From assembly GCA_027451445.1 (NCBI GenBank), contig DAIDJG010000540.1:1-64000 (forward strand): 64,000 nucleotides of DNA, read 5' to 3'. A model generated the notes under the pieces. That model worked only from the letters and a program-made list of their open reading frames with translations. It ran no database searches and was not told the DNA's origin. Position numbers and translations under genes: made by a program. This document shows positions 1-64,000 of this stretch, in pieces. Source of the stretch: Singulisphaera sp. GTDB lineage: Bacteria; Planctomycetota; Planctomycetia; Isosphaerales; Isosphaeraceae. How positions within the stretch are numbered: the stretch's first letter is position 1; each line of letters begins with the position of its first letter.

Positions 1-540
1 GAAGGCGAAATGCAGCAGGTCCACAATCGCGGCAATCTTGACCTGAGCGAAGAGGAATACTTCGCGATCATCCGCGGGAAGACTGCGGAGTTAACCGCCG
101 TGTCCGCCCGACTCGGCGCCCATTACGCGGGTGCCCCTGAATCCACTGTGCAGGCTCTGGAAGACTACGGCCGCGATCTCGGCGTTGCGTTTCAGATCGC
201 CGACGACGTGCTCGACATCTGGGGCGAAGAGCGAGTGACAGGGAAAAGCCTGGGGACCGACCTCGAAAAGCAAAAGCTCACCCTCCCGTTGATCCGGCTG
301 TTGAACACATCGGAAGAGGTGATCGCCGACCGTGTTCGCAGGTTGCTCGCGGAACCGAATCCCGAAAACCGGCGCGAGCTGCGCCCGCTCCTTGAAGAGT
401 CGGGAGCGCTCGACTACGCCTGGCAACGCGCCCAGCGCTATTCCGCTCACGCCCTCGCAACGCTGGACGTTCTGCCGGAATCGACTGCGAAAAACGTCCT
501 ACGCACCATGGCCCAGTACGTCTTGCGGCGCACGTCTTGA
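1..540 (+). CDS. Polyprenyl (trans-prenyl) diphosphate synthase, C-terminal part
   Basis: The reading frame is open at base 1 and begins upstream of the window, so only about the last 179 residues are present. The visible part carries the EGEMQQ segment and the second aspartate-rich motif DDVLD within GVAFQIADDVLD, then KSLGTDLEKQK. These are hallmarks of all-trans polyprenyl synthases (IspA/IspB/GerC3 type), which condense isopentenyl diphosphate onto an allylic diphosphate using Mg2+. The first DDxxD motif would lie outside the window. The EGEMxQ...N.G pattern favours a long-chain (quinone side-chain) enzyme over farnesyl synthase, but chain length cannot be read here. Confidence 0.9.
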   Translation, partial: EGEMQQVHNRGNLDLSEEEYFAIIRGKTAELTAVSARLGAHYAGAPESTVQALEDYGRDLGVAFQIADDVLDIWGEERVTGKSLGTDLEKQKLTLPLIRLLNTSEEVIADRVRRLLAEPNPENRRELRPLLEESGALDYAWQRAQRYSAHALATLDVLPESTAKNVLRTMAQYVLRRTS

Positions 541-548
541 GCCGGTTC

Positions 549-566
549 GGTTCCGTATCAGGAACC
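549..566 (+). terminator. Possible weak terminator hairpin
   Basis: A perfect six-base stem, GGTTCC/GGAACC with loop GTATCA, starts nine bases after the prenyl synthase stop codon. No T-run follows directly; an A-rich stretch comes about 15 bases later. It may stabilise the 3' end rather than terminate. Confidence 0.3.
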
Positions 567-850
567 AATTCACCAAATCGCAAAAAAAACGGAATCGACG
601 CTCTTCCCGAACGACCCGGTGATGGTGTACTCTTTGGCCCTCTCACCGACCTTGCCCAGGGCCTTTGGGTTCCCCACGGTCGGCAGGACGCCGGATGATT
701 CCTCTCAACGGGAGCGACTTCCATTCTGTACGGGTACGTGACCTGAAGCGAGCCGCTTCGGCGGTCTGAACACACCTCCAGCAATGACGGGTCTCTCCTA
801 AGTCTGCAACCAGATGGCGCCGAGGGAGTTGCAAATTCGGGATGAGGGAG
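567..850. other. Intergenic stretch, no gene recognised
   Basis: This gap between the prenyl synthase and the XRE regulator holds no convincing frame. It contains a UUCG-type tetraloop hairpin (CCGC-TTCG-GCGG near 751-762) and GC-rich complementary blocks (CCGACC near 646, GGTCGG near 679). I could not match it to any known structured RNA family. Confidence 0.4.
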
Positions 851-851
851 T

Positions 852-879
852 TTTCGACGGAACCCGAAACTGCTACATT
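852..879 (+). promoter_or_regulatory. Candidate promoter with extended -10 (TGCTACATT)
   Basis: TACATT at 874-879 is preceded by TGC, giving an extended -10 element. A poor -35-like TTTCGA lies 16 bases upstream. Transcription would begin about at the ATG at 887, so the mRNA may be leaderless or nearly so. The same ten bases, TGCTACATTA, recur at 41651 upstream of the M50 protease. Confidence 0.4.
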
Positions 880-886
880 AGCCGGC

Positions 887-1330
887 ATGGAACTCAAGGA
901 TAAGCTGCTTGCTCAGATGTCGCGCATGGGTCTCAACGGCCAGAAGCTCGCTCGGATCTCCGGGGTGAGCGACTCGGAGATCTCGCGCATCCTCAACGGC
1001 AAGTCGCGTCCTGGGCTGGAAAATGCGTACCGGCTCGCCAAGGCGATGGGAGTCACGCTCGACTACCTGGCCGATGACGCCCTTGAGGCTGACCCAGGGG
1101 CCAATGCCGACCCGCTCAGCCCCGATGAGCGCGAGGTACTCGACCTTGCGCAAGGAATCGGGCTGACCCGAGCATCCCGGATCCTGGAGAACATCCGAAT
1201 CATCGGTTACGAGGCTGCAATGCGCCGGCTGCTTGAAGCAAAGGCCATTGCCGAAACCGACGAAGATGCCCGCGCCCACGCGCCTCAGGTTCCACTCGCC
1301 GCTGCGGCCCGTGCCAGCAGCCCGGCCTGA
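887..1330 (+). CDS. XRE-family helix-turn-helix transcriptional regulator
   Basis: The 147-residue protein has an N-terminal Cro/C1-type helix-turn-helix at about residues 5-60. The core reads GQKLARISGVSDSEISRILNG followed by a PGLENAYRLAKAMGVTLDYLADD block, the usual layout of XRE repressors. The C-terminal half (LSPDEREVLDLAQGIG, RASRILENIRIIGYEAAMRRL) is helical and may dimerise, but has no recognisable ligand domain. The ATG at 887 is chosen over one at 842 because the domain starts there and the candidate -10 element ends only seven bases upstream. Its target is unknown. It is not obviously co-transcribed with a neighbour, since rpoN is convergent. Confidence 0.8.
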   Translation: MELKDKLLAQMSRMGLNGQKLARISGVSDSEISRILNGKSRPGLENAYRLAKAMGVTLDYLADDALEADPGANADPLSPDEREVLDLAQGIGLTRASRILENIRIIGYEAAMRRLLEAKAIAETDEDARAHAPQVPLAAAARASSPA

Positions 1331-1380
1331 GCGCGGTGGTACGGCGCAGGCTGCCCGGAATCGACGCTTCTCGTCGCGTC

Positions 1381-2823
1381 CTAAAACTGTTTGCGCTGAC
1401 GGCTCGACGGGATTCGGAGCGTACGCCGGTATTTTGTGACGGTCCGGCGGGCCACCGGGAAACCGTGTTTACCCAACTCGTCGACGATCTCCTCATCCGA
1501 GAGCGGGTTTTGTTTGTCTTCCTTGGCGATGATCTCCAGCAACTTCTGCTTGATGGTATCCCAAGCGACTTCCTCACCTTCGGAGGTGACGGTGCCACCG
1601 CCGAAGAAACGCTTGAGCGAGAAGATGCCGCGCGGGGTCTGAACCCATTTATCGTCGACCGCCCGGCTGACCGTCGTGACGTGGACGTTCACACGATCAG
1701 CGATCTGCTGCATCTTGAGCGGCTCGATGGCCTCGGGGCCCTTATCGAGGAAGTCTTTCTGATGCTCGATAATGGCGCGAGCCACCTTGAGCAACGTATT
1801 GCGCCGTTGTTCGATGGACTCGATCAGCCAGCGAGCCGATTGGATTCGCTTCTGGATGAACTCACGGGCTGCGGGATCGGTTGCCTTGTTTTTGAGCTGT
1901 TTCTGATAATACTGCGAGATCGAGAGCTGCGGTGTGTGTTCGTCGACCAACCGAACGTCGTAAGTGCCATGTTCGTTGAGCTCGACGATCAGGTCTGGGA
2001 CCACGTACTGCGCATTTTCTGGGCTGAACCGCGCACCGGGACGCAAATTGAGCCGGCGAAGATGCTCCATCGACTCCTTGATCTTCTCGATGGAGATCCC
2101 CGACTTCTTCTCGATCGCCGGCAGACGATTTTGCTGCAAGTCTTCCAGGTGGTTGGCGATCAGGATGTACAGGATGTCGCGACAAGGCACGTCCGGCGTG
2201 AGTTGAAGCAACAGGCATTCCCGAGTGTTGCGGGCACCAACGCCGGGCGGATCGAGTTTCTGAACGAGCTCGAGCGCTTCTTCGGCCTGAGAAAGGGTTG
2301 CATCGCCCGCGAAATCACGAACGATGTCGTGCAAGTCGAGGTTGAGATACCCATTCTCATCCAAGTTATAAATGATGTATTCCGCGAGGGCGCGAACGGC
2401 GGGGTCGGAATCCAGGAAGCTCAACTGGTCGGCGAGGTCGTCGTGGAGCGACCTTGGTCTCGCAGCCATGTTCTGCATGGCGTCGTGCTTGCGGTCCGCT
2501 TCTTCACTCAGGGCAGCACGGCTGACTCGATGCGTCTCACCGTACGTGTCCCGCCACTCCTCGGGGATGAGGTCGAGGTCGCCGGATTCAGCGTCCGGTT
2601 CGGCCTCAGCGGCTGTCTCCTTGGCCTGTGCGTCTTGAGCTTCTTGTTCCTGCGGAGAAAGCTCGCGCAAGTCGACCAGCAGCGGGTTCTCGATCAGCTC
2701 CTGGTCGATCCGTTCCTGCAAGGCCATGAGAGGAAGTTGCAAGATTTCCATCGACTGGATCATGCGAGGCGCCATCCGCTGGCGCATGTCGGTCCGCATC
2801 TGCTGAGAAGTGTCGAGTCGCAT
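1381..2823 (-). CDS. rpoN: RNA polymerase sigma-54 factor (RpoN)
   Basis: The protein is 480 residues and shows the three regions of sigma-54. A glutamine-rich N-terminal activator-interacting region (SQQMRTDMRQRMAPRMIQSMEIL) is followed by an acidic linker, then the core-binding domain with LDPPGVGARNTRECLLLQL. A C-terminal DNA-binding part ends in the RpoN box, ARRTVTKYR, very close to the canonical ARRTVAKYR that contacts the -24 element. An upstream in-frame start at 3069 would add 82 residues of non-conserved sequence, so the ATG at 2823 is preferred. It directs transcription from -24/-12 promoters that need AAA+ activators. A good candidate promoter of this type lies at 52405. It is the last gene of a minus-strand run after recR. 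Confidence 0.97.
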   Translation of the reverse strand: MRLDTSQQMRTDMRQRMAPRMIQSMEILQLPLMALQERIDQELIENPLLVDLRELSPQEQEAQDAQAKETAAEAEPDAESGDLDLIPEEWRDTYGETHRVSRAALSEEADRKHDAMQNMAARPRSLHDDLADQLSFLDSDPAVRALAEYIIYNLDENGYLNLDLHDIVRDFAGDATLSQAEEALELVQKLDPPGVGARNTRECLLLQLTPDVPCRDILYILIANHLEDLQQNRLPAIEKKSGISIEKIKESMEHLRRLNLRPGARFSPENAQYVVPDLIVELNEHGTYDVRLVDEHTPQLSISQYYQKQLKNKATDPAAREFIQKRIQSARWLIESIEQRRNTLLKVARAIIEHQKDFLDKGPEAIEPLKMQQIADRVNVHVTTVSRAVDDKWVQTPRGIFSLKRFFGGGTVTSEGEEVAWDTIKQKLLEIIAKEDKQNPLSDEEIVDELGKHGFPVARRTVTKYRRTLRIPSSRQRKQF

Positions 2824-3040
2824 GGTCCTGGATTCCGCCCCGGGAGAGTAGTGAGAAACCAGCCATAGGGAAGGTCGTTGTTCCGGCCGCCTCCCCTCGT
2901 CGAGAGCCAACGGGCACGATCCATCGCCTCGCTGCGCGGTGATCGAACGGGACTCACCGCCGTTCCGGGATTCTCTGTACGCAAGAATTATGCCATAGCC
3001 AATTCGATTTTCAAAGACGTGTCGCCGTGGATTCGCGGAA

Positions 3041-3646
3041 TTAGAACCGCTGACGACCGTTGATGGCATCGGCGAGCATCTCTTTGTTGGCGAATTCCAA
3101 CATACTTCCGGAGGCGAGCCCGCGGGCGAGCCGAGTGATCGCCACGCCGCTATCCGCGAGCCGGTTGGCGACGAGGAGTGCGGTGCCGTCGCCTTCCAGG
3201 GTGGGATTTGTGGCCATGATCAACTCGCGCACCAGGCCCGATCGGACACGTGCTTCGAGCGCATCGAGAGTGAGTTGTTCAGGGCCGACGCCTTGCAGGG
3301 GAGCAAGCCTGCCGAGCAGCACGTGGTAGACGCCCGGGTAGGTGCCCGCTTTCTCGAGCGCGATGAGGTCGCGCGGCTGCTCGACGACGCATACGATCGA
3401 GGGATCGCGCCGGGGGTCGCGGCAAATGGCACAGAGTTGTGATTCCGCTTCCGTCAGATGGTAGCAAGTTGCGCAGTGCCGGACTCGTTCCTTGACCTCG
3501 CGGATGGCTTCGGCGAGCGCCAGGGCCTCTTCCGGCGGGCATTTGAGCAGGTGGTGGGCCAAACGCTCGGCGCTCTTGGCACCGATACCTGGCAACCGGC
3601 CCAGAGCGGTTGTCAGGCGATCGAGTGACGCGGCGTATCCCGACAT
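3041..3646 (-). CDS. recR: Recombination mediator protein RecR
   Basis: This 201-residue protein has the full RecR layout. An N-terminal helix-hairpin-helix ([17 protein letters not shown]) is followed by a four-cysteine zinc finger (CATC...CAIC) at about residues 58-75. A Toprim domain begins at [18 protein letters not shown], and the C-terminal Walker-B-like part contains [11 protein letters not shown]. RecR works with RecO and RecF to load RecA on gapped DNA. It lies three bases downstream of the ybaB stop, matching the widespread dnaX-ybaB-recR arrangement. Confidence 0.98.
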
Positions 3647-3649
3647 GAG

Positions 3650-4006
3650 TCAGGCCCCTCCACCGCCGCGCGGGTCGAGCAAATTGTTCAAACCCGGAAT
3701 GGGAAACCCGCCGGCCATGTTCGAGAGCGATTGCGCCGCCGCTTCCCGGGCCTTGCCCAATCCCTGGTTCACCGCGGCCGTCACCAGGTCCTCCAGAAGC
3801 TCGACATCGCCATCCGCGAGCAGTTTGGGGTCGATGCGCACGGCCAACACTTCGAGCCGGCCGTTCACCTTCGCTGAGACGACACCGCCACCGGCTGTGC
3901 CTTCGACCTGGACTTGGCCGAGCGACTCGGTTGCCTTCTCCATCGTTTCGCGTAGCTTGCCCGCGTTGCGCATCAGTTCGGCGAGATTTCCTAAGTTGCT
4001 GAACAT
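3650..4006 (-). CDS. ybaB: YbaB/EbfC-family nucleoid-associated protein
   Basis: The 118-residue protein begins MFSNLGNLAELMRNAGKL, the usual YbaB start. It contains the conserved GGGVVSAKVNGRLEVLAVRIDP core, a DNA-binding dimer fold, followed by a helical segment and a glycine/proline-rich tail (PIPGLNN...RGGGGA). An upstream in-frame ATG at 4060 would add 18 non-conserved residues and is rejected. Family members bind DNA without strict sequence specificity. The position between dnaX and recR is conserved in many bacteria and supports the call. Confidence 0.95.
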   Translation of the reverse strand: MFSNLGNLAELMRNAGKLRETMEKATESLGQVQVEGTAGGGVVSAKVNGRLEVLAVRIDPKLLADGDVELLEDLVTAAVNQGLGKAREAAAQSLSNMAGGFPIPGLNNLLDPRGGGGA

Positions 4007-4105
4007 GGCGAACCTTCTTGATGGACGAATGGGAAACGAGCAACGGGTCCGGCCGGTCAACTCATCCGACGCAGACTCGTCCGGAATACGACTCGACCTT
4101 CACCG

Positions 4106-5848
4106 TCAGGCCCCTCCGGCGGGAGGACTGTCGTCCATTTCGATATGGACCGGCCGTGCGTCGAAGAGCTTAACCAGGTCCTGAATCATGGGATCTTCGT
4201 GGGTCGTCTGTTGTGTGGGAGCAAGTTCTGTCGACGGCTGATCGTCCTCGGCGGGTCGCACGAACCGGAGCGTCACGGGCCGCCGCAAGAGGCGTTGAAG
4301 GGTCTCTTCGATCCGGGCACGCGGCTCCGGCTGATCACACTCGACAGCTACCCAATTGTAGCCCGGCGACAAGGTGATGACCAGCGTGTCAGGCGGTTCG
4401 ACCGACAGGTCGGAAGTCCTGACTTGACTCAGTTTGGCACCGATTCGAAGACCGATTTTCTTGATTAACTCTTGCCAAACCTGCTGAACCGCCCCCAGTT
4501 CGAGTGGTCGTTGAGGCGTCGGTGGGACCGGCTCTCGAGCGACCGGTTCAGGGGATGGCGCCGGGCTTTCCTCAGCACGAGGTAGCTCCCGCGGCGCTGC
4601 ACTCTCAACGGGAACTAATTTTTTTTTTACGGCGGCCCCGCTCACAGCCGGCTCACCGCGCTCGAGGGCGGAAAGACGCGCGGTGAGCTCGCTCAGCTCG
4701 GCGAGGTTTTCCAGCCGAGCGACTCGAACCAAGGCCACTTCGACGACCGTTCGTCCGTGAGGACTTCCTCGCAGCCGACGTCTGGCTTCATCGAGGATCT
4801 GGAGGGCGGCAATAATGGTGTCGATCGACCACCGCTTGGCCAGGGCAACGAGCCGGGGTTTCTGAGTCGGCGTTGCGGCGAGGAGCATGGACTCTGCTCC
4901 GACCGCAAGCACCATGAGATCGCGCAGGTAGTCGATCACCCCGTTGAGCAGGTCGACGGGCTGAACGCCGGTCGCTGCCCCCTGCTCGACCTGAGCAAGC
5001 GCCGCGGCGGAATTGTGATCGACGAGAGCCTCAATCAGGTCCAGGATTCGTTCGTCGCTCGCTGTCCCGAGGAGCGAGTGCACCAGTTCCACCGTGAGCC
5101 GCTCGCCGCCCGCGGCGAGCAGTTGCTCGAGCAGCGACTGGGCGTCCCGCATCGAGCCGCCCGCGCGCCTGCCGACGGTACGCAACGCATCGGGGTCCGC
5201 CTCAACGCCTTCGCGCCGACAGATTTCCAGCAGCGAGGCCACGATCTGTTCGGGGACGATCCCAGCGAAATCGTACCGCTGACACCGCGAAAGCACGGTG
5301 ATCGGGATTTTGGCCGCCTCGGTCGTCGCAAAGAAAAACTTGACGTGCTCCGGCGGCTCCTCGAGCGTCTTCAACAGGGCATTGAACGCCCCGGTCGAGA
5401 GCATGTGGACTTCATCAATGTAGTAGATCTTGAAACGAGCTCGACTGGGCCGCAAGCTGGCGTTCTGCCTGAGCTCGCGCACGGCATCGACACCGTTGTT
5501 GCTTGCGCCGTCAATTTCGATGACGTCGACGTCCTGACCAACGGCGATGGCCTCGCAGATATCACAGTGCTGGCAAGGATCGACCGTGGGGCCGTGCACA
5601 CAATTGAGGCACTTCGCAAAAATGCGCGCCATCGAAGTCTTGCCGACACCCCGAGTGCCGCAAAAGAGGTAAGCCTGCGCAATTCGGTCGAGTCGGATGG
5701 CGTTGCGGAGGGCCTGGACGACGTGGTCCTGTCCCACGACGTCTTCGAACCGTTGCGGTCGGTAGCGCCGGGCGACAACCGTGTAAGCAGCCCGTTCGGA
5801 TGATTCAGGCTCCGGCGGGATTGTCGCAGGTGCTTTGTCAGGCGGCAC
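4106..5848 (-). CDS. dnaX: DNA polymerase III subunit gamma/tau
   Basis: The 580-residue protein is the clamp-loader ATPase. It has a YRPQRFEDVVGQDHV start to the AAA+ module, Walker A GTRGVGKTS at residues 64-72, and a zinc-binding cysteine cluster at 80, 83, 92, 95 and 98. Sensor and Walker B parts follow (YIDEVHML, TEAAKIPITVLSRCQRYDF). A Pro/Glu-rich linker leads to a C-terminal region that resembles the tau extension contacting polymerase alpha and helicase. The length is consistent with tau. A poly-A stretch near 4620 (AAAAAAAAT on the coding strand) could support programmed frameshifting to gamma, as in some bacteria, but this is only a possibility. Confidence 0.96.
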   Translation of the reverse strand: MPPDKAPATIPPEPESSERAAYTVVARRYRPQRFEDVVGQDHVVQALRNAIRLDRIAQAYLFCGTRGVGKTSMARIFAKCLNCVHGPTVDPCQHCDICEAIAVGQDVDVIEIDGASNNGVDAVRELRQNASLRPSRARFKIYYIDEVHMLSTGAFNALLKTLEEPPEHVKFFFATTEAAKIPITVLSRCQRYDFAGIVPEQIVASLLEICRREGVEADPDALRTVGRRAGGSMRDAQSLLEQLLAAGGERLTVELVHSLLGTASDERILDLIEALVDHNSAAALAQVEQGAATGVQPVDLLNGVIDYLRDLMVLAVGAESMLLAATPTQKPRLVALAKRWSIDTIIAALQILDEARRRLRGSPHGRTVVEVALVRVARLENLAELSELTARLSALERGEPAVSGAAVKKKLVPVESAAPRELPRAEESPAPSPEPVAREPVPPTPQRPLELGAVQQVWQELIKKIGLRIGAKLSQVRTSDLSVEPPDTLVITLSPGYNWVAVECDQPEPRARIEETLQRLLRRPVTLRFVRPAEDDQPSTELAPTQQTTHEDPMIQDLVKLFDARPVHIEMDDSPPAGGA

Positions 5849-5932
5849 GAGCCTCGCTCCATCGGGCTTGGTCGGATTGAAGGTCCGCGCGAGTGCGCGG
5901 CCATCAATCTCGCCGGAGGGAAGCAGGAGTCT

Positions 5933-6045
5933 GGGTGAGCCGGGGAGGTTCTCCCGCGCACATGGGGGCGATGCTTATGGCTGCTGCGTTCCCGCCCTGA
6001 CCAGGTTCACAAGCACCCATTGCCCGGGTCCCCCCCGGCTCACCC
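5933..6045 (-). ncRNA. ffs: Signal recognition particle RNA, small bacterial type (4.5S)
   Basis: Read on the minus strand, the ends pair perfectly over at least nine bases (GGGTGAGCC with GGCTCACCC). The apical part carries the signature CTGGTCAGG followed by GGGAACGCAGCAGCC, the asymmetric loop and tetraloop region bound by the Ffh M-domain. The length of about 113 nt fits the small bacterial form without an Alu domain. Its place just upstream of dnaX is a conserved linkage. It works with Ffh and FtsY to target nascent membrane proteins. Confidence 0.93.
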
Positions 6046-6310
6046 TGACCCCCGCGTCGCCTCATGTTCGCGGCACGGCGGCCCAGGAAAGGGATCATTG
6101 TCGGTGATCAGACGATCCCTTTCAAGGCCAACATTGTGAACTTGCGGCTTCCCACTTGCGTCGGCGGTCCCGGTTGATGACCATGTGGTATTGTGAAAGT
6201 AGGGGAACCAAGGCGCAGGCCGAGGCTCCCGCCTCACGACGCGCCGGGCCGCTTCGGAGGGTCGCGGGCGTTATCGAAGTGCCGAAAACACCGAAGAAAG
6301 TGGGGCAGCC

Positions 6311-8983
6311 ATGGCCCGGCGACTGACCGCCCACCCTTTGCCGGCGTGGGTGGGGGACCTTCCGGTCTTCGAGCGGACCCTGGCGAACGGTTTCAAGGCC
6401 TTGGTTCTTCCCCGAACCCATGCGCCCGTCGTGGTCTGCGATCTGTATTACCCGGTCGGCTCGGTGAATGAACCGGCGGGCAAGACAGGCCTGGCGCACT
6501 TCGTCGAGCACATGTTGTTCAAGGGAACGGAGCGGTTCCCGAAAGGGCAAATCGACCGCCTGGCGTTCATTGCAGCGGGGCAATCGAACGCGGAGACCGG
6601 TGAAGATTGGACGCACTACTGGTTCGCGTTCCCTTCCGACCGGTGGGAGCTTGCCCTCGCGATCGAAGCGGACCGCATGACCGGCGCCACGTTCGATGCC
6701 CGCGAAGTTGAGGCCGAGCGTCACGTCATCCGCGAAGAGCGCGCGCGCGACCTTGATTCGCCTCTGGGCCGGCTCGATCGGAACCACCTGGCGCTGGCCT
6801 ATCTCCGCCACCCGTATCGCAATCCGATCCTGGGCTGGCCCGATGACCTTGCCGGAATCAGCGTTGACGACCTGAGAGAATTCTATCACCTCCATTATCG
6901 GCCGGATGGCGCGGTGTTGGTCGTCGTTGGCGACGTGGAAGCCGAACGCGCGTTGGATGCCGTCGGAGCGGCGTTTGGGCCCATCGCCCGCGGCCAGACG
7001 GCACGCCCGCGGATCGAAGGTTCGGAACCTCGACAGACGGGGCGCCGCGAGTTCACGCTCAACGAGTCGGAGGGTGTCGCACGTGGCCAGTTCGGATGGC
7101 ACTCCGTCCCTCGAGGACATCCCGACGGCCCTGCGCTCGATGTGCTGTCCGACCTCCTGTGCTGTGGTCGCCGATCCCGTTTATGGGATATGCTGATCGA
7201 GCGCGAGCGTATCGCCACCTGGGTTGACGCCGCGCAGGAGGGTTCCCGGCAGGCTGGCCAGTTCCTGGTCCAGGTGGAAGCACCGCCTGGGGTCGAACCC
7301 GCTCGGGTCGAGCAGGAAATCGCGGACGCGATCCGCCGCCTGGCGGATGAGGGGCCGACGCGCGAGGAACTGGTACGTTCTCGCTGTCGCCTCGAGGCGG
7401 CCTGGCGCTGGGAGCAGGAGGATCTCGCCGGCCTGGCTGCCGGACTTGGCCAGGTTGCCCTCTGGCAGGATTGGCGAGCGTGGCAGGCCGAACACCGCGT
7501 GGCACTTGCGGTTCAAGCTGACGACGTGCGCCGCGTCGCCTCAACGTACCTGGTCGAATCCAATCTGACGGTTGGCTGGTCCTTGCCCCGACCGGCGCGT
7601 TCCATGACCGTCCTGGCACCGTCGGAGACGCTTCCCAGTCCTCCCCGCCCCGCCGCCCCACGATCCGCCGAACTCCCAATCGAACTGGCAATCCCGGATG
7701 CGGGATCGAGATTAAATGATTTCCGGCCGGAGCGCGCGGTTTTCCCCAACAGTCTTCGGCTCGTCTCCGAGCGGCGCGCAGGGACAGGGATCATCGCGCT
7801 CGAGTTATTCGTCGACGCCGGCCTGCTGCGTGAGGAAAAGCCTGGCCTGGCGTACTTGACGGGCCGATTGCTCGACGAGGGGACGAAGACACGTTCCGCG
7901 GAGGCATTGGCCGAGGCCATAGAGGACGTCGGAGGAATGCTCGAGGTTTCCTCGACGGGGGCATCGCTACGTGTCCGGGCGGAGGATTTACCGCTCGCCC
8001 TCGAGATCCTGGCCGATGTCATCCGGCGGCCTGCGTTTCCGGAGGAAGCCGTTCCCTGGGCGAAGCGCCGGATCGCCGCCGAGTTGCAAGGTGATCACGA
8101 CGATCCCGCCTTCTCGGCGGATCTGGTTTTCCGCCGACTCGTCTATGGTACCCATCCGTACGCGCGCGATCCCCGAGGCTCGTCGCGGGGGTTGGGGCAG
8201 CTCACGCTCGATGACGTGAGGGAACATCACGCCCGCTACTTCACCGCGGATAATGCGTTCCTCGTCGCCGTTGGCGACTTCGAACCCAGGCGTCTGAACA
8301 GCCTGGTCCGTAAACATTTCGGCACATGGAGAGCCGGCGGAGCGGCCCTTCGGAGCGGCCCTCGGTTACAACGAGCACGCCGCCCCAGAGTCCGCCGGAT
8401 CGCCCACGGCAGCGAGCAGGTCCAGATCATCCTGGGCCATCTGGGGATTCCGCGGAAACACCCCGACTTTTACGCTCTCGCCGTTCTCGACCACATCCTC
8501 GGCAGCGGGCCGGGATTCACGGATCGCCTGAGCCGTCTCTTACGGGACGAACTCGGCCTCGCCTATTCGGTGGGCGGCGGCATCACGGAATCGGCTGACG
8601 TTGCCCCCGGGATGTTCCGGATCTACGTCGGCACCATGCCCGACGAGGCGGACCGCGTCGTGGCGAAGATCGTCGAACAAGTGCGCGCGGTCCATGCGGG
8701 CGAGTTCTCCGATGAGGAGGTGGCGCGTGCCAGGAACTATGTCGCAGGCTCGTGGGTCTTCGACTTTCAGACGGTCGAGCAACGAGCCGAACGCCTGATG
8801 GACCTCGAGCGCTGGAAACTGGATCTCAACGAGCCGCTCGTCTGGCCGGACCAAATCGCGCGAGTCACAACCCGCCAGGTACGACGCGCCGCCAAAGCTC
8901 ATTTGGACCCGTCGGCCTTGTTGCGCGTCGAGTACGGCCCTCTCCATCGTCGACGGAGCCGAACCGATGCCGAGTGCGCGTGA
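6311..8983 (+). CDS. M16-family zinc peptidase with two tandem M16 modules
   Basis: The 890-residue protein has two fused insulinase-type halves. The N-terminal half carries the inverted zinc motif HFVEH at residues 63-67 and a distal glutamate region (VEAERHVIREERARD) about 75 residues later. The C-terminal half (from about residue 450) has the M16 fold signatures (AYLTGRLLDEGTKTRSAEALAEAIE) but no HxxEH, as expected for the non-catalytic half. The family cleaves peptides in a closed chamber, as in PqqL and pitrilysin-like enzymes. No signal peptide is visible. It stands alone, with the LRR gene about 190 bases downstream. Confidence 0.93.
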   Translation: MARRLTAHPLPAWVGDLPVFERTLANGFKALVLPRTHAPVVVCDLYYPVGSVNEPAGKTGLAHFVEHMLFKGTERFPKGQIDRLAFIAAGQSNAETGEDWTHYWFAFPSDRWELALAIEADRMTGATFDAREVEAERHVIREERARDLDSPLGRLDRNHLALAYLRHPYRNPILGWPDDLAGISVDDLREFYHLHYRPDGAVLVVVGDVEAERALDAVGAAFGPIARGQTARPRIEGSEPRQTGRREFTLNESEGVARGQFGWHSVPRGHPDGPALDVLSDLLCCGRRSRLWDMLIERERIATWVDAAQEGSRQAGQFLVQVEAPPGVEPARVEQEIADAIRRLADEGPTREELVRSRCRLEAAWRWEQEDLAGLAAGLGQVALWQDWRAWQAEHRVALAVQADDVRRVASTYLVESNLTVGWSLPRPARSMTVLAPSETLPSPPRPAAPRSAELPIELAIPDAGSRLNDFRPERAVFPNSLRLVSERRAGTGIIALELFVDAGLLREEKPGLAYLTGRLLDEGTKTRSAEALAEAIEDVGGMLEVSSTGASLRVRAEDLPLALEILADVIRRPAFPEEAVPWAKRRIAAELQGDHDDPAFSADLVFRRLVYGTHPYARDPRGSSRGLGQLTLDDVREHHARYFTADNAFLVAVGDFEPRRLNSLVRKHFGTWRAGGAALRSGPRLQRARRPRVRRIAHGSEQVQIILGHLGIPRKHPDFYALAVLDHILGSGPGFTDRLSRLLRDELGLAYSVGGGITESADVAPGMFRIYVGTMPDEADRVVAKIVEQVRAVHAGEFSDEEVARARNYVAGSWVFDFQTVEQRAERLMDLERWKLDLNEPLVWPDQIARVTTRQVRRAAKAHLDPSALLRVEYGPLHRRRSRTDAECA

Positions 8984-9174
8984 TCGAACGCCCTTTCCAT
9001 CTCGCCTGCCGAGGCTGCGCCGCGGGCACACACCCGTTGCAAGAAGCCTCGGCAAGGGTTAGAGCATAGTGTTGGTTCACGAGGAAAACGGCGCAATCCC
9101 CCTCCCTCGTGTGGGCAAGATGGTTCCACGACGTGCATTCCGCAAGATCACGCAATGATTCCGGAGAGAAACTG

Positions 9175-10014
9175 ATGAAACGCGCGTTGAATCCCTCGAC
9201 GCTCCTGTTGCTGCTCACCACGCTATGCACTCTGGGAACTTCCGCGACGACCTGGGCCGGCCCGTTCGCCGACAAGAACCTGGAGGCGGCCGTGCGAGCG
9301 GTTTTGCAGCATGATCCCAAAAACGAGCTGACCGATGCGAAACTCCTCGACGTCTACGTTCTGGAGGCGCCTGGGAAGGAAATCCGCGACCTGAGCGGCC
9401 TCGAGAAGTGCAAGAACCTCGCCTTGCTCCGGCTCACGAAGAACGAAGTCGTCGATTTGAAGCCGCTCAAGGACCTGAAAAATCTTCAGTCACTCGACCT
9501 CGCGAAAAACAAAATCACGGACATCCAACCCCTGGCTGAGCTCAAGGCCCTGCAATACCTCGAGCTGTCGGACAATCAGGTGGCCGACGTGAAGCCGCTC
9601 ACGGGTCTCACACACCTTTCCGCGCTTTACCTGTCGGGGAACAAAATCACCGATATCGCGCCGCTCAGTCCGCTGACGAAACTGGCGTCGCTTTACCTGG
9701 CGCACAACGAGATCAAGGATCTCGGACCCTTGGCGCCCGTGAACCGGCTCTCGATCCTGGACGTGAAAGAAAACAAAATCGAAGACCTTGCGCCGTTATC
9801 GAAGCAGACCGAGCTGAAGATGCTCTTCCTCGAGCGGAACAACATCAAAGAGCTCGCACCGCTCGCGGAGGCGGCCAAATCCGACTCCGACGGGCCAAAG
9901 CGGTTTGCGCCCTTCTTGCGTCTCTACCTCGCCGGCAACCCGCTCTCCGACGTCGCGAAGTCGACCCAGGTGGAAGCGCTCAAGGCGGCAGGCGTCCACG
10001 TTGAGAGCTTGTGA
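9175..10014 (+). CDS. Secreted leucine-rich-repeat protein (internalin-type repeats)
   Basis: The 279-residue protein starts at an ATG preceded by GGAGAG, and an upstream in-frame ATG at 9109 is rejected. A signal peptide (MKRALNPSTLLLLLTTLCTL... cleaved near TTWAG) leads into a short cap and then about eight repeats of 22 residues. The repeats have the pattern L..L.L..N.I.D..PL..L, typical of internalin-like SDS22-class LRRs. Such proteins bind other proteins at the cell surface or in the periplasm. No anchor or catalytic domain follows, so it is probably a periplasmic or exported binding protein. Partner unknown. Confidence 0.85.
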   Translation: MKRALNPSTLLLLLTTLCTLGTSATTWAGPFADKNLEAAVRAVLQHDPKNELTDAKLLDVYVLEAPGKEIRDLSGLEKCKNLALLRLTKNEVVDLKPLKDLKNLQSLDLAKNKITDIQPLAELKALQYLELSDNQVADVKPLTGLTHLSALYLSGNKITDIAPLSPLTKLASLYLAHNEIKDLGPLAPVNRLSILDVKENKIEDLAPLSKQTELKMLFLERNNIKELAPLAEAAKSDSDGPKRFAPFLRLYLAGNPLSDVAKSTQVEALKAAGVHVESL

Positions 10015-10229
10015 AGCGGGTCGACCGTGTATTGCCATCGACGACTACGCATCATGACGATGATCGCGAAAGCGCGAGCGGAGGTGCCATTGATTCGGCC
10101 CGCGCTCGCGGCTCGAGTTGCGGACATGGCCCTGAAATCCGACCTCGAACCATTTGACGCCACGATTCGTAACACGCCTGAGAGGTGCTTTTCGATCGAC
10201 ATTCCCTTTCCACGAACAAGGGGGCAAGG

Positions 10230-10523
10230 ATGCGACCCTCCTTCGGAAGAACGCTCGTCAGGCCGTGCGCTTTGGTGCTGACCTTGTCGTTAATCAATTG
10301 GCCAGAAACGGCTTCAGCGCACGGAGGCGGCCATGGCGGCGGCGGGCACGGTGGTCACCATGGGCACGCGACGTCTCATGGCGGCTTCAGAGGAGGACGT
10401 GGTCTGAATTGGGGCGGCTCGTCAACAGCCGCGACCGCCCCACCTGTGCTGTTTCCTGATGACCTTCCCGCCGCTCGCTTTCACCGTTTTCTGGCGCAGC
10501 ACTTCCCGCGCCTCATGCGCTGA
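10230..10523 (+). CDS. Small secreted glycine/histidine-rich protein
   Basis: The predicted product is 97 residues. The ATG at 10230 follows an AAGGGGGCAAGG ribosome binding site and opens a clear signal peptide that ends at ETASA, immediately before a dense HGGGHGGGGHGGHHGHATSHGG segment. The mature chain is therefore only about 70 residues and starts with nine histidines in the first 25. Such tracts bind Ni, Cu, Zn or Co in other proteins, but here this is inference. I do not recognise a family. The C-terminus (PDDLPAARFHRFLAQHFPRLMR) is amphipathic. Confidence 0.6.
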   Translation: MRPSFGRTLVRPCALVLTLSLINWPETASAHGGGHGGGGHGGHHGHATSHGGFRGGRGLNWGGSSTAATAPPVLFPDDLPAARFHRFLAQHFPRLMR

Positions 10524-10570
10524 ACTGGTGAAGGTAGGAAAACTCAACAGTCACGCGATGTTGCCAATCC

Positions 10571-10664
10571 ACCACATCGTGGAGGATTTGTGAGAGACGC
10601 GGCCTAGGCTTTAGTCGGAGCTCTGCCTGACGACAGGGCGCATCACCGGCGCGGAGTCTAGGCC
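10571..10664 (+). promoter_or_regulatory. Structured leader that could hide the ribosome binding site of the PilZ gene
   Basis: GGCCTAG (10601-10607) is perfectly complementary to CTAGGCC (10658-10664), which ends three bases before the ATG at 10668. The only good Shine-Dalgarno, GGAG at 10653-10656, lies just inside this closing stem. A CCTG-ACGA-CAGG hairpin sits within the loop, and a CCAC-ATC-GTGG hairpin precedes the element at 10571-10582. This geometry would allow translational control. No known riboswitch consensus was matched. Confidence 0.4.
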
Positions 10665-10667
10665 ACC

Positions 10668-11063
10668 ATGCATATGATTGAACAGCCCGACACAAATCTG
10701 CTCCATTTCCTTCAGTCTGCCGCCAAACCTGCTGGACGAGACTTCAGAACTAACCCTCGACATGACTCTTCGGCGTTAATCCAGCTCTCTTGGACGGACA
10801 ACCGCAAACCCGCATTGGCCAACGGGCGACTCATCAACCTCAGCCGCTTAGGTGCCGCTTTGATCATTGCCGGCCCCCCTCCCGTGACCAAGAAGGTGTT
10901 GGTCCGACTCGGAGGGGAAGCGGGCACGCCCTGGATGGAGGCGGAGATCCTGGGCATCGAGGCGCATGAAAGACGGCGCTACCGCGTCCGTCTCCAGTTC
11001 ACGGACCCATGCCCCACCTTTTTCCTGAAGGCTGCGGTCCTTGGCATTGAGACCTCCGCCTAA
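10668..11063 (+). CDS. PilZ-like domain protein
   Basis: The 131-residue protein has the order expected of a single PilZ domain. An arginine-containing N-terminal element (FRTNPRHDSSALIQLSW) is followed by GRLINLSRLGAALII, which matches the D/N-x-S-x-x-G motif that binds cyclic di-GMP. A six-strand barrel pattern ends in RRYRVRLQF. The usual RxxxR is degenerate (R..PRHDS), so binding of c-di-GMP is uncertain. It could be a degenerate PilZ protein. An HD-GYP gene, potentially degrading the same messenger, lies at 32298. The ATG is placed right after a stem that may mask its ribosome binding site. Confidence 0.65.
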   Translation: MHMIEQPDTNLLHFLQSAAKPAGRDFRTNPRHDSSALIQLSWTDNRKPALANGRLINLSRLGAALIIAGPPPVTKKVLVRLGGEAGTPWMEAEILGIEAHERRRYRVRLQFTDPCPTFFLKAAVLGIETSA

Positions 11064-11192
11064 TCGCCATTGAGATAATCGGGATGCGTCGTTAGCCTCC
11101 CGAAATCCCAGCATCGACGGGCCGGAGCCGATTCCTCGCTGACGAGTTTGATACGCTCGTCGACCGGCTCTCGCCTGTTGCGGCTTCCCCTC

Positions 11193-12290
11193 CTAAACGA
11201 CCGCACACAAAACGCGCGCTGCGCGGGTGAGGCGGGAGATTGGCGACCAGTACGCGCCGTCGTTTTGCGTGACGCGGACCTCGCCCGAGTCGAGCGCGTC
11301 GACGATGGCGTCAGGCTGCGCGGGGTCGTAGCGGATGTCGGCGATGAAGTCTCGATCGATCAGTTCGGGGTGATTCTTCTTGGTCACGTGGGACCACGAC
11401 TTGCCCCCGTTTGTGGTTTCAAACAAAGCATAACCGCGATCCGGCTGCGTGTTCGCGCGGGCGGCCTCCGGCGCGAAGGGGCCGACTCCCGCCAGGAGCG
11501 TGTCGGGCGCACCGGGTTTGATATCGAGGGCGCTCACGAACCGGCCTCGGTCCAGGCCATCGCTCCGTTCTTCCCAGGTCACGCCGCTGTCTGTACTGCG
11601 CCAGCAGCCGTTGGAGGTGCCGGCCCACACGGTTCCCGGCTTAGAGGCCAGGATCCGAACGGCGTAGACATCGTCGGGGAGGCCGCTACAGCGCGTCCAG
11701 TTCACGCCGTTGTCGGTGCTACGCCAGAGGCCCGCGCCTCGGACGGCGGCGAACCAGGGATCGGACTCGCCCGGTCCGAACACCAACGAGCGGATATCGG
11801 TCCCGGCGCCGGCTTTGGGAACCCCGAGGGTCTTCCACCCCGCAGCGCGCACGACCTGCGGATCAAGCACGACGGCCTTGCGCCGGGTGAGCAGTTGCGT
11901 CGCTTCCGCGGCAAACGATTGCGCCTGGTGGAGGAACTTGGGCCTGGACGCCCCCGGTGCTGGTTTGGCCTGGGGGATCGGTGCGCCGAGCACTCGGTGG
12001 TAGAGGCCCAACGGCCGCGCCGTTGCGAGTAGAATCGCGGCCCCGGTCGCGGTCGCCCAGACTCCCAGCGCGGTTGGCTGACCGGCACCCTCCGCCAGGG
12101 GGATGGTACGCCAGTCCTGGCCGTTATTCACGCTCTCGAAAACGACCCCCTCACGGTCGAGCGCAACCAGCACGCCTCCGCCCAGCGACGACAGTCCTAC
12201 AATCGGTCGCCCCTGCAAACTATGAAAGATCGGCCAACCGCAACCGTCGAACCAGCGATAGATGCCCGTGTCGGTGCCGATGAGGATCAT
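11193..12290 (-). CDS. BNR/Asp-box repeat (Ycf48/sialidase-like) propeller protein
   Basis: The 365-residue protein repeatedly shows the S-x-D-x-G-x-x-W Asp-box: SVNNGQDWRTI, STDNGVNWTRC, STDSGVTWEER and TTNGGKSWSHV. It also has LVFGPGESDPWFAAV-type interblade strands, so it should form a beta-propeller. Start at the ATG at 12290 (MILIGTDTGIYRWF), because the propeller begins immediately and the upstream extension to 12437 is non-conserved. No signal peptide is visible from that start. Asp-box repeats are structural and do not show enzyme activity. It is divergent from copA. Confidence 0.8.
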   Translation of the reverse strand: MILIGTDTGIYRWFDGCGWPIFHSLQGRPIVGLSSLGGGVLVALDREGVVFESVNNGQDWRTIPLAEGAGQPTALGVWATATGAAILLATARPLGLYHRVLGAPIPQAKPAPGASRPKFLHQAQSFAAEATQLLTRRKAVVLDPQVVRAAGWKTLGVPKAGAGTDIRSLVFGPGESDPWFAAVRGAGLWRSTDNGVNWTRCSGLPDDVYAVRILASKPGTVWAGTSNGCWRSTDSGVTWEERSDGLDRGRFVSALDIKPGAPDTLLAGVGPFAPEAARANTQPDRGYALFETTNGGKSWSHVTKKNHPELIDRDFIADIRYDPAQPDAIVDALDSGEVRVTQNDGAYWSPISRLTRAARVLCAVV

Positions 12291-12514
12291 CTTGCTCAGT
12301 TTCCTTGAAGTCCCGGCTAATCCCTGGCGGGAAAAGCCTCGGTATGCGCATTTCGAGACGTCTCGTCGCAACCGGAAGGCGACGGCGGCTTTGATACGAT
12401 AACGCCCTCGTTTCGACCGAACAAGGCCGCGCTCCACCTGGCCGTTTCGACCGCCTTACGATTCGTGTTAAGAGTGGCCCAATCGGTCGATCACGCTTCC
12501 GCACCACTCTTTTC

Positions 12515-12534
12515 CACGCTTCTACAATAGCGTG
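12515..12534 (+). promoter_or_regulatory. Candidate operator/promoter upstream of copA
   Basis: A perfect six-base inverted repeat CACGCT-N8-AGCGTG brackets TCTACAAT, so a plausible -10 hexamer TACAAT (12523-12528) lies in its centre. The repeat extends imperfectly outward (CTTTTCC / GGAAG), and CACGCTTC also occurs 23 bases upstream at 12492. A repressor bound here would cover the -10 element. This is unlike the CueR layout, where the operator lies between -35 and -10. Confidence 0.4.
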
Positions 12535-12584
12535 TCGGAAGGGTCGATAATCGCGACTTGATTGCCTGGCAAAGGAGCTCGAAC

Positions 12585-15089
12585 ATGCCCGCCGCACCGG
12601 AGGTTCTCAACCTGCCGATCGCAGGGATGACCTGCGGACATTGCACCGCGTCTGTCCAGCGGGCCCTGGAAGCGATACCAGGGGTCCAATCCGCATCCGT
12701 CAACCTCGAGGGTGGCCAAGCAGAAGTTGCATTCGACCCGGCACGCGTGAACCGCGACCAGCTCAAAAGCGCGGTCGAACGAGCAGGGTATTCTGTACCC
12801 GGCCTTGCTCCGCCAATTCCCACAAACCTCGTGACCCTCGATCTCGTGCGACCGGCTTCTGTCTCCGTTCCATCTCCGGATCCCACGCCCGCCGCTGAAG
12901 AAGAGTGGAACCTCGCCATCAAGGGCATGCATTGCGCGAGTTGCGTAGGAAGAGTCGAAGAAGCCCTCGTTCAAGTGCCGGGCGTGCGCGAAGCGAGGGT
13001 CAACCTCGCAACGGAACGCGCCAGCGTTCTCGTCGACCCCAATCGCGTTTCCGACGAGGATCTACAGTCTGCTATCGCCAGGGCCGGTTATTCGGCAAAT
13101 CGTTCGGAGCTCGAACTCGGCGCCGAAGCCGAAGCGTTGCGCAGGGAGCGTTCCGAACAACTGGCGTACTGGCGAAAGCATCTGCTGGTCGGAGTGGCTT
13201 TAAGCGTCCCGCTGATCGTGCTTGGTTACGGGCCGATGCTCGTGCCGGAGATCTTCGGCCGCGGCGTCGTTGTCGCGTGGACGATGTTCACGCTCGCTGC
13301 CGCGCTTCAGGTCTATCTCGGGGGACCCTACTACCGAGGGGCCTGGTCGCGCCTGAAACAGCGTTCGTCCAACATGGATACCCTGATCGCGCTGGGCACT
13401 TCGACGGCGTTCGGCTTCAGTGCGGCTCATCTCCTGTCCGGACGCGTTCACGAGGCGCACTACTTCATGGACGCGGGGATCATCTTGACGCTCATCACTC
13501 TGGGCAAGTTCCTTGAAGTGCGTTCCAAGGGATCTGCGGGCGCCGCGATCGAGAGGTTGTTGGACCTTGCGCCCAAGACCGCACGCGTCCTGCGTGATGG
13601 CGCAGAGCGAGAAGTTCCGCTCGCGGAGGTCCGCCGAGGGGACCGGGTGCGGGTGCGCCCGGGTGAGACGATCCCCGTCGATGGATTGGTGGTGGAAGGG
13701 GACTCGAGCGTCGATGAGGCGATGTTGACTGGTGAATCGCAACCTGTCGACAAACGTGCCGGCGACCGCGTGACCGGGGCCACGCTCAATGGCGATGGCA
13801 CACTCGTCGTCGTCGCCCAGCGCCTCGGGCGTGAGAGTGCCCTGGAAGGGATCGTGCGGCTTGTTCGCGAGGCCCAGGGGTCGAAGGCCGGCGTGCAGCG
13901 GCTGGCCGATCGGATCGCAAGTTGGTTTGTTCCCGTCGTTCTGGTGGTGGCACTTTTGACGTTAGTTGGCTGGGGACTGATCGGAGGCCGATGGCAAAGC
14001 GGCTTCTTGAATGCGGCTGCGGTATTGATCATCGCATGCCCCTGTGCCCTGGGTCTGGCAACGCCGATGGCCGTCGCTGTCGCGACCGGTCGAGGAGCTC
14101 GCGACGGGCTCCTTGTGCGCGAGGCGTCGGCCTTCGAGCGAATGGACCGGCTCAACGCGGTTGTGCTTGACAAGACTGGCACGATCACGGAAGGGAAACC
14201 GAGCGTGACTGATGTCTTCGTGGTTCCAGGATGGGATCGGGACCAACTCTTGCGGCTCGCTGCGGACGCAGAATCGGGGAGCGAACACCCGTTGGCCGTG
14301 GCACTTGTCCCGTTTTGTCAAGGCGCTGACGTGACAGATTTTCGGGCGATACGAGGCGGCGGCGTGGCGGCGAAGGTCGACGGTACGACGGTGCTCGTAG
14401 GTTCCGAAAGGTTCCTCGCCGACTCTGGAATCGCCCCGCATGATTTGGAGGAGGTCAGTCGACGCTGGGAGTCTGAAGCAAAGACGGTGCTGTGTGTCGC
14501 TGCCGGTGGTCGGACCGTCGGTGCGATCGCACTGGCGGACAGCGTAAAACCGCATGCACGCGACGTCATCGCGCGGCTGCGTGGCCTTCGCGCTGATGTC
14601 TACTTGGTCACGGGGGATAATCCCGCGACCGCTCGAGCGATCGGCGGTATCTTGACCCTCGCCCCGGAGCGAGTGTTTGCCGGTGTATCGCCCGATGGGA
14701 AGGCCGCCAAGATCACGGAACTGCGTGGGGCAGGGGGGCACGTCGCCATGGTGGGCGACGGACTCAACGACGCGCCCGCACTCGCGTCGGCCGACGTCGG
14801 CATCGCGCTCGGGACGGGCACCGACCTGGCCAAGGCGGTCGCGGACGTGGTCATTGCGACGAGCGACCTTCGCGCTGTTCCGAGGGCCCTCGTCCTCGGT
14901 CGGGCGACGCTCCGGGCGATTCGGCAGAATCTGTTCTGGGCGTTCGCTTACAACGCGGTCGGAATCCCGTTGGCCGCGTTCGGGCTTTTTGGAACGTATG
15001 GGCCGCTCATCGCGGCGCTGGCGATGTCGCTGAGCTCGGTCACGGTCGTCTTCCGTTCAAGCCTTTTGGCGGGGCTCCGACTCGACTGA
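12585..15089 (+). CDS. copA: Copper-exporting P1B-type ATPase
   Basis: The 834-residue protein starts at the ATG at 12585, 9 bases after AAGGAG. It has two N-terminal heavy-metal-associated domains with metal motifs GMTCGHC (residues 14-20) and GMHCASC (114-120). Eight membrane segments follow, with CPC at 485-487 in the metal-transport helix, which is the class 1B-1 Cu+ signature. TGES lies at 382-385, the phosphorylation site DKTGT at 529-533, SEHPLA in the nucleotide-binding domain, and GDGLNDAP at the hinge. The likely role is Cu+ efflux across the inner membrane. No CsoR, CueR or CopZ gene is adjacent. Confidence 0.96.
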
Positions 15090-15139
15090 GCAATCGTGTT
15101 GTCATAGACGCGATCTGGTAAATTAAATATGAAATCTCA
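15090..15139. other. Short AT-rich convergent intergenic region
   Basis: This spacer between the ends of copA and the aconitase X swivel gene is unusually AT-rich (AAATTAAATATGAAATCTC) for this genome. No stable hairpin with a T-run was found. Confidence 0.4.
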
Positions 15140-15613
15140 TTATGTTTGATCATTTGTGATTTCGGTTGGTGTCTGCGGTGCGGTCGACTCGAACTGTTTC
15201 GTGATTGTGAGGCGTCCGTTCTCGTCGATGCCGATCCAATCGCCGGATTGCAGAGAAGCGAAGTCACCGGGTTCCAGCGCGATGAGGGGGATCGGGAGGC
15301 CGTAAAGTTCGTCGGCCACGATGGAGGCCAGGGCGAAGAAGGTGTCCGGGCCGTTGGTCAGCAAGGCAGCGGGCGCCGTGCCGGCGCGAATGGCTTCGAG
15401 GAGCACGGCGGTCGTCGTTGAGGAACCGCGCGCCGCGGGGAGCGCCAAGATCGTGCCCGCAGCATTTTCACCGGACAACGGGTGGCGGCGATCGATGATC
15501 TCGCCGGACCTGGGGTCGAATCCTCCCCAAAACGAAAGCGGCTCGTTGCTGACGAGCAACGTCCCTTCCGCTCGGCCCGGAATAAGGACTCGACCGCGGA
15601 TTATGCGTTCCAT
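15140..15613 (-). CDS. Aconitase X small subunit (swivel domain, DUF126)
   Basis: The 157-residue protein, starting MERIIRGRVLIPGRAEG, is a stand-alone aconitase swivel domain. It shows the AcnX small-subunit core: SFWGGFDPRSGEIIDRRHPLSGENAAGTIL followed by the RGSSTTTAVLLEAI segment. The latter contains the serine expected to enter the active site formed with the large subunit. Its start overlaps the end of the large-subunit gene by 13 bases, implying translational coupling. Bacterial AcnX enzymes include cis-3-hydroxy-L-proline dehydratase, and archaeal ones include phosphomevalonate dehydratase. The substrate here is not known. Confidence 0.9.
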   Translation of the reverse strand: MERIIRGRVLIPGRAEGTLLVSNEPLSFWGGFDPRSGEIIDRRHPLSGENAAGTILALPAARGSSTTTAVLLEAIRAGTAPAALLTNGPDTFFALASIVADELYGLPIPLIALEPGDFASLQSGDWIGIDENGRLTITKQFESTAPQTPTEITNDQT

Positions 15614-16866
15614 AGCGAATCGTCCCGCACGATGCGTCCCTCGACAGCCGATCGAACACAATCCTCGAGGCTACCAAAGGCGACCCGAGCGTTCAGCATA
15701 CCGGGCGCGTAGTAGGCATACTTCGCCGAGTTGCTCATCAGGTGCTCGATCCCCGCGGGAAGCATGGGCGACGCGAGAATGCAGGTATCGACCGTCACGC
15801 GCCCGCCAAATGCCTCCAGGGTTGCAAGGAAACCTGCCGATCGGGCCAGTTCCGTCATGATCCGGCTCGACGTGACGAGGAACTGCACGTTCGGATGGAC
15901 TCGTTGACCGGCGAGCAACGGGGCCAGGCGCCGGAACTCCGCGAGCGAGAAATGCGGGCTTCCCAACACGACGAGGTCGAGGGCTTCGCCATCGGCGGTG
16001 CTCAATTCCCGACGGGCCGCCCTCAAGTCGTCTGGTCCAATCACCCGCTTTTCGGTCGGCGCTCTTCCCTGAAGTGCGTGCTCGGTCGTGGACGCTTCGG
16101 GCGTGACACCGACCAGGTGAAAGAGGGCCACAGCCCCCGACGACGCGGCGGCAGCTCCCAGGGCCTTCAACTGGTCCTCGTTTGGCCGAACGATCAACCC
16201 GTCGATCACTGGGACGCGATCGCCAGCGATTTTTCCCACGAGATGCCCGAGAACGGGATAGAAGCTGTCGTCCTGTTGTAGGGATGCAGGAACGTCCCTG
16301 AGCCGTAGTAAGACTTCACCCGCGCGATTGTCTGTCAGGTGCAAACCAAAAGCCGGCACGCGTCCGGTCAAGGCGCAGCAGATGTCGAGGAGATCCGGAT
16401 AGCGTTCCGTGCGAGCACCGAGCACGGAATTGGCGAAGACAATCGCGTTCGACTCACCCCAGGCGATTTGCTGCCCGAATTGCGGGCGCACGTCCAACTG
16501 GTAGGGCGCACAAGTCCAGGTGGGAACACACCCCATCGCTCGATACGCCGCCATCTGCCGCGCAGCCTTCTCCGCCCAGTCGGTGGGGACAGCCCACTCC
16601 TGCCAATGATGCTCGTCAAGACCGCTCACGTTGAGCGTTGTCGGGACCACGACGCGGGCATCGAGTGATGCCAGACGCTCGGCGAATTCCAGGCCGGCCT
16701 CGCCAATGTAAATCGTGCTGTCGATGTGGGCACCGGTGATGTCCATCAACTCCGTTGCGCCAAAGACCTCGGCCATTCTCGTCACGATCGAAAGCGCAAG
16801 GCGGGCGGCCGGCCCTTTCTCGCCTGCGCGAATCGACTCATCTGAAGCCGACAGTGACAACGGCAT
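15601..16866 (-). CDS. Aconitase X large (catalytic) subunit, DUF521
   Basis: The 421-residue protein begins MPLSLSASDESIRAGEKGPAA, a variant of the standard AcnX opening. It continues with MDITGAHIDSTIYIGEAGLEF, where ITxxHID is the family signature. Cysteines suited to Fe-S or metal binding occur in MGCVPTWTCAPYQ, LDICCALTG and VDTCILASPM. LLDxCxALTGRVP and SSAKYAYYAPG-like stretches are also typical. The family catalyses hydro-lyase reactions on small hydroxy acids. It lies 177 bases downstream of a LarA-like gene and overlaps the swivel subunit, so the three are probably one operon. Confidence 0.92.
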   Translation of the reverse strand: MPLSLSASDESIRAGEKGPAARLALSIVTRMAEVFGATELMDITGAHIDSTIYIGEAGLEFAERLASLDARVVVPTTLNVSGLDEHHWQEWAVPTDWAEKAARQMAAYRAMGCVPTWTCAPYQLDVRPQFGQQIAWGESNAIVFANSVLGARTERYPDLLDICCALTGRVPAFGLHLTDNRAGEVLLRLRDVPASLQQDDSFYPVLGHLVGKIAGDRVPVIDGLIVRPNEDQLKALGAAAASSGAVALFHLVGVTPEASTTEHALQGRAPTEKRVIGPDDLRAARRELSTADGEALDLVVLGSPHFSLAEFRRLAPLLAGQRVHPNVQFLVTSSRIMTELARSAGFLATLEAFGGRVTVDTCILASPMLPAGIEHLMSNSAKYAYYAPGMLNARVAFGSLEDCVRSAVEGRIVRDDSLWNA

Positions 16867-17043
16867 GTCATTTCCCGATGCGAGACCAGTTTCCGCAGTG
16901 CACGTTTCACTGTAAGGCGCCGACTGTCATCTCGCCAGTCGCCGGACTCGTCGAGGTTCGAACTTTGCAGGCTGTGTATCTGCAAGCTCGCGACGAGACC
17001 ATCGGGGCAGTACGCACGCGGCCAGGGATTCGCTGTAAGGCTT

Positions 17044-18354
17044 TCATTGGTCGTGCCGTGACGCACGGCGTCTGGCACGGGTACTTTCCGGGAAAAGCGT
17101 CTCCTGATCGAGGTTCCCGTCCGCATCGAAGGGGATCGGCTCGAATTCGGTCTCGAGATGGAGATGGGTTCGGCCGTCGAGCTCGTCGCGAAGCGGTGCC
17201 GTGATCCAAACGTCGGTGAGCTCCAGCGTGTTGGGGATAATGACCATACGGGCTTCCGAACGCTCGATGCGCCAGCACGTGTCGAGACACGTGGCGATCA
17301 CGTCGCGATCGGAAGGGAGAGAAAGCGGGATCCGCGCTCGTGTGAGGAAGTTGCTGGTAAGGCTGTTCACGCGCATCGGAGTCGGATCCAGCGACCGCAC
17401 CAGTCGATCGGTCGTAAGGTCCGCGAGCCCAATTCCCAGCGCGTTACCCCGGGTCTCCACGGAGAGGTCGAGGACCGCGAGACGCGTGACGACCGGTCGT
17501 GGAAGGTCGGGCATCGTCTCGATCCGCTGGCGGCCGATCACATTCGGGTCGAGCCCAGTGCCGCTGTAGTTCTTGCCAAGTTCGCCAATGACCAAAACGT
17601 CGATCTGGTCAAAAGGCAAATGAGCCATCAGCCCGCGCGCTTCGTCCAATAGGCGGGGTTCAACCTCCAGCAGGTCTTCCGGCTCGACCGCAACGACCCG
17701 CGCCGTGTGTTCTCGCGCATTCTCAAGCAGTGCAATTCCGAGGGCGACCGGGGTCTTTCCCATGAGAAACGTGCCAACTTCCGGAAGTAGCTTTTTCAAC
17801 CCCGGCAATCCGAGCTTGTGGACCTGTGCGGCCCCCTGTCTCTTGCCAAGACCGATCGTGAGCATCTTCAAAAGCCCGCTCTCGTACCGTCCGGTGAACG
17901 ATGTGTGGGGCTTGATTCGATTGAGAAGGACAATCCCGTCCGACTCAAAAGCCGCACGATCAAAGTGGATCGGAAGACCGAAGGAATTCGATCCTAGAAC
18001 CACCGTTTCCATGGAGTCACGGATCGGGCAGCCCATCGCGGCTTCCGTCACGCCGAACTCGGCGAGAAGAGCGCGTTGACCCTCGGGTGTACCACCGCCG
18101 TGGCTTCCCATCGCCGCAATGATGAATGGGTTGAAGCCCAGGTCGCGGAGTGTGTCGACCGCAGCCCGGGCAATGCGATCGATCCCGCTGATACCCCGAC
18201 TGCCGACGGTGAGCGCGACCGAGCCGCCCGCGGGTACGCGGTCGCGGATTCGACTCGCGCGCAGCGCGCCGGCGACGGCCGCCGGGACGTCCGCAACCTC
18301 AGGCTGGTGAAACGACTGTCGAACGCGGGCGATCGGCGGAAGAGTCCGGCTCAT
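17044..18354 (-). CDS. LarA-like (DUF2088, nickel-dependent racemase family) protein
   Basis: The 436-residue protein shows the LarA N-terminal domain pattern: AAMGSHGGGTPEGQ with His85, then NRIKPHTSFTGRYESGLLKML with His150 and Lys163, then QVHK with His179. In Lactobacillus LarA, as I recall it, His108, His174, Lys184 and His200 bind the nickel-pincer nucleotide. The spacings (65, 13, 16 here against 66, 10, 16) agree well, so a racemase or epimerase of a 2-hydroxy acid is plausible. The C-terminal half is more diverged. No larB/C/E cofactor genes are in the window. It is the first gene of the probable aconitase X operon. Confidence 0.7.
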   Translation of the reverse strand: MSRTLPPIARVRQSFHQPEVADVPAAVAGALRASRIRDRVPAGGSVALTVGSRGISGIDRIARAAVDTLRDLGFNPFIIAAMGSHGGGTPEGQRALLAEFGVTEAAMGCPIRDSMETVVLGSNSFGLPIHFDRAAFESDGIVLLNRIKPHTSFTGRYESGLLKMLTIGLGKRQGAAQVHKLGLPGLKKLLPEVGTFLMGKTPVALGIALLENAREHTARVVAVEPEDLLEVEPRLLDEARGLMAHLPFDQIDVLVIGELGKNYSGTGLDPNVIGRQRIETMPDLPRPVVTRLAVLDLSVETRGNALGIGLADLTTDRLVRSLDPTPMRVNSLTSNFLTRARIPLSLPSDRDVIATCLDTCWRIERSEARMVIIPNTLELTDVWITAPLRDELDGRTHLHLETEFEPIPFDADGNLDQETLFPESTRARRRASRHDQ

Positions 18355-18424
18355 GGATGTGGGCTCAACTGGGGAAAAGAACGGCCGGGTGTGGCATCAT
18401 AACGCACCCTGCCCGCGCGCGCCA

Positions 18425-18450
18425 AAGCCCCCCGGTTTGTCGAGGGGCTT
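18425..18450 (-). terminator. Rho-independent-type hairpin after PEP-CTERM gene A
   Basis: On the minus strand AAGCCCC pairs with GGGGCTT around a 12-base loop and continues into TTGGCG. It lies 43 bases beyond the stop codon of the PEP-CTERM gene ending at 18493. The T-run is short. Confidence 0.55.
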
Positions 18451-18492
18451 CGGTCTACAAACCTCGGTCGATCTTTGCTGGTCAACCGCCGG

Positions 18493-19302
18493 TTAGGCGA
18501 TCGACGCGCGGTGCTTCCGCACGCGGCGGACGAGCGCCAGGCCGCCCGCCATCCCGGCCCAGGCCAGGATCGTTGCGGGCTCGGGGACAGGAATCGGCTG
18601 AATCGTACCCGCGGTCGGAACATAGACCGTGGGTAGGTTCGTCTGGGGGTCAGGGCTCTGGACGTTCACGAAGTCCTGCGTGGGAGCCTGATTGCTGATG
18701 ACGACGAACGTCGCGCTATTGGCGCCGGCGCTCAGCGTTGGAGCTCCGGACGCGGCGTTCTCGAATTGCGCGCGGAGAACACCGCTATTGGTCTGAGCCT
18801 GCCAGGAAAGCTCCTGGGGAACTTGGACCGCCCCCCCAGGGCCTGTCATTGTCGGGAGGCTCAAGCTGCCAACGGTCCCGCCCGTGACGACGTACGAGTA
18901 CGAATTGGTCCCGCTGTTCGTCAGATCGGTGCCAACGGGGGTCGCGTTGAAGTGGAACGAGATGCTGTCAATGTTCGCCGGGGCACCGGTAGACGTCACG
19001 CTATTCGGATTGACGCCCACCTGATACGCATAGGCATAGAGCCCGGCGTCCGCACCGGTGCCCTGGAACACTTGCGACGCGACGACACCCGACGTGATAT
19101 TGGAACCGGCGGTGGCACCCGAGAACGAAACGGCGGACGTCATCGCCGGGGCGTTCGCAATCGGCTGAAACATGCTGTTGAATTGCGACACCGACAAGTT
19201 GGTCGGGTCCAGCGATTGAACAGGAGCTGCCTCGGCGGTGGGTGCGGCCAAGCCCAGAGCGAGGCCGGTCGCAATAGCGGAAAGGCGCATGTATTTCTTC
19301 AT
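18493..19302 (-). CDS. PEP-CTERM sorting-domain protein (paralogue A)
   Basis: The 269-residue protein has a signal peptide (MKKYMRLSAIATGLALGLAA, cleaved near AEA) and ends in a textbook PEP-CTERM tail: VPEPATILAWAGMAGGLAL, one membrane helix, then RRVRKHR. Exosortase should cleave the tail after export. The body is beta-rich and low in charge, with shared blocks such as YAYAYQVGVN, GTDLTNSG, NSATFVVISN and QDFVNVQSPDP also found in the next gene. The two are clearly tandem duplicates. Function unknown; such proteins usually reach the cell surface or extracellular matrix. No exosortase gene is in the window. Confidence 0.92.
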   Translation of the reverse strand: MKKYMRLSAIATGLALGLAAPTAEAAPVQSLDPTNLSVSQFNSMFQPIANAPAMTSAVSFSGATAGSNITSGVVASQVFQGTGADAGLYAYAYQVGVNPNSVTSTGAPANIDSISFHFNATPVGTDLTNSGTNSYSYVVTGGTVGSLSLPTMTGPGGAVQVPQELSWQAQTNSGVLRAQFENAASGAPTLSAGANSATFVVISNQAPTQDFVNVQSPDPQTNLPTVYVPTAGTIQPIPVPEPATILAWAGMAGGLALVRRVRKHRASIA

Positions 19303-19309
19303 TTTCCTC

Positions 19310-19327
19310 GATCTTCCAGGGTTGATC
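19310..19327 (-). repeat. Shared leader element, copy A (GATCAACCCTGGAAGATC)
   Basis: This 18-base sequence lies seven bases upstream of the start codon of PEP-CTERM gene A and recurs exactly at 20422-20439 before gene B. It is bounded by GATC on both sides and includes GGAAGA, the probable Shine-Dalgarno. A looser match (CGAGTTAYGGA..CGACTCG) continues further upstream in both copies, so the whole 5' region was duplicated or conserved. Confidence 0.75.
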
Positions 19328-19617
19328 CGGGTTTGGGAGACCCGCCCAAGGGCCTCACCGTAGACTCGAGTCGTCCATAACTCGTGAGTAAGTCAGGAGT
19401 TAGACTCCAGAGCGGCCACACGGGCCATGTTGCGTTGGGCATTCGAAGCCGACGGGATGATGCCGCGGGGGATCTCGGCTCTCGATGCTCCGCCCCGCGC
19501 CGCGACATGTTCTGTCGCGAGTTCGGGACGGACCGCCGCTGGCGAGACGACGGTCGAGTCAGAATGCAAGCCAGCCGCGAGGACCGAGCCTGCGCAAGGT
19601 TCGTAACGGTTAACGCC
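19328..19617. other. Spacer between tandem PEP-CTERM genes
   Basis: This region holds the upstream sequence of PEP-CTERM gene A. A GGAGTTAGACTCC inverted repeat sits near 19396-19408, and a motif related to the upstream region of gene B (CGAGTTATGGACGACTCG on the minus strand) lies near 19366-19383. No gene and no sigma-54 consensus was seen. Confidence 0.4.
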
Positions 19618-20415
19618 TCAGCTCTTGGCGGAACGCGACTTCTGGTTGCGCCGGAGCAGCGCGGCACTGGCGATCCCAGCCCATGCGAGTAGCGTCGCCG
19701 GTTCGGGAACGGGTGGGGGTACAGGTCCCACGGTGCCACCCGTCGGTGCGTAGGCCGAGGTCAGCGAGCTCGGATCGATAGGGTTCGGGCTCTGGACGTT
19801 CACAAACTGCTGGGCGAAGGGTGTATTCGTAATGATCACGAACGTGGCGCTGTTGCCGCCCGCTTGCAGGGCGGGGACCCCCGTGGCCGAGTTCACGAAC
19901 GAGGCGAGGATGGCACCTCCGGACGTGGTCGGCTCCCAGTTCAGAGTGGCCGGCGACAGAATCGCCTGGCCCGGGGCTGCCTTCGGCGTGCTCAAGCTGC
20001 CGATAGGGCCGTCCGAGATCGAGTACGCGTAGGATTGATGGCCTAGGTTCGTCAAATCCGTGCCCTGCGGAGTGGCACCGAACTTCCACGAAGCGCTCTG
20101 CACGTTGACCGGCGAGCCGGACGAGTCGGTCGTGTTGTTCACGTCGACCTGATACGCGTATGCGTAGTAGCCTTGTGCGGCGCCCGTTCCGGCGAATACC
20201 TGGGATTCCAAGACGCCGGAGGCGTTCGGCGCGAGCCCTAAGTAAGTAAACGGAGACGACATCTCCGGCGCCTGGGCAATGGGCTGGAAGAGGCTGTCAA
20301 AGGTGGACGCCGACATGTTCGGTGTAGCAAGTGTCTGAATCGCAACGGCGTGCGCTGGCGTAGCTGCCCCGATGAGCGTCAAGCTGATTCCCAGCGCGAG
20401 GGCAAACTTCTTCAT
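19618..20415 (-). CDS. PEP-CTERM sorting-domain protein (paralogue B)
   Basis: The 265-residue protein has a signal peptide (MKKFALALGISLTLIGAA, cleaved near AHA). Its C-terminus reads VPEPATLLAWAGIASAALL, then RRNQKSRSAKS, i.e. a PEP-CTERM motif, helix and basic end. It shares with paralogue A the order of blocks: FDSLFQPIAQAPEM (FNSMFQPIANAPAM in A), SQVFAGTGAAQGYYAYAYQV, GTDLTNLGHQSYAYSI, ATFVIITN and FVNVQSPNP. It should be exported and processed by an exosortase encoded elsewhere. Function unknown. Confidence 0.92.
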   Translation of the reverse strand: MKKFALALGISLTLIGAATPAHAVAIQTLATPNMSASTFDSLFQPIAQAPEMSSPFTYLGLAPNASGVLESQVFAGTGAAQGYYAYAYQVDVNNTTDSSGSPVNVQSASWKFGATPQGTDLTNLGHQSYAYSISDGPIGSLSTPKAAPGQAILSPATLNWEPTTSGGAILASFVNSATGVPALQAGGNSATFVIITNTPFAQQFVNVQSPNPIDPSSLTSAYAPTGGTVGPVPPPVPEPATLLAWAGIASAALLRRNQKSRSAKS

Positions 20416-20421
20416 AGTCTT

Positions 20422-20439
20422 GATCTTCCAGGGTTGATC
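20422..20439 (-). repeat. Shared leader element, copy B (GATCAACCCTGGAAGATC)
   Basis: This is an exact second copy of the 18-base leader element, six bases upstream of the start codon of PEP-CTERM gene B. It contains the probable ribosome binding site GGAAGA. The equal placement in both genes points to co-regulation or recent duplication. Confidence 0.75.
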
Positions 20440-20863
20440 TTGAAGGACCTACCGATCCCTCTCGTGCGAGTCGATCCGTAACTCGTTGACCGGAGAACGT
20501 CTCCGAGCGGGCCTCCGCGGCCGTGACGCGCCGAGCATTGTTGGAGACGAGGCGCTCGGTAACAACACTCGAGCCACGACCGCGTCCCGCGATCGCACAA
20601 TCCTCCGACCCGCCTTCGGCTGGCCGTTCCGCCAGGCCGATGGAACTGAACCGAGCTCGGATCAACTCCTGTGGCGGACGCGAAGGTCGTGCGACTCTGT
20701 CGTCCCAGAACGAAAGCCTTCGCTCCGAGGCGCGGAGAAGGTAGCACTGAAGGAAAAATCGGTCAATCCGGCTTTTTCGAAAGTTGCCGTCCCGGCTTTC
20801 CCTCGATTCGGAACGCACGCAACCAACGAGGGCGAATGCGATAGCGTGGGGCGTCAGCCGACG
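20440..20863. other. Intergenic region upstream of PEP-CTERM gene B, no gene recognised
   Basis: About 420 bases separate gene B from the end of the dedA-like gene. Both genes are on the minus strand, so this stretch should hold the gene B promoter. Frames through it look like random GC-rich sequence. I see no sigma-54 consensus and no convincing terminator. Confidence 0.4.
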
Positions 20864-21703
20864 CTATGTGTTTTGCGCTTCGATTGGAGGCGTCGATTCG
20901 TGCGCCGCTCCGTTGCGATGAAGCGCGGAATGGTCAAGTGGGGACAGTCCGCTGTTCGAGTGAGGTTCCGCGGTTGCTGGAGGCTCGCTCACGGGAGGCG
21001 GCTCAATCCCGATCTCGTTTGCTGATTCGGTGCCCGGAGGCCGTTCGGGTGTGTGCGGGTGAAGGTCGTCGGGCGGCAACGGGAGATCGTCCCTGACCAG
21101 GACGGGAGGACCAACCGGCTGTCCAGCGCGTTTCCGCGCCTTGTAATAGCGTGACAAAAGCCAGAACGCCAGGGCCAGAGCGACGATGGCCGTCAACCAG
21201 TGCTTGTACTGGTCGAAGCTCGTCTCGATCTGGTGCGCGAACACGTAACCGAGTCCGAACATCAGGCAGGTGCTCAACGAGGCAGCGAACAAGTCCGTGA
21301 GGAAGAGTTTCAGTGCGGGCAGTTTGAGTATGCCCGCAGTGAGGTAGGCAGCGGTCCGAAATCCCACCGCGAAACGTCCCAGAATCAGAATCTTGAAACC
21401 GTGCCGATGGAAATAACCCTTGATTTGCGCTTCGCGTGCGCGGGTGAGGAATTTCCGAGTGAGCCGCAGACTCATCACCTTCTCGCCGTAGAAATAGCCG
21501 AGAAAGTAAACGACGAAATCCCCGAGCAAGACACCGGCAAAGCATGAGGCGAGGGCCAACGGCCACCACAGCTTCTCGCTCTTCGAAAGTACCGCCGCCA
21601 GGATAATCGGCGCTTCCTCGGGTACCGGCAGTCCAAGGCCTCCCAACACCAGGAGAAGCGCGATTCCGAGGTAGCCGAGCTTTGCAATCAGTTGTTCGGT
21701 CAA
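20864..21703 (-). CDS. DedA-family (SNARE-associated Golgi / VTT) membrane protein
   Basis: The 279-residue protein has an N-terminal membrane segment with GGLGLPVPEEAPIILAA, the conserved DedA opening with acidic residues. It continues with GVLLGDFVVYFLGYFYGEKV, a membrane re-entrant part and the signature RFAVGFRTAAYLTAGILK, ending with helices near residues 165-185. A non-conserved Pro-rich cytoplasmic tail of about 90 residues follows, longer than usual. The start is a TTG preceded by GGGGGAAG. DedA proteins act in lipid scrambling or transport and membrane homeostasis. The substrate here is unknown. Confidence 0.9.
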   Translation of the reverse strand: MTEQLIAKLGYLGIALLLVLGGLGLPVPEEAPIILAAVLSKSEKLWWPLALASCFAGVLLGDFVVYFLGYFYGEKVMSLRLTRKFLTRAREAQIKGYFHRHGFKILILGRFAVGFRTAAYLTAGILKLPALKLFLTDLFAASLSTCLMFGLGYVFAHQIETSFDQYKHWLTAIVALALAFWLLSRYYKARKRAGQPVGPPVLVRDDLPLPPDDLHPHTPERPPGTESANEIGIEPPPVSEPPATAEPHSNSGLSPLDHSALHRNGAAHESTPPIEAQNT

Positions 21704-21973
21704 AACCCACTTCCCCCGCTTTTCCGCTTCGCCTCGCTACGGTTCCGCGGGCATTCAACCTAGCTTTCGTATCATAACGAGCAGCCAGCGTCGAGGGTCG
21801 AGATGATTGGGATGTGCGACCGACGGATGGGCGCGTGGGCACGAATCCGTCGCGATCGGGGTTGACGAAATCGGATGGTCACGGTAGCGTCCGCCCAGAA
21901 CCCAGGATCGGGTTCGTTCGAACGCGCAAACCCGTAACCGGGTACGCTGCTGACTCATGGAGGAGACGCCGTC

Positions 21974-23548
21974 ATGTCATCCCACGACCGTCGGGCTGCC
22001 GCCCGACGCCGCGCCTGGGGGCGCGGGCCTATTATTCTCCGGTTCGAACCCCTTGAGAACCGAGAGCTCCTCACGGTCGCGCTCCCTGATCTGGTCCCCT
22101 CCTCCTTCACGATTAGCTCGCACAACGTCGACTGGGGCGGCTCGTTCCAAGCCACAGGTACGGTTCTGAACCAGGGGGACGCCGAGGTGTCGGCGCCGTT
22201 TCAGGTCGATATCTACGCGTCCACGTCGCCCAAGATCACGGCCACGTCCGTGCAAATCGGCGCGATCACCATTCCCGCCGGACTGGGCATCAACCAGTCG
22301 AGTCCCTACAATCAGACACTGACTTTGCCCAACACGCCGCTCGCGGGCATGACGAACGCGAACGCCGTGTATATCGACGTGACGGTCGACCCGCAGAACG
22401 TTGTCCAGGAAAGCAACACAAAAAACAACCAGGCGCTCGGACTCGGGTATGACACCCAAATCATTAATATCACCGCTCAACAGCCCGCGCTTCTGCAAGG
22501 AGCGGCGCTCGACATTTCCTCGGCGACAACTCCTGTGACGTGGGGGGCGCCTCTCCAAATTACGGCACAGATTCGCAACAACGCCCAGGGCGATGCGCCT
22601 CCGACCAACGCTCGGGTCGTCCTGACGCCCGCGGGAAGAGCCCTGGGCAGTGGCTCGGATTTCACCATCGGCACGATCTCCGTCCCGGCGATCCCTGCCT
22701 GGCAAACCGCCAACGTTCAGGGGACCATCACCCTCCCTGCGCTTCCGCCGCCGGCTTTGGCAGGCAGCAGCCAATTCCTCGTGTCGCTCGTACAGGACGC
22801 CGATTTCGTCACCAATCAATTGATTCCCATCCCGCCCCAGAAGGGCCTCGGGATCGACCAGCAGTTGATCCAGATCGCGCCGAATCCCAACACCGCTCTC
22901 ACGCAAGGGCCGTTGCCCGACCTCGCCGCGGGCAGCGTTCTTGTCCCCACCGGTTCGTTGAACTGGGGACAGTCGTTCCAGGTCTTCGGAACGATCGAAA
23001 ATATCGGCCAGGCCAACGTCAATCAGCCAATCCGGGTGCGTTTCGCACTCGTGGGACCGAACGGCAATTCCGGACAGGCCCTCTTCCTCGGCGATGCGAT
23101 CGTGGCCGGGCTCAACGAGGGCCAGACTCAGCAGATCATTCAGAATCTCAAGCTGCCCAGCCGGATCCCGAACGGTCTCAATATCACCAGTCCGTCCGAG
23201 GGTCGCATTGAAATGGCGATCGACCCCAATCAGACGATCGCGGAATCATTCAGCAACAATCAGCAGTCGTTCTCAGCTCCGTTTGTATTACGCTTGCCAG
23301 GCGCTGGTAGCGGCAGCTCCGTCCCAACGACCCCGCCCGTTTTGACCACGCCAGGCGTGACCGTCGTGACGCCGTCGAGGGCTCCCGCGTTGAAATCGCG
23401 GAGGGTTAAGATCACTCGCACGGGCAAGATCGTACGGAGGGAGGTGCCTCCCCCGCACAAGAGCTTGACGAACAGTGTCGAACACAACCTGAGCATCTTC
23501 CCCAAACGGGTGACCGACTTCTTCAAGAAGGAGACCAAGAGTCTTTGA
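21974..23548 (+). CDS. Secreted CARDB-domain repeat protein with planctomycete N-terminal motif
   Basis: The 524-residue protein has a GGAGGAG ribosome binding site ahead of the ATG. Its N-terminus is basic and contains RFEPLENRELLTVA, resembling the LEPR-XLL extracellular anchor motif of planctomycetes in place of a classical signal peptide. At least three CARDB-like immunoglobulin-type repeats follow. Each opens LPDLVPSS or LPDLAAGS, then NWGQSFQVFGTIENIGQANV and a closing DPNQTIAESFSNNQ block. The C-terminal 80 residues are Thr/Pro-rich and then strongly basic. CARDB repeats are adhesion or spacer modules, and no catalytic domain was found. Confidence 0.85.
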   Translation: MSSHDRRAAARRRAWGRGPIILRFEPLENRELLTVALPDLVPSSFTISSHNVDWGGSFQATGTVLNQGDAEVSAPFQVDIYASTSPKITATSVQIGAITIPAGLGINQSSPYNQTLTLPNTPLAGMTNANAVYIDVTVDPQNVVQESNTKNNQALGLGYDTQIINITAQQPALLQGAALDISSATTPVTWGAPLQITAQIRNNAQGDAPPTNARVVLTPAGRALGSGSDFTIGTISVPAIPAWQTANVQGTITLPALPPPALAGSSQFLVSLVQDADFVTNQLIPIPPQKGLGIDQQLIQIAPNPNTALTQGPLPDLAAGSVLVPTGSLNWGQSFQVFGTIENIGQANVNQPIRVRFALVGPNGNSGQALFLGDAIVAGLNEGQTQQIIQNLKLPSRIPNGLNITSPSEGRIEMAIDPNQTIAESFSNNQQSFSAPFVLRLPGAGSGSSVPTTPPVLTTPGVTVVTPSRAPALKSRRVKITRTGKIVRREVPPPHKSLTNSVEHNLSIFPKRVTDFFKKETKSL

Positions 23549-23891
23549 TCCGTTCGCACTCCTCGCTCCACCGGCGACGTTCTGCGCTGCCGAGCCGATG
23601 GAGCGCGCGTGTTGCACAAATGCATGGTAAACACTGTACGATTAATCGCTACAAAGGGAGTTTTTGGAGATAGGTTACCCATCTTCAAGAGGTCACGACG
23701 AAAAACTTTAGAGAATTTCCAAATTAACTGGGCGATTTATTGAAGAGCGGCAATTTCCTGGCTATGCTTTGCGCAGGCTCAACTTGCGCCGGCATGGAAG
23801 GCTAAGCAAGCCAGGTTGAGTCAGGGCTGGCGAATCGCGACCGCGACTTTGAGCGTTCCCTACAGCTTCGGCATCGAGGAGCAACTGACTA
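23549..23891. other. AT-richer intergenic region with a structured leader
   Basis: This stretch before the hydrolase-fold gene is less GC-rich than its surroundings. CCTGGCT (23757-23763) pairs perfectly with AGCCAGG (23809-23815), and CTCAAC (23778-23783) with GTTGAG (23815-23820). The two pairings overlap and would compete. A -35/-10-like pair TTGCAC (N17) TGTACG occurs near 23612-23640. I could not assign it to a known RNA family. Confidence 0.4.
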
Positions 23892-24674
23892 ATGTCTAGC
23901 AACCGACGATACGCTCCTTCGTTCGAGGTCACGACGACGAGTACGAATCAACTCGTCCAGGCGCGCTTCATTCCCCAGCGGTACGAGCCGAACTATGCGT
24001 ATCCCCTGCTGGTGCTCTTCCACGCTCGGGGCGGCGACGAGCAGCAGATGGTGCGCTCGATGCCGGCCATGAGCTGGCGCAATTATGTAGGGTTGAGCTT
24101 GCGCGGACCTGAGCCTTGCATGCGGAGGGACCGCCAGGAAGGCTTCGGCTGGGGACCGGAGTTCGCGCGCCCGGACCGGGTCGCGCCCACCGAGGTGTCC
24201 TCAGTCAAGGAACAGGATCTGGTTCATCGTCGCCTCTTTGAGAATTACCGGGATCCCGTCGACCAGTTGGAAGATGCCACGTACGCGGCGATTCGCGAGA
24301 CGCGAAGGAACCTGCACGTTCATTCCGAGCGGATTTTCCTTGTAGGGTGTGGTGAAGGGGCCGCTGTGGCCTACCGGCTTGGCCTGACATATCCTGAACG
24401 CTTCGCGGGCGTGGTCGCGATCAACGGCTGGCTCCCGGGCGGCTTCCGGCCACTCGGCCGGCTGAAAGAGTGCCGCAGCCTCCGAATCCTTGTCGTGCAT
24501 GGAGAATGGAACGCCCGCGTGTCCATTCAGGCCGCCAGACGGGACGTTGCCGCTCTCCGCGCTGGGGGACTCCGGGTCGCCTTTCAGTCGTACCCCTGCG
24601 CCCACAAGATCACATCCCCTATGCTCTCCGATGTCGACACCTGGTTGATCAATCACTGCACTTCCGAAGAGTAA
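23892..24674 (+). CDS. Alpha/beta-hydrolase (phospholipase/carboxylesterase-type) fold lacking catalytic residues
   Basis: The 260-residue protein follows GAGGAG. It has the esterase fold landmarks: PLLVLFHARGGDEQQ (oxyanion strand), IFLVGCGEGAAVAYRLGLTYPERFAGVVAINGW (nucleophile elbow), LRILVVHGEWNARV (acid strand) and YPCAHKI (His238). At the elbow the expected G-x-S-x-G is GCGEG, so Gly154 replaces the nucleophilic serine, and the usual HGxxD aspartate is Asn207. Two of three catalytic residues are therefore missing. Cys153 is adjacent but not in the nucleophile position. The protein may be a binding or scaffolding pseudo-enzyme. Frames and spacing look intact, so it is not a pseudogene. 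Confidence 0.75.
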   Translation: MSSNRRYAPSFEVTTTSTNQLVQARFIPQRYEPNYAYPLLVLFHARGGDEQQMVRSMPAMSWRNYVGLSLRGPEPCMRRDRQEGFGWGPEFARPDRVAPTEVSSVKEQDLVHRRLFENYRDPVDQLEDATYAAIRETRRNLHVHSERIFLVGCGEGAAVAYRLGLTYPERFAGVVAINGWLPGGFRPLGRLKECRSLRILVVHGEWNARVSIQAARRDVAALRAGGLRVAFQSYPCAHKITSPMLSDVDTWLINHCTSEE

Positions 24675-24886
24675 ATTGCCCGCGCCGGGCATGGAAGACT
24701 CCACACAGCCTTCACTCCCGGGACCTCGGGGCATTTTCCTCCATTTCCGGACGCGCACATCTCTGTATTCCCCTCGCTCCAATCGAGTACGATACTACTC
24801 GGATTCAATGGGTGGCAGATCACCGGAGATTGCACCCATGATTGCATGCTGCTGTCTGATCCCTGCGCTAGGGAGAGGTCGTTCGG

Positions 24887-26179
24887 ATGGATAGGGTGTT
24901 CGCCTGTCCCAAATGTGGCTCAGAGCTGAAAGCCCGAAGATTGCGATCTGGACGCCACGTTCGTTGCGACTGGTGTGAGGCATCGGTGGAGGTGCCGTTT
25001 TTCCCGCGAGAGTCCCAGAAATGGCCGGGACGACGAGGACGGCGGGGCTTACCCTGGTATTTCTGGGGGTGGGGATTCGTCGGCATCGTTGCATTGATGG
25101 TTTTAGCACTAGGGACGACGCGGTGGGTGCAGTCGCGCACGCGATCTGTACGGGAACACGAGCTTTCCGGTTTGCTTGATGCGGCCGCGGCCGACGAAAA
25201 GGAAGGGCGGCTGAGTGAGGCGGTCTCAGAACTGGAAGGGGCCTTGTCGCTCCTTCGACAGCTCGAATCCCCATCGTCAGCCCGAATTCAAGAGCTGACG
25301 ACGCGACGAGACGCGCTGGTCTGCCGAGAGGCCCGCGCACTTCTGGACAAGCTGAAGACCTTGCAGGCGGCCGAGGTCGTGAAGCAATGTTTGCAACTTT
25401 TGGCGCGCTCTGAGACTCAGCCGGCTCTCGCAGAATTCGAGGGCGAAATCCAGGAGTATCTCCAGGACGCATCGCGTCTGACGGTCCGCGAGGATCTATC
25501 CGCAGCAGCGAGAGCCTTCGACGTTGGAAAGGCTGCGGAAGCTGTCGGGTTGTGTGAGCGGATCGATCGCTACGCCGAACATCTCGATCCGCGCGAGCGC
25601 CGGCAGGCCCGTGAGGATGTAAAGGCACTTGTCGCACGGATCGCGGAACGCTACGGAGTGGTTCTGGAACCGATTCGGGGTGTTTTCATTTTCGGATCTC
25701 CGGCCTCTTACACCGAAACGCTCGAGCCTGTCGTCGCCGATGCCCTCAAACTGCATGGCTATTCGTCCTGTCCGCAATCGTCCACCTGGCGGACACTCTG
25801 GGACGAAAAGGCGCCGTTTCGAATGGCGATCGAGATGACGGACTATCAACTCGAAAACTACCTTCAGTCGCATAACCGGGTCTCGATGATCAACGCGAAG
25901 CTCACGCTCAAACAGCAGAGTGAGATCCTCTGGGAGCGTTTTGTGAACGCACGCACGCAGGTTCCGGTGCCGAAACTCCCGGCCTACCAGGCGAGCCGAA
26001 TCGCCGTGGGCGACAAACCGGTGCCGGAATTTGAACGCGTTTTGTATCAGAACGCCCAGGAGACGTTTTACGAACGATTCGGCGCGGCACTTCGGACCAT
26101 TCCCGACCGCCCCGAATCGGGTCCTCCGGCCAACCGATCATCGAGTTTATATATCCAGATGGGTTCATCAATTCATTGA
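24887..26179 (+). CDS. Zinc-ribbon, single-pass membrane protein of unknown function
   Basis: The 430-residue protein opens with a zinc ribbon: FACPKCGSELKARR and RCDWCEASVEVPF, i.e. CPxC-N16-CxxC, as in many planctomycete proteins. One membrane helix follows at about residues 62-82 (YFWGWGFVGIVALMVLALG). Then comes a coiled-coil/TPR-like helical stretch of about 150 residues and a globular C-terminal domain beginning RYGVVLEPIRGVFIFGS. I do not recognise the C-terminal domain. Topology suggests a cytoplasmic zinc ribbon and an exported rest, or the reverse. Confidence 0.7.
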   Translation: MDRVFACPKCGSELKARRLRSGRHVRCDWCEASVEVPFFPRESQKWPGRRGRRGLPWYFWGWGFVGIVALMVLALGTTRWVQSRTRSVREHELSGLLDAAAADEKEGRLSEAVSELEGALSLLRQLESPSSARIQELTTRRDALVCREARALLDKLKTLQAAEVVKQCLQLLARSETQPALAEFEGEIQEYLQDASRLTVREDLSAAARAFDVGKAAEAVGLCERIDRYAEHLDPRERRQAREDVKALVARIAERYGVVLEPIRGVFIFGSPASYTETLEPVVADALKLHGYSSCPQSSTWRTLWDEKAPFRMAIEMTDYQLENYLQSHNRVSMINAKLTLKQQSEILWERFVNARTQVPVPKLPAYQASRIAVGDKPVPEFERVLYQNAQETFYERFGAALRTIPDRPESGPPANRSSSLYIQMGSSIH

Positions 26180-26380
26180 TGCGCCGGTTCGGCTCGAAGC
26201 GACTGTCGTCGCTGAACTTCGCCTACGGGGCCTGGCGCGGTCGCCACGACTTGGGGCAGACCCCGAGACCCCTGGGTCGAATTCCGGTATGAAGTTTTTG
26301 ACGAAACGACACACGCCGTTTAGGATGATCATCGACGACCGACCCCTCCAACCGAGGCCGAGTATCGACGAGGCTCAGCG
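26180..26380. other. Upstream region of cbiM
   Basis: I searched this 200-base region for a cobalamin riboswitch B12 box, a NiCo riboswitch and a NikR operator (GTATGA...TCATAC). None was convincing. A ten-base palindrome GATGATCATC lies near 26324-26333. Confidence 0.35.
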
Positions 26381-27388
26381 ATGCACATCCCGGACGGCAT
26401 GCTCGATGCGAAGGTCGCCGTCGCGACCGGAGCGATTGCGGTCGTGGCCCTGGGTTACAGCCTGAAGCGGCTCGAGAAACAACTCGGCGAGCGGACCACC
26501 GTCTTGATGGGGGTCATGTCGGCGTTCGTCTTCGCAGCGCAAATGGTCAACTTCCCGGTGGGACCGGGGGTCTCTGGACACCTGCTCGGGGGTGTGCTCG
26601 CCGCCGTGCTTTTAGGCCCCTGGGCGGGTGTGGTGGTGATCGGGAGCGTTTTGATCGTTCAGTGCTTCCTGTTCGGTGACGGCGGCCTCACGGCATTGGG
26701 GGCCAACTTCGTCAATATGGGGGTGATCGGGGCGATCGGCGGCTATGCGATCTATGCGCCGATTCGTCGCGCTGTGGGTGGGCGAGCCGGTGTGGTATTT
26801 GGCGCCATGGCGGCCTCCTGGTTTGCCGTACTGCTCGCATCCGGCGCCTGCGCACTCGAGTTGGCGGCCTCCGGTCGGCGCACGGACTTTGTTCGGGTTC
26901 TGAGTTGGATGGCATTGATCCACGCGGGCATTGGATTAGGCGAAGCGTTGATCACTGGGTTGGTCGTCCGGTTCGTGCTGTTGACGCGGCCCGACCTGAT
27001 CGACGAACCGAAGGCGGAGCCGTCATCGGCGTCGACACGCTGGGGACAGACGGTACTCGCCGGATTGGCGATCGCCCTCACGGTGGCGGTATTCTTCGCA
27101 CCCTTTGCCTGCGACGCTCCCGACGGCCTGGAATATGTCGGCGATAAGCTTGGGTTCTTGAACGAAGCAGCGGGTTCGGCGGTGGCGGCTCCACTGGCCG
27201 ACTACAAGCTCCCAATGCCGAGCTTCCAACAGATGCGAGTCGCGACGTCCGTGGTCGGAGTGGTAGGAACGCTCGTTGTGTTTGGTTTGGGCTACGGGCT
27301 GGCTCGTGTCTTCGCGCTTCGCGGCGACGTTATCCTGCGGTCGAAGCGGTCTGAAGGCCGTGGCGAGGTCTCCCCGGATGCGGCTTGA
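26381..27388 (+). CDS. cbiM: Nickel/cobalt ECF transporter substrate-binding subunit CbiM fused to a CbiN/PDGLE-type region
   Basis: The 335-residue membrane protein begins MHIPDGML. Met1, His2 and His67 (VSGHLLGG) match the metal ligands known for NikM/CbiM, with His67 at exactly the canonical position. The N-terminal 230 residues form the S-component. The C-terminal part has ALTVAVFFAPFACDAPDGLEYVG, a PDGLE/CbiN-like module, followed by another membrane helix. Fused CbiMN proteins usually import Ni2+ or Co2+. The choice between metals cannot be made from sequence alone. It overlaps cbiQ by 11 bases. Confidence 0.94.
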   Translation: MHIPDGMLDAKVAVATGAIAVVALGYSLKRLEKQLGERTTVLMGVMSAFVFAAQMVNFPVGPGVSGHLLGGVLAAVLLGPWAGVVVIGSVLIVQCFLFGDGGLTALGANFVNMGVIGAIGGYAIYAPIRRAVGGRAGVVFGAMAASWFAVLLASGACALELAASGRRTDFVRVLSWMALIHAGIGLGEALITGLVVRFVLLTRPDLIDEPKAEPSSASTRWGQTVLAGLAIALTVAVFFAPFACDAPDGLEYVGDKLGFLNEAAGSAVAAPLADYKLPMPSFQQMRVATSVVGVVGTLVVFGLGYGLARVFALRGDVILRSKRSEGRGEVSPDAA

Positions 27389-28061
27389 GCTCCTCGAGCG
27401 GCGGTCCGAAGGAACCGGTCCTCTCCACCGGCTCGACCCTCGGCTCAAGCTGCTGACGACCGCGTTTTTTGTCTGCGGCGCGGTTGCGACCCCGATGGGT
27501 GCCTGGCGTTACCTGGCCGCCGAGGGGCTTGTGCTCGCATTCGCGGTCGGTCTGGCCGGCGTGCCCCCGCGTGATCTCTTGCGACAATGGCTGGGATTTT
27601 TCGTACTCGTCATCGTGCTGGCGTTCATGGTGGCGACGTCCCACCCCGAACGCAGAACGCTTGGCACCTGGACCGTGCTACTAACCATCATCGCCAAGAA
27701 CAGCCTCGCCTTTCTTGCTATGGTCACGCTCGCGAGCGTGACCCCGTTTCATAAACTGCTCCAAGCGCTGCGCCTGTTGCGCGTGCCCCTCGTGCTGGTG
27801 ACGACCCTCCAGTTTATGTACCGTTATCTCCATGTCCTGACGGACGAGCTCGACCGGATGGTCAAGGCACGCCGCGCCCGGACGTTTCGCCGTTCTGTGG
27901 GAGTGGACTGGGGCTTATTCACCGGTTTGATCGGAATCCTCTTTCTCCGCGCCTTTGAGCGTGGGGAACGTGTTCATGCCGCGATGGTCGCGCGCGGTTG
28001 GGACGGGATGATTCGCACGCTCGACGACCCAGAGCCCTCGGCCACACCCGTGCACCCATGA
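27378..28061 (+). CDS. cbiQ: ECF transporter transmembrane coupling subunit CbiQ
   Basis: The 227-residue protein starts at an ATG inside the end of cbiM (overlap 27378-27388). It opens MRLELLERRSEGTGPLHRLDPRLKLL, the standard CbiQ N-terminus. It continues with several membrane helices and ends in the two cytoplasmic coupling helices bearing the A-R-G-type motifs MVKARRAR and MVARGWDG, which contact the ATPase. It couples ATP hydrolysis by CbiO to metal release by CbiM. Four-base ATGA overlap with cbiO shows tight operon structure. Confidence 0.93.
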   Translation: MRLELLERRSEGTGPLHRLDPRLKLLTTAFFVCGAVATPMGAWRYLAAEGLVLAFAVGLAGVPPRDLLRQWLGFFVLVIVLAFMVATSHPERRTLGTWTVLLTIIAKNSLAFLAMVTLASVTPFHKLLQALRLLRVPLVLVTTLQFMYRYLHVLTDELDRMVKARRARTFRRSVGVDWGLFTGLIGILFLRAFERGERVHAAMVARGWDGMIRTLDDPEPSATPVHP

Positions 28062-28900
28062 CGACCGTCGAATTGCAACTCACGGGCGACGAAACGAGCG
28101 CGGTGACAGCCCCCGCCGTGAAGGTCCTCGATCTGGAGTATCGCTACCCCGATGGTCGCCACGCGTTGCGAGGGGTGGACTTGACGATCATGCCGGGCGA
28201 GACGATCGCACTCGTCGGGCCCAATGGCGCGGGAAAGAGTACGCTTCTCTGGCACCTCAACGGGCTGCTTCCCGGCAAGGAACGAACCCCGGCCGTACAC
28301 TCGCACGGCGGTGAAGGACATGTTGCACGCAACGACGCCCCTGCCGTCTGGATTGAAGGCCTGGAGGTGAATGCGAAAAACGCGCCGGAGATTCGGAGAC
28401 GGGTTGGGCTTGTCTTCCAGGATCCGGACGACCAGCTCTTCAGTACGACGGTGATCGAAGATGTGGCGTTTGGCCCGTTGAACCTGGGGATGCGCCCGAG
28501 TCAGGCGCGTGCGTTGGCACTCGAGTGTTTGGGCCGGGTCGACCTCCAGGACGTCGCGGATCGGGCTCCGCATCATCTTAGTTTTGGCGAACGCAAACGG
28601 GTCTGTCTCGCCGGCGTGCTGGCGTGCCAGCCGTCGGTCCTGGTTCTGGACGAGCCCACCTCCAACCTCGATCCCCGAGGGCGCCGGAGGTTCATTCAAT
28701 TGATCCGGAGCCTCCCCGCGACGAAGCTCATCGCGACTCACGACCTCGAGATGGTCCTGGACCTTTGCAACCGCGCGCTACTCCTCGATGGGGGCCGCAT
28801 CGTCGCCAACGGGCTCGTTCACAACGTTCTGGGCGACCCCAACCTGCTGGAAGCGCACGGGCTGGAGATGCCGCTCAGTCTTAAAGTCGGGCGAGGGTAA
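28058..28900 (+). CDS. cbiO: ECF transporter ATPase CbiO with a histidine-containing insert
   Basis: The 280-residue ABC ATPase has Walker A GPNGAGKST (residues 54-62), Q-loop FQDPDDQLF (120-128), signature LSFGERKRVCLAG, Walker B VLVLDEPTSNLDPRG and switch ATHD. Between Walker A and the Q-loop it carries an extra stretch of about 25 residues (from GKERTPAV) with three histidines, HSHGGEGH. This is unusual for the family and may sense metal. The start codon overlaps the cbiQ stop as ATGA. It ends 13 bases before the convergent kinase gene. Confidence 0.95.
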   Translation: MTTVELQLTGDETSAVTAPAVKVLDLEYRYPDGRHALRGVDLTIMPGETIALVGPNGAGKSTLLWHLNGLLPGKERTPAVHSHGGEGHVARNDAPAVWIEGLEVNAKNAPEIRRRVGLVFQDPDDQLFSTTVIEDVAFGPLNLGMRPSQARALALECLGRVDLQDVADRAPHHLSFGERKRVCLAGVLACQPSVLVLDEPTSNLDPRGRRRFIQLIRSLPATKLIATHDLEMVLDLCNRALLLDGGRIVANGLVHNVLGDPNLLEAHGLEMPLSLKVGRG

Positions 28901-28913
28901 GGCGGTCTCGCTA

Positions 28914-31900
28914 CTACCGTGCTGCGCCGACCGGCACGGGTCGCGCCTTCCGGATCAGCTCGCGAAACTCGGAACGTTCCCGAAGGCCGTTCCAGTCAAT
29001 ATCCGCGTCGGCCTGGTCGGGTGGGAACCCGTGATCGAGCGCCTGTTTCAGACCATCGAGCGCGCGGGGGATGAGCTTTTCGTCGTGGGTCTTGTCGACG
29101 AGGATTGCGAACACGCACGCGGCATTGTACAGCCGGTGGGGGGTGGGCGTGCGTCGCAGGCGTTCGGCGTCGTCGATCGCACTCAAGTCGCCGCACCGGG
29201 CGCGGAGGAGGGCGCGGAGAACCAGAGCATCCATCGAGCCAGGATCAGCCTCCAACGCTACGTTCACGTGCTGTAGCGCAGCACCCGGGTCCTCTCGATA
29301 CAGCACGCGGGCCATCCCGTAGTGCGCACGGGGATAGGCCGAGTTCAGTTTGAGCGCGCGCTCCAGGTCCTCGCGAGCGCCCGCGGAATTACGGGCCAGT
29401 CGGAAGATCCCCCGTGCGGTCAGGGCCATGATGTTTTCGGGCTCTCGATTCAGCAAGTCTGCATAGAGTCCTTCCGCCTCGTCGGTACGGCCGAGTCGAT
29501 ACACGACCTCGCCCAGTGCGGCCATCACACCCGTGTCGCGCCGGCCCAATCCCACGGCCTGACGCAGATCCCTCTCGGCATCGGCCAGCCGCTGGAGCTC
29601 GATCTCGACCAGAGCACGATTGACCAGAGCTTCGACAAACTTCGGATCCGCGCCGAGAGCCTTGTCGTAGCAATCGAGTGCCTCACGGAGCATACCGACC
29701 TGGGCATAAGCCAAACCTCGATTCATCTGGGGCCACGCGAATTCCGTCCTCAGCGCGGTGCACGCGCCGAAGTCGCCGGCGGCTTCGAGGTATCGCCCCT
29801 GCTGATAGTGGCAGTGACCCAGCACGAACCACGCCCACAAGGCCTGGGGATCCAGGCTCACGGCACGTCGAAGGTCGGCCTCGGCTCGCTCGCGCTCACC
29901 GATCGCCAACAAGGAGGTCCCTCGCAATTCGAAATCACGCGCGGTCGTTGGCGCTGTGCGAGTTGCTCGTGCGTAATCGCTGGCCGCTTCGGCTTTCAAG
30001 CCAAGATCCGCCTCGTAGCGAGCGCGATCGGAAAACAGTGACGACGGCGGCATGGGATCGATGTGCTCGGCCCAAACCAACGAATCGACCGCCCATTCGC
30101 GTGCCCGGCGTTGGTCGTCCTTCGAAGGCGCGCGATCGGCAAGGTAAGTTTTCGCTTGCGCCTCGAGCAAGACGAGCTCGGTCAGTCGTTCGCGGATCTG
30201 GTCACGCTCTTTCGGGCTGAGCTTCCAGATCCACGACGTTGACTGAAGTCGTCCTTTCGAATCGAAACCCTGACTTTTCACCATCCTGTCCGCCTGATCC
30301 ACGCCGCGCGTAAGATGGTCGCGCATTCCGGTGGACGTGTTCAGACGGAACCGACACTCTTCGAATTCGGCCAGGAAGGCATGCTTCTTCAAACGGGTCT
30401 GGGTCTGCTGGAAACCCCAGGAGAGCATTGCCATCAGCCCGCCAAGCAACATCAAGAGAACGACCGCGACGGACGCGATTGACGTCGTGCTGCACAGTCG
30501 GGGATTTCGGCGTGCCCATTTTGCAGCGCGTTCACGCAAGCTCGGTTCCGGAGCGTGTTTCAGGGGCAGATCGTCCAGGAACCGACGGAGGTCTTCGGCC
30601 AGGTCACGGGCACGCTGATAGCGCAAATCCAGGTCGGGGTCGAGACACTTGGCAACGATCGCATCCAGGCTCCAGGGCACTCCCTTGCACGCTGCGTGCA
30701 GCGAAGGGGCCTGCCGTCGCTGCTTGATCATGTACGTGACGACTTCGGGCAACGGCAACCGGGCCGACGGCTCAGGGAACGGATGATGGCCCGCGAGACT
30801 CTCGAAAAGAATCAATCCAAGGGCGTAAAGATCGGATCGTTCGTCGACCTTTTGGGCGAGGACGGGATCGCGCGCCTGGAACGCTTCCAGATGTTCCGGC
30901 GACATGTAGGGAAGTGTGCCGCCGATCAGGGCACGTTCGCCATCCTCAGACCATTGCGGCAGTGGGCTCGAGAGGTTGAAGTCCAGCAGCATCGGCGTCC
31001 CGTCCGCGGCGATCAGGATATTCGAGGGCTTCAGGTCCCTGTGGAGCAGCCCCCGGGTGTGCGCATGGTCGAGACCTTCCGCCAGGCGCGCGACGATCCA
31101 AACTCCCGCCTGGACGTAGTTGGCCGAGCGCAGAAACTGACGGGCGGGTTGGCGGTCGTCCCACTCGTCGATTTCGAGCTGCGAGGCGATCAGCGGTCGC
31201 CGCCACCTCGACAAAAAGTTTCGCACACGTCCTGGCGGACGCGCACCGGCCTCAGCCGGCGATCCGGACTCGGACGGCTCGTGGAAGAACCGGCTATGGG
31301 AGAGTCGCGAAGGGAATGGGCCCGGATGCGTGAACGATCGCCGCGAGCCCGGCGTCTCACGCGAAACCGGTGCCTCCGAGGCAAAGCGCTGACTCGCAAC
31401 ATCGAGTGCCGCGACGAGGCTTCGTCCGGTCGCCTGGTCGGGGAGACACACGCCGGTTGCTTCGAGGACCTGGGCGAGATTCGCACCTCCAAAATACGGC
31501 ATGCAGATTAATCGGAGCTGAGTTGCCGGATCGTCGTGCACGGAGAAGATGGGCACGATATGAGCGTGCTGAAGCCGCGCCAGCATTTGCGGCTCTTCTC
31601 CGGTTGCACGCGAGACCTTGAGCGCCACCAGTCGGTGGCTCAGACTGGGTTGCTCGGCAAGATAGACACGCGCAAACGCACCCCGCCCGAGTTCCGAGAC
31701 GATCAAAAAGCCGCCGATCAGATCGCCGGGCTTGGGCGCGATGAGCGGAACGAGGCCATCGGACACCGTTCGAGAGGGGTGTGCTGCCGGTTCGGACAGC
31801 CCGGCGTGGATCGCCCCACGGTCTGGCGATTGCTCGGGAATGAGCTCACCTGTCAGCGAATCGACGCGGAGATTCGATGGGTTGCTCGTGCCTGGTCCAG

Positions 31901-32087
31901 CAGAATTCCCAGTCGGCGACCACGGTCTTGCCAGCAGGGAATCTGCGACATTGGACGAGCCGGATGTCTCTTCGCCAAAGGCCCATCCGGCAATCAGGCT
32001 CTTATTAGACTCGGCGGGCGACTCGGACGACGGTCGGGTCATCGGTTCTTTCGCTTCGGACTTCAGGCAATTCGCCGCAAACGCCAT
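28914..32087 (-). CDS. Large Ser/Thr protein kinase with C-terminal tetratricopeptide repeats
   Basis: The 1057-residue protein has a low-complexity N-terminus (about 1-120) and a kinase domain at about 122-505: glycine loop GRGAFARVYLA, Lys157, HRDLKPSN at 349-356, DFN (not DFG) at 369-371 and MSPEHL. A membrane helix lies at about 533-558, and TPRs extend from about 640 to the C-terminus. An insert of roughly 110 residues separates the hinge from HRD. All catalytic residues except the DFG glycine are present; DFN is tolerated in some active kinases. The TPRs are probably extracytoplasmic, giving a receptor-like layout. A second start at 32042 is possible. Confidence 0.92.
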   Translation of the reverse strand: MAFAANCLKSEAKEPMTRPSSESPAESNKSLIAGWAFGEETSGSSNVADSLLARPWSPTGNSAGPGTSNPSNLRVDSLTGELIPEQSPDRGAIHAGLSEPAAHPSRTVSDGLVPLIAPKPGDLIGGFLIVSELGRGAFARVYLAEQPSLSHRLVALKVSRATGEEPQMLARLQHAHIVPIFSVHDDPATQLRLICMPYFGGANLAQVLEATGVCLPDQATGRSLVAALDVASQRFASEAPVSRETPGSRRSFTHPGPFPSRLSHSRFFHEPSESGSPAEAGARPPGRVRNFLSRWRRPLIASQLEIDEWDDRQPARQFLRSANYVQAGVWIVARLAEGLDHAHTRGLLHRDLKPSNILIAADGTPMLLDFNLSSPLPQWSEDGERALIGGTLPYMSPEHLEAFQARDPVLAQKVDERSDLYALGLILFESLAGHHPFPEPSARLPLPEVVTYMIKQRRQAPSLHAACKGVPWSLDAIVAKCLDPDLDLRYQRARDLAEDLRRFLDDLPLKHAPEPSLRERAAKWARRNPRLCSTTSIASVAVVLLMLLGGLMAMLSWGFQQTQTRLKKHAFLAEFEECRFRLNTSTGMRDHLTRGVDQADRMVKSQGFDSKGRLQSTSWIWKLSPKERDQIRERLTELVLLEAQAKTYLADRAPSKDDQRRAREWAVDSLVWAEHIDPMPPSSLFSDRARYEADLGLKAEAASDYARATRTAPTTARDFELRGTSLLAIGERERAEADLRRAVSLDPQALWAWFVLGHCHYQQGRYLEAAGDFGACTALRTEFAWPQMNRGLAYAQVGMLREALDCYDKALGADPKFVEALVNRALVEIELQRLADAERDLRQAVGLGRRDTGVMAALGEVVYRLGRTDEAEGLYADLLNREPENIMALTARGIFRLARNSAGAREDLERALKLNSAYPRAHYGMARVLYREDPGAALQHVNVALEADPGSMDALVLRALLRARCGDLSAIDDAERLRRTPTPHRLYNAACVFAILVDKTHDEKLIPRALDGLKQALDHGFPPDQADADIDWNGLRERSEFRELIRKARPVPVGAAR

Positions 32088-32297
32088 GGCGCGCGCAAAC
32101 GCACTCCAGCATCCTCAATGGGCTTATAGTGCATGGCCGCGCGTTCTGTCCGAAAAAGGATGAGTCCGGGCAGAATTCGCCGGAGTGCGTTTTGAAAAAG
32201 AAGCGCAAATGCGTCGAACGCATGGCTCCGTGTCCTAGAGTTGTCACAAGGGGACAAACGGCCCAGGTGCAATCCCCAACTGCACAAGGACACAGGA
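32088..32297. promoter_or_regulatory. Divergent promoter region of kinase and HD-GYP genes with inverted repeats
   Basis: The region holds a perfect inverted repeat ATGCGT-CGA-ACGCAT at 32209-32223. It is nested in a larger one where CGGAG near 32181 pairs with CTCCG near 32225. A further TTGTC-N7-GACAA repeat sits at about 32241-32257. These are plausible regulator sites for the two divergent signalling genes. No specific family consensus was recognised. Confidence 0.4.
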
Positions 32298-33869
32298 ATG
32301 TTAAGCTCCAATGCAACACTCGAGGCAGCAGCCGCCTCGTCTCGACTGGAAGATGCCCTGGCCGGCAACGAGCATCACGCCTTGGCACGCCGATTGGCTC
32401 GCGATTTCAATGCCCCGGTCGGCTTGCTCGACCCAACCGCTTTGACATGGCTCGCCCGCGCGGGTGCGCCGGCCGAGCAGTTTCCGGCCGCGGGAGCCAC
32501 GCTCGTTGCGGCGTTGAAGACGAGTGGCGTAGGGCAGGGCCGTGTCGCGCTCTGGCGTGCGAATCGCTCGAGTGGTCCGGTTTGGCTTGTCCTTCCGCTC
32601 CCGCGCACCGGCGGCGGCGAAGTGTTCGCCATGGCGGGTTTTGCAACCTCGGTCGACATGGAACAAGCCGCCTCATGGGGGCCCGTCTGTCCCGACGCAG
32701 CCTTACGGGCGTGGGGTCAGTCCGTCGCCGATCAGCACCGCCGCGCCAAGGATACGCACGCCGCCTCCAAGCCCGCCGGGGCGCCCACCTCGACGGACAG
32801 CGCCGAGCATCTTCTCATTGCCCGCCTGATCCGCCGGATGAAGATCTCGGATGCCCCGGACAAGTTCCAAAGCCTAGCAACCAACGCGCTTCGGAACGCA
32901 TTGAACGTGCAGGCTGTGGCGTGGGTACCCGCGCAGCAAACCGATCTTGTGATCGTTAGCGGGGAGATCGCCGGATTCAAAGGCAACGCATATCGAGCGA
33001 TTCTGCCGGGCGACAACTCACCGCTCTTGCACATTGTGAATCACGTCGACAGCCCGCCGGGGGTTGAGCTCAAACGGTTCGTCGCCGTCGCCGCGGATAC
33101 TCAGGGGACCCCGGGCTGGCTCATCGCCGCCAATCCGCTCGATGACCGCCCCTTTGCCGCCACCGAGGTTGAGATTCTCCAGCCCGTTGCGTCGTTGATC
33201 GGCACGCAGCAGAACAACGCAAGGCTCTACGCCGACCTCAAGGAACTCTTGTTCGGCGTGATCCGGGCGTTGACCGCAGCTATCGACGCCAAGGATCCGT
33301 ACACCTCGGGCCATTCGGAGCGCGTGGCTCGGATTGCTGTCCGGCTGGCGGAAGAGCTCGGCATGCCCGCCAATCAGCGGAGCGATTTGTACCTCATGGG
33401 CCTGCTCCACGACGTCGGCAAGATCGGCATCGACGACCACGTCCTCAAGAAGACTGGTCCACTGACGCCGGACGAATACCGTCAGATCCAGGCGCACGTC
33501 GAGATCGGAGTCCATATTCTCTCCGACCTCAAGAAGTTGCACCACTTACTCCCTGGCGTCTTGCACCACCACGAAAGCCTCGACGGGACCGGTTATCCCG
33601 CAGGCCTGGCCGGCGACAAGATCCCGCTCGAAGCACGCATCCTCGCGGTGGCGGACTCGTTCGATGCCATGTCGAGCACCCGACCCTACCGCCGGCGCAT
33701 GACACCCATGCAGATCGACGATATTCTCCGTAAAGGCTCCGGCACGCAGTGGGATCCGAAGATCATCAACGCACTGTTCACGTGCCGGATGGACGTCGAA
33801 GCCATCCGCCAGAAGGGGCTCGGCGAAAGCCTTCAGATCGTCGTCGACGAAACCCTTGGCAGGGTTTGA
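32298..33869 (+). CDS. GAF-type sensor and HD-GYP cyclic di-GMP phosphodiesterase
   Basis: The 523-residue protein starts at an ATG preceded by AAGGACACAGGA. The N-terminal ~150 residues are unassigned. A GAF-like domain spans about 175-325. The C-terminal HD-GYP domain has DPYTSGHSERVARIAVRLAEELG, LLHDVGKIGIDDHVLKK, QAHVEIGVHIL and HHHESLDGTGYPAGL, with the HD pair and the GYP signature intact. Such domains hydrolyse cyclic di-GMP, or cGAMP in a few cases. No membrane segment is visible. It is divergent from the Ser/Thr kinase and ends at a bidirectional hairpin. Confidence 0.93.
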   Translation: MLSSNATLEAAAASSRLEDALAGNEHHALARRLARDFNAPVGLLDPTALTWLARAGAPAEQFPAAGATLVAALKTSGVGQGRVALWRANRSSGPVWLVLPLPRTGGGEVFAMAGFATSVDMEQAASWGPVCPDAALRAWGQSVADQHRRAKDTHAASKPAGAPTSTDSAEHLLIARLIRRMKISDAPDKFQSLATNALRNALNVQAVAWVPAQQTDLVIVSGEIAGFKGNAYRAILPGDNSPLLHIVNHVDSPPGVELKRFVAVAADTQGTPGWLIAANPLDDRPFAATEVEILQPVASLIGTQQNNARLYADLKELLFGVIRALTAAIDAKDPYTSGHSERVARIAVRLAEELGMPANQRSDLYLMGLLHDVGKIGIDDHVLKKTGPLTPDEYRQIQAHVEIGVHILSDLKKLHHLLPGVLHHHESLDGTGYPAGLAGDKIPLEARILAVADSFDAMSSTRPYRRRMTPMQIDDILRKGSGTQWDPKIINALFTCRMDVEAIRQKGLGESLQIVVDETLGRV

Positions 33870-33910
33870 TGTCCCGGCCAGATCCAACGTCGAAACCTAC
33901 CGAACAAATC

Positions 33911-33965
33911 GAGCACGGGAGCGCGGCGCGACGGAGTGACAACGCCTCGCTCCCATGCTCATTTT
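33911..33965. terminator. Bidirectional terminator between HD-GYP and NIPSNAP genes
   Basis: GAGCA-C-GGGAGCG at 33911-33923 pairs with CGCTCCC-A-TGCTC at 33948-33960 (12 of 13 pairs, one mismatch), with an inner GGCG/CGCC pairing. ATTTTA follows on the plus strand. It sits between two convergent genes. Confidence 0.65.
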
Positions 33966-33984
33966 ACGCGTGTTCGCGGTCGCC

Positions 33985-34416
33985 TTACTTGATCGGGCTA
34001 TAGTCGGTCGGGTCAAGATAGACGGAGTCGACCTTCTTGACGAGCACGCCATTCTTGTGGCTTTCCGCATACACCTTTTTCCACTCGGGATCGTCCTGAA
34101 ACGCCTTCCAGGACGCTTTTGCGGCGTCCCGACTCGGAAACGCGATCAGGTACACAAGTTTGTCGCCCTTGCCATCCTTCTCGTCTTGAGGTGTCCAGAA
34201 CCCCACCAGTTCGATCCCGTGTTTTTGAAACAAGGCGCATGTGTGCTCACGGAATCGCTTGTGCAGGTCGCCAAGCTTTCCTTCGTTCGTATAATACGTT
34301 CGCAGTTCAAAGACGCGATTCTCTGCAGCCGAGGGGGCCTTGTCGGTGTGTGAGTTGCTCGACATCGCGACCACGCCCAATGTAAGTGCCAAAGCCATCA
34401 CGATAATACGATTCAT
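33985..34416 (-). CDS. NIPSNAP-family protein with signal peptide
   Basis: The 143-residue protein starts at an ATG after GAGGAG. An upstream start at 34566 would remove the signal peptide from the N-terminus and is rejected. The signal peptide (MNRIIVMALALTLGVVAMSS) precedes the NIPSNAP core: VFELRTYYTNEGKLGDLHKRFREHTCALFQKHGIELVGFWTPQ, then YLIAFPSRDAAKASWKAFQDDPEWKKV. This is a dimeric alpha/beta-barrel fold of the ABM/Dabb superfamily. Enzyme activity is unknown, and the exported form is common in planctomycetes. Confidence 0.9.
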   Translation of the reverse strand: MNRIIVMALALTLGVVAMSSNSHTDKAPSAAENRVFELRTYYTNEGKLGDLHKRFREHTCALFQKHGIELVGFWTPQDEKDGKGDKLVYLIAFPSRDAAKASWKAFQDDPEWKKVYAESHKNGVLVKKVDSVYLDPTDYSPIK

Positions 34417-34537
34417 CGGAGAACTCCTCAGTGTGTTCGGAAACGTGTGGTACAGCCGTTTATAGTCTTCCCCCAGCGTTGGCTCAAGTGACTGGCCATT
34501 TACCAATCCGAAAACAGCGCGCGTATCGCGAAGTGTC

Positions 34538-34566
34538 ACGATAATCTTGATAAAAACAGTAGACAA
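34538..34566 (-). promoter_or_regulatory. Candidate promoter for the NIPSNAP gene
   Basis: On the minus strand TTGTCT and TATCGT are separated by exactly 17 bases within an AT-rich segment. The predicted transcript would have a leader of about 115 bases before the ATG at 34416. Confidence 0.3.
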
Positions 34567-34960
34567 ACTTCACTTTAGAAACAAGGGTTCGTAAACTTGC
34601 CCGGTATAAGCGGACAAAGGACCTGCGGCGAAAAGGCGATCCGAATGAGCAGTGAGCCCCAAACGATCCGTTCCTTGCCGATCCCCTGGGATCATCGACT
34701 CATGGCGAGGAATGAGGGCGCTCGTGCTTGTACGGTCGTAAGCTCACCTGCGACGAGGCGTGCTTCGGCCAACCTCGCCTTACTCTACGCAGGAAGCCGC
34801 GTGGTAAGGGAACGTCGCGATCACGATGGCTCTAACGGACAGACTCGCGCCGCACGGGTGGAAAGGGTCTGAACCACGGGGCACCACACCTGGCGGTGCG
34901 GGGCGTCGCAGTAACGCACACGATTAAGCAGCAAGTGTTCTCATTTTTGAACGGAACGAA

Positions 34961-34983
34961 GCGCGCGTCAGCACGACGCGCGC
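34961..34983 (+). terminator. Strong GC hairpin followed by TTTT
   Basis: GCGCGCGT pairs perfectly with ACGCGCGC around a seven-base loop, and TTTT follows seven bases later on the plus strand. It is oriented as a plus-strand terminator, although no confident plus-strand gene precedes it. This is weak support for a small transcript in the region. Confidence 0.4.
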
Positions 34984-35075
34984 ATTCGCGTTTTGGTGGT
35001 CGGGTGAGCCCAGAACGCTGATTGCCCGCTCGGCACGCCAAATCCACGCCCGGCCCCACGGACGAAGGGAATCGG

Positions 35076-35675
35076 CTATTTGTCCGGCTTCTCAACCGAC
35101 TCCTCAATGAGTTTGAAGAAGTCCTCATCGCTCGCCGTCACCTTGGGCGTTGGTGCCTCTTTCACATGGTCCGGCAGGGCGTCCTCGAACTCCGCTTCAT
35201 CAGCGGAAAGTCGCTCAATGATTTCGGGAGCCTTGGTGGCACGGCGAGGCCGGGCCGGCTTGTCGCCGTCGGTATCGAGCCCGGCCAGCTCCAGGAGGGA
35301 CGTTTTCTTCCGTTCTTCGAGCACATCCTCGCCGATCACCTCTTTGGTGCGGACCACCGCCTCAGGGCCGCTGGGCTCGTAGTCGATGTGGAAGAGGTGG
35401 CCGGCGATGCCAAGCTCGTCGTCCGGCATGAGACTGTGGTCGCTCGAAAGCGCGGCGCCATTGACGCTGGTCCCGTTCGTGCTTCCGAGGTCGCGGACGT
35501 GCCAGACTCCGTGGATGAGACGCAGCTCGCAATGCTTTCCCGAGACATTGGTAAAGTCCAGGCAAATATCGCAACTGGGCCTACGGCCGACAATCAATTG
35601 GGTCTTGAGAAGCGGAATGGGATCCCCACCGCCCAGAGGCTTCATGGTGCCGAATTCGGAAGGTTGGGACGGCAT
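35076..35675 (-). CDS. FHA-domain protein
   Basis: The 199-residue protein starts at an ATG after GAGGAG. The longer frame to 36035 is non-conserved and overlaps the divergent isomerase gene. A forkhead-associated domain occupies residues ~10-105, with VGRRPSCDI, VSGKHCEL and DLGSTNGTSVNG as the phosphothreonine-recognising loops. The Arg, Ser, His and Asn contacts are all present. The C-terminal half is acidic and low-complexity with no domain. FHA proteins read phosphothreonine made by Ser/Thr kinases; candidates in this window are the kinase at 28914 and its counterpart phosphatase at 44132. Confidence 0.9.
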   Translation of the reverse strand: MPSQPSEFGTMKPLGGGDPIPLLKTQLIVGRRPSCDICLDFTNVSGKHCELRLIHGVWHVRDLGSTNGTSVNGAALSSDHSLMPDDELGIAGHLFHIDYEPSGPEAVVRTKEVIGEDVLEERKKTSLLELAGLDTDGDKPARPRRATKAPEIIERLSADEAEFEDALPDHVKEAPTPKVTASDEDFFKLIEESVEKPDK

Positions 35676-35929
35676 GGGGACTCCTCTCTCGAGAGACGGT
35701 CGCAGACAGCCGGCTGGTTCGGGACGTGCACACGAACGCCGGTATGCTACCTCAGACCGGAGGAGATGCTCAAGAGTGTGGATTTCCGTTCGTCGGATCA
35801 GGCCGGATCGCAAACGGCGAGAGGGGCTGGAACCCGCGCGTGGGTTCGGATAGCCTCGGGCGCTGATGTATTCGACTCGGGCCGAATCGCACCCGGTCAT
35901 CCAGAGACCCCGTAAAGAGGACGACACGC

Positions 35930-36799
35930 ATGCGACCGATGCCTTCCGGTGAAATGACGAGGCGCGACGTTCTGGCTGCCGGCTTGGCTGCGGCGGGAGC
36001 CCTGGCGTTGGGCGCGAAAGGAACGGCCGCCCCAACGTCGTCTGAAAGTCCGTACGGCCCGTTCAAGATGGGCCTGCAAAGCTACTCTCTCCGCGGATAC
36101 TCCAAGGACGGCAAGCGCGACGTCGATCGCGCCCTGAAGGTGACCCGGAACCTGGGACTCCACTACTGGGAGTCGTACCGGGATCATTTCCCGGTCACGG
36201 ACGACGCTGCACGCATCGCCGGCTACCGCGCGCTTGCGCAGAGCTTCGGCGTCACGGTGACCGGATTCGGCGTGAATCCGTTTGGCAAGGATCATGAAGC
36301 GAATCGGAAACTCTTCGAGTTCGGCAAGAGAATGGGGCTCAACTACCTCTCGGCCGACCCGACACCCGACAGTTTTGACAGCCTCGACAAACTGGTCGAG
36401 GAGTACGGAATTGCCGTCGGTATTCACAACCACGGACCCGGCCACCGCTACGACAAGATCGACAAGATCGCCGACGCGATCAAGAACCATCATGAAAAGA
36501 TCGGCTGCTGCATCGACACCGGGCACTTCCTCCGGTCACGCGAGGATCCCGTTCGCGCGGCCGAGGTTTTTGGCAAGCGCATCTACGGCGTCCATCTCAA
36601 AGACGTGAAGGACGCAACGACGTTCACTGTGCTCGGCGCTGGTGATCTCCGCACCGTCGATCTCCTCAAGACACTCGCCAAGGCCAATTACAGCTATTGC
36701 CTGGCACTTGAGTATGAGGAACATCCCGAAGATCCTGAGGCCGACCTCCAGGCGTGCCTGAAGACCGTGCGCGAAGCCGTCGCTAAGATTAATGCGTAG
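35930..36799 (+). CDS. Sugar phosphate isomerase/epimerase-like TIM barrel with Tat-type signal
   Basis: The 289-residue protein follows AGAGGA. Its N-terminus (MTRRDVLAAGLAAAGALALG) is a twin-arginine-type signal, so the enzyme is probably exported folded. The barrel belongs to the xylose-isomerase-like / AP endonuclease 2 family. Likely metal ligands lie in VGIHNHGPGH, CIDTGHF, GVHLKDV and LALEYEEH. Members isomerise or epimerise sugars such as inosose, hydroxypyruvate or keto-sugars; many planctomycete copies are uncharacterised. The substrate is not assignable. Confidence 0.88.
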   Translation: MRPMPSGEMTRRDVLAAGLAAAGALALGAKGTAAPTSSESPYGPFKMGLQSYSLRGYSKDGKRDVDRALKVTRNLGLHYWESYRDHFPVTDDAARIAGYRALAQSFGVTVTGFGVNPFGKDHEANRKLFEFGKRMGLNYLSADPTPDSFDSLDKLVEEYGIAVGIHNHGPGHRYDKIDKIADAIKNHHEKIGCCIDTGHFLRSREDPVRAAEVFGKRIYGVHLKDVKDATTFTVLGAGDLRTVDLLKTLAKANYSYCLALEYEEHPEDPEADLQACLKTVREAVAKINA

Positions 36800-36997
36800 T
36801 CCGCCTGCAAGGCATTGGCTCAGACAGAGCCAATGAACTGGGATTCTTGGCGAAGGCCTGTCGGTGATGATCGTTGACGGACGACAATCGAGAGTTCGGT
36901 CGCGCAATCCACGCGATCGGACTCACCTCGTTCATGGGAATGGGCCGTCACCTCTCGCACCGACCATTGCAACCACTTGACCCGAAGCTTAAAAACC

Positions 36998-37672
36998 ATG
37001 CTTCCCCGCGTACTCGAACCTGAAGCGATGGACACTCCGGCCGAAGCGTCGAACTATGACGCGATGGACCATTCTGTGGTCAACGCGCAATTTGTCGCCG
37101 ATTTTCGGGCTGCCCATGGCTCCTGTCGGAGGGGCGAGATTCTCGATATGGGGACCGGACCGGCCCGGATTCCCGTTGCCTTATGCCAGGCCGATCCCCT
37201 CGCTCGTGTGCTCGCCATCGACCTGGCCGATCACATGTTGAAAGTGGCGCACGCCAATATTCAGGCTGCGGGACTCAGCCGTCGCATCCGTCTCGTCCGA
37301 GGAGATGCAAAGCACCTGGCACAGCCTGACGGTGCGTTCGAAGGCGTGGTGTCGAACACCCTGATCCATCATATCCCCCACCCCGGTCCCGCACTGGCGG
37401 AGATGGCTCGGCTCGTCGCGCCCGGTGGAACGCTGCTCGTTCGCGACCTGGCTCGTCCCACCGATCTCGCCACGTTGACTGAGCTCGTCAAGACTTACGC
37501 TGGAGCGGAATCTCCGGCGGCACAAGCTCTTTTTCACGCCTCGCTTCACGCAGCGCTGACGATCGATGAAGTCCGGTCGCTTCTCAATGGACTTGGTCTG
37601 GCGTTTGACTCCCTTACAATGACCTCTGACCGCCACTGGACCTGGCTCTGGCGACGGCCGAAAGAACGCTGA
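36998..37672 (+). CDS. Class I SAM-dependent methyltransferase
   Basis: The 224-residue protein has a Rossmann methyltransferase core. Motif I is ILDMGTGPARIPVAL, the acidic end of strand 2 is VLAIDLADHML, motif II is VRGDAKHLAQPDGAFEGVVSN, and the later motif is MARLVAPGGTLLVRDLARP. It is closest in pattern to methyltransferase type 11/25 enzymes. The ATG at 36998 is chosen over an earlier TTG at 36977. Substrate unknown. It lies 38 bases before a hydrolase gene, with which it may be co-transcribed. Confidence 0.88.
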   Translation: MLPRVLEPEAMDTPAEASNYDAMDHSVVNAQFVADFRAAHGSCRRGEILDMGTGPARIPVALCQADPLARVLAIDLADHMLKVAHANIQAAGLSRRIRLVRGDAKHLAQPDGAFEGVVSNTLIHHIPHPGPALAEMARLVAPGGTLLVRDLARPTDLATLTELVKTYAGAESPAAQALFHASLHAALTIDEVRSLLNGLGLAFDSLTMTSDRHWTWLWRRPKER

Positions 37673-37710
37673 CTTTTCGCGATCACCATTCGGAACGGAA
37701 AGAGAACAGG

Positions 37711-38574
37711 ATGTTCACGGCGCAGACGACGCAGCACGACATTGCGATCCCGACTTTTGACGGGATTCAACTCCGGGGTTGGCACTGGTTGCGGCCCGAG
37801 CCGCAAGGCGTCGTGGTCATCGCACACGGCTTCGGCGAACACGGCGGATGTTATCGGCACGTGGCGGAGGCACTCGGACCGCCACTCGAAGTGGATGTGG
37901 TTGCGCCCGACTTTCGCGGTCACGGCCGAAGTCCCGGACGGCGAGGCGTGGTCGTCGCATACGAGGACCTTGTCGCCGACCTTCGGTGCACGGTCGAGTG
38001 GGCGGCGCGTGCTCGACCCGGACTCCCGCTCTTTGTGCTCGGGCACTCCAATGGCGGACAGGTTGCGCTTCGATTTGCACTGGAACGGCCCGGAGCGTTG
38101 GCGGGATTGGTCGTCTCGAACCCGTCGCTGCGCCTTGCAACACGCGTCCCCAGATACAAGGTCGCCATCGGCCACTGGCTGCGCCGACATGCCCCTTCAG
38201 TGACGCTGAGTGCCACCCTTCCCGCGTCGCGCCTCACGCGTGACCCCGCCATGCAGCGCGAGCATCAGGTCGACCCGCTCCGGCACAATCGAATGAGTGC
38301 ACCGCTTTTTTTCGGGATGGTGGAAGGGGGGACGATCGTCGCAGAGCGCGCCCAGGAATTGCAAGTTCCCACTCTGGTCCTGCTGGGCGCGTCAGACCCC
38401 GTGATCGATCCGGAGACAACGCGCGAGGCGTTCGATCGGATCACGATCGCCGACAAAACGCTTCACATCTATCCCAAAATGCTCCACGAACCGCTCAACG
38501 AACTCGGCCGGGAGCAGGTCTTCGCGGACATCATCGCCTGGTTGGACACTCACCTGAGAACAAGCGGGCGCTGA
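37711..38574 (+). CDS. Alpha/beta hydrolase (monoacylglycerol lipase / lysophospholipase-like)
   Basis: The 287-residue protein has VVIAHGFGEHGGCYRHVAE (oxyanion hole), VVAPDFRGHGRSPGRRG, the nucleophile motif GHSNGG (Ser of FVLGHSNGGQVALRF), the acid residue in LLGASDPVIDP and the histidine in PKMLHEPLNE. This is a complete triad and the layout of the Hydrolase_4 family, which cleaves monoacylglycerols and lysophospholipids. No signal peptide. It contrasts with the triad-less hydrolase-fold protein at 23892. Confidence 0.9.
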   Translation: MFTAQTTQHDIAIPTFDGIQLRGWHWLRPEPQGVVVIAHGFGEHGGCYRHVAEALGPPLEVDVVAPDFRGHGRSPGRRGVVVAYEDLVADLRCTVEWAARARPGLPLFVLGHSNGGQVALRFALERPGALAGLVVSNPSLRLATRVPRYKVAIGHWLRRHAPSVTLSATLPASRLTRDPAMQREHQVDPLRHNRMSAPLFFGMVEGGTIVAERAQELQVPTLVLLGASDPVIDPETTREAFDRITIADKTLHIYPKMLHEPLNELGREQVFADIIAWLDTHLRTSGR

Positions 38575-38604
38575 GTCACCCTTTGGAATCACTGCAACGA
38601 TCGC

Positions 38605-39726
38605 TCAAGCGCGCACGAATTGGTGACCGGGCAGCCGTCGCACCAAGCGGCGCACCTCGAGCACGCTGAGGGTCGCAAGGACCTGCGACGCGGTCAAACC
38701 GGTCTGACCGATCAAGGCATCGACCGCAAGCGGTTCGTTCCCAAGCCGTCCGAGCAACGACCGTTCCAGATCGCTCAGCGTCAACTCCGCCGGGTGACGC
38801 ACCGGGGTCTCCACGGCCGAGGGCGTGACTTCGCGTACGAGCGGCCCGAGCTCTTCCAGGATGTCGTCGACCGTCTCCACCAATCGGGCGCCATCGCGAA
38901 TGAGACGATGGCACCCCTGACTCGAAAGGCTATCCACCGGACCAGGAACCGCGAACACCTCGCGATTCTGCTCCATGGCGTGTCGCGCTGTGGAGAGTGA
39001 TCCGCTCCGCGGACTTGCCTCGACGACCACCACCCCAAGGCTCAATCCCGAAATGATGCGGTTGCGTTGTGGGAATAACCCCGAAAGCGGCCCCTGCCGC
39101 ATCGGCATCTCGCTGATGATGGCTCCGGCGGCTTCGATTTCTTTCGCAAGATCTTCGTGTTCGGGAGGGTAAACCTGAGCCAGTCCATTGGCCATCACGG
39201 CCAAAGTTCTGCCTCCTGCTTTCAACGCGCCACGATGCGCGGCCGCGTCAATCCCTCGGGCCAACCCCGAAACCACTGTCAATCCCACGCGAGCGAGGGC
39301 ACTCGCGAGCCGCTCGGCAATTCGCAATCCGTACGGCGAGCAGCGACGCGACCCCACCAACGCAATTGCCAACTGGTCGCGTGGCTCAAATGAGCCACGT
39401 ACGTAAAGGAGGGGTGGCGGATCAGGGATGTCCTCCAGGGACGGCGGATAACTCGATGCCCCTTGGGCTACAACCTGGACACCCGCGTCTCGGCAACACG
39501 CCAGTTCGTCCTGGGAATCGATCTCACGACGCGCTTCCGCGATTCGCGCTGCCAGCTTTGGCCCAACCCCGGGGACATCCCGCAGCGCGGCTACCGAGGC
39601 GTCGAGAACTTTGCTGACCGCACCAAACCGCTCGAGAAGCGCTCGGTACGTGTGCGGACCCACCCCGGGCACCATTGTTAGGCGCACAAGGTCGCTCAGA
39701 TCCGTCGGTTGGCCAGAATCGGTCAC
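38605..39726 (-). CDS. dprA: DNA processing protein DprA
   Basis: The 373-residue protein starts at a GTG preceded by GAGGAG six bases upstream, which fits better than the ATG at 39747. A helix-hairpin-helix region (MVPGVGPHTYRALLERFG, VPGVGPKLAARIAEA) comes first. A Rossmann-like DprA core follows, with ALVGSRRCSPYG, VSGLARGIDAAAHRGAL, FPQRNRIISGLS and VVVEASPRSGSLSTARHAMEQNREVFAVPG. A C-terminal winged helix closes the chain. DprA loads RecA on incoming single-stranded DNA in natural transformation. No com genes are nearby. Confidence 0.96.
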   Translation of the reverse strand: MTDSGQPTDLSDLVRLTMVPGVGPHTYRALLERFGAVSKVLDASVAALRDVPGVGPKLAARIAEARREIDSQDELACCRDAGVQVVAQGASSYPPSLEDIPDPPPLLYVRGSFEPRDQLAIALVGSRRCSPYGLRIAERLASALARVGLTVVSGLARGIDAAAHRGALKAGGRTLAVMANGLAQVYPPEHEDLAKEIEAAGAIISEMPMRQGPLSGLFPQRNRIISGLSLGVVVVEASPRSGSLSTARHAMEQNREVFAVPGPVDSLSSQGCHRLIRDGARLVETVDDILEELGPLVREVTPSAVETPVRHPAELTLSDLERSLLGRLGNEPLAVDALIGQTGLTASQVLATLSVLEVRRLVRRLPGHQFVRA

Positions 39727-39925
39727 CTTTGCTCCTCGTCCGAACATTAAGCTGGCAAACTGTTTCCAGCTTGATTGGTGTTCTGCGAGACCGGCAAGAA
39801 AGTTGTATGTTTTATTGATAAAGAGCGAGCAATTCGGAGCTAGAATACGTACTATGATAAAGAGGAAAACTCTATGGTCTAAGGGAGTCTGCGAAAACTG
39901 AGGAGAGTGTTTGGGGGATCTTCCG

Positions 39926-40294
39926 ATGCCCGTTGTGAAACGCACCTCGACTCTCAAGGAGTTGACTCGTCGCACCAGGAAGCGCCAGCAAACGTTTCTC
40001 CCGCCTGAGCCGGAAGTTTCGGCGGATGCGCTGCCCGACATCGCAGCGGCCCCGGTTGAGTCGCAGCGTGTACCCGAACCGCCGCCTTGCCGCATGGCGC
40101 TGGCGCGTTGGCCGGATGAATGGAGAGAGCGCTGGGGACGCCGTGCCAACGAGCTCGAGGATGAAGGCTTGAACTGGTATGAAGCGGAGTCGCGCGCTTT
40201 CCTCGAGATCTGGAATGAGCGCCGGGCTTTGGGGCACACGGAAGGGGAGCCGGCGCCCGCCAGTACGCCGAAGTTGGACGCTTCGCGTAACTAA
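39926..40294 (+). CDS. Hypothetical small protein
   Basis: The predicted 122-residue protein begins MPVVKRTSTLKELTRRTRKR after a GGGGGA site seven bases upstream. A Pro-rich middle leads to a charged helical segment (RWPDEWRERWGRRANELEDEGLNWYEAESRAFLEIWNERR), then a Pro/Ala tail. No known domain is recognised and no membrane segment is seen. Composition looks protein-like, and a promoter-like AT-rich segment (TAGAATACGTACTATGATAAAG) lies upstream at 39840-39862. A very short in-frame-independent peptide (39854-39901) precedes it and could be a leader, but this is unproven. Confidence 0.5.
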   Translation: MPVVKRTSTLKELTRRTRKRQQTFLPPEPEVSADALPDIAAAPVESQRVPEPPPCRMALARWPDEWRERWGRRANELEDEGLNWYEAESRAFLEIWNERRALGHTEGEPAPASTPKLDASRN

Positions 40295-40348
40295 TCGGGT
40301 ACGAATCTCGGGATAAGACTGAGCCACGGACCGGTTCCTTTCGCACTC

Positions 40349-41512
40349 TCAGCTTACCCCATTCACGACACTCTCCAAGACTTCGCGAACATCCTGCTCG
40401 GTGGCTTGGTCGGTCAGTTCCACCAATCCGAGCCGGCGTGGCAGGATGAACCGAATCTTCCCCATCTGGTTCTTCTTGTCGCGTGTCATCGCATCGAGGA
40501 GAGCCTGAGTGTTGAGACCCTGAGCGACGGTCGGCAATCCGAACCGTCGCACGAGGTTGAATAGCCGTGCCGTGAGGTCGGAGCCGATCCAGCCGAGCCG
40601 CTCCGCGAGGCGACAGCCGCCGATCATACCAACGGCGACGGCTTCACCGTGATGAAATTGTGCGTTATAACCGGCAACGGCCTCCACAGCGTGTCCGAAC
40701 GTATGGCCAAAGTTCAAGATCGCCCGACAGCCGGTTTCCTCGCGCTCATCCTTGCTCACGACGTCGGCTTTCAGACGGCAACTGTGGGCGATAACGTGTC
40801 GGAGCGCGCCGGGGTCACGATTCAGAATCGCCTCGGCGTTTTGCTCCAGAAACTCGAAAAACGCGGCGTCCAGGATGACGCCGTATTTGATCACCTCCGC
40901 CAGGCCGCAGCGCAGCTCTCGGTCGGATAGCGTGGCAAGCAATTCGGTTTCGATCCAGACGCCGGCGGGCTGGTGGAACGCGCCAATAATGTTTTTAGCG
41001 CGCGGGTGATTCACACCGACCTTCCCGCCGACTGAGCTATCAACCATCGCGAGGAGCGAGGTGGGAATCATGAGCAGCGGCAGTCCGCGCGCATACGTCG
41101 CGGCCACAAATCCCGCGAGATCGCCGATCACGCCGCCTCCAAGGGCGATCACACACGTGTGACGATCGGCGCGAATTCGGATCAGTTCTTCATAAAGGTC
41201 CGCGGCATGGTCCAGCGATTTCGTCGACTCACCCGGCGGTAGGATACTGAGTGTGGGAGTGATTCCAATCGAGGTCAGTGCCGAGCTGATCGGTGTGTGG
41301 TGCGGAGCCACGTTTTGGTCAGTGACGATGAGGGCGCGTCGGCATGCCCGGCCGGCCCAGGAGCGGTCGAGGGCTTCGCGCACAAACGGTCCGACAGCCG
41401 CGCTTCCTTGGCTGACGACGCGAACGTCGTAGGAGCGTGGACCGAGGTTCACAGGCACCACGATCTCGGAATTCGAGTCGGGGTTCGCGCTCGGCGGGAG
41501 CGGCGCGGTCAC
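40349..41512 (-). CDS. aroB: 3-dehydroquinate synthase
   Basis: The 387-residue protein starts at a GTG after GGAGGA. A longer frame to 41932 is not conserved. It carries the NAD-binding loop ALGGGVIGDLAGFVAATYARG, the KVGVNHPRAKNIIGAFHQP segment, LAEVIKYGVI, and the zinc-binding NFGHTFGHAVEA and HHGEAVAVGMIGG motifs. It catalyses conversion of DAHP to 3-dehydroquinate, the second step of the shikimate pathway. No other aro gene is adjacent. It is transcribed away from the M50 protease gene. Confidence 0.97.
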   Translation of the reverse strand: MTAPLPPSANPDSNSEIVVPVNLGPRSYDVRVVSQGSAAVGPFVREALDRSWAGRACRRALIVTDQNVAPHHTPISSALTSIGITPTLSILPPGESTKSLDHAADLYEELIRIRADRHTCVIALGGGVIGDLAGFVAATYARGLPLLMIPTSLLAMVDSSVGGKVGVNHPRAKNIIGAFHQPAGVWIETELLATLSDRELRCGLAEVIKYGVILDAAFFEFLEQNAEAILNRDPGALRHVIAHSCRLKADVVSKDEREETGCRAILNFGHTFGHAVEAVAGYNAQFHHGEAVAVGMIGGCRLAERLGWIGSDLTARLFNLVRRFGLPTVAQGLNTQALLDAMTRDKKNQMGKIRFILPRRLGLVELTDQATEQDVREVLESVVNGVS

Positions 41513-41630
41513 GGCGAATCCTCCGGGGAGAGTCGTTGCTGGGGCGGCGCGGCCTCCGCGCCGTTGTGATTGTCGAGGCGGTCGAGCGAGGGGTCGTCGA
41601 CCACACGTGGCCAAGGTGCGCTGCCTTGCG

Positions 41631-41659
41631 TTGCGGCTTCCCTTGACGGCTGCTACATT
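41631..41659 (+). promoter_or_regulatory. Candidate promoter for the M50-metH-like-ykgJ-PP2C cluster
   Basis: TTGCGG (41631-41636), 17 bases, then TACATT (41654-41659) preceded by TGC, i.e. an extended -10 element identical over ten bases to that at 871. A downstream TATAAT (41660-41665) overlaps it. Transcription would begin near 41666, about 60 bases before the ATG at 41727. Confidence 0.5.
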
Positions 41660-41726
41660 ATAATCGAGGGGCGGCTGTTCTCGCCTCACTTGAGAAAGAT
41701 CGTCTCTCCCCTCGCGGGTGGCCGAT

Positions 41727-42785
41727 ATGACCGATCCTTTAACGTGGTCCCCGATCAACCTCGGACGATGGTTCGGGGCCCAGATCCGGATCCACATCTT
41801 TCTCATCCTTTTCGTCGTCTTCCAGCTTCTCGGGTCGGCGCTCGACAGCAAGGCCACTCCTTTAGGCCAGTCTGCGTGCTGGCTTCTGCTCCTGTTCCTC
41901 ACCCTGCTCGTCCACGAGCTGGGCCATGCCATCGCCGCTTCGTGGCTCGACTGCGATCACGACGAAATCCGGTTTTGGCCGTTGGGCAACATGGTGACCC
42001 CTGCGGTTGCCGCTCGCTCGACCGATCATCCCCTGGTGATCCTTGCGGGCCCCGCCGTAAACCTGGTCATTGTTCTGCTTTCGGCTCTCGGATTGTACAT
42101 TTTTGCGCATGCTCAATTCGTCTGGTCTCCCTGGGATGGTGTCGGGTCGCCTCATTTGCCCGGAGTCGCGGACCGTTATCCTCTTAAATCCGCAGTTTGG
42201 TGGGTCGGCTGGTTCGGATACTTGAACTGGATTGTCTTCCTCGCCAATCTCATCCCCGCACTTCCCTTCGATAACGGGCGGCTCCTGCGCGCGCACCTGT
42301 CGAGCGCTGCGATCACGTCGACCAAGGACAGCACGCTGGGGCCGTGGACCGCTCACACGTGCGCGGCGGTCTTGATCCTCGTTGGGCTAGTGCGCTTGTT
42401 TATGAGCAAGGTCGACGGATTCTCGTTCATCGGTTTTGCCGTCCTCATCGAATTGATGGTTCGAGCGGAGACGCGATTGATGGAAGACGGTGGATTCTAC
42501 GATGACGGTGTCTTCGGCTACGACTTCTCGGAAGGTTACACGAGCTTGGAGGGAAGCGCCGCGAAGGTTCGACCGTATCGTGAGAGTGCCCTCAAGCGCT
42601 GGCGGCGGCGGCGATCGGAGCTTCGCCGAATGCGCAGGCAAGCGCGTGAAGCGGCGGAGGAAGCACGCATGGACGAAATCCTCGACAAGCTCCATCGCGA
42701 AGGGCGAAGCGCGTTGACAGACGAAGAGAACCGCTTCCTTGTGCGTGTGAGCACGAAGTATCGAAACAAACCCAAGGCGCCGTGA
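41727..42785 (+). CDS. Site-2-type (M50) membrane metalloprotease
   Basis: The 352-residue membrane protein has HELGH at residues 63-67 in a membrane helix and, in a later helix, NLIPALPFDNGR with Asp181, the third zinc ligand. These are the two defining elements of S2P/SpoIVFB proteases. About five or six membrane helices occupy residues 20-245. A long, basic cytoplasmic tail ends in ALTDEENRFLVRVSTKYRNK, a tail segment also seen in planctomycete rhomboid-like proteins. Such enzymes cut membrane-anchored regulators. The substrate is unknown. A GTG at 41718 is an alternative start. Confidence 0.9.
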   Translation: MTDPLTWSPINLGRWFGAQIRIHIFLILFVVFQLLGSALDSKATPLGQSACWLLLLFLTLLVHELGHAIAASWLDCDHDEIRFWPLGNMVTPAVAARSTDHPLVILAGPAVNLVIVLLSALGLYIFAHAQFVWSPWDGVGSPHLPGVADRYPLKSAVWWVGWFGYLNWIVFLANLIPALPFDNGRLLRAHLSSAAITSTKDSTLGPWTAHTCAAVLILVGLVRLFMSKVDGFSFIGFAVLIELMVRAETRLMEDGGFYDDGVFGYDFSEGYTSLEGSAAKVRPYRESALKRWRRRRSELRRMRRQAREAAEEARMDEILDKLHREGRSALTDEENRFLVRVSTKYRNKPKAP

Positions 42786-43618
42786 CCGATCGATTCACGC
42801 AGGCTCTGGCGCGTGGCGCCTTGGTACTCGACGCCGCGATGGGAACGCGCCTGATCGCGAGGGGGCTCGACCTTTCGCACGACGACCCCGTGTTCTGGAA
42901 CCATTCCCATCCTGAGATGATTCGCGATCTCCATAAGAGCGACGTGCTCGCAGGCGCGGACGCGCTACTCACCAACACCTTCGGCGCCAACCGCGCCTGG
43001 CTTGCGCGCTGGGGCCGGGCGGACGAGGTGGAGACGATCAATCGTCGCGCGGTCTCGCTGGCTCGCGAGTCCATCGGGGAGCGAGGCATCGTCATCGGCA
43101 GCGTCGGTCCGACCGCGGCGTCGAACGTGGGTGCTTATCGCGAGCAAGCCGAGGTTCTCGCCGATGCGGGGGTTGACGCGATCCTTTTAGAGACTCACCG
43201 CGCCGAGTCTGCAGCCAACGCGCTCCAGGAAGTGCAAAGCGTGGGTCGGGTTCCGATGTTCGTGAGTCTCGTTGATTGGCCCGATCCGGTCCGCGACACG
43301 GCCCATCGCCTGTCAGACCTCGGAGCGACCGTGCTGGGTGCGAACTGCCAGCTCGGTATGGCCGCGACGCTTGCGATGATCGAGCGACTCAAAGCCGCGA
43401 CGGACTTACCACTGCTCGCAAAACCTTCTGCGGGGCTTCCCAACACGCGTCTCGAGGCGCCCGAGTCCTTCGCTCGGGCCGTACCTCGATTGCTCGCGGC
43501 GGGCGTCCGACTCGTCGGAGGATGCTGCGGTACCAACGAAGCACATGTGGCTGCGCTCCGTAAAGCTTGTTATGATCGCAACGTTCGAACCGAGGCCGAT
43601 GAAGGGCCCACTCCGTGA
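42782..43618 (+). CDS. Homocysteine S-methyltransferase-family protein
   Basis: The 278-residue protein starts at a GTG overlapping the previous stop codon (GTGA). It has the homocysteine-binding barrel: VLDAAMGTRLIARGL, LLTNTFGANRAWL, GSVGPTAASN. The zinc ligands are the cysteine of GANCQLG and the pair in GGCCGT. Family members transfer a methyl group to homocysteine from betaine, S-methylmethionine or methylcobalamin. The N-terminal domain of MetH also has this fold, but no cobalamin domain is present. The methyl donor is unknown. Confidence 0.9.
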   Translation: MTDRFTQALARGALVLDAAMGTRLIARGLDLSHDDPVFWNHSHPEMIRDLHKSDVLAGADALLTNTFGANRAWLARWGRADEVETINRRAVSLARESIGERGIVIGSVGPTAASNVGAYREQAEVLADAGVDAILLETHRAESAANALQEVQSVGRVPMFVSLVDWPDPVRDTAHRLSDLGATVLGANCQLGMAATLAMIERLKAATDLPLLAKPSAGLPNTRLEAPESFARAVPRLLAAGVRLVGGCCGTNEAHVAALRKACYDRNVRTEADEGPTP

Positions 43619-44061
43619 AGAAGGTGAAGATTCGCCGCGAAGACCTCGCTCCGGGCGCCTGTCTGTGCGACCATTGCACGGGGAAGTGCTGCCGATATTT
43701 CTCGGTGCCGATCGAGACCCCAACGACCTGGGACGACTTCGACGCGGTGCGCTGGTACCTCGCGCACGGGCGAACGTTGGTCTACGTCGAGAAAGGTACG
43801 TGGTACCTCCTCGTGATGACGCGCTGCCAGTACCTTTCGAAGGACGACCGCTGCCAGATCTATTGGAGCAGGCCCAAGATCTGCCGCGAATACACCACCG
43901 CGGATTGCGAATACGACGACGATTGGATCTTCGAACAGGTTTTCGAGACCCCAGCGCAAATCTGGGAGTACGCCGAAGCGATCCTTCCTCCCCGACGTCG
44001 CAAGAGGTCAAAGACCCACTTGCCTGCGATTGCGCTGTCGACGCCGGGACAGGCGGAGTGA
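43615..44061 (+). CDS. YkgJ-family cysteine cluster protein
   Basis: The 148-residue protein starts at a GTG in a GTGA overlap with the previous gene. It shows CLCDHCTGKCCRYF, RCQYLSKDDRCQIYWSRPKICREY and TTADCEYD, the eight-cysteine pattern of the YkgJ (UPF0153) family, which may bind a metal or an Fe-S cluster. Function is unproven in the family. Translational coupling to the homocysteine methyltransferase and M50 genes suggests a shared operon. The C-terminus is basic and tail-like. Confidence 0.88.
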   Translation: MKKVKIRREDLAPGACLCDHCTGKCCRYFSVPIETPTTWDDFDAVRWYLAHGRTLVYVEKGTWYLLVMTRCQYLSKDDRCQIYWSRPKICREYTTADCEYDDDWIFEQVFETPAQIWEYAEAILPPRRRKRSKTHLPAIALSTPGQAE

Positions 44062-44131
44062 CGTCCGCTCGAAAACACAGAATTGGCCATCCACTCTTCG
44101 GCGCTGCGTCTTCTCGAACAAGGAGCACCCA

Positions 44132-45049
44132 GTGTCCAATCCCGACGACAACGATACCCGGGAAGAGGTTGGGCTTTTCGACACGGTCCTCCAGGAGGAA
44201 CCCGCACGACGCCCGACCGTGACTGTCGAGTTTGCCGGCGCCTCGCATATCGGAAAAGTGCGCCGGAAGAACGAAGATCATTATCTCGTCACGCGAATCA
44301 GCCGACGGCTCGACGTACTCTCAACGAACGTTCCGGAAGGCGAGCTGCCGCAAGTGTTGGAAGATTCCGCGTATGCGATGGTCGTGGCCGACGGCATGGG
44401 AGGCATGGGCGCCGGCGATTGCGCGAGCAAACTTGCGATCCGCACCGGGATTGAGTTGGTGCTCGAATCGCCTCGATGGTCGCTCCGTGTTGACGATCAC
44501 GAGGCGGAGCAGCTCATCAGCCGCATGAAAGACTATTTTCGAAGAGTCGATGCAACGGTCGTCGGACAGACGCGAGCGAATCCATCGTTATCCGGCATGG
44601 GGACGACGTTGACGGTCGCGTACAGTGCGGGCACGTCAGCCTTCATCGTCCACGCGGGAGACTCGCGTGCCTATCTCTTCCGCGCCGGCGTGCTGCGGCA
44701 ATTGACGCACGATCACACTTATGCTCAGGCGCTGTTTGCCGCGGGACGGATCGCACCCGACGAAGTCGACACGCACGCTTCACGGCACGTCTTGACCAAC
44801 TTCGTTGGGGGCCCTTCGCTGGGAATCGTGCCGGAAGTCGTGCCTCTGGAACTTGCAGACGGCGACTGGCTAATGCTCTGTTCGGACGGCTTGACCGGTA
44901 TGGTCCGCGACACCGAGATTACCGAGGTCCTCCAGCAGCAATCGAGCCCGGCCGGTGCCGCGCAGGCACTGATTGACCGCGCCCTCGACCGAGGCGGCAA
45001 GGATAATGTCACGGTGGTCCTCGGGCGTTACGCGATCAAACCCGCGTAA
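44132..45049 (+). CDS. PP2C-type protein phosphatase
   Basis: The 305-residue protein starts at a GTG preceded by AAGGAG seven bases upstream. An earlier start at 44030 lies inside ykgJ and is not conserved. It has the PPM motifs GKVRRKNEDHYLV, VVADGMGGMGAG, GMGTTLTVAY, FIVHAGDSRAYLF, LMLCSDGLTGMV and GGKDNVTVVLG. All metal-binding aspartates are present. It removes phosphate from Ser/Thr, counteracting kinases like the one at 28914. Downstream it is convergent with yebC. Confidence 0.95.
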   Translation: MSNPDDNDTREEVGLFDTVLQEEPARRPTVTVEFAGASHIGKVRRKNEDHYLVTRISRRLDVLSTNVPEGELPQVLEDSAYAMVVADGMGGMGAGDCASKLAIRTGIELVLESPRWSLRVDDHEAEQLISRMKDYFRRVDATVVGQTRANPSLSGMGTTLTVAYSAGTSAFIVHAGDSRAYLFRAGVLRQLTHDHTYAQALFAAGRIAPDEVDTHASRHVLTNFVGGPSLGIVPEVVPLELADGDWLMLCSDGLTGMVRDTEITEVLQQQSSPAGAAQALIDRALDRGGKDNVTVVLGRYAIKPA

Positions 45050-45146
45050 GCCGACCAAGCCATCGCTCAAGGACCGAGCGTCACGCGACCGACTGGACGC
45101 GCGAATTTCATGACTGCCTGATCATTCGAGCATGAACGGTCAGGCG

Positions 45147-45887
45147 TTAACTCTCGACGAGTTCCGCCGGCAGATTGTCGTTTGCATAGACGTTCTGCAC
45201 ATCGTCGTTGTCGTCGAGAATCTCGCGCAGGCGGAGCATCTTCTTACCATTCTCGACGTCAAGCTCGACCGTGTTGGTCGGAATATAGCTCGTCTCGGCC
45301 GATTCCGTGGCGATCTTGTTGGCCTCGAGAGCCTTGCGCACGTCCTCGAAGACCTTGGGATCACAGGTGACTTCGAGGTATTCGTCGAGATGCTCGACGT
45401 CGTCCGCCCCCGCTTCGAGCGCCACTTCCATCAAGCGGTCTTCGGCGACAGATTTGGCGTCGACGACGAAGAGCCCCTTGTAGTTGAACAGATAACTGAC
45501 GCACCCCGAGCCACCGAGATTGCCGCCGCAGACCTCGAAAGCCTTGCGCAGCTCGCTCGCGGTCCGGTTCCGGTTGTCCGTCAGAACCTCGCAGAGCACG
45601 GCGACGCCCCCAGGACCGTAGCCTTCGTAGGTGACTTCCTCAAAGTTCTCTGCGCCCAGTTCGCCGGTGCCCTTCTTGATCGAGCGCTCGATGTTCTCTT
45701 TGGGGCAACTGTAAGACCTGGCCTTGTCGATCGCGTAACGCAACCGCAAGTTGGAATCGGGGTCGCCGCCGCCGTTGCGGGCCGCCACGTAAATGGCGCG
45801 GCAGAGCTTGGTGAAGAGCCTACCGCGCTTCGCGTCGACGAGTCCCTTGCGATGCGCGATGTTCGCTGAATGGGAATGCCCTGCCAT
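45147..45887 (-). CDS. YebC/TACO1-family protein
   Basis: The 246-residue protein begins MAGHSHSANIAHRKGLVDAKR, a YebC start in which the usual KWANIKHRK is SANIAHRK. It contains FTKLCRAIYVAARNGGGDPDSNLRLRYAIDKAR and the core VTYEGYGPGGVAVLCEVLTDNRNRTASELR. Family members were described as transcription regulators and more recently as translation factors that help ribosomes at polyproline or similar stalls. A few upstream residues to 45917 are excluded. Confidence 0.95.
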   Translation of the reverse strand: MAGHSHSANIAHRKGLVDAKRGRLFTKLCRAIYVAARNGGGDPDSNLRLRYAIDKARSYSCPKENIERSIKKGTGELGAENFEEVTYEGYGPGGVAVLCEVLTDNRNRTASELRKAFEVCGGNLGGSGCVSYLFNYKGLFVVDAKSVAEDRLMEVALEAGADDVEHLDEYLEVTCDPKVFEDVRKALEANKIATESAETSYIPTNTVELDVENGKKMLRLREILDDNDDVQNVYANDNLPAELVES

Positions 45888-46027
45888 GTTCTCGCTACTC
45901 TCCGTGTGAAAACACAAGTCCTTCGATCCCGAGCCCGAACGTCAGCGCGTCGGCCCAAGTCCGACTGTGGTTTAACGGGTTATGTGGGAATCGAATGGGT
46001 CAGAATCCAGACTGATCGACCGAAATC

Positions 46028-48427
46028 TCAAGGCGAGTTGCCCGTCGACGGCCGAAGAATGTATCCCAGTTGCTTGAGCGACTTCAGCTTCTTGCGAATC
46101 TCGGAGAGCCGCTTATCGACAGGGACCGCCTTCGCGGCCATCTTCTCGGCGGTCTCCCATGCACTCTTGGCCTTGGCCATGTCCTGCATCTGGAAGTAGA
46201 CGTCGCCCAGGTGCTCGTGGATCGTCGCGTCGGTCAGAGGCTCGCCGCTCTTGATCGCGGCCTCCAACTGCTCGGCGGCTTCCTTGAGCTTACCCTGCTT
46301 GAAGAGAACCCATCCCAGGCTGTCGAGATAAGCGCTCTCGTTTGGCTTGTCCTGGAGTGCCTTCCGGATCATCGACTCGGCTTTTTCCAGGTTCTTCCCC
46401 TGGTCGGCGTACAGGTAGCCGAGGTCATTGTTCACGCCCGGATCCTCGGGCTCGCGATCCAGCAGGGTCTCCAGTTCCTTCTCCGCCTTCGAGAAATCAC
46501 CCATGTTGATGTAAACGACGGAGAGGCCTGAGTGAGCGGCGCGAACGAGTTCGGGAACGGCCGGATAGCGTTCGAGGAGTCCCTTGTAATGGGTGATGGC
46601 TTCGTCGTTTTTGCTGAACTGGGTTAGAATGTATCCCACATAGCTGTTCAGAGTTGGATTCATGGGATCATTTTTGAGGATGTCACGGGCCTTGGCGACA
46701 GCCTCGTCCGGCTTGCCCGTCCGGGTCAAGACCATGACGACCTGGAACTGGGCTTCGATGTCATTGGGATCGATTTTCAGCGCGTCGCGCGCGGCCTGCA
46801 TCGCCTTGTCGAGTTGATCGGCGAGGAGCCGGCGCTTTGAGAGCAAGACATAGAGCTGTGGTTTGCGCGCCTCCGGGAATTTACCCACCATTTCTTCGAG
46901 CGTATCCGCGGCCTGATCGAACTTCTGCAGAAACACGAGGATCTGATCAAGTTGCAAGTAGCTCTGCGGCGTGGGGAACCATTGCAACGCCATGCGCTGA
47001 ATGGGAAGGAATCTCTCGATCTTCTCGCTCTTGACGGCCACGGTGGAGAGCACATCGAAGAGCGCTCTCCGGTCGATCATCAACGGCTCCGCGGTGATCA
47101 TCGTGCGTCCTGCATCCAGGACTTTTTCCGCAAAGTCGTGATCTTCGCCGATGGCCTCAACGGTTTCCTTGACGGCTTCGACGCCCTCCGGCTTTGTGTA
47201 CGCCTGGGCAAGAACGCGGACCAGGTCGTTCGTTTGCTTCCGTTTCAGCAGCGATTCGGCAAGGGCGGCATAACCTTGCGGGGTGGGCGTGGCTTCAAGC
47301 AGCTTCTTGTACAAAGCCTCCGCTTTGTCGATCTGGCCCGTCTGGCGGTAGCGGTCCGCCAGCGAATATTGCAACGGCAGGTTTTGGGCATCCAGCCGCG
47401 CCGCCTCTTCGAGACGGGGCGTAATCTCGTTTTCCCGCTTTAACACCGTGAGGATCTTGGCGAGAAGCTCGTACCCCTCCCGGCCCTGGGGCTGCTTCTT
47501 GATGTGGGCTTCGACGATCGCCAGCGCCTTCTCTGGCTGATTCTGGTCGAGCAGCGTCTGAGCCAGCTTGAGGCGGAGTTGGGAATGGTCGGGGGCGTAG
47601 ACCAAGCCGCGTTCGAATGCCCTGATCGCGAGCGCGTAGCGCTTTGCCGTAACGAACGTTTCGCCGAACTCGAGATACGCCTCTTCGGGATCATTGCCGA
47701 GGACGAGCCGCTGATCTTTCGGCGAGAGCTGATTCGCCGCCTTCTCGTCCAGCGCGTCGATGACTTCGGCGTACGCATCGGCCGCCTGCTCGGGTTTTTG
47801 CAGCTTGTTGGCGTAAAGCCGACCTAACTCGAACTGTGCGAGCAATCGGCCTGCGGAATGCTTCCCCAGCTTGGGGTTCTTCAAAACGCCCTTCAACAAT
47901 CCTTCAGCGGCCGCCGTGTCGATGTTGCGGCGATTGCCTGTGTAGAAACCAATGAGCCGGCTGAGGGTGTCGGTATCGTCGGGCTCCGTCTTGAGAGCCC
48001 GTTCGCTGTATTCGATGCCCTGCGCGGTGCGGCCCACCGCGAAACAGAGCCGACTCAATCGGCGCAGGATCGCGACGGAATCGGGCTCCTCAATAAGCGC
48101 CTTTTCGAGCAGCCCGATCGCGTCGGCCAGCTCATGCCGTTCCTCGAGAGCGCGTGCCGCGCTGTATTCGGAAGTGGCCTCGATGAGCTTTCGGTCTTCA
48201 ACCGTTCGTGGTTTCACCGGGACAAAGGGCGCTGGTGGGTCTTCCCCAGGAAGTGCGTATACGGGTCGACCGGTTTGGCTCGAATCCTTGCTCTGGGCTT
48301 TGGCTTTGTCCTTGTCCTCGGCTTTGGGCGTGTCGGCCGGTTCGGCTCCGGCCCGACGGGGCGGCGCGGTCAGTATGACCGAGACGCAAGTCACGAGCAG
48401 GAGAACGGTTCGGTTCGGCCCGACCAT
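46028..48427 (-). CDS. Secreted tetratricopeptide-repeat protein
   Basis: The 799-residue protein starts at an ATG after AGAGGAG. It has a signal peptide (MVGPNRTVLLLVTCVSVILTAPPRRAGA) and a Lys/Asp/Pro-rich linker. About 15-18 TPR units then run from about residue 80 to the end, with clear copies such as YGYAALAESLLKRKQTNDL-type and PGVNNDLGYLYADQGKNLEKAESMIRKAL. No enzyme domain is present. Long periplasmic TPR arrays scaffold protein complexes, for example in cell-envelope assembly. The partner is unknown. Confidence 0.88.
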   Translation of the reverse strand: MVGPNRTVLLLVTCVSVILTAPPRRAGAEPADTPKAEDKDKAKAQSKDSSQTGRPVYALPGEDPPAPFVPVKPRTVEDRKLIEATSEYSAARALEERHELADAIGLLEKALIEEPDSVAILRRLSRLCFAVGRTAQGIEYSERALKTEPDDTDTLSRLIGFYTGNRRNIDTAAAEGLLKGVLKNPKLGKHSAGRLLAQFELGRLYANKLQKPEQAADAYAEVIDALDEKAANQLSPKDQRLVLGNDPEEAYLEFGETFVTAKRYALAIRAFERGLVYAPDHSQLRLKLAQTLLDQNQPEKALAIVEAHIKKQPQGREGYELLAKILTVLKRENEITPRLEEAARLDAQNLPLQYSLADRYRQTGQIDKAEALYKKLLEATPTPQGYAALAESLLKRKQTNDLVRVLAQAYTKPEGVEAVKETVEAIGEDHDFAEKVLDAGRTMITAEPLMIDRRALFDVLSTVAVKSEKIERFLPIQRMALQWFPTPQSYLQLDQILVFLQKFDQAADTLEEMVGKFPEARKPQLYVLLSKRRLLADQLDKAMQAARDALKIDPNDIEAQFQVVMVLTRTGKPDEAVAKARDILKNDPMNPTLNSYVGYILTQFSKNDEAITHYKGLLERYPAVPELVRAAHSGLSVVYINMGDFSKAEKELETLLDREPEDPGVNNDLGYLYADQGKNLEKAESMIRKALQDKPNESAYLDSLGWVLFKQGKLKEAAEQLEAAIKSGEPLTDATIHEHLGDVYFQMQDMAKAKSAWETAEKMAAKAVPVDKRLSEIRKKLKSLKQLGYILRPSTGNSP

Positions 48428-48703
48428 GTGAGCAACTCCTCTGCTAGATGCGGCTGATTCACCGTCCGGTGCATCGTGTCCGACGTCAACCTGTCGGACG
48501 GCCCACGAGATGCTGGAGCGCTTTGCTCCGTCTTCTCTTGCGCCGAGGCCCGATTGCGAATTTTATCACGACTGCGGAATACCTGCCAAGACCTCGGGCT
48601 CAAGCCGGAACGGCGTTTCCGCCGTCGATTTCAACGGGTCCACGAGCAACATGCGATTCATCCGCGATGCCGACGGTAGAGGCGAGCGAGGCCTACGTCG
48701 CCT

Positions 48704-49843
48704 TCAGGACCGGAATACCGGGTCCTCGGAAGCGGCCGGTTCGCGGTCGACTGCAAACGCGGCGAGGTCGATCCGGGGCGGTCGGCCGAGCACCAGATCC
48801 GCGCTCACCTCGGCGGTGGCTGGCGAGAGCTGAAGGCCGGCACGCTTGTGTCCGGTCGCCACAATGAGGTTTGTGTAACCAGGAGCTCGTCCGATGTAGG
48901 GCCGCGTGTCGACACTTCCCGGCCGTAACCCCGCCCACGAGCTCTCGCATTCGGCCTCACGAAGAATCGGGCAGAGCCGAACAGCTTCGTCGAGCAGCCC
49001 AGAGACCCCGTCGACGGTCACGCGAGTGTCGTACCCGACGTTCTCCTCCGTCGCACCGACCAGGATCCGTCCGTCCGCGCGCGGAACCAAGTAGTTGCAG
49101 CCATGTTCGATGATGCGTTTGAGCAACGGCCTCTCGGAGCGAATGAGGACAATTTGCCCCTTCACTGGCGGAGTCGGTGCCACAACGCCCACACTCGCCA
49201 GCAATCCCTCGGACCAAGCTCCAGCGGCCAGGACCGCGCATCCACACGGGATGGTCCCCTGTTCGGTATTTACGGCGACGATCTGATCGCCGCGCGACTC
49301 GAACCCCGTAACGCTTTGGTTGGCGCGGAGCATGGTTCCACTTGCCTCGACCGAAGCGAGAAGAGCGCGAAGATGCCGAGGATTGCGAATTTGGGCGCGG
49401 TCGGGCAGGAAGTATGCAACCTCGATCTCGGGACTGAGCGCCGGCTCAACGCGACGGATGTCGCCATAAGCGAGGCACTCGAAGATGATTTGCTCGTGCC
49501 GCCAACGTCCAGCGGCTGTACGAAGGGCAAGGGCCTCGGCGGCATCGCGAGCGATGTCGACTCCGCCGCAGCGCCAGTAGCCGTTGTCGATTCCGGTCGT
49601 CTCCTTGAGCGCAGCCGACCACTCCGGAAAGAGCTGGGCGCTCCAGGAGCGCAGCTCGACAGTGGGGTGAGTCGCAAGCCGCTCGGTATTAGGCGGAAGC
49701 ATCCCTGCCCCTGCCCAAGACGCTTCCCGGCCGAACTCGCGACGGTCCAGAACGGTAACCCGAACGCCTTCTCGATTGAGCACGTAGGCAATCGAGAGGC
49801 CGATCACGCCCCCGCCGATGATCACGACGTCTGGATGCGCCAT
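48704..49843 (-). CDS. FAD-dependent oxidoreductase, glycine oxidase (ThiO)-like
   Basis: The 379-residue protein starts MAHPDVVIIGGGVIGLSIAYVLNREG, a DAO-family FAD dinucleotide fold. It contains REASWAGAGMLPP, ADGRILVGATEENVGYDTRVT and the C-terminal WAGLRPGSVDTRPYIG followed by TGHKRAGLQLSPATA. These match glycine oxidase ThiO, which makes the iminoglycine precursor of thiamine thiazole. The usual TGHYRNGI is TGHKRAGL here, so substrate use may differ. No thi genes are nearby. A longer start at 49939 is not conserved. Confidence 0.82.
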   Translation of the reverse strand: MAHPDVVIIGGGVIGLSIAYVLNREGVRVTVLDRREFGREASWAGAGMLPPNTERLATHPTVELRSWSAQLFPEWSAALKETTGIDNGYWRCGGVDIARDAAEALALRTAAGRWRHEQIIFECLAYGDIRRVEPALSPEIEVAYFLPDRAQIRNPRHLRALLASVEASGTMLRANQSVTGFESRGDQIVAVNTEQGTIPCGCAVLAAGAWSEGLLASVGVVAPTPPVKGQIVLIRSERPLLKRIIEHGCNYLVPRADGRILVGATEENVGYDTRVTVDGVSGLLDEAVRLCPILREAECESSWAGLRPGSVDTRPYIGRAPGYTNLIVATGHKRAGLQLSPATAEVSADLVLGRPPRIDLAAFAVDREPAASEDPVFRS

Positions 49844-49871
49844 GCGTACTTTCTGCGAGCAGGAACCCGAG

Positions 49872-50780
49872 TCAGGGAGCGCCGGGGGGGACGCGGTCGG
49901 GTCCGTCAACACCTGACTGAGCCTGCCATTGCTTGGCAACGATCCGAAAGAGGCCTCGCGACTCGCCCGCGAGGATCAAGTCCGCGCCATCCCAGGTAAT
50001 CGCCTCAATCTGTTCGTCCCCACCATCGAATCCCACAAATCCGCGCGGCTTCCATTCGTCCTTCTGGACGTCGTTCCGTTCGTAGATTCGTACAACATGA
50101 TACGAACAGACCGCAAGCCTCCGTCCTTCAGGAGCAAGACTCGCGCCGGTCACGGGTTCCTTGCAGCCGGCGAGATGACCCAGAGGTTCGGGGAGAGCCG
50201 GACGAATCAGGGGAGCCGGAGGATCCAACCGTACCGCGAAGAGTTCTGCTTGGCGCCCGTCGAGGTACTTGGCCACCACCACAGCGCGGCCGCGATCGAT
50301 GAACAGCCCTTCGGCGTCAAAGCGCCCGCCTGCGGGAAAGCGATAGTACGATGCGGTACCGGCCTCGAGAAGCCGTTCCTCCTCTTCCGACGGGTCCGGC
50401 TCGTCCAGGCGATAAATCGCACGCAGGGGAAGACGGAGGTCGTTGTTTCCGATGTCGCCGAGGTAGATATGGCCCGCGTCGTCGAGTGCAACGTCTTCCC
50501 AGTCGATGTTCGGAACCTTGACGGCGAAGCTTTGCAGCAAACTCCCGTCGCGCTTCACGGCAAAGAGCGTGGCGGCGTTGACCGAGTCGTTATGGACCCA
50601 GTAGATCCCTGGGAAGCGCCGGCTTTTCGCGATTCCCGAGGCCTCGCGAATCGCCGGGTGCGTCAAGTTCCCCACGCGTTCGAGCACGATTTCGTTCGCC
50701 GCACCGCACAGGGCGAACAGCGCTACAAGAGCTATTGCGGCGCAACGTGAAATGCGGAGTCGAGCATGTCGATCGGCCAT
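49872..50780 (-). CDS. Secreted protein with propeller-like repeats, function unknown
   Basis: The 302-residue protein has a signal peptide (ARLRISRCAAIALVALFALCGAA). Its body shows repeated strand pairs such as GIYWVHNDSVNAATLFAVKRDG, DWEDVALDDAGHIYLGDIGNND and FDAEGLFIDRGRAVVVAKYLDG. These resemble the esterase-like or SdiA-regulated beta-propeller families, in which WEDVA/DAEGL motifs recur. No catalytic residue can be proposed. It lies 36 bases from clpX and 28 bases from the ThiO-like gene on the same strand. Confidence 0.65.
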   Translation of the reverse strand: MADRHARLRISRCAAIALVALFALCGAANEIVLERVGNLTHPAIREASGIAKSRRFPGIYWVHNDSVNAATLFAVKRDGSLLQSFAVKVPNIDWEDVALDDAGHIYLGDIGNNDLRLPLRAIYRLDEPDPSEEEERLLEAGTASYYRFPAGGRFDAEGLFIDRGRAVVVAKYLDGRQAELFAVRLDPPAPLIRPALPEPLGHLAGCKEPVTGASLAPEGRRLAVCSYHVVRIYERNDVQKDEWKPRGFVGFDGGDEQIEAITWDGADLILAGESRGLFRIVAKQWQAQSGVDGPDRVPPGAP

Positions 50781-50816
50781 GGGTAATCCGTTGCGTTCAC
50801 ACGTCCCCGGCTGCGA

Positions 50817-52106
50817 TTACGCGGCCACTGGCCCAAACAGAGACTCCTCGCCGCGCACGACGCGGTCGGTGATGGAATACGACTGGCCCGCGGGACGCTC
50901 GGGAAGTTCGAACATGATTTCAAGCATGAGCTTTTCCATGATCGAACGGAGCGCTCGCGCGCCGGTTCCACGGGCCTTGGCCTGCCGCGCAATTTCCTCA
51001 ATCGCGCTTTGCGTGAATTCGAGACGCGCATTGTCAAAGTGAAACAGCACCTGATATTGCTTCGCCAGTGCGTCTTTCGGTTCCGTGAGGATGCGCGCGA
51101 GGTCGGCGACCGAAAGCTGGTTCAGCGTCGTGATCACCGGCAAGCGCCCGATGAGCTCGGGAATCATGCCGAACCGCTCGAGATCCTCGGGCGTCACCTG
51201 CGCGATGAGCTCGTTGCGTTCCTGCTCGCGATCCTTGTTCTCAGCGCGTCCGAAGCCGATCATCTTGCGACCCAGGCGCTTGGCGATGATTTCCTCGAGA
51301 CCGACGAACGTTCCGCCGCAAATAAAAAGGATATCCGTCGTGTCGACCTGGAGATATTGCTGCTCAGGATGTTTGCGGCCGCCTTGCGGAGGAACGTTCG
51401 CGACCGTTCCTTCCAGCATCTTCAGCAGGGCCTGCTGGACGCCCTCGCCGGAGACGTCACGGGTGATCGACACGTTTTGTGATGTCTTGCCGATCTTGTC
51501 GATTTCATCGATATAGATGATCCCACGTTCGGCAAGCGGGATGTCGAACTCAGCTTCGCGGACAAGCTTGAGCACCAGGTTCTCGACGTCCTCGCCCACA
51601 TAACCGGCCTCGGTGAGCGTCGTGGCGTCGCCGATCGCGAACGGCACGTGTAAGCGTCGGGCGAGGGTCTGAGCGAGTGCCGTCTTGCCGCAACCGGTGG
51701 GGCCGATCAGGAGCACGTTGCTCTTCGCGACTTCCACATCCTTGAGCGCCTCGTCTTCCAGGACGAGCGAGGCGGCGGACAGTCGCTTGTAGTGATTCAC
51801 GACGGCGACAGCGAGGGTGCGCTTCACGTTCTCCTGACCGATGATGTAATCGTCGAGGTGAGTCACGAGCTCGCGAGGCGTGGGGATCCTGCCGCTCAGG
51901 GCTTGCTTCTGTTGGTGCTGACGGAAGATCCCTTCGCAGGCGATGATGCAGTCACCGCAGACATGAGCATTCTGGCTGCGAAGGTTCTCCTTGACGAGCG
52001 CATTCCCTTCCACCATCGGCCCGGCGTTGGTCGTTGTCCTGCCGCAAAAGTCGCAATAAGTTACAGCGTTGCCTTCCGCATCGCTGCCCGCTGGATGTTG
52101 CGTCAC
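50817..52106 (-). CDS. clpX: ATP-dependent Clp protease ATP-binding subunit ClpX
   Basis: The 429-residue AAA+ unfoldase starts at a GTG eight bases after GGAG; earlier starts up to 52229 add non-conserved sequence. The zinc-binding domain has YCDFCGRT and CGDCI. The AAA+ module has Walker A GPTGCGKT, pore loop GYVGEDVEN and Walker [11 protein letters not shown]. The MIGFG loop, which docks ClpP, is present, as are the RKHPEQQ and [12 protein letters not shown] signatures. clpP is not adjacent in this window. ClpX unfolds tagged proteins and feeds them to ClpP. Confidence 0.97.
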
Positions 52107-52229
52107 TCTCTTCACTCCCGGTCGCAAATGGGTTGATGGCGCTCCGGTGCAGTTTACCATAAGTCGCGAAATGGAAAAGTCCCGCGACTCGGACTGACGC
52201 ACTTCGCTGCATATTGGCGAGACGGTCAA

Positions 52230-52404
52230 TTCAATCCGCTCTTGGATTCAGGCTGACGGGATCGCGCTTCCACATTTCGAGACTGCCGAAATGGCAGCGA
52301 TCGCTTGAGTGGTTCGGCGGCATCGGCAGTTTCAAAGAGGCTGACACGCCTGTCTCAATGCCATAAAGTCTTTTCTGGATAATGTTTCCGCTTCTTTTTG
52401 AAGC
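52230..52404. other. Upstream region of groESL
   Basis: This is part of the divergent gap between clpX and groES. The heat-shock CIRCE element (TTAGCACTC-N9-GAGTGCTAA) was looked for and is absent. A GACA-CGCC-TGTC inverted repeat at about 52341-52352 lies 55-65 bases upstream of the sigma-54 site and could be an activator site, but it is short. Confidence 0.35.
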
Positions 52405-52422
52405 CGGGCACGGTGCTTGCAT
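52405..52422 (+). promoter_or_regulatory. Sigma-54 (-24/-12) promoter of groESL
   Basis: CGGGCACGGTGCTTGCAT matches the consensus TGGCACG-N4-TTGCA, with only the leading T replaced by G. The invariant GG (52407-52408) and GC (52419-52420) are separated by exactly ten bases. Transcription should start near 52432, about 100 bases before the groES ATG. No sigma-70 or CIRCE alternative is evident in the gap. Confidence 0.75.
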
Positions 52423-52532
52423 AGAGGGGGGCCAGAGACGTGCCTCGCGCGGTGGCTCATTCGCAGAGCGCCCGGTCGGTGCGTGACCCTGGGGTGGTCC
52501 AGGAGATTGGTTCAGCGCAGGAGACCAGGTCG

Positions 52533-52823
52533 ATGAAGTTGCAGCCTTTGGGTGATCGGGTTGTGGTTGAGCGGGAAGAGGCCAAGGGAACGACGGCCGG
52601 CGGCATCGTGCTTCCCGACACCGCCAAGGACAAGCCGCAAAAGGGCAAGGTCATCGCCGTCGGTGACGGCCGGGTTGCCAAAGACGGCAAGCGCCGGCCG
52701 CTCCAGGTCAAAGTCGGTGATGCCGTCCTCTTCACGTCGTATGCCGGCGAGGAGTTCAAGGTCGAAGGTGACAAGAAGGTTCTGCTCATGCGTGAGGATG
52801 ACATCCTCGCCGTGATCGACTGA
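52533..52823 (+). CDS. groES: Co-chaperonin GroES
   Basis: The 96-residue protein starts [17 protein letters not shown], a near-canonical GroES opening, and includes the mobile loop ([21 protein letters not shown]) that contacts GroEL. A beta-barrel follows with [16 protein letters not shown] and [12 protein letters not shown]. The in-frame upstream extension to 52440 is not conserved. It caps the GroEL cavity during protein folding. It is co-directional with groEL after a 170-base gap. Confidence 0.97.
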
Positions 52824-52993
52824 CGCGAACCAGACACGCAAAATCGCATTGGTCGCAGGTGGAGCGGCGATATTCTGCCGACCACCGAGTGCCATTCGAC
52901 ATCTGCGATGGCCCCAGTGCCAATCAACAGCCCACACCGTTGACGAAACCAGGCTCCACCATCTGAATTCAAGCCAGAGGGAGATTACCGTAC

Positions 52994-54625
<1,632 letters not shown>

Positions 54626-54651
54626 GATCGGGAACGCAAACCGACATGAGC

Positions 54652-54679
54652 AAAAGGGCCGGAGCAATCCGGCCCTTTT
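54652..54679 (+). terminator. Rho-independent terminator of groESL
   Basis: AAAAGGGCCGGA pairs perfectly with TCCGGCCCTTTT around a GCAA loop, giving a 12-base stem with a T-run, 27 bases after the groEL stop. Confidence 0.93.
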
Positions 54680-54842
54680 CATTTCCTTGTGCACCGCATC
54701 GGTGTTGCGATAGCGAGGAGGCGAACCTCAGCAGTTGAGTGGTCGCCAGTGGCGGTGCATTGCAAAGGACTTCCGGCGACAGTTTCATACCTGGTCGTCA
54801 TCTCCGCTCGATTCCGAACTCAGCGACGGTTAGAATACCCGT

Positions 54843-55082
54843 ATGAAAACCGTCGTCGTTGAAGACATTGAACGCACCGTGCTTGATTGCCTCCGCGAAG
54901 TCGAGGCTGGGCAGACTGTTGTGATCTTGCGCGGCGGGCTGCCAGTGGCGGAGATCCGTCCCCTTTCTCCCAGCTCGCGATCGCTTCGCCCATTCGGTCT
55001 CTGCGCTGGCGAGTTCACAGTACCCGACGACTTCGACGAGCCCATGCCGGACGAGTTTCTCAAGTCGTTTGAGGACCCATGA
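54843..55082 (+). CDS. Phd/YefM-type antitoxin
   Basis: The 79-residue protein starts MKTVVVEDIERTVLDCLREVEAGQ and continues TVVILRGGLPVAEIRPLSP. This is the Phd/YefM antitoxin pattern: a DNA-binding N-terminal alpha/beta fold, then a C-terminal toxin-wrapping tail (FTVPDDFDEPMPDEFLKSF). The stop codon overlaps the toxin start (ATGA). It should neutralise the adjacent PIN toxin and repress its own promoter. The pair is alone between groEL and a DUF502 gene. Confidence 0.85.
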   Translation: MKTVVVEDIERTVLDCLREVEAGQTVVILRGGLPVAEIRPLSPSSRSLRPFGLCAGEFTVPDDFDEPMPDEFLKSFEDP

Positions 55083-55477
55083 GGCTACTTCTCGATACGC
55101 ACATTTTCCTCTGGCTGCTCACTGGCGACCGACGCTTGCCGCTGCCGTGGGTACACGAGATCCGAGATCCGGTCAACCAAGTTTTTCTGAGCGTCGTGTC
55201 CCTTTGGGAAGCGTTGATCAAATACCAGCTCGGCAAGCTTCCCTTACCGGAGGCTCCCGAGATTTACATCCCTCGTGAAAGACGGCGGCACTTGATCGAA
55301 ACGCTGGACGTTGATGAAGGAAGCGTCGTTGCACTCGCGACCTTACCGCCGTTGCATCGCGATCCGTTCGACCGTTTGTTGATTGCACAAGCAATTGCGC
55401 TCGGAATGACGATAGTCACCGTCGACCATGCGATTCGGGCATATCCGGCGAATTGCCTACCGTTGCCCAATCCGTAA
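55079..55477 (+). CDS. PIN-domain toxin (VapC type)
   Basis: The 132-residue protein has the four acidic residues of the PIN nuclease fold: Asp in LLLDTHIFLWLL, Glu in SVVSLWEALIK, Asp in LPPLHRDPFDRLLIAQA and Asp in MTIVTVDHAI. VapC toxins cleave specific RNAs, often tRNA. It overlaps the antitoxin by four bases, so both are translated together. The DTHxxLWLL start is typical of the PIN type paired with Phd/YefM antitoxins. Confidence 0.9.
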   Translation: MRLLLDTHIFLWLLTGDRRLPLPWVHEIRDPVNQVFLSVVSLWEALIKYQLGKLPLPEAPEIYIPRERRRHLIETLDVDEGSVVALATLPPLHRDPFDRLLIAQAIALGMTIVTVDHAIRAYPANCLPLPNP

Positions 55478-55487
55478 ACACGTCCGC

Positions 55488-56249
55488 CTACCCGATTGGT
55501 TCGCCGCGAGCGTCGACAATGGGTCCGACACCAGCTCCCGGCGGCAGCCCCCCGAAGTAATGAAGCATCGACGGGGCATTGATCCCACCCGACAGGATTG
55601 CCTGCAACGTGTCGTTGACCGACCAGTCGATGTCGGTCACCTCCTCTTCCGGAACGAAGAGTGTGAAGCCGGCAGGCGGCACAACTCCGGTCAGGACGCA
55701 GACGGACAGGATGGACTTGCCGGTCGTTGCATCGCGAAGCGTGTTCGTAACGAACGCGAGTGCACGCGATCCGGAATGCGGAAACGGCACCAGCACGACG
55801 CGCTTGAACTGGTTACCGCGCACCTGATCATCCAGGGACGAGACGAGTTTTCGGATCGCCCGATAGATCGTTGTGACGACCGGTACGTGAAGCATCACCC
55901 AGTCGATCAATTGATACAGCCGGGAGCGAACGAAGAGACCCAAGAAATAGAGGATCGTCAGCACCAGCACGATCGCGACCAAGGGGGCAAGCACTTGATA
56001 TGACGTCGAGCTGGCCCATTCGGCGGCCCGACCTTTGAACAGAGCACCGACGATCCAAACGATGGGATCGAGCACGACGTGTTTGAGCGTCGTGTAGAGC
56101 CAGTAAAGAATCCAGAACGTGAGAACGATGGGCAGTGCAAGTATCAAACCACTGACGATGCGCGCCTGAATCGCCTTGACCAATGCGTGGAGAGCACCAA
56201 CCTCATTGAGTCTCTCGCTCGAGTGAGACGGGGGATCTGATTCCACCAT
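55488..56249 (-). CDS. DUF502-family membrane protein
   Basis: The 253-residue protein has two membrane helices (LVKAIQARIVSGLILALPIVLTFWILYWL and VLAPLVAIVLVLTILYFLGLFVR). It then has the DUF502 core: VPVVTTIYRAIRKLVSSL, FKRVVLVPFPHSGSRALAFVTN, VCVLTGVVPPAGFTLFVPEEEV and MLHYFGG. The family is widespread in bacteria with no proven function. The start lies close to the M19 gene on the same strand. Confidence 0.88.
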   Translation of the reverse strand: MVESDPPSHSSERLNEVGALHALVKAIQARIVSGLILALPIVLTFWILYWLYTTLKHVVLDPIVWIVGALFKGRAAEWASSTSYQVLAPLVAIVLVLTILYFLGLFVRSRLYQLIDWVMLHVPVVTTIYRAIRKLVSSLDDQVRGNQFKRVVLVPFPHSGSRALAFVTNTLRDATTGKSILSVCVLTGVVPPAGFTLFVPEEEVTDIDWSVNDTLQAILSGGINAPSMLHYFGGLPPGAGVGPIVDARGEPIG

Positions 56250-56308
56250 GGACCTGCGCTCCAGCAGCTCGTAACGGATAGGGAATGGACAAGCGAACGA
56301 GTCGGAAA

Positions 56309-57319
56309 CTACGTGACTTTCGAAGGGTCGTCCCGGCCAAGCATCCGTTTCAGGAGGGTTTTCCCGTTGCCGCTGACGAGCGCCCCGGCGGTTTCCTGCT
56401 CGAATGTGGCAGCAATCCAGCCCACGACTTTCTCCATATTGCCAAGTTCTGGAAGAGTCCGGTCGACGCCGAGGAAATCCGTACCGATGGCAATTCCCTG
56501 GAAACCCGGTTGCCCGTCGAAGGCGTGAGCCGCAACGCTTTCCAGCGCCGCCTTGAGTTGGCCGGGCGAGTGAAAGAACGGGGGACCGACGCTGAACCCA
56601 ATGAACCCACCCAGCGCGCGCAGGCGACGCACGTTTTCGCTCGTGATCGCACGAGGGCGGGCGAAGCCCTCGTGAACCGGCGCACCGTGACTGTATACCG
56701 GAATGACCCGCTGCGCTCGATCCGAATCCGCCTCGAACCAGGCGAGAGCCTCACCACAGGCCTTTGGGTTCAGATGGGCCAGGTCGAACACAGGCCGCGC
56801 TCCGAGGCGAGACAAGCCCGCCAGCACGTCGAGAAATGACTTCCCGAGCTCAGTGATCCCGCGATCATCGCCATCCGCCGACGAACCTCCAAGCGCGCTC
56901 GACGACGTATAGACCGGCTGGAACAGCCGCACTCCGCGCTCGAAGAGTTGCGGCAGCCGATCCAGGTCGGACGCGGTCCGAATCACCGCGTCGAACCCTT
57001 CCACACCAAGCACACCCCAGCAGAGCGATTCCGGTTCCTCGGACCAACGCTTGAGGTCTTCAGGCCCTTGCAAGAGCCGACCGGAGAACTCGGCCTCGTA
57101 GCGTGTTACGAGATCCGCCAGTGCGCGCCACGGATCCGCGTGGTGAGACCAGTCGTCTGCGCTGCGGTAGCACGATAGAACGGCGACCGTCGTGTCCTGA
57201 AGGTAGCCCTCGACCTGCCCGAGCCGCTGAGGCACCTGCGCACACCACGCCGGGTCGAACACGGTCGCTTCGCCCGAGTATTGGAGCAGCCAGTCCACGT
57301 GCAGGTCGATTAATCGCAT
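56309..57319 (-). CDS. M19 (renal dipeptidase-like) metallopeptidase
   Basis: The 336-residue protein starts MRLIDLHVDWLLQYSG, where H-x-D of DLHVDW is the first zinc pair. It keeps the glutamate of LGVEGFD, PVFDLAHLNPKACGEAL and IPVYSHGAPVHEG for the other ligands, and GIAIGTDFLGVDR. Motifs deviate from classical membrane dipeptidases, as in other planctomycete M19 proteins. It would cleave dipeptides with zinc. It lies ten bases after the upstream secreted-protein gene, so the two are likely co-transcribed. Confidence 0.82.
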   Translation of the reverse strand: MRLIDLHVDWLLQYSGEATVFDPAWCAQVPQRLGQVEGYLQDTTVAVLSCYRSADDWSHHADPWRALADLVTRYEAEFSGRLLQGPEDLKRWSEEPESLCWGVLGVEGFDAVIRTASDLDRLPQLFERGVRLFQPVYTSSSALGGSSADGDDRGITELGKSFLDVLAGLSRLGARPVFDLAHLNPKACGEALAWFEADSDRAQRVIPVYSHGAPVHEGFARPRAITSENVRRLRALGGFIGFSVGPPFFHSPGQLKAALESVAAHAFDGQPGFQGIAIGTDFLGVDRTLPELGNMEKVVGWIAATFEQETAGALVSGNGKTLLKRMLGRDDPSKVT

Positions 57320-57329
57320 GGCGCTTGGG

Positions 57330-58841
57330 TCAATCAGCCGGCGGCGGGTCGAGCGGGAGTCGATCCAGGAACCGATGGACAAGCCCTCGGAGCTCTGTCC
57401 AGCGGACGACATCGTGAGTGCTTTCGCCTTCATTCCGTCCGGACCACACAACCGGTGGGACCTGAGCGCTGGCAAACGTTGTCCCGGCGATGCCCTGGAC
57501 ACGAGACGGCCAGAAGATCCCCAGGCGAGAGGGGGGCGACGGAACGACGTCGGCTGCCAACAATCCGTGCACCGAACGTGCGGGATTATCGCGCGCGTCG
57601 AGTGCCCTCGCGAGGATCTCCTCGCCCCAGCCCACAACGACGGTTTCGCCCTGCTGCACCAGATGTAACGAGCGCCCGCCGACGCGTCCGACAGTTTGGC
57701 CGACCGGAGACGGATCCTTTTCGGGCACTGGGGACACGAACGACGCGAGCAAACGCGGCAACACTGTTTCGCCCAGGTGCTTGGCCGCCGTCGCGTCCTT
57801 GGTGTGCAGTGCCAGGAGAAGGCTCACGACCTCGCCGTCCGCGTTACCATAAACTCCGATGCTGACCCCTCTCAAGACCGGCCAGAGATCGACCTCGGGG
57901 CGAACTTTCACAGCAGCAGCGGCGAGGTTCAAACGCGTGCGCAGTGGGGCGAGACCTGCGCGGGCGGGGTCGACTCGCTCGACGCGGTCGACCAGTGCAA
58001 ACGCTCTTTCCCAGGACTCGGGTCGTGCTTCGATTGCGACCGAAATCGCAGCGACGGCCGACTCGGCCGGAAGCCATTTGAGCCAGGACGGATCGATCGC
58101 CGCCGACTCTGGGATGTTGTCAAGGCTGGTGGTCAGATCGAGCTTCAGCGTGTCGGCATCGAGATCCAGCCTTCCGTCAATTAAGCGGCAACCGAGTGCG
58201 CGAAACGCCTCGTTCGACCGGCGCACCAGCATGGGACAGGATTGGGCGAGCGCGCCCGGTTCAATCCGAATCCGAAGACCCGATTGTGATCCCGTCGTCT
58301 GGAATGACGGAGGATTCTCCAGTCCGGCCTGGAGGTCCGCGCGTGAGCCGGCCAGGACGAGTCGATCCACGGTTCGCGCCATCAACGGCGCTCCCGGGGG
58401 TCCGAGACGGTCTACGGCCGTTTCATTCACGGGCGGTTCGCTCGCGCCGTCGGTTAATACCAACGCTGTCGCCAGCGACGCAAACGTGCCGTCATCTCGA
58501 GGCAAACAGGCTTGCCAGCGCGGGTGGCCGTCGATCGAGTCAAACGAGAGAGACACCACGGTATCGTCGAGCAAACTCAGCTCCGACGCCATTCCCGGGT
58601 TCAGGACCGCGATCAGAGCTTCGGTTGATTTGCCGAGGGTCGCGCGTGACGCTCGTTTCCAGGCCGCCAGGGCCGCCGCGGGATGCGGCGAACGCGCTCC
58701 TGCGAACAGCGAGAGAATGCGTTCGCACTGCTGGTCTGGCCGATCCAGCCGAAGGGTCATCGTCGCGGCCGGCTCTGCTCCATTCGCGCGACTGACCGCG
58801 AGCACCATCAGGATTGCGAAAACGAACCGCACGCGCAGCAT
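57330..58841 (-). CDS. Secreted protein of unknown function
   Basis: The 503-residue protein starts at an ATG five bases after GAGGGAG. It has a signal peptide (MLRVRFVFAILMVLAVSRANGA). The mature part is rich in Ala, Leu, Arg and Asp with alternating beta and helical segments, for example STEALIAVLNPGMASELSLLDDT, VDRLVLAGSRADLQAGL, DLWPVLRGVSIGVYGNADGEVVSLLLAL. I recognise no domain. It overlaps nothing and is co-directional with the M19 dipeptidase 10 bases downstream, which hints at a shared task. Confidence 0.7.
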   Translation of the reverse strand: MLRVRFVFAILMVLAVSRANGAEPAATMTLRLDRPDQQCERILSLFAGARSPHPAAALAAWKRASRATLGKSTEALIAVLNPGMASELSLLDDTVVSLSFDSIDGHPRWQACLPRDDGTFASLATALVLTDGASEPPVNETAVDRLGPPGAPLMARTVDRLVLAGSRADLQAGLENPPSFQTTGSQSGLRIRIEPGALAQSCPMLVRRSNEAFRALGCRLIDGRLDLDADTLKLDLTTSLDNIPESAAIDPSWLKWLPAESAVAAISVAIEARPESWERAFALVDRVERVDPARAGLAPLRTRLNLAAAAVKVRPEVDLWPVLRGVSIGVYGNADGEVVSLLLALHTKDATAAKHLGETVLPRLLASFVSPVPEKDPSPVGQTVGRVGGRSLHLVQQGETVVVGWGEEILARALDARDNPARSVHGLLAADVVPSPPSRLGIFWPSRVQGIAGTTFASAQVPPVVWSGRNEGESTHDVVRWTELRGLVHRFLDRLPLDPPPAD

Positions 58842-59083
58842 GAACGCTCCCTCACCCGAACTTTTGGTGAGGGGCTATTGTGGATCGGCCCCAGCGCTCC
58901 GATCAAGGGGCGACGGCGAATTCGCGGCGAAAAAACGCGTGTCGGCCTCCACGGCTTTGGACTTGAGGGAAAAACCGGTCTCTGCTAGATTTCGCCGCGC
59001 GCAGAGTCGGCACGTCATGCGCCTGACCGATTCGTCGACGCGATTCGCACGATACCCGCCAGACCGGCAAGGAGGCCACTGGC

Positions 59084-60241
59084 ATGAACCGCCGCACGGC
59101 CTTGTTAATGACGATGCTCCTGGGCGGACTCGTTCCCCGTAACCTGCTCGCGCAGAGTGCGGGGAAGCGCAGCAGCCGAAAGCTCCAGCCGGCGAAGAGC
59201 CGCCGCGAGACCGACGATGCCGCGGACGAGTCCAACGATAGAACGACCGACAAGGCCCTCGACGACGATCCCTCGACGGAAATTCCGCCCGAAGCTGGTC
59301 AGCGCTGGAAGCGCTGGGACATTTCCGGATATACCGGACTGCCCGAACACCCCGCGGGGACCGTCCCGCAGAACGCGATCGTCGAGTGGATCTTCCGACG
59401 CACCGGAACACCGACCTGGTACGGGGAAAAGACCGCGGCCCTCAGTGCGCGCCGCGCCGAGATCCGCGCGTATCACGATGCCGAGACGCTCAAAAAAGTC
59501 GGCGACGTCATTGAGCGATTTACCCATGCCAGTGAAGATATTCTCTCGCTTCGCGTTCGAATCGTGACCGCCGTCGATACCCGCTGGCGTTACGCTGTGT
59601 TCTCGCGCTTGACCCCGGTAAGCAGCGGTCCGCAGGGCCAGCAGATCTGGACCCTCAAGAGCGAAGACGCCGCATTTGTGCTCGCCCAGATGCAGATTAA
59701 TCAGGGCTTCCGGCTGCTGATCAACGACACATATTCTATGGTCAACGGCCAGAATCTGAAAATCGAAAAGTTCATCCCCCGCGCCTTCACGGGCGGTATG
59801 CAGCGGACCAGCACGGCGGGCTTTGGCGCTCAGCCCAAGGTCGAACAGATCGACGAGGGCGTCTGGCTCCGCTTGAGCCCCCTCCTGAGCTACGAGGGCG
59901 ATACTCTCGACATCTACATTGACTTGATGGTCAATACGGTGAAGTCGCTACACCGCACCCGCGTCATCGCTCCTCGGGAGATCGGCCCGAATGAAATCAC
60001 CCTCGACGTCCCAGAGGTTCTCGAGTCGCGTTTGAGCCAGACGGTCAAGGATTGGCCGCTCGGTCAGTCGCTCCTCATCTCCGGCGGGATTCATCCGGGC
60101 GTGCTCGATAACAAGAACGGCTTTTTGAACATGCGCATTCCGGGAACGTATCCGACAGATACCGAGCTGCTCGTCTTTCTCGAGGCCGAGACCGCTCCCA
60201 AAGCCAAAAAAATCACTAAGCGCGAAGCCGATCGCGATTGA
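59084..60241 (+). CDS. Exported protein of unknown function, weak secretin-like C-terminus
   Basis: The 385-residue protein starts after AAGGAGG and has a signal peptide (MNRRTALLMTMLLGGLVPRNLLAQ). A charged linker follows, then a domain from about residue 80. The later part (WLRLSPLLSYEGDTLDIYIDLMVNTVKSL, LGQSLLISGGIHPG, LLVFLEAET) has the strand pattern seen in secretin C-terminal domains, but without enough motif agreement to be sure. It could be a truncated secretin-like or an unrelated beta protein. It is divergent from the unknown gene at 57330. Confidence 0.65.
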   Translation: MNRRTALLMTMLLGGLVPRNLLAQSAGKRSSRKLQPAKSRRETDDAADESNDRTTDKALDDDPSTEIPPEAGQRWKRWDISGYTGLPEHPAGTVPQNAIVEWIFRRTGTPTWYGEKTAALSARRAEIRAYHDAETLKKVGDVIERFTHASEDILSLRVRIVTAVDTRWRYAVFSRLTPVSSGPQGQQIWTLKSEDAAFVLAQMQINQGFRLLINDTYSMVNGQNLKIEKFIPRAFTGGMQRTSTAGFGAQPKVEQIDEGVWLRLSPLLSYEGDTLDIYIDLMVNTVKSLHRTRVIAPREIGPNEITLDVPEVLESRLSQTVKDWPLGQSLLISGGIHPGVLDNKNGFLNMRIPGTYPTDTELLVFLEAETAPKAKKITKREADRD

Positions 60242-60735
60242 GTTGCAATCGACCTGTCGGGCGCGTGCGCTCACCCTGCCAACTTCTCATAGCGACGAAC
60301 CTATACCCCTTCTTCGCGCCAGGCCGCGGCGCGACCGTGAGCAGCCCCAAAGTCAGCCGCGCTTGCTTGGACCGCGATCCTACGGCCGCTCGCCGCCTTC
60401 ACTCCGTGCTGCCCATTCGGCCGGTGATCAGGAAACCTGGATCCACGGCACTCCGGGAACGCTACTTCGATCGGACTCTCCACCTTGTGGGCCGTGCGCA
60501 GTTCGCGCCGACCGTAGCGGGGAGAGTTCTGAGTGCGATCGTGGGCTGGGGTTCGTCCGCTTGCGTGACGACCAAGCAACGCATCTCGCGTTTTTCCGGC
60601 TCTCATACCCGTGGACAAGCCGTCGCGGCTGTTGTTCAATTCCTCCAGGGGAGCGCCGGCGGTGTCCCCTACGCCGGTCGCTGATTCGCGAAGAATGGTT
60701 TCATCGCTTTTCTTCACAACGAGAGGAAGACCATC
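60242..60735. other. Intergenic region upstream of oxdC, no gene recognised
   Basis: Nearly 500 bases hold only GC-rich frames without conserved features, on both strands. The minus-strand frame from a GTG at 60717 starts in protein-like fashion (MKKSDETILRESA) but has no ribosome binding site and dissolves into Arg/Ala-rich sequence. No terminator or known RNA was seen. Confidence 0.4.
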
Positions 60736-61965
60736 GTGTCCGATCTACAGCGTCGGGAGTTCTTGACCGGGGCGGCCGCCTTCGCCGCGGCGACCGCAAC
60801 GCTTGCCGGGGCCGAACGTGCGTCGGGCGCAGACGACCCGCCGCGGCCTGTCCGCGGCGACAAGGGGGCTCCGATTCTCGGCCCGTCGAACCCTTCGCGC
60901 GAGGCGCAGAGCCCGGATCGCCTGAACCCGCCAGTGACGGACAGCGGCACGCTCCCCACCTTGAGATGGTCGTTTGCCGACAGCCACATCAAGATGAGGG
61001 AAGGCGGCTGGTCGCGGCAGACGACCATCCGGGAGATACCCTCCTCGACGGACCTCGCCCTCGTCAACATGCGGCTCAAGGCCGGCGGGGTCCGTGAGCT
61101 GCACTGGCACAAGCCGGCTGAGTGGGCCTTCATGGTCAAGGGGCGGGCGCGAATCACGGCGATCGACGAGCAGGGACGCGCCTTCCAGGAAGACGTTGGC
61201 GAAGGGGACATCTGGAACTTCCCGTCCGGCATCCCGCATTCGATTCAGGGCCTGGAAGGGGACGGCGCGGAGTTCGTGCTGGTCTTCGACGATGGAAACT
61301 TCAGCGAAGATAGCACGTTCTCGGTCACCGACTGGATTGCTCATACCCCGCGCGAGGTCCTCGCCAAGAACTTCGGAGTTCCCGAGCGCGCATTTGCCAA
61401 CATCCCCGAGAAGGAGCGTTTCATCTTCCAGTCCAAGGTGCCTGGCCCGCTCAGCGAGGATCGGGTCGCCGGCGCCGGGCCGTTGCCCATGCCGTTCAGC
61501 TACCGCTTGCTGGCGCAGGAACCGATCCGCACGAAAGGCGGCACGGTTCGGATTTCGGATTCGACGAATTTCCCAGTAGCAACGACGATTGCCGCGGCGT
61601 TTGTCGAAATCGAGCCCGGTGCCATGCGCGAGCTGCACTGGCACCCCAATGCGAACGAGGCGCAGTACTACATCTCTGGTCAGGCGCGTATGACCGTATT
61701 CGCCGCCCATGAAACCGCGGGTACCTTCGACTACCAGCCGGGCGATGTCGGCTTCGTGCCGAGGAACATGGGACACTACATCGAGAATACGGGTAAGACG
61801 ACGTTGCGGTTCCTCGAACTTTGGAGGGCCGACAAGTTCGCCGATATCTCGCTCCGGCAATGGCTCGCGTTTACGCCGGCCGAGCTGGTGGCTGCGAACG
61901 TAAAGATCGACACGTCGATCCTCGCGAACATCCCGAAGCACAAGACGCCGGTGGTGCCAGCGTGA
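60736..61965 (+). CDS. oxdC: Bicupin oxalate decarboxylase
   Basis: The 409-residue protein starts at a GTG. Its N-terminus is Tat-like with RREFLTGAAAFAAA, predicting export as a folded enzyme. Both cupins keep a full manganese site: His123, His125, Glu129 and His168 in the first, and His301, His303, Glu308 and His347 in the second. The lid over the first site reads SEDST (190-194), retaining the Glu191 equivalent needed for decarboxylation; oxalate oxidase activity goes with changed lids. It converts oxalate to formate and CO2. Confidence 0.93.
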   Translation: MSDLQRREFLTGAAAFAAATATLAGAERASGADDPPRPVRGDKGAPILGPSNPSREAQSPDRLNPPVTDSGTLPTLRWSFADSHIKMREGGWSRQTTIREIPSSTDLALVNMRLKAGGVRELHWHKPAEWAFMVKGRARITAIDEQGRAFQEDVGEGDIWNFPSGIPHSIQGLEGDGAEFVLVFDDGNFSEDSTFSVTDWIAHTPREVLAKNFGVPERAFANIPEKERFIFQSKVPGPLSEDRVAGAGPLPMPFSYRLLAQEPIRTKGGTVRISDSTNFPVATTIAAAFVEIEPGAMRELHWHPNANEAQYYISGQARMTVFAAHETAGTFDYQPGDVGFVPRNMGHYIENTGKTTLRFLELWRADKFADISLRQWLAFTPAELVAANVKIDTSILANIPKHKTPVVPA

Positions 61966-61987
61966 GCGATCGTGCAGCGCGAACTCC

Positions 61988-62015
61988 GCGGGCTCGGGTC
62001 TTTTCCCGAGCCCGC
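61988..62015. terminator. Hairpin after oxdC
   Basis: GCGGGCTCGGG and CCCGAGCCCGC form a perfect 11-base stem with loop TCTTTT, 22 bases after the oxdC stop. No T-run follows, so termination efficiency is uncertain. Confidence 0.6.
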
Positions 62016-62354
62016 GACGAATCACGTGGTTGACATCGCGTCTTCGGCTCAGTTCGCGGCTCAGTCACCACACGCTGTCTCAAGACGCGAAAAAGCGCGC
62101 AATTCCGGGGAACGGATGTTGATCGTGCATGCGCTCGGGCAGCCTGGTAAACTGAATGAGTTGGACGCCGCCAGTCGAGTTGCGCTCGACCGGCCAATGC
62201 CATGCATTGCACCCACCTGTGGCAGTCGCTTCTGAGCTTTCAGGACGACGGCCAGCCGCTCTCCCGGTTTCTCTTGTGCGATCGTCCGCAGCCTGTGCGC
62301 GACGGAGTCGCTGAGGATCACTGCATGAGGCCGTCGCTCGGAAAAGGGAACCGC
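62016..62354. other. Intergenic region upstream of the LamG gene, no gene recognised
   Basis: About 340 bases with a perfect TTGACA at 62030-62035 but no matching -10 seventeen bases later. Frames here are overprinted by a long antisense frame that has no recognisable features and is rejected as a shadow of the LamG gene. Confidence 0.35.
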
Positions 62355-64000
62355 ATGCGTCGACGTTGCGTGGCGTCCGCCCTTCTGCTTGTCGCACTCT
62401 CCGCAGCCGCGCTTGCGAGTGATCGCCCGCCAGCGGTGCGCTGGGATTTCGGCTCCGAAGAGTCGACGCCACTGCGCCCGGACGGTGGCGTGCACCGCGA
62501 TGTACCAGGTCCGCGCCCGCCGGAGTATCCAGACTTCGAACCGGGCAATACCGCCGTTCGCCTCGACGGTCGCGGTGCCCATCTGGCGTTCGACGACCCC
62601 GGCCCGGCCAGCCCATTCGATTTTTCGAACGGCGATGCCATCACGGTCGAGGCGTGGGTGCAACTGGACGATCTGAGGCCGGGTGAGAACCTCTACGTCG
62701 TCGCCAAGGGACGCACCGGGAATCCGGTCTTCGCCGCCGACAACCAGAACTGGGCGCTTCGTGTCCGTGAGCACGCCGGTAAGGCGTGCGTCAGCTTTCT
62801 GTTTGCGACGCCACCCGCCAAGGACGCGGTGGCGGGCCAGCAGTGGCACCGCTGGACCACCGGCGAAGGCTTCGCGCCGGGCCGTGCGTGGCACCATATC
62901 GCGGCGGCGTACCGCTTCGGTGACCCTTCGAGTGTACGCGCCTGGATCGATGGGAAGCTTCGTACCGGCGCGTGGGACATGGGGGGCGCCTCGAACCAGG
63001 CTCCGGTTGTCGACGACGACGCCATCTGGATCGGATCGGCGCTCGGAGGGCATGCGTCCAACAGCTTCCGCGGGTGCCTCGACTCCGTCGCCATTCACCG
63101 TCAGGCGCTCGACGACGCCGTCATGAAGACGCGGTTCCGGCGCACGGGTCCCGAGCTTGCTGACAAACCTGCCCCCGAAGTTATGCCCGATCTCGGCACG
63201 CTGCCGTCCGGACAGGTCCTCGTCACATTTCACGAAGGGATGCCGGCGCAGGACCGCTGGCTCTTCATCGGCGAGTCGCTGCCGAAAGAGACGGCACGCT
63301 GGAACACCGAGGCGTTCCTGCTGCCCCGCTTGCCCCTTCGCTACGACGCCTGGGGCATCCGCGACGCCTGGCAGGCGCCCGTCCTCACTCGGCTCGCGGC
63401 CGATCTGACGCTCGCACCAGGCAAGCATCGGTTCCTGTTGCGCGTCCGCGGGCTCAGCCGGCTCTGGATCAACGGAACCGTCGTCGCGCGCTCGAAACCA
63501 CACGGCGGCTCACCGAGTGGCGAGGAACCGATCACCCCCGTCGCGGTCCCCCCTCGACCGGGACTGCGCGCGGCCGAACACCGTCAGCAGGAGGTGGTGG
63601 CGGAGGCTGTCGTCGGAGCGGACAGGGCCTGCCGCGTCGTGCTCGAGACGCTCGTTGGCGGAAAAGCCCTGCGTCCGGAGCCGGGAGAGCTATGTGTCGC
63701 GCTGGAGACGGCCGACGGCCGATCCTTCACACTCCTCGCGGCCGAACATTCCGGTGCGACACCGATGCCACTTACCGAATCGGGCATCGAGTCCGCGCTC
63801 GCCCGCCAGGAGGCAGCGCTCCACGCGTTCGACGATCGCGTTCGGCGATCGGCCTCGGCGAGTCAGGACGACTTCTGGAAAAAGCGGCACGACGCTGCCC
63901 GCGCGTGGGCGAGCGCGCACGCCGCGCCCACAGTGCCGGCGGTCTCTGATCACCCGGTTGACGCATTCCTCGGGGCGAAGATCGAACGTGCCCGCCAGGA
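62355..64000 (+). CDS. LamG-containing secreted protein entering a DUF1549 (PSCyt2) domain, C-terminus outside the window
   Basis: I traced this frame by hand from the ATG at 62355 (AAGGGAA upstream) to the end without a stop, giving 548 residues. A signal peptide (MRRRCVASALLLVALSAAALA) is followed by a LamG/concanavalin-like domain at about 24-255: ITVEAWVQLDD, AWHHIAAAYRFGD, IWIGSALGG, FRGCLDSVAIH. A PA14-like part follows (PGKHRFLLRVRGLSRLWING, about 355-376). At the end HPVDAFLGAKIERAR matches the start of the planctomycete DUF1549 domain, usually followed by DUF1553. Function unknown; these proteins are planctomycete hallmarks. Confidence 0.85.
   Translation, partial: MRRRCVASALLLVALSAAALASDRPPAVRWDFGSEESTPLRPDGGVHRDVPGPRPPEYPDFEPGNTAVRLDGRGAHLAFDDPGPASPFDFSNGDAITVEAWVQLDDLRPGENLYVVAKGRTGNPVFAADNQNWALRVREHAGKACVSFLFATPPAKDAVAGQQWHRWTTGEGFAPGRAWHHIAAAYRFGDPSSVRAWIDGKLRTGAWDMGGASNQAPVVDDDAIWIGSALGGHASNSFRGCLDSVAIHRQALDDAVMKTRFRRTGPELADKPAPEVMPDLGTLPSGQVLVTFHEGMPAQDRWLFIGESLPKETARWNTEAFLLPRLPLRYDAWGIRDAWQAPVLTRLAADLTLAPGKHRFLLRVRGLSRLWINGTVVARSKPHGGSPSGEEPITPVAVPPRPGLRAAEHRQQEVVAEAVVGADRACRVVLETLVGGKALRPEPGELCVALETADGRSFTLLAAEHSGATPMPLTESGIESALARQEAALHAFDDRVRRSASASQDDFWKKRHDAARAWASAHAAPTVPAVSDHPVDAFLGAKIERARQ

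Follow-up and report, generated by a model that had tools for sequence, protein, structure and literature searches.

Probable accidental neighbours: a group-22 LarA homologue and an AcnX pair in Singulisphaera sp.

The 64,000-nucleotide stretch of the Singulisphaera sp. genome analysed here (the window) carries three consecutive minus-strand open reading frames in the arrangement described by the original prediction, in which a LarA-like gene precedes two aconitase X (AcnX) subunit genes. The LarA homologue (436 aa; 17044–18354) includes a Lar_N domain (Pfam, 31.9 bits; cut-off 23.3) and scores 496.4 bits against NF052515, "nickel pincer isomerase, group 22", for which the curated cut-off is 400. 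A gap of 177 bp (16867–17043) separates it from the gene for the large, catalytic subunit of AcnX (421 aa; 15601–16866, minus strand; AcnX Pfam match of 479 bits), which is followed by that for the small, or swivel, subunit (15140–15661, minus strand; AcnX_swivel match of 82.6 bits). The small-subunit frame begins with TTG, and alignment of small subunits indicates that the ATG at 15613 is the likely true start, with which the two AcnX genes share 13 bp. Beyond them lies a convergent gene for a copper-type P-type ATPase, recognised from its sequence features (12558–15089, plus strand), while two tandem PEP-CTERM-type exported proteins, identified by sequence inspection, are encoded upstream of LarA (18493–20415, minus strand). 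Both correspond to the ancestral flanks of the LarA locus in relatives. The two exported proteins (18493–19302 and 19618–20415) share about 49–50% identity with each other and are found near LarA in relatives too. Promoter and terminator scans at the locus returned signals no more often than in shuffled sequence.

Group 22 is a catalogued group of LarA homologues (Desguin et al. 2020, PMC7583248; NCBIfam NF052515), and no substrate for it was found in the literature searched. Across 24 group-22 proteins, bacterial and haloarchaeal, the residues R53, H85, H150, K163 and H179 do not vary. In a profile-profile alignment against three LarA homologues from the same genome, which at an E-value of 1e-4 and 58% probability is supportive rather than strong, these five pair one to one with Arg75, His108, His174, Lys184 and His200. 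The spacing of His85, His150, Lys163 and His179 is 65/13/16; that of the canonical LarA in the same genome (invariant H126, H192, K202 and H218) is 66/10/16, as given in the original prediction. LarA binds its cofactor through the lysine, and the last histidine, His200, is the nickel ligand provided by the protein (PMC12611868), while His108 and His174 are catalytic (PMC7583248). The four residues named in the original prediction are confirmed in type and spacing, but they are not all nickel ligands. The profile alignment ends before Lys298 of canonical LarA, for which the invariant K261 is a candidate equivalent. Matches of the group-22 profile in the PDB were limited to TAL-effector repeats and were rejected as artefacts of a short repeat-like stretch. 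An AlphaFold2 model, built from an alignment of only two sequences (window and L043), reached a pLDDT of 38.8 and was not used. A scan of viral contigs for further relatives gave one partial match. On the basis of these residues and family assignments, the LarA homologue is predicted to be a nickel-pincer-dependent 2-hydroxy-acid racemase or epimerase.

The accessory genes larB (C361), larC (C13) and larE (C408), whose presence elsewhere in the genome had been proposed as a check, are all present, at three separate places. Five more Lar_N proteins exceed the Pfam cut-off in this genome (C163, locus L005; C93; C534; C389; C113), one of which is a second group-22 paralogue.

The AcnX pair was compared with the enzymes described in PMC5144071 (2016) and PMC8184944 (2021). 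The large subunit aligns with 7cnq/7cnp with an E value of 6e-94; AtAcnX positions correspond to the chain numbering minus 10, as checked at Cys273, Glu292, Cys508 and Cys510. Retained are Asp203, Ile206, Asn233, Cys273, Glu292, Ser293, Asn294, Ser449 (S303 in the window protein), Lys530 and Tyr534, together with a single cysteine of the 508/510 pair, and the candidate Fe-S cysteines are C119 and C362. Two cysteines have been reported for Type-IIa AcnX. In the small subunit Trp35, Ser70 and Thr72 are conserved and a Ser stands at the position of Cys71, a residue whose replacement by alanine inactivates AtAcnX; the same Ser is found in all sampled members of the clade to which the window AcnX belongs. 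The substrate-contact residues of AtAcnX bind cis-3-hydroxy-L-proline in the crystal structure (PMC8184944), and the active-site residues of the window pair point to this compound as the predicted substrate. The equivalog for the single-chain Type-I LhpI (NF051439; cut-off 700) scores 465.3 and 128.2 in the two chains, as would be anticipated when an enzyme is split. In the window AcnX has no hydroxyproline gene next to it, and a search of the genome for proline racemase gave no match over the cut-off.

The tree places the window AcnX among Type I and split relatives and separates it from TkAcnX (100/100); its clade is largely Chloroflexota, plus some Acidobacteriota and Bacteroidota. More distant plasmid relatives are housed in hydroxyproline clusters. 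A gene of the proline-racemase family (Pro_racemase) follows AcnX at only 3 of 34 AcnX loci, all three from Chloroflexi, and its best model is trans-3-hydroxy-L-proline dehydratase, with a score below the cut-off of that model. The flanks of the Chloroflexi AcnX genes (L047, L048 and others) also contain a YbaK/EbsC-type tRNA-editing protein (10 loci), superoxide dismutase (11) and ferredoxin (9). Among 33 other loci with an AcnX 61–74% identical to that of the window, none has a group-22 LarA beside it in the 8-kb flanks, some of which are shortened by contig ends, and in 20 of the 33 genomes Lar_N gave no match. On plasmid NZ_CP139708.1 of Sulfitobacter sp. OXR-159, AcnX and a group-22 LarA are encoded about 69 kb apart, the latter with an altronate dehydratase.

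Group-22 LarA is present in all 45 Isosphaeraceae genomes searched, in the form of two paralogues, distinct in the tree, of which the window protein is paralogue A, placed alongside proteins from many genomes without AcnX. A strong AcnX match was obtained in only two of the 45, the window genome (G000) and its sister G400, both of one genus; since L043 matches the G400 contig exactly, these two loci are the sole examples. In five relatives (L118, L120, L122, L126 and L128) LarA is followed by a HAD gene; four of them have a CPBP gene, and further downstream the Cu-ATPase was seen in L126 and L128. AcnX is absent from all five loci. The composite gene order in relatives is DedA/PEP-CTERM/LarA/HAD/CPBP/Cu-ATPase. 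The order in G400 is LarA, CPBP, AcnX large, AcnX small and Cu-ATPase, and that in the window is LarA, AcnX large, AcnX small and Cu-ATPase. The interval that is a 177-bp gap in the window is occupied in G400 by the CPBP/Rce1-like gene, and it is because this gene is absent from the window that LarA touches AcnX there; the gap has no significant similarity to the G400 locus, and no CPBP remnant was found in it. Neither AcnX genome has, at this locus, the HAD gene that adjoins LarA in relatives. Across 392 Planctomycetota genomes, AcnX exceeds the cut-off in 15 and group-22 LarA occurs in 68, with both in 2 against 2.6 expected by chance, so that co-occurrence is not above chance; the window genome is the only one of the 392 in which group-22 LarA and AcnX lie together. 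The original prediction joined the two enzymes in a racemase-dehydratase pathway and named a neighbourhood not conserved in relatives as evidence against it. This is what was observed: AcnX occurs in two of the 45 genomes that all have LarA, it is inserted beside CPBP rather than LarA in G400, and none of the 33 other AcnX loci examined adjoins a group-22 LarA. The pathway is therefore unsupported.

A different association emerged from 13 plasmid loci with an annotated group-22 LarA, which were read for gene context. In the stretch read, a sugar-acid dehydratase (UxaA/altronate, IlvD/Edd/AraD or mannonate dehydratase) is present at 8 of the 13, although several roseobacter loci are closely related and the independent cases are thus fewer than 8; two further loci carry UxaC, or KDG kinase with KDPG aldolase. 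AcnX is near group-22 LarA at none of the 13. At L039, L040, L187, L188, L191 and L037 the group-22 gene adjoins UxaA/altronate or IlvD/AraD dehydratases, and the same six loci contain DapA-family aldolases, tripartite transporters and often larB/larC. The occurrence of sugar-acid dehydratases, kinases and aldolases by group-22 LarA in unrelated bacteria and haloarchaea suggests that group 22 is a sugar-acid C2-epimerase, and the UxaA/IlvD-type dehydratases on plasmids likely form a true epimerase-dehydratase pairing with it. In other Planctomycetota the contexts are varied, with no single conserved neighbour of group-22 LarA; an RraA-like protein follows the gene in L168. No literature on group 22 with sugar-acid dehydratases was found, and Table S1 of PMC7583248, which lists per-group contexts, may already include the association.

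We therefore regard the LarA homologue and the AcnX pair as two independent enzymes of known kinds made neighbours by gene insertion and loss, with a probability of about 0.78. The LarA homologue would be an Isosphaeraceae gene kept vertically. Lys163 and His179 probably hold its nickel-pincer nucleotide. The probable reaction is inversion at C2 of a 2-hydroxy acid, with a sugar acid the most likely substrate, and it would proceed by proton-coupled hydride transfer involving His85 and His150. An ancestor of the genus probably gained the AcnX pair from a Chloroflexota-related lineage; we infer both this donor and the direction of the gene changes. The simplest reading is a single insertion between the CPBP-protease and Cu-ATPase genes in that ancestor, after which HAD would have been lost from the locus and CPBP from the window locus. 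AcnX would probably dehydrate cis-3-hydroxy-L-proline to pyrroline-2-carboxylate, with a Ser as the base and the Fe-S centre as the Lewis acid. Against an accidental pairing, AcnX lies close to LarA and on the same strand in both AcnX genomes, and the shared absence of HAD at the locus would allow a functional replacement. The substrate assignment has to contend with the Ser in place of Cys71, the lack of an adjacent hydroxyproline gene and the missing proline racemase match.

In an alternative proposal, the Isosphaeraceae/Chloroflexota AcnX clade (split, with two cysteines and Ser in place of Cys71) would have a different cyclic or amino hydroxy acid as its dehydration substrate, LarA being unrelated. 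The Cys71 change throughout the sampled clade and the rarity of proline-racemase-family neighbours favour it, but the substrate-contact residues are retained, and we consider it unlikely. The two-step pathway fares worse and is very unlikely: the LarA homologue would epimerise C2 of a 2,3-dihydroxy acid and AcnX would dehydrate one epimer to a 2-keto-3-deoxy acid, removing the proton from C2 and the hydroxyl from C3, in parallel with the known AcnX reaction but with a hydroxyl replacing the ring nitrogen. The shared strand and order, the proximity of the genes in both AcnX-bearing genomes and the frequent placement of group-22 LarA beside other sugar-acid dehydratases agree with such a scheme. 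However, AcnX retains the equivalents of Asp203 and Thr72, which hold the proline nitrogen, and of Trp35 and Ile206, which pack the ring; the cis-3-hydroxy-L-proline that its residues indicate is not a 2-hydroxy acid; and the insertion beside CPBP, the 177-bp gap and the unconserved neighbourhood all argue against it. That a horizontally gained AcnX was recruited in this one genus to dehydrate an epimer supplied by group-22 LarA is likewise very improbable; if true, it would add 2,3-dihydroxy acids as a new class of AcnX substrate and a nickel-pincer/AcnX route to 2-keto-3-deoxy acids.

With accidental neighbours as the preferred reading, a tempting but probably false pathway is removed, the locus probably being an operon look-alike produced by gene insertion and loss. 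Both enzymes are of known kinds, and they appear to be paired by accident. What makes the locus interesting is this correction, along with the pointer to sugar acids for group 22, rather than any new pathway. The better target for the epimerase-then-dehydratase idea is group-22 LarA beside sugar-acid dehydratases rather than AcnX.

Compared with canonical LarA, the group-22 homologue has the same anchoring Lys, nickel-ligand His, both catalytic His residues and phosphate-binding Arg, but the Lys comes 13 rather than 10 positions after the preceding His, and in the profile alignment the equivalent of Asp72 falls within a two-residue deletion. With the Type-IIa cis-3-hydroxy-L-proline dehydratases the AcnX pair shares separate subunits, two candidate Fe-S cysteines and conserved substrate-contact residues. 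From AtAcnX it differs in the Ser for Cys71, in an identity of about 40% by alignment and in having no surrounding hydroxyproline cluster. Split subunits are common to the window pair and TkAcnX, an archaeal Type-IIb mevalonate-5-phosphate dehydratase, whereas TkAcnX has Ala/Ser at 203/206 and, in place of Ser449, a third Cys of the cluster; the window enzyme has Asp, Ile and Ser at these positions. The plasmids of roseobacters, Sporomusa and Rubrobacter resemble the original prediction in placing a group-22 epimerase beside a hydroxy-acid dehydratase, but the dehydratase there is of a family unrelated to AcnX and is accompanied by sugar-acid transporters and aldolases.
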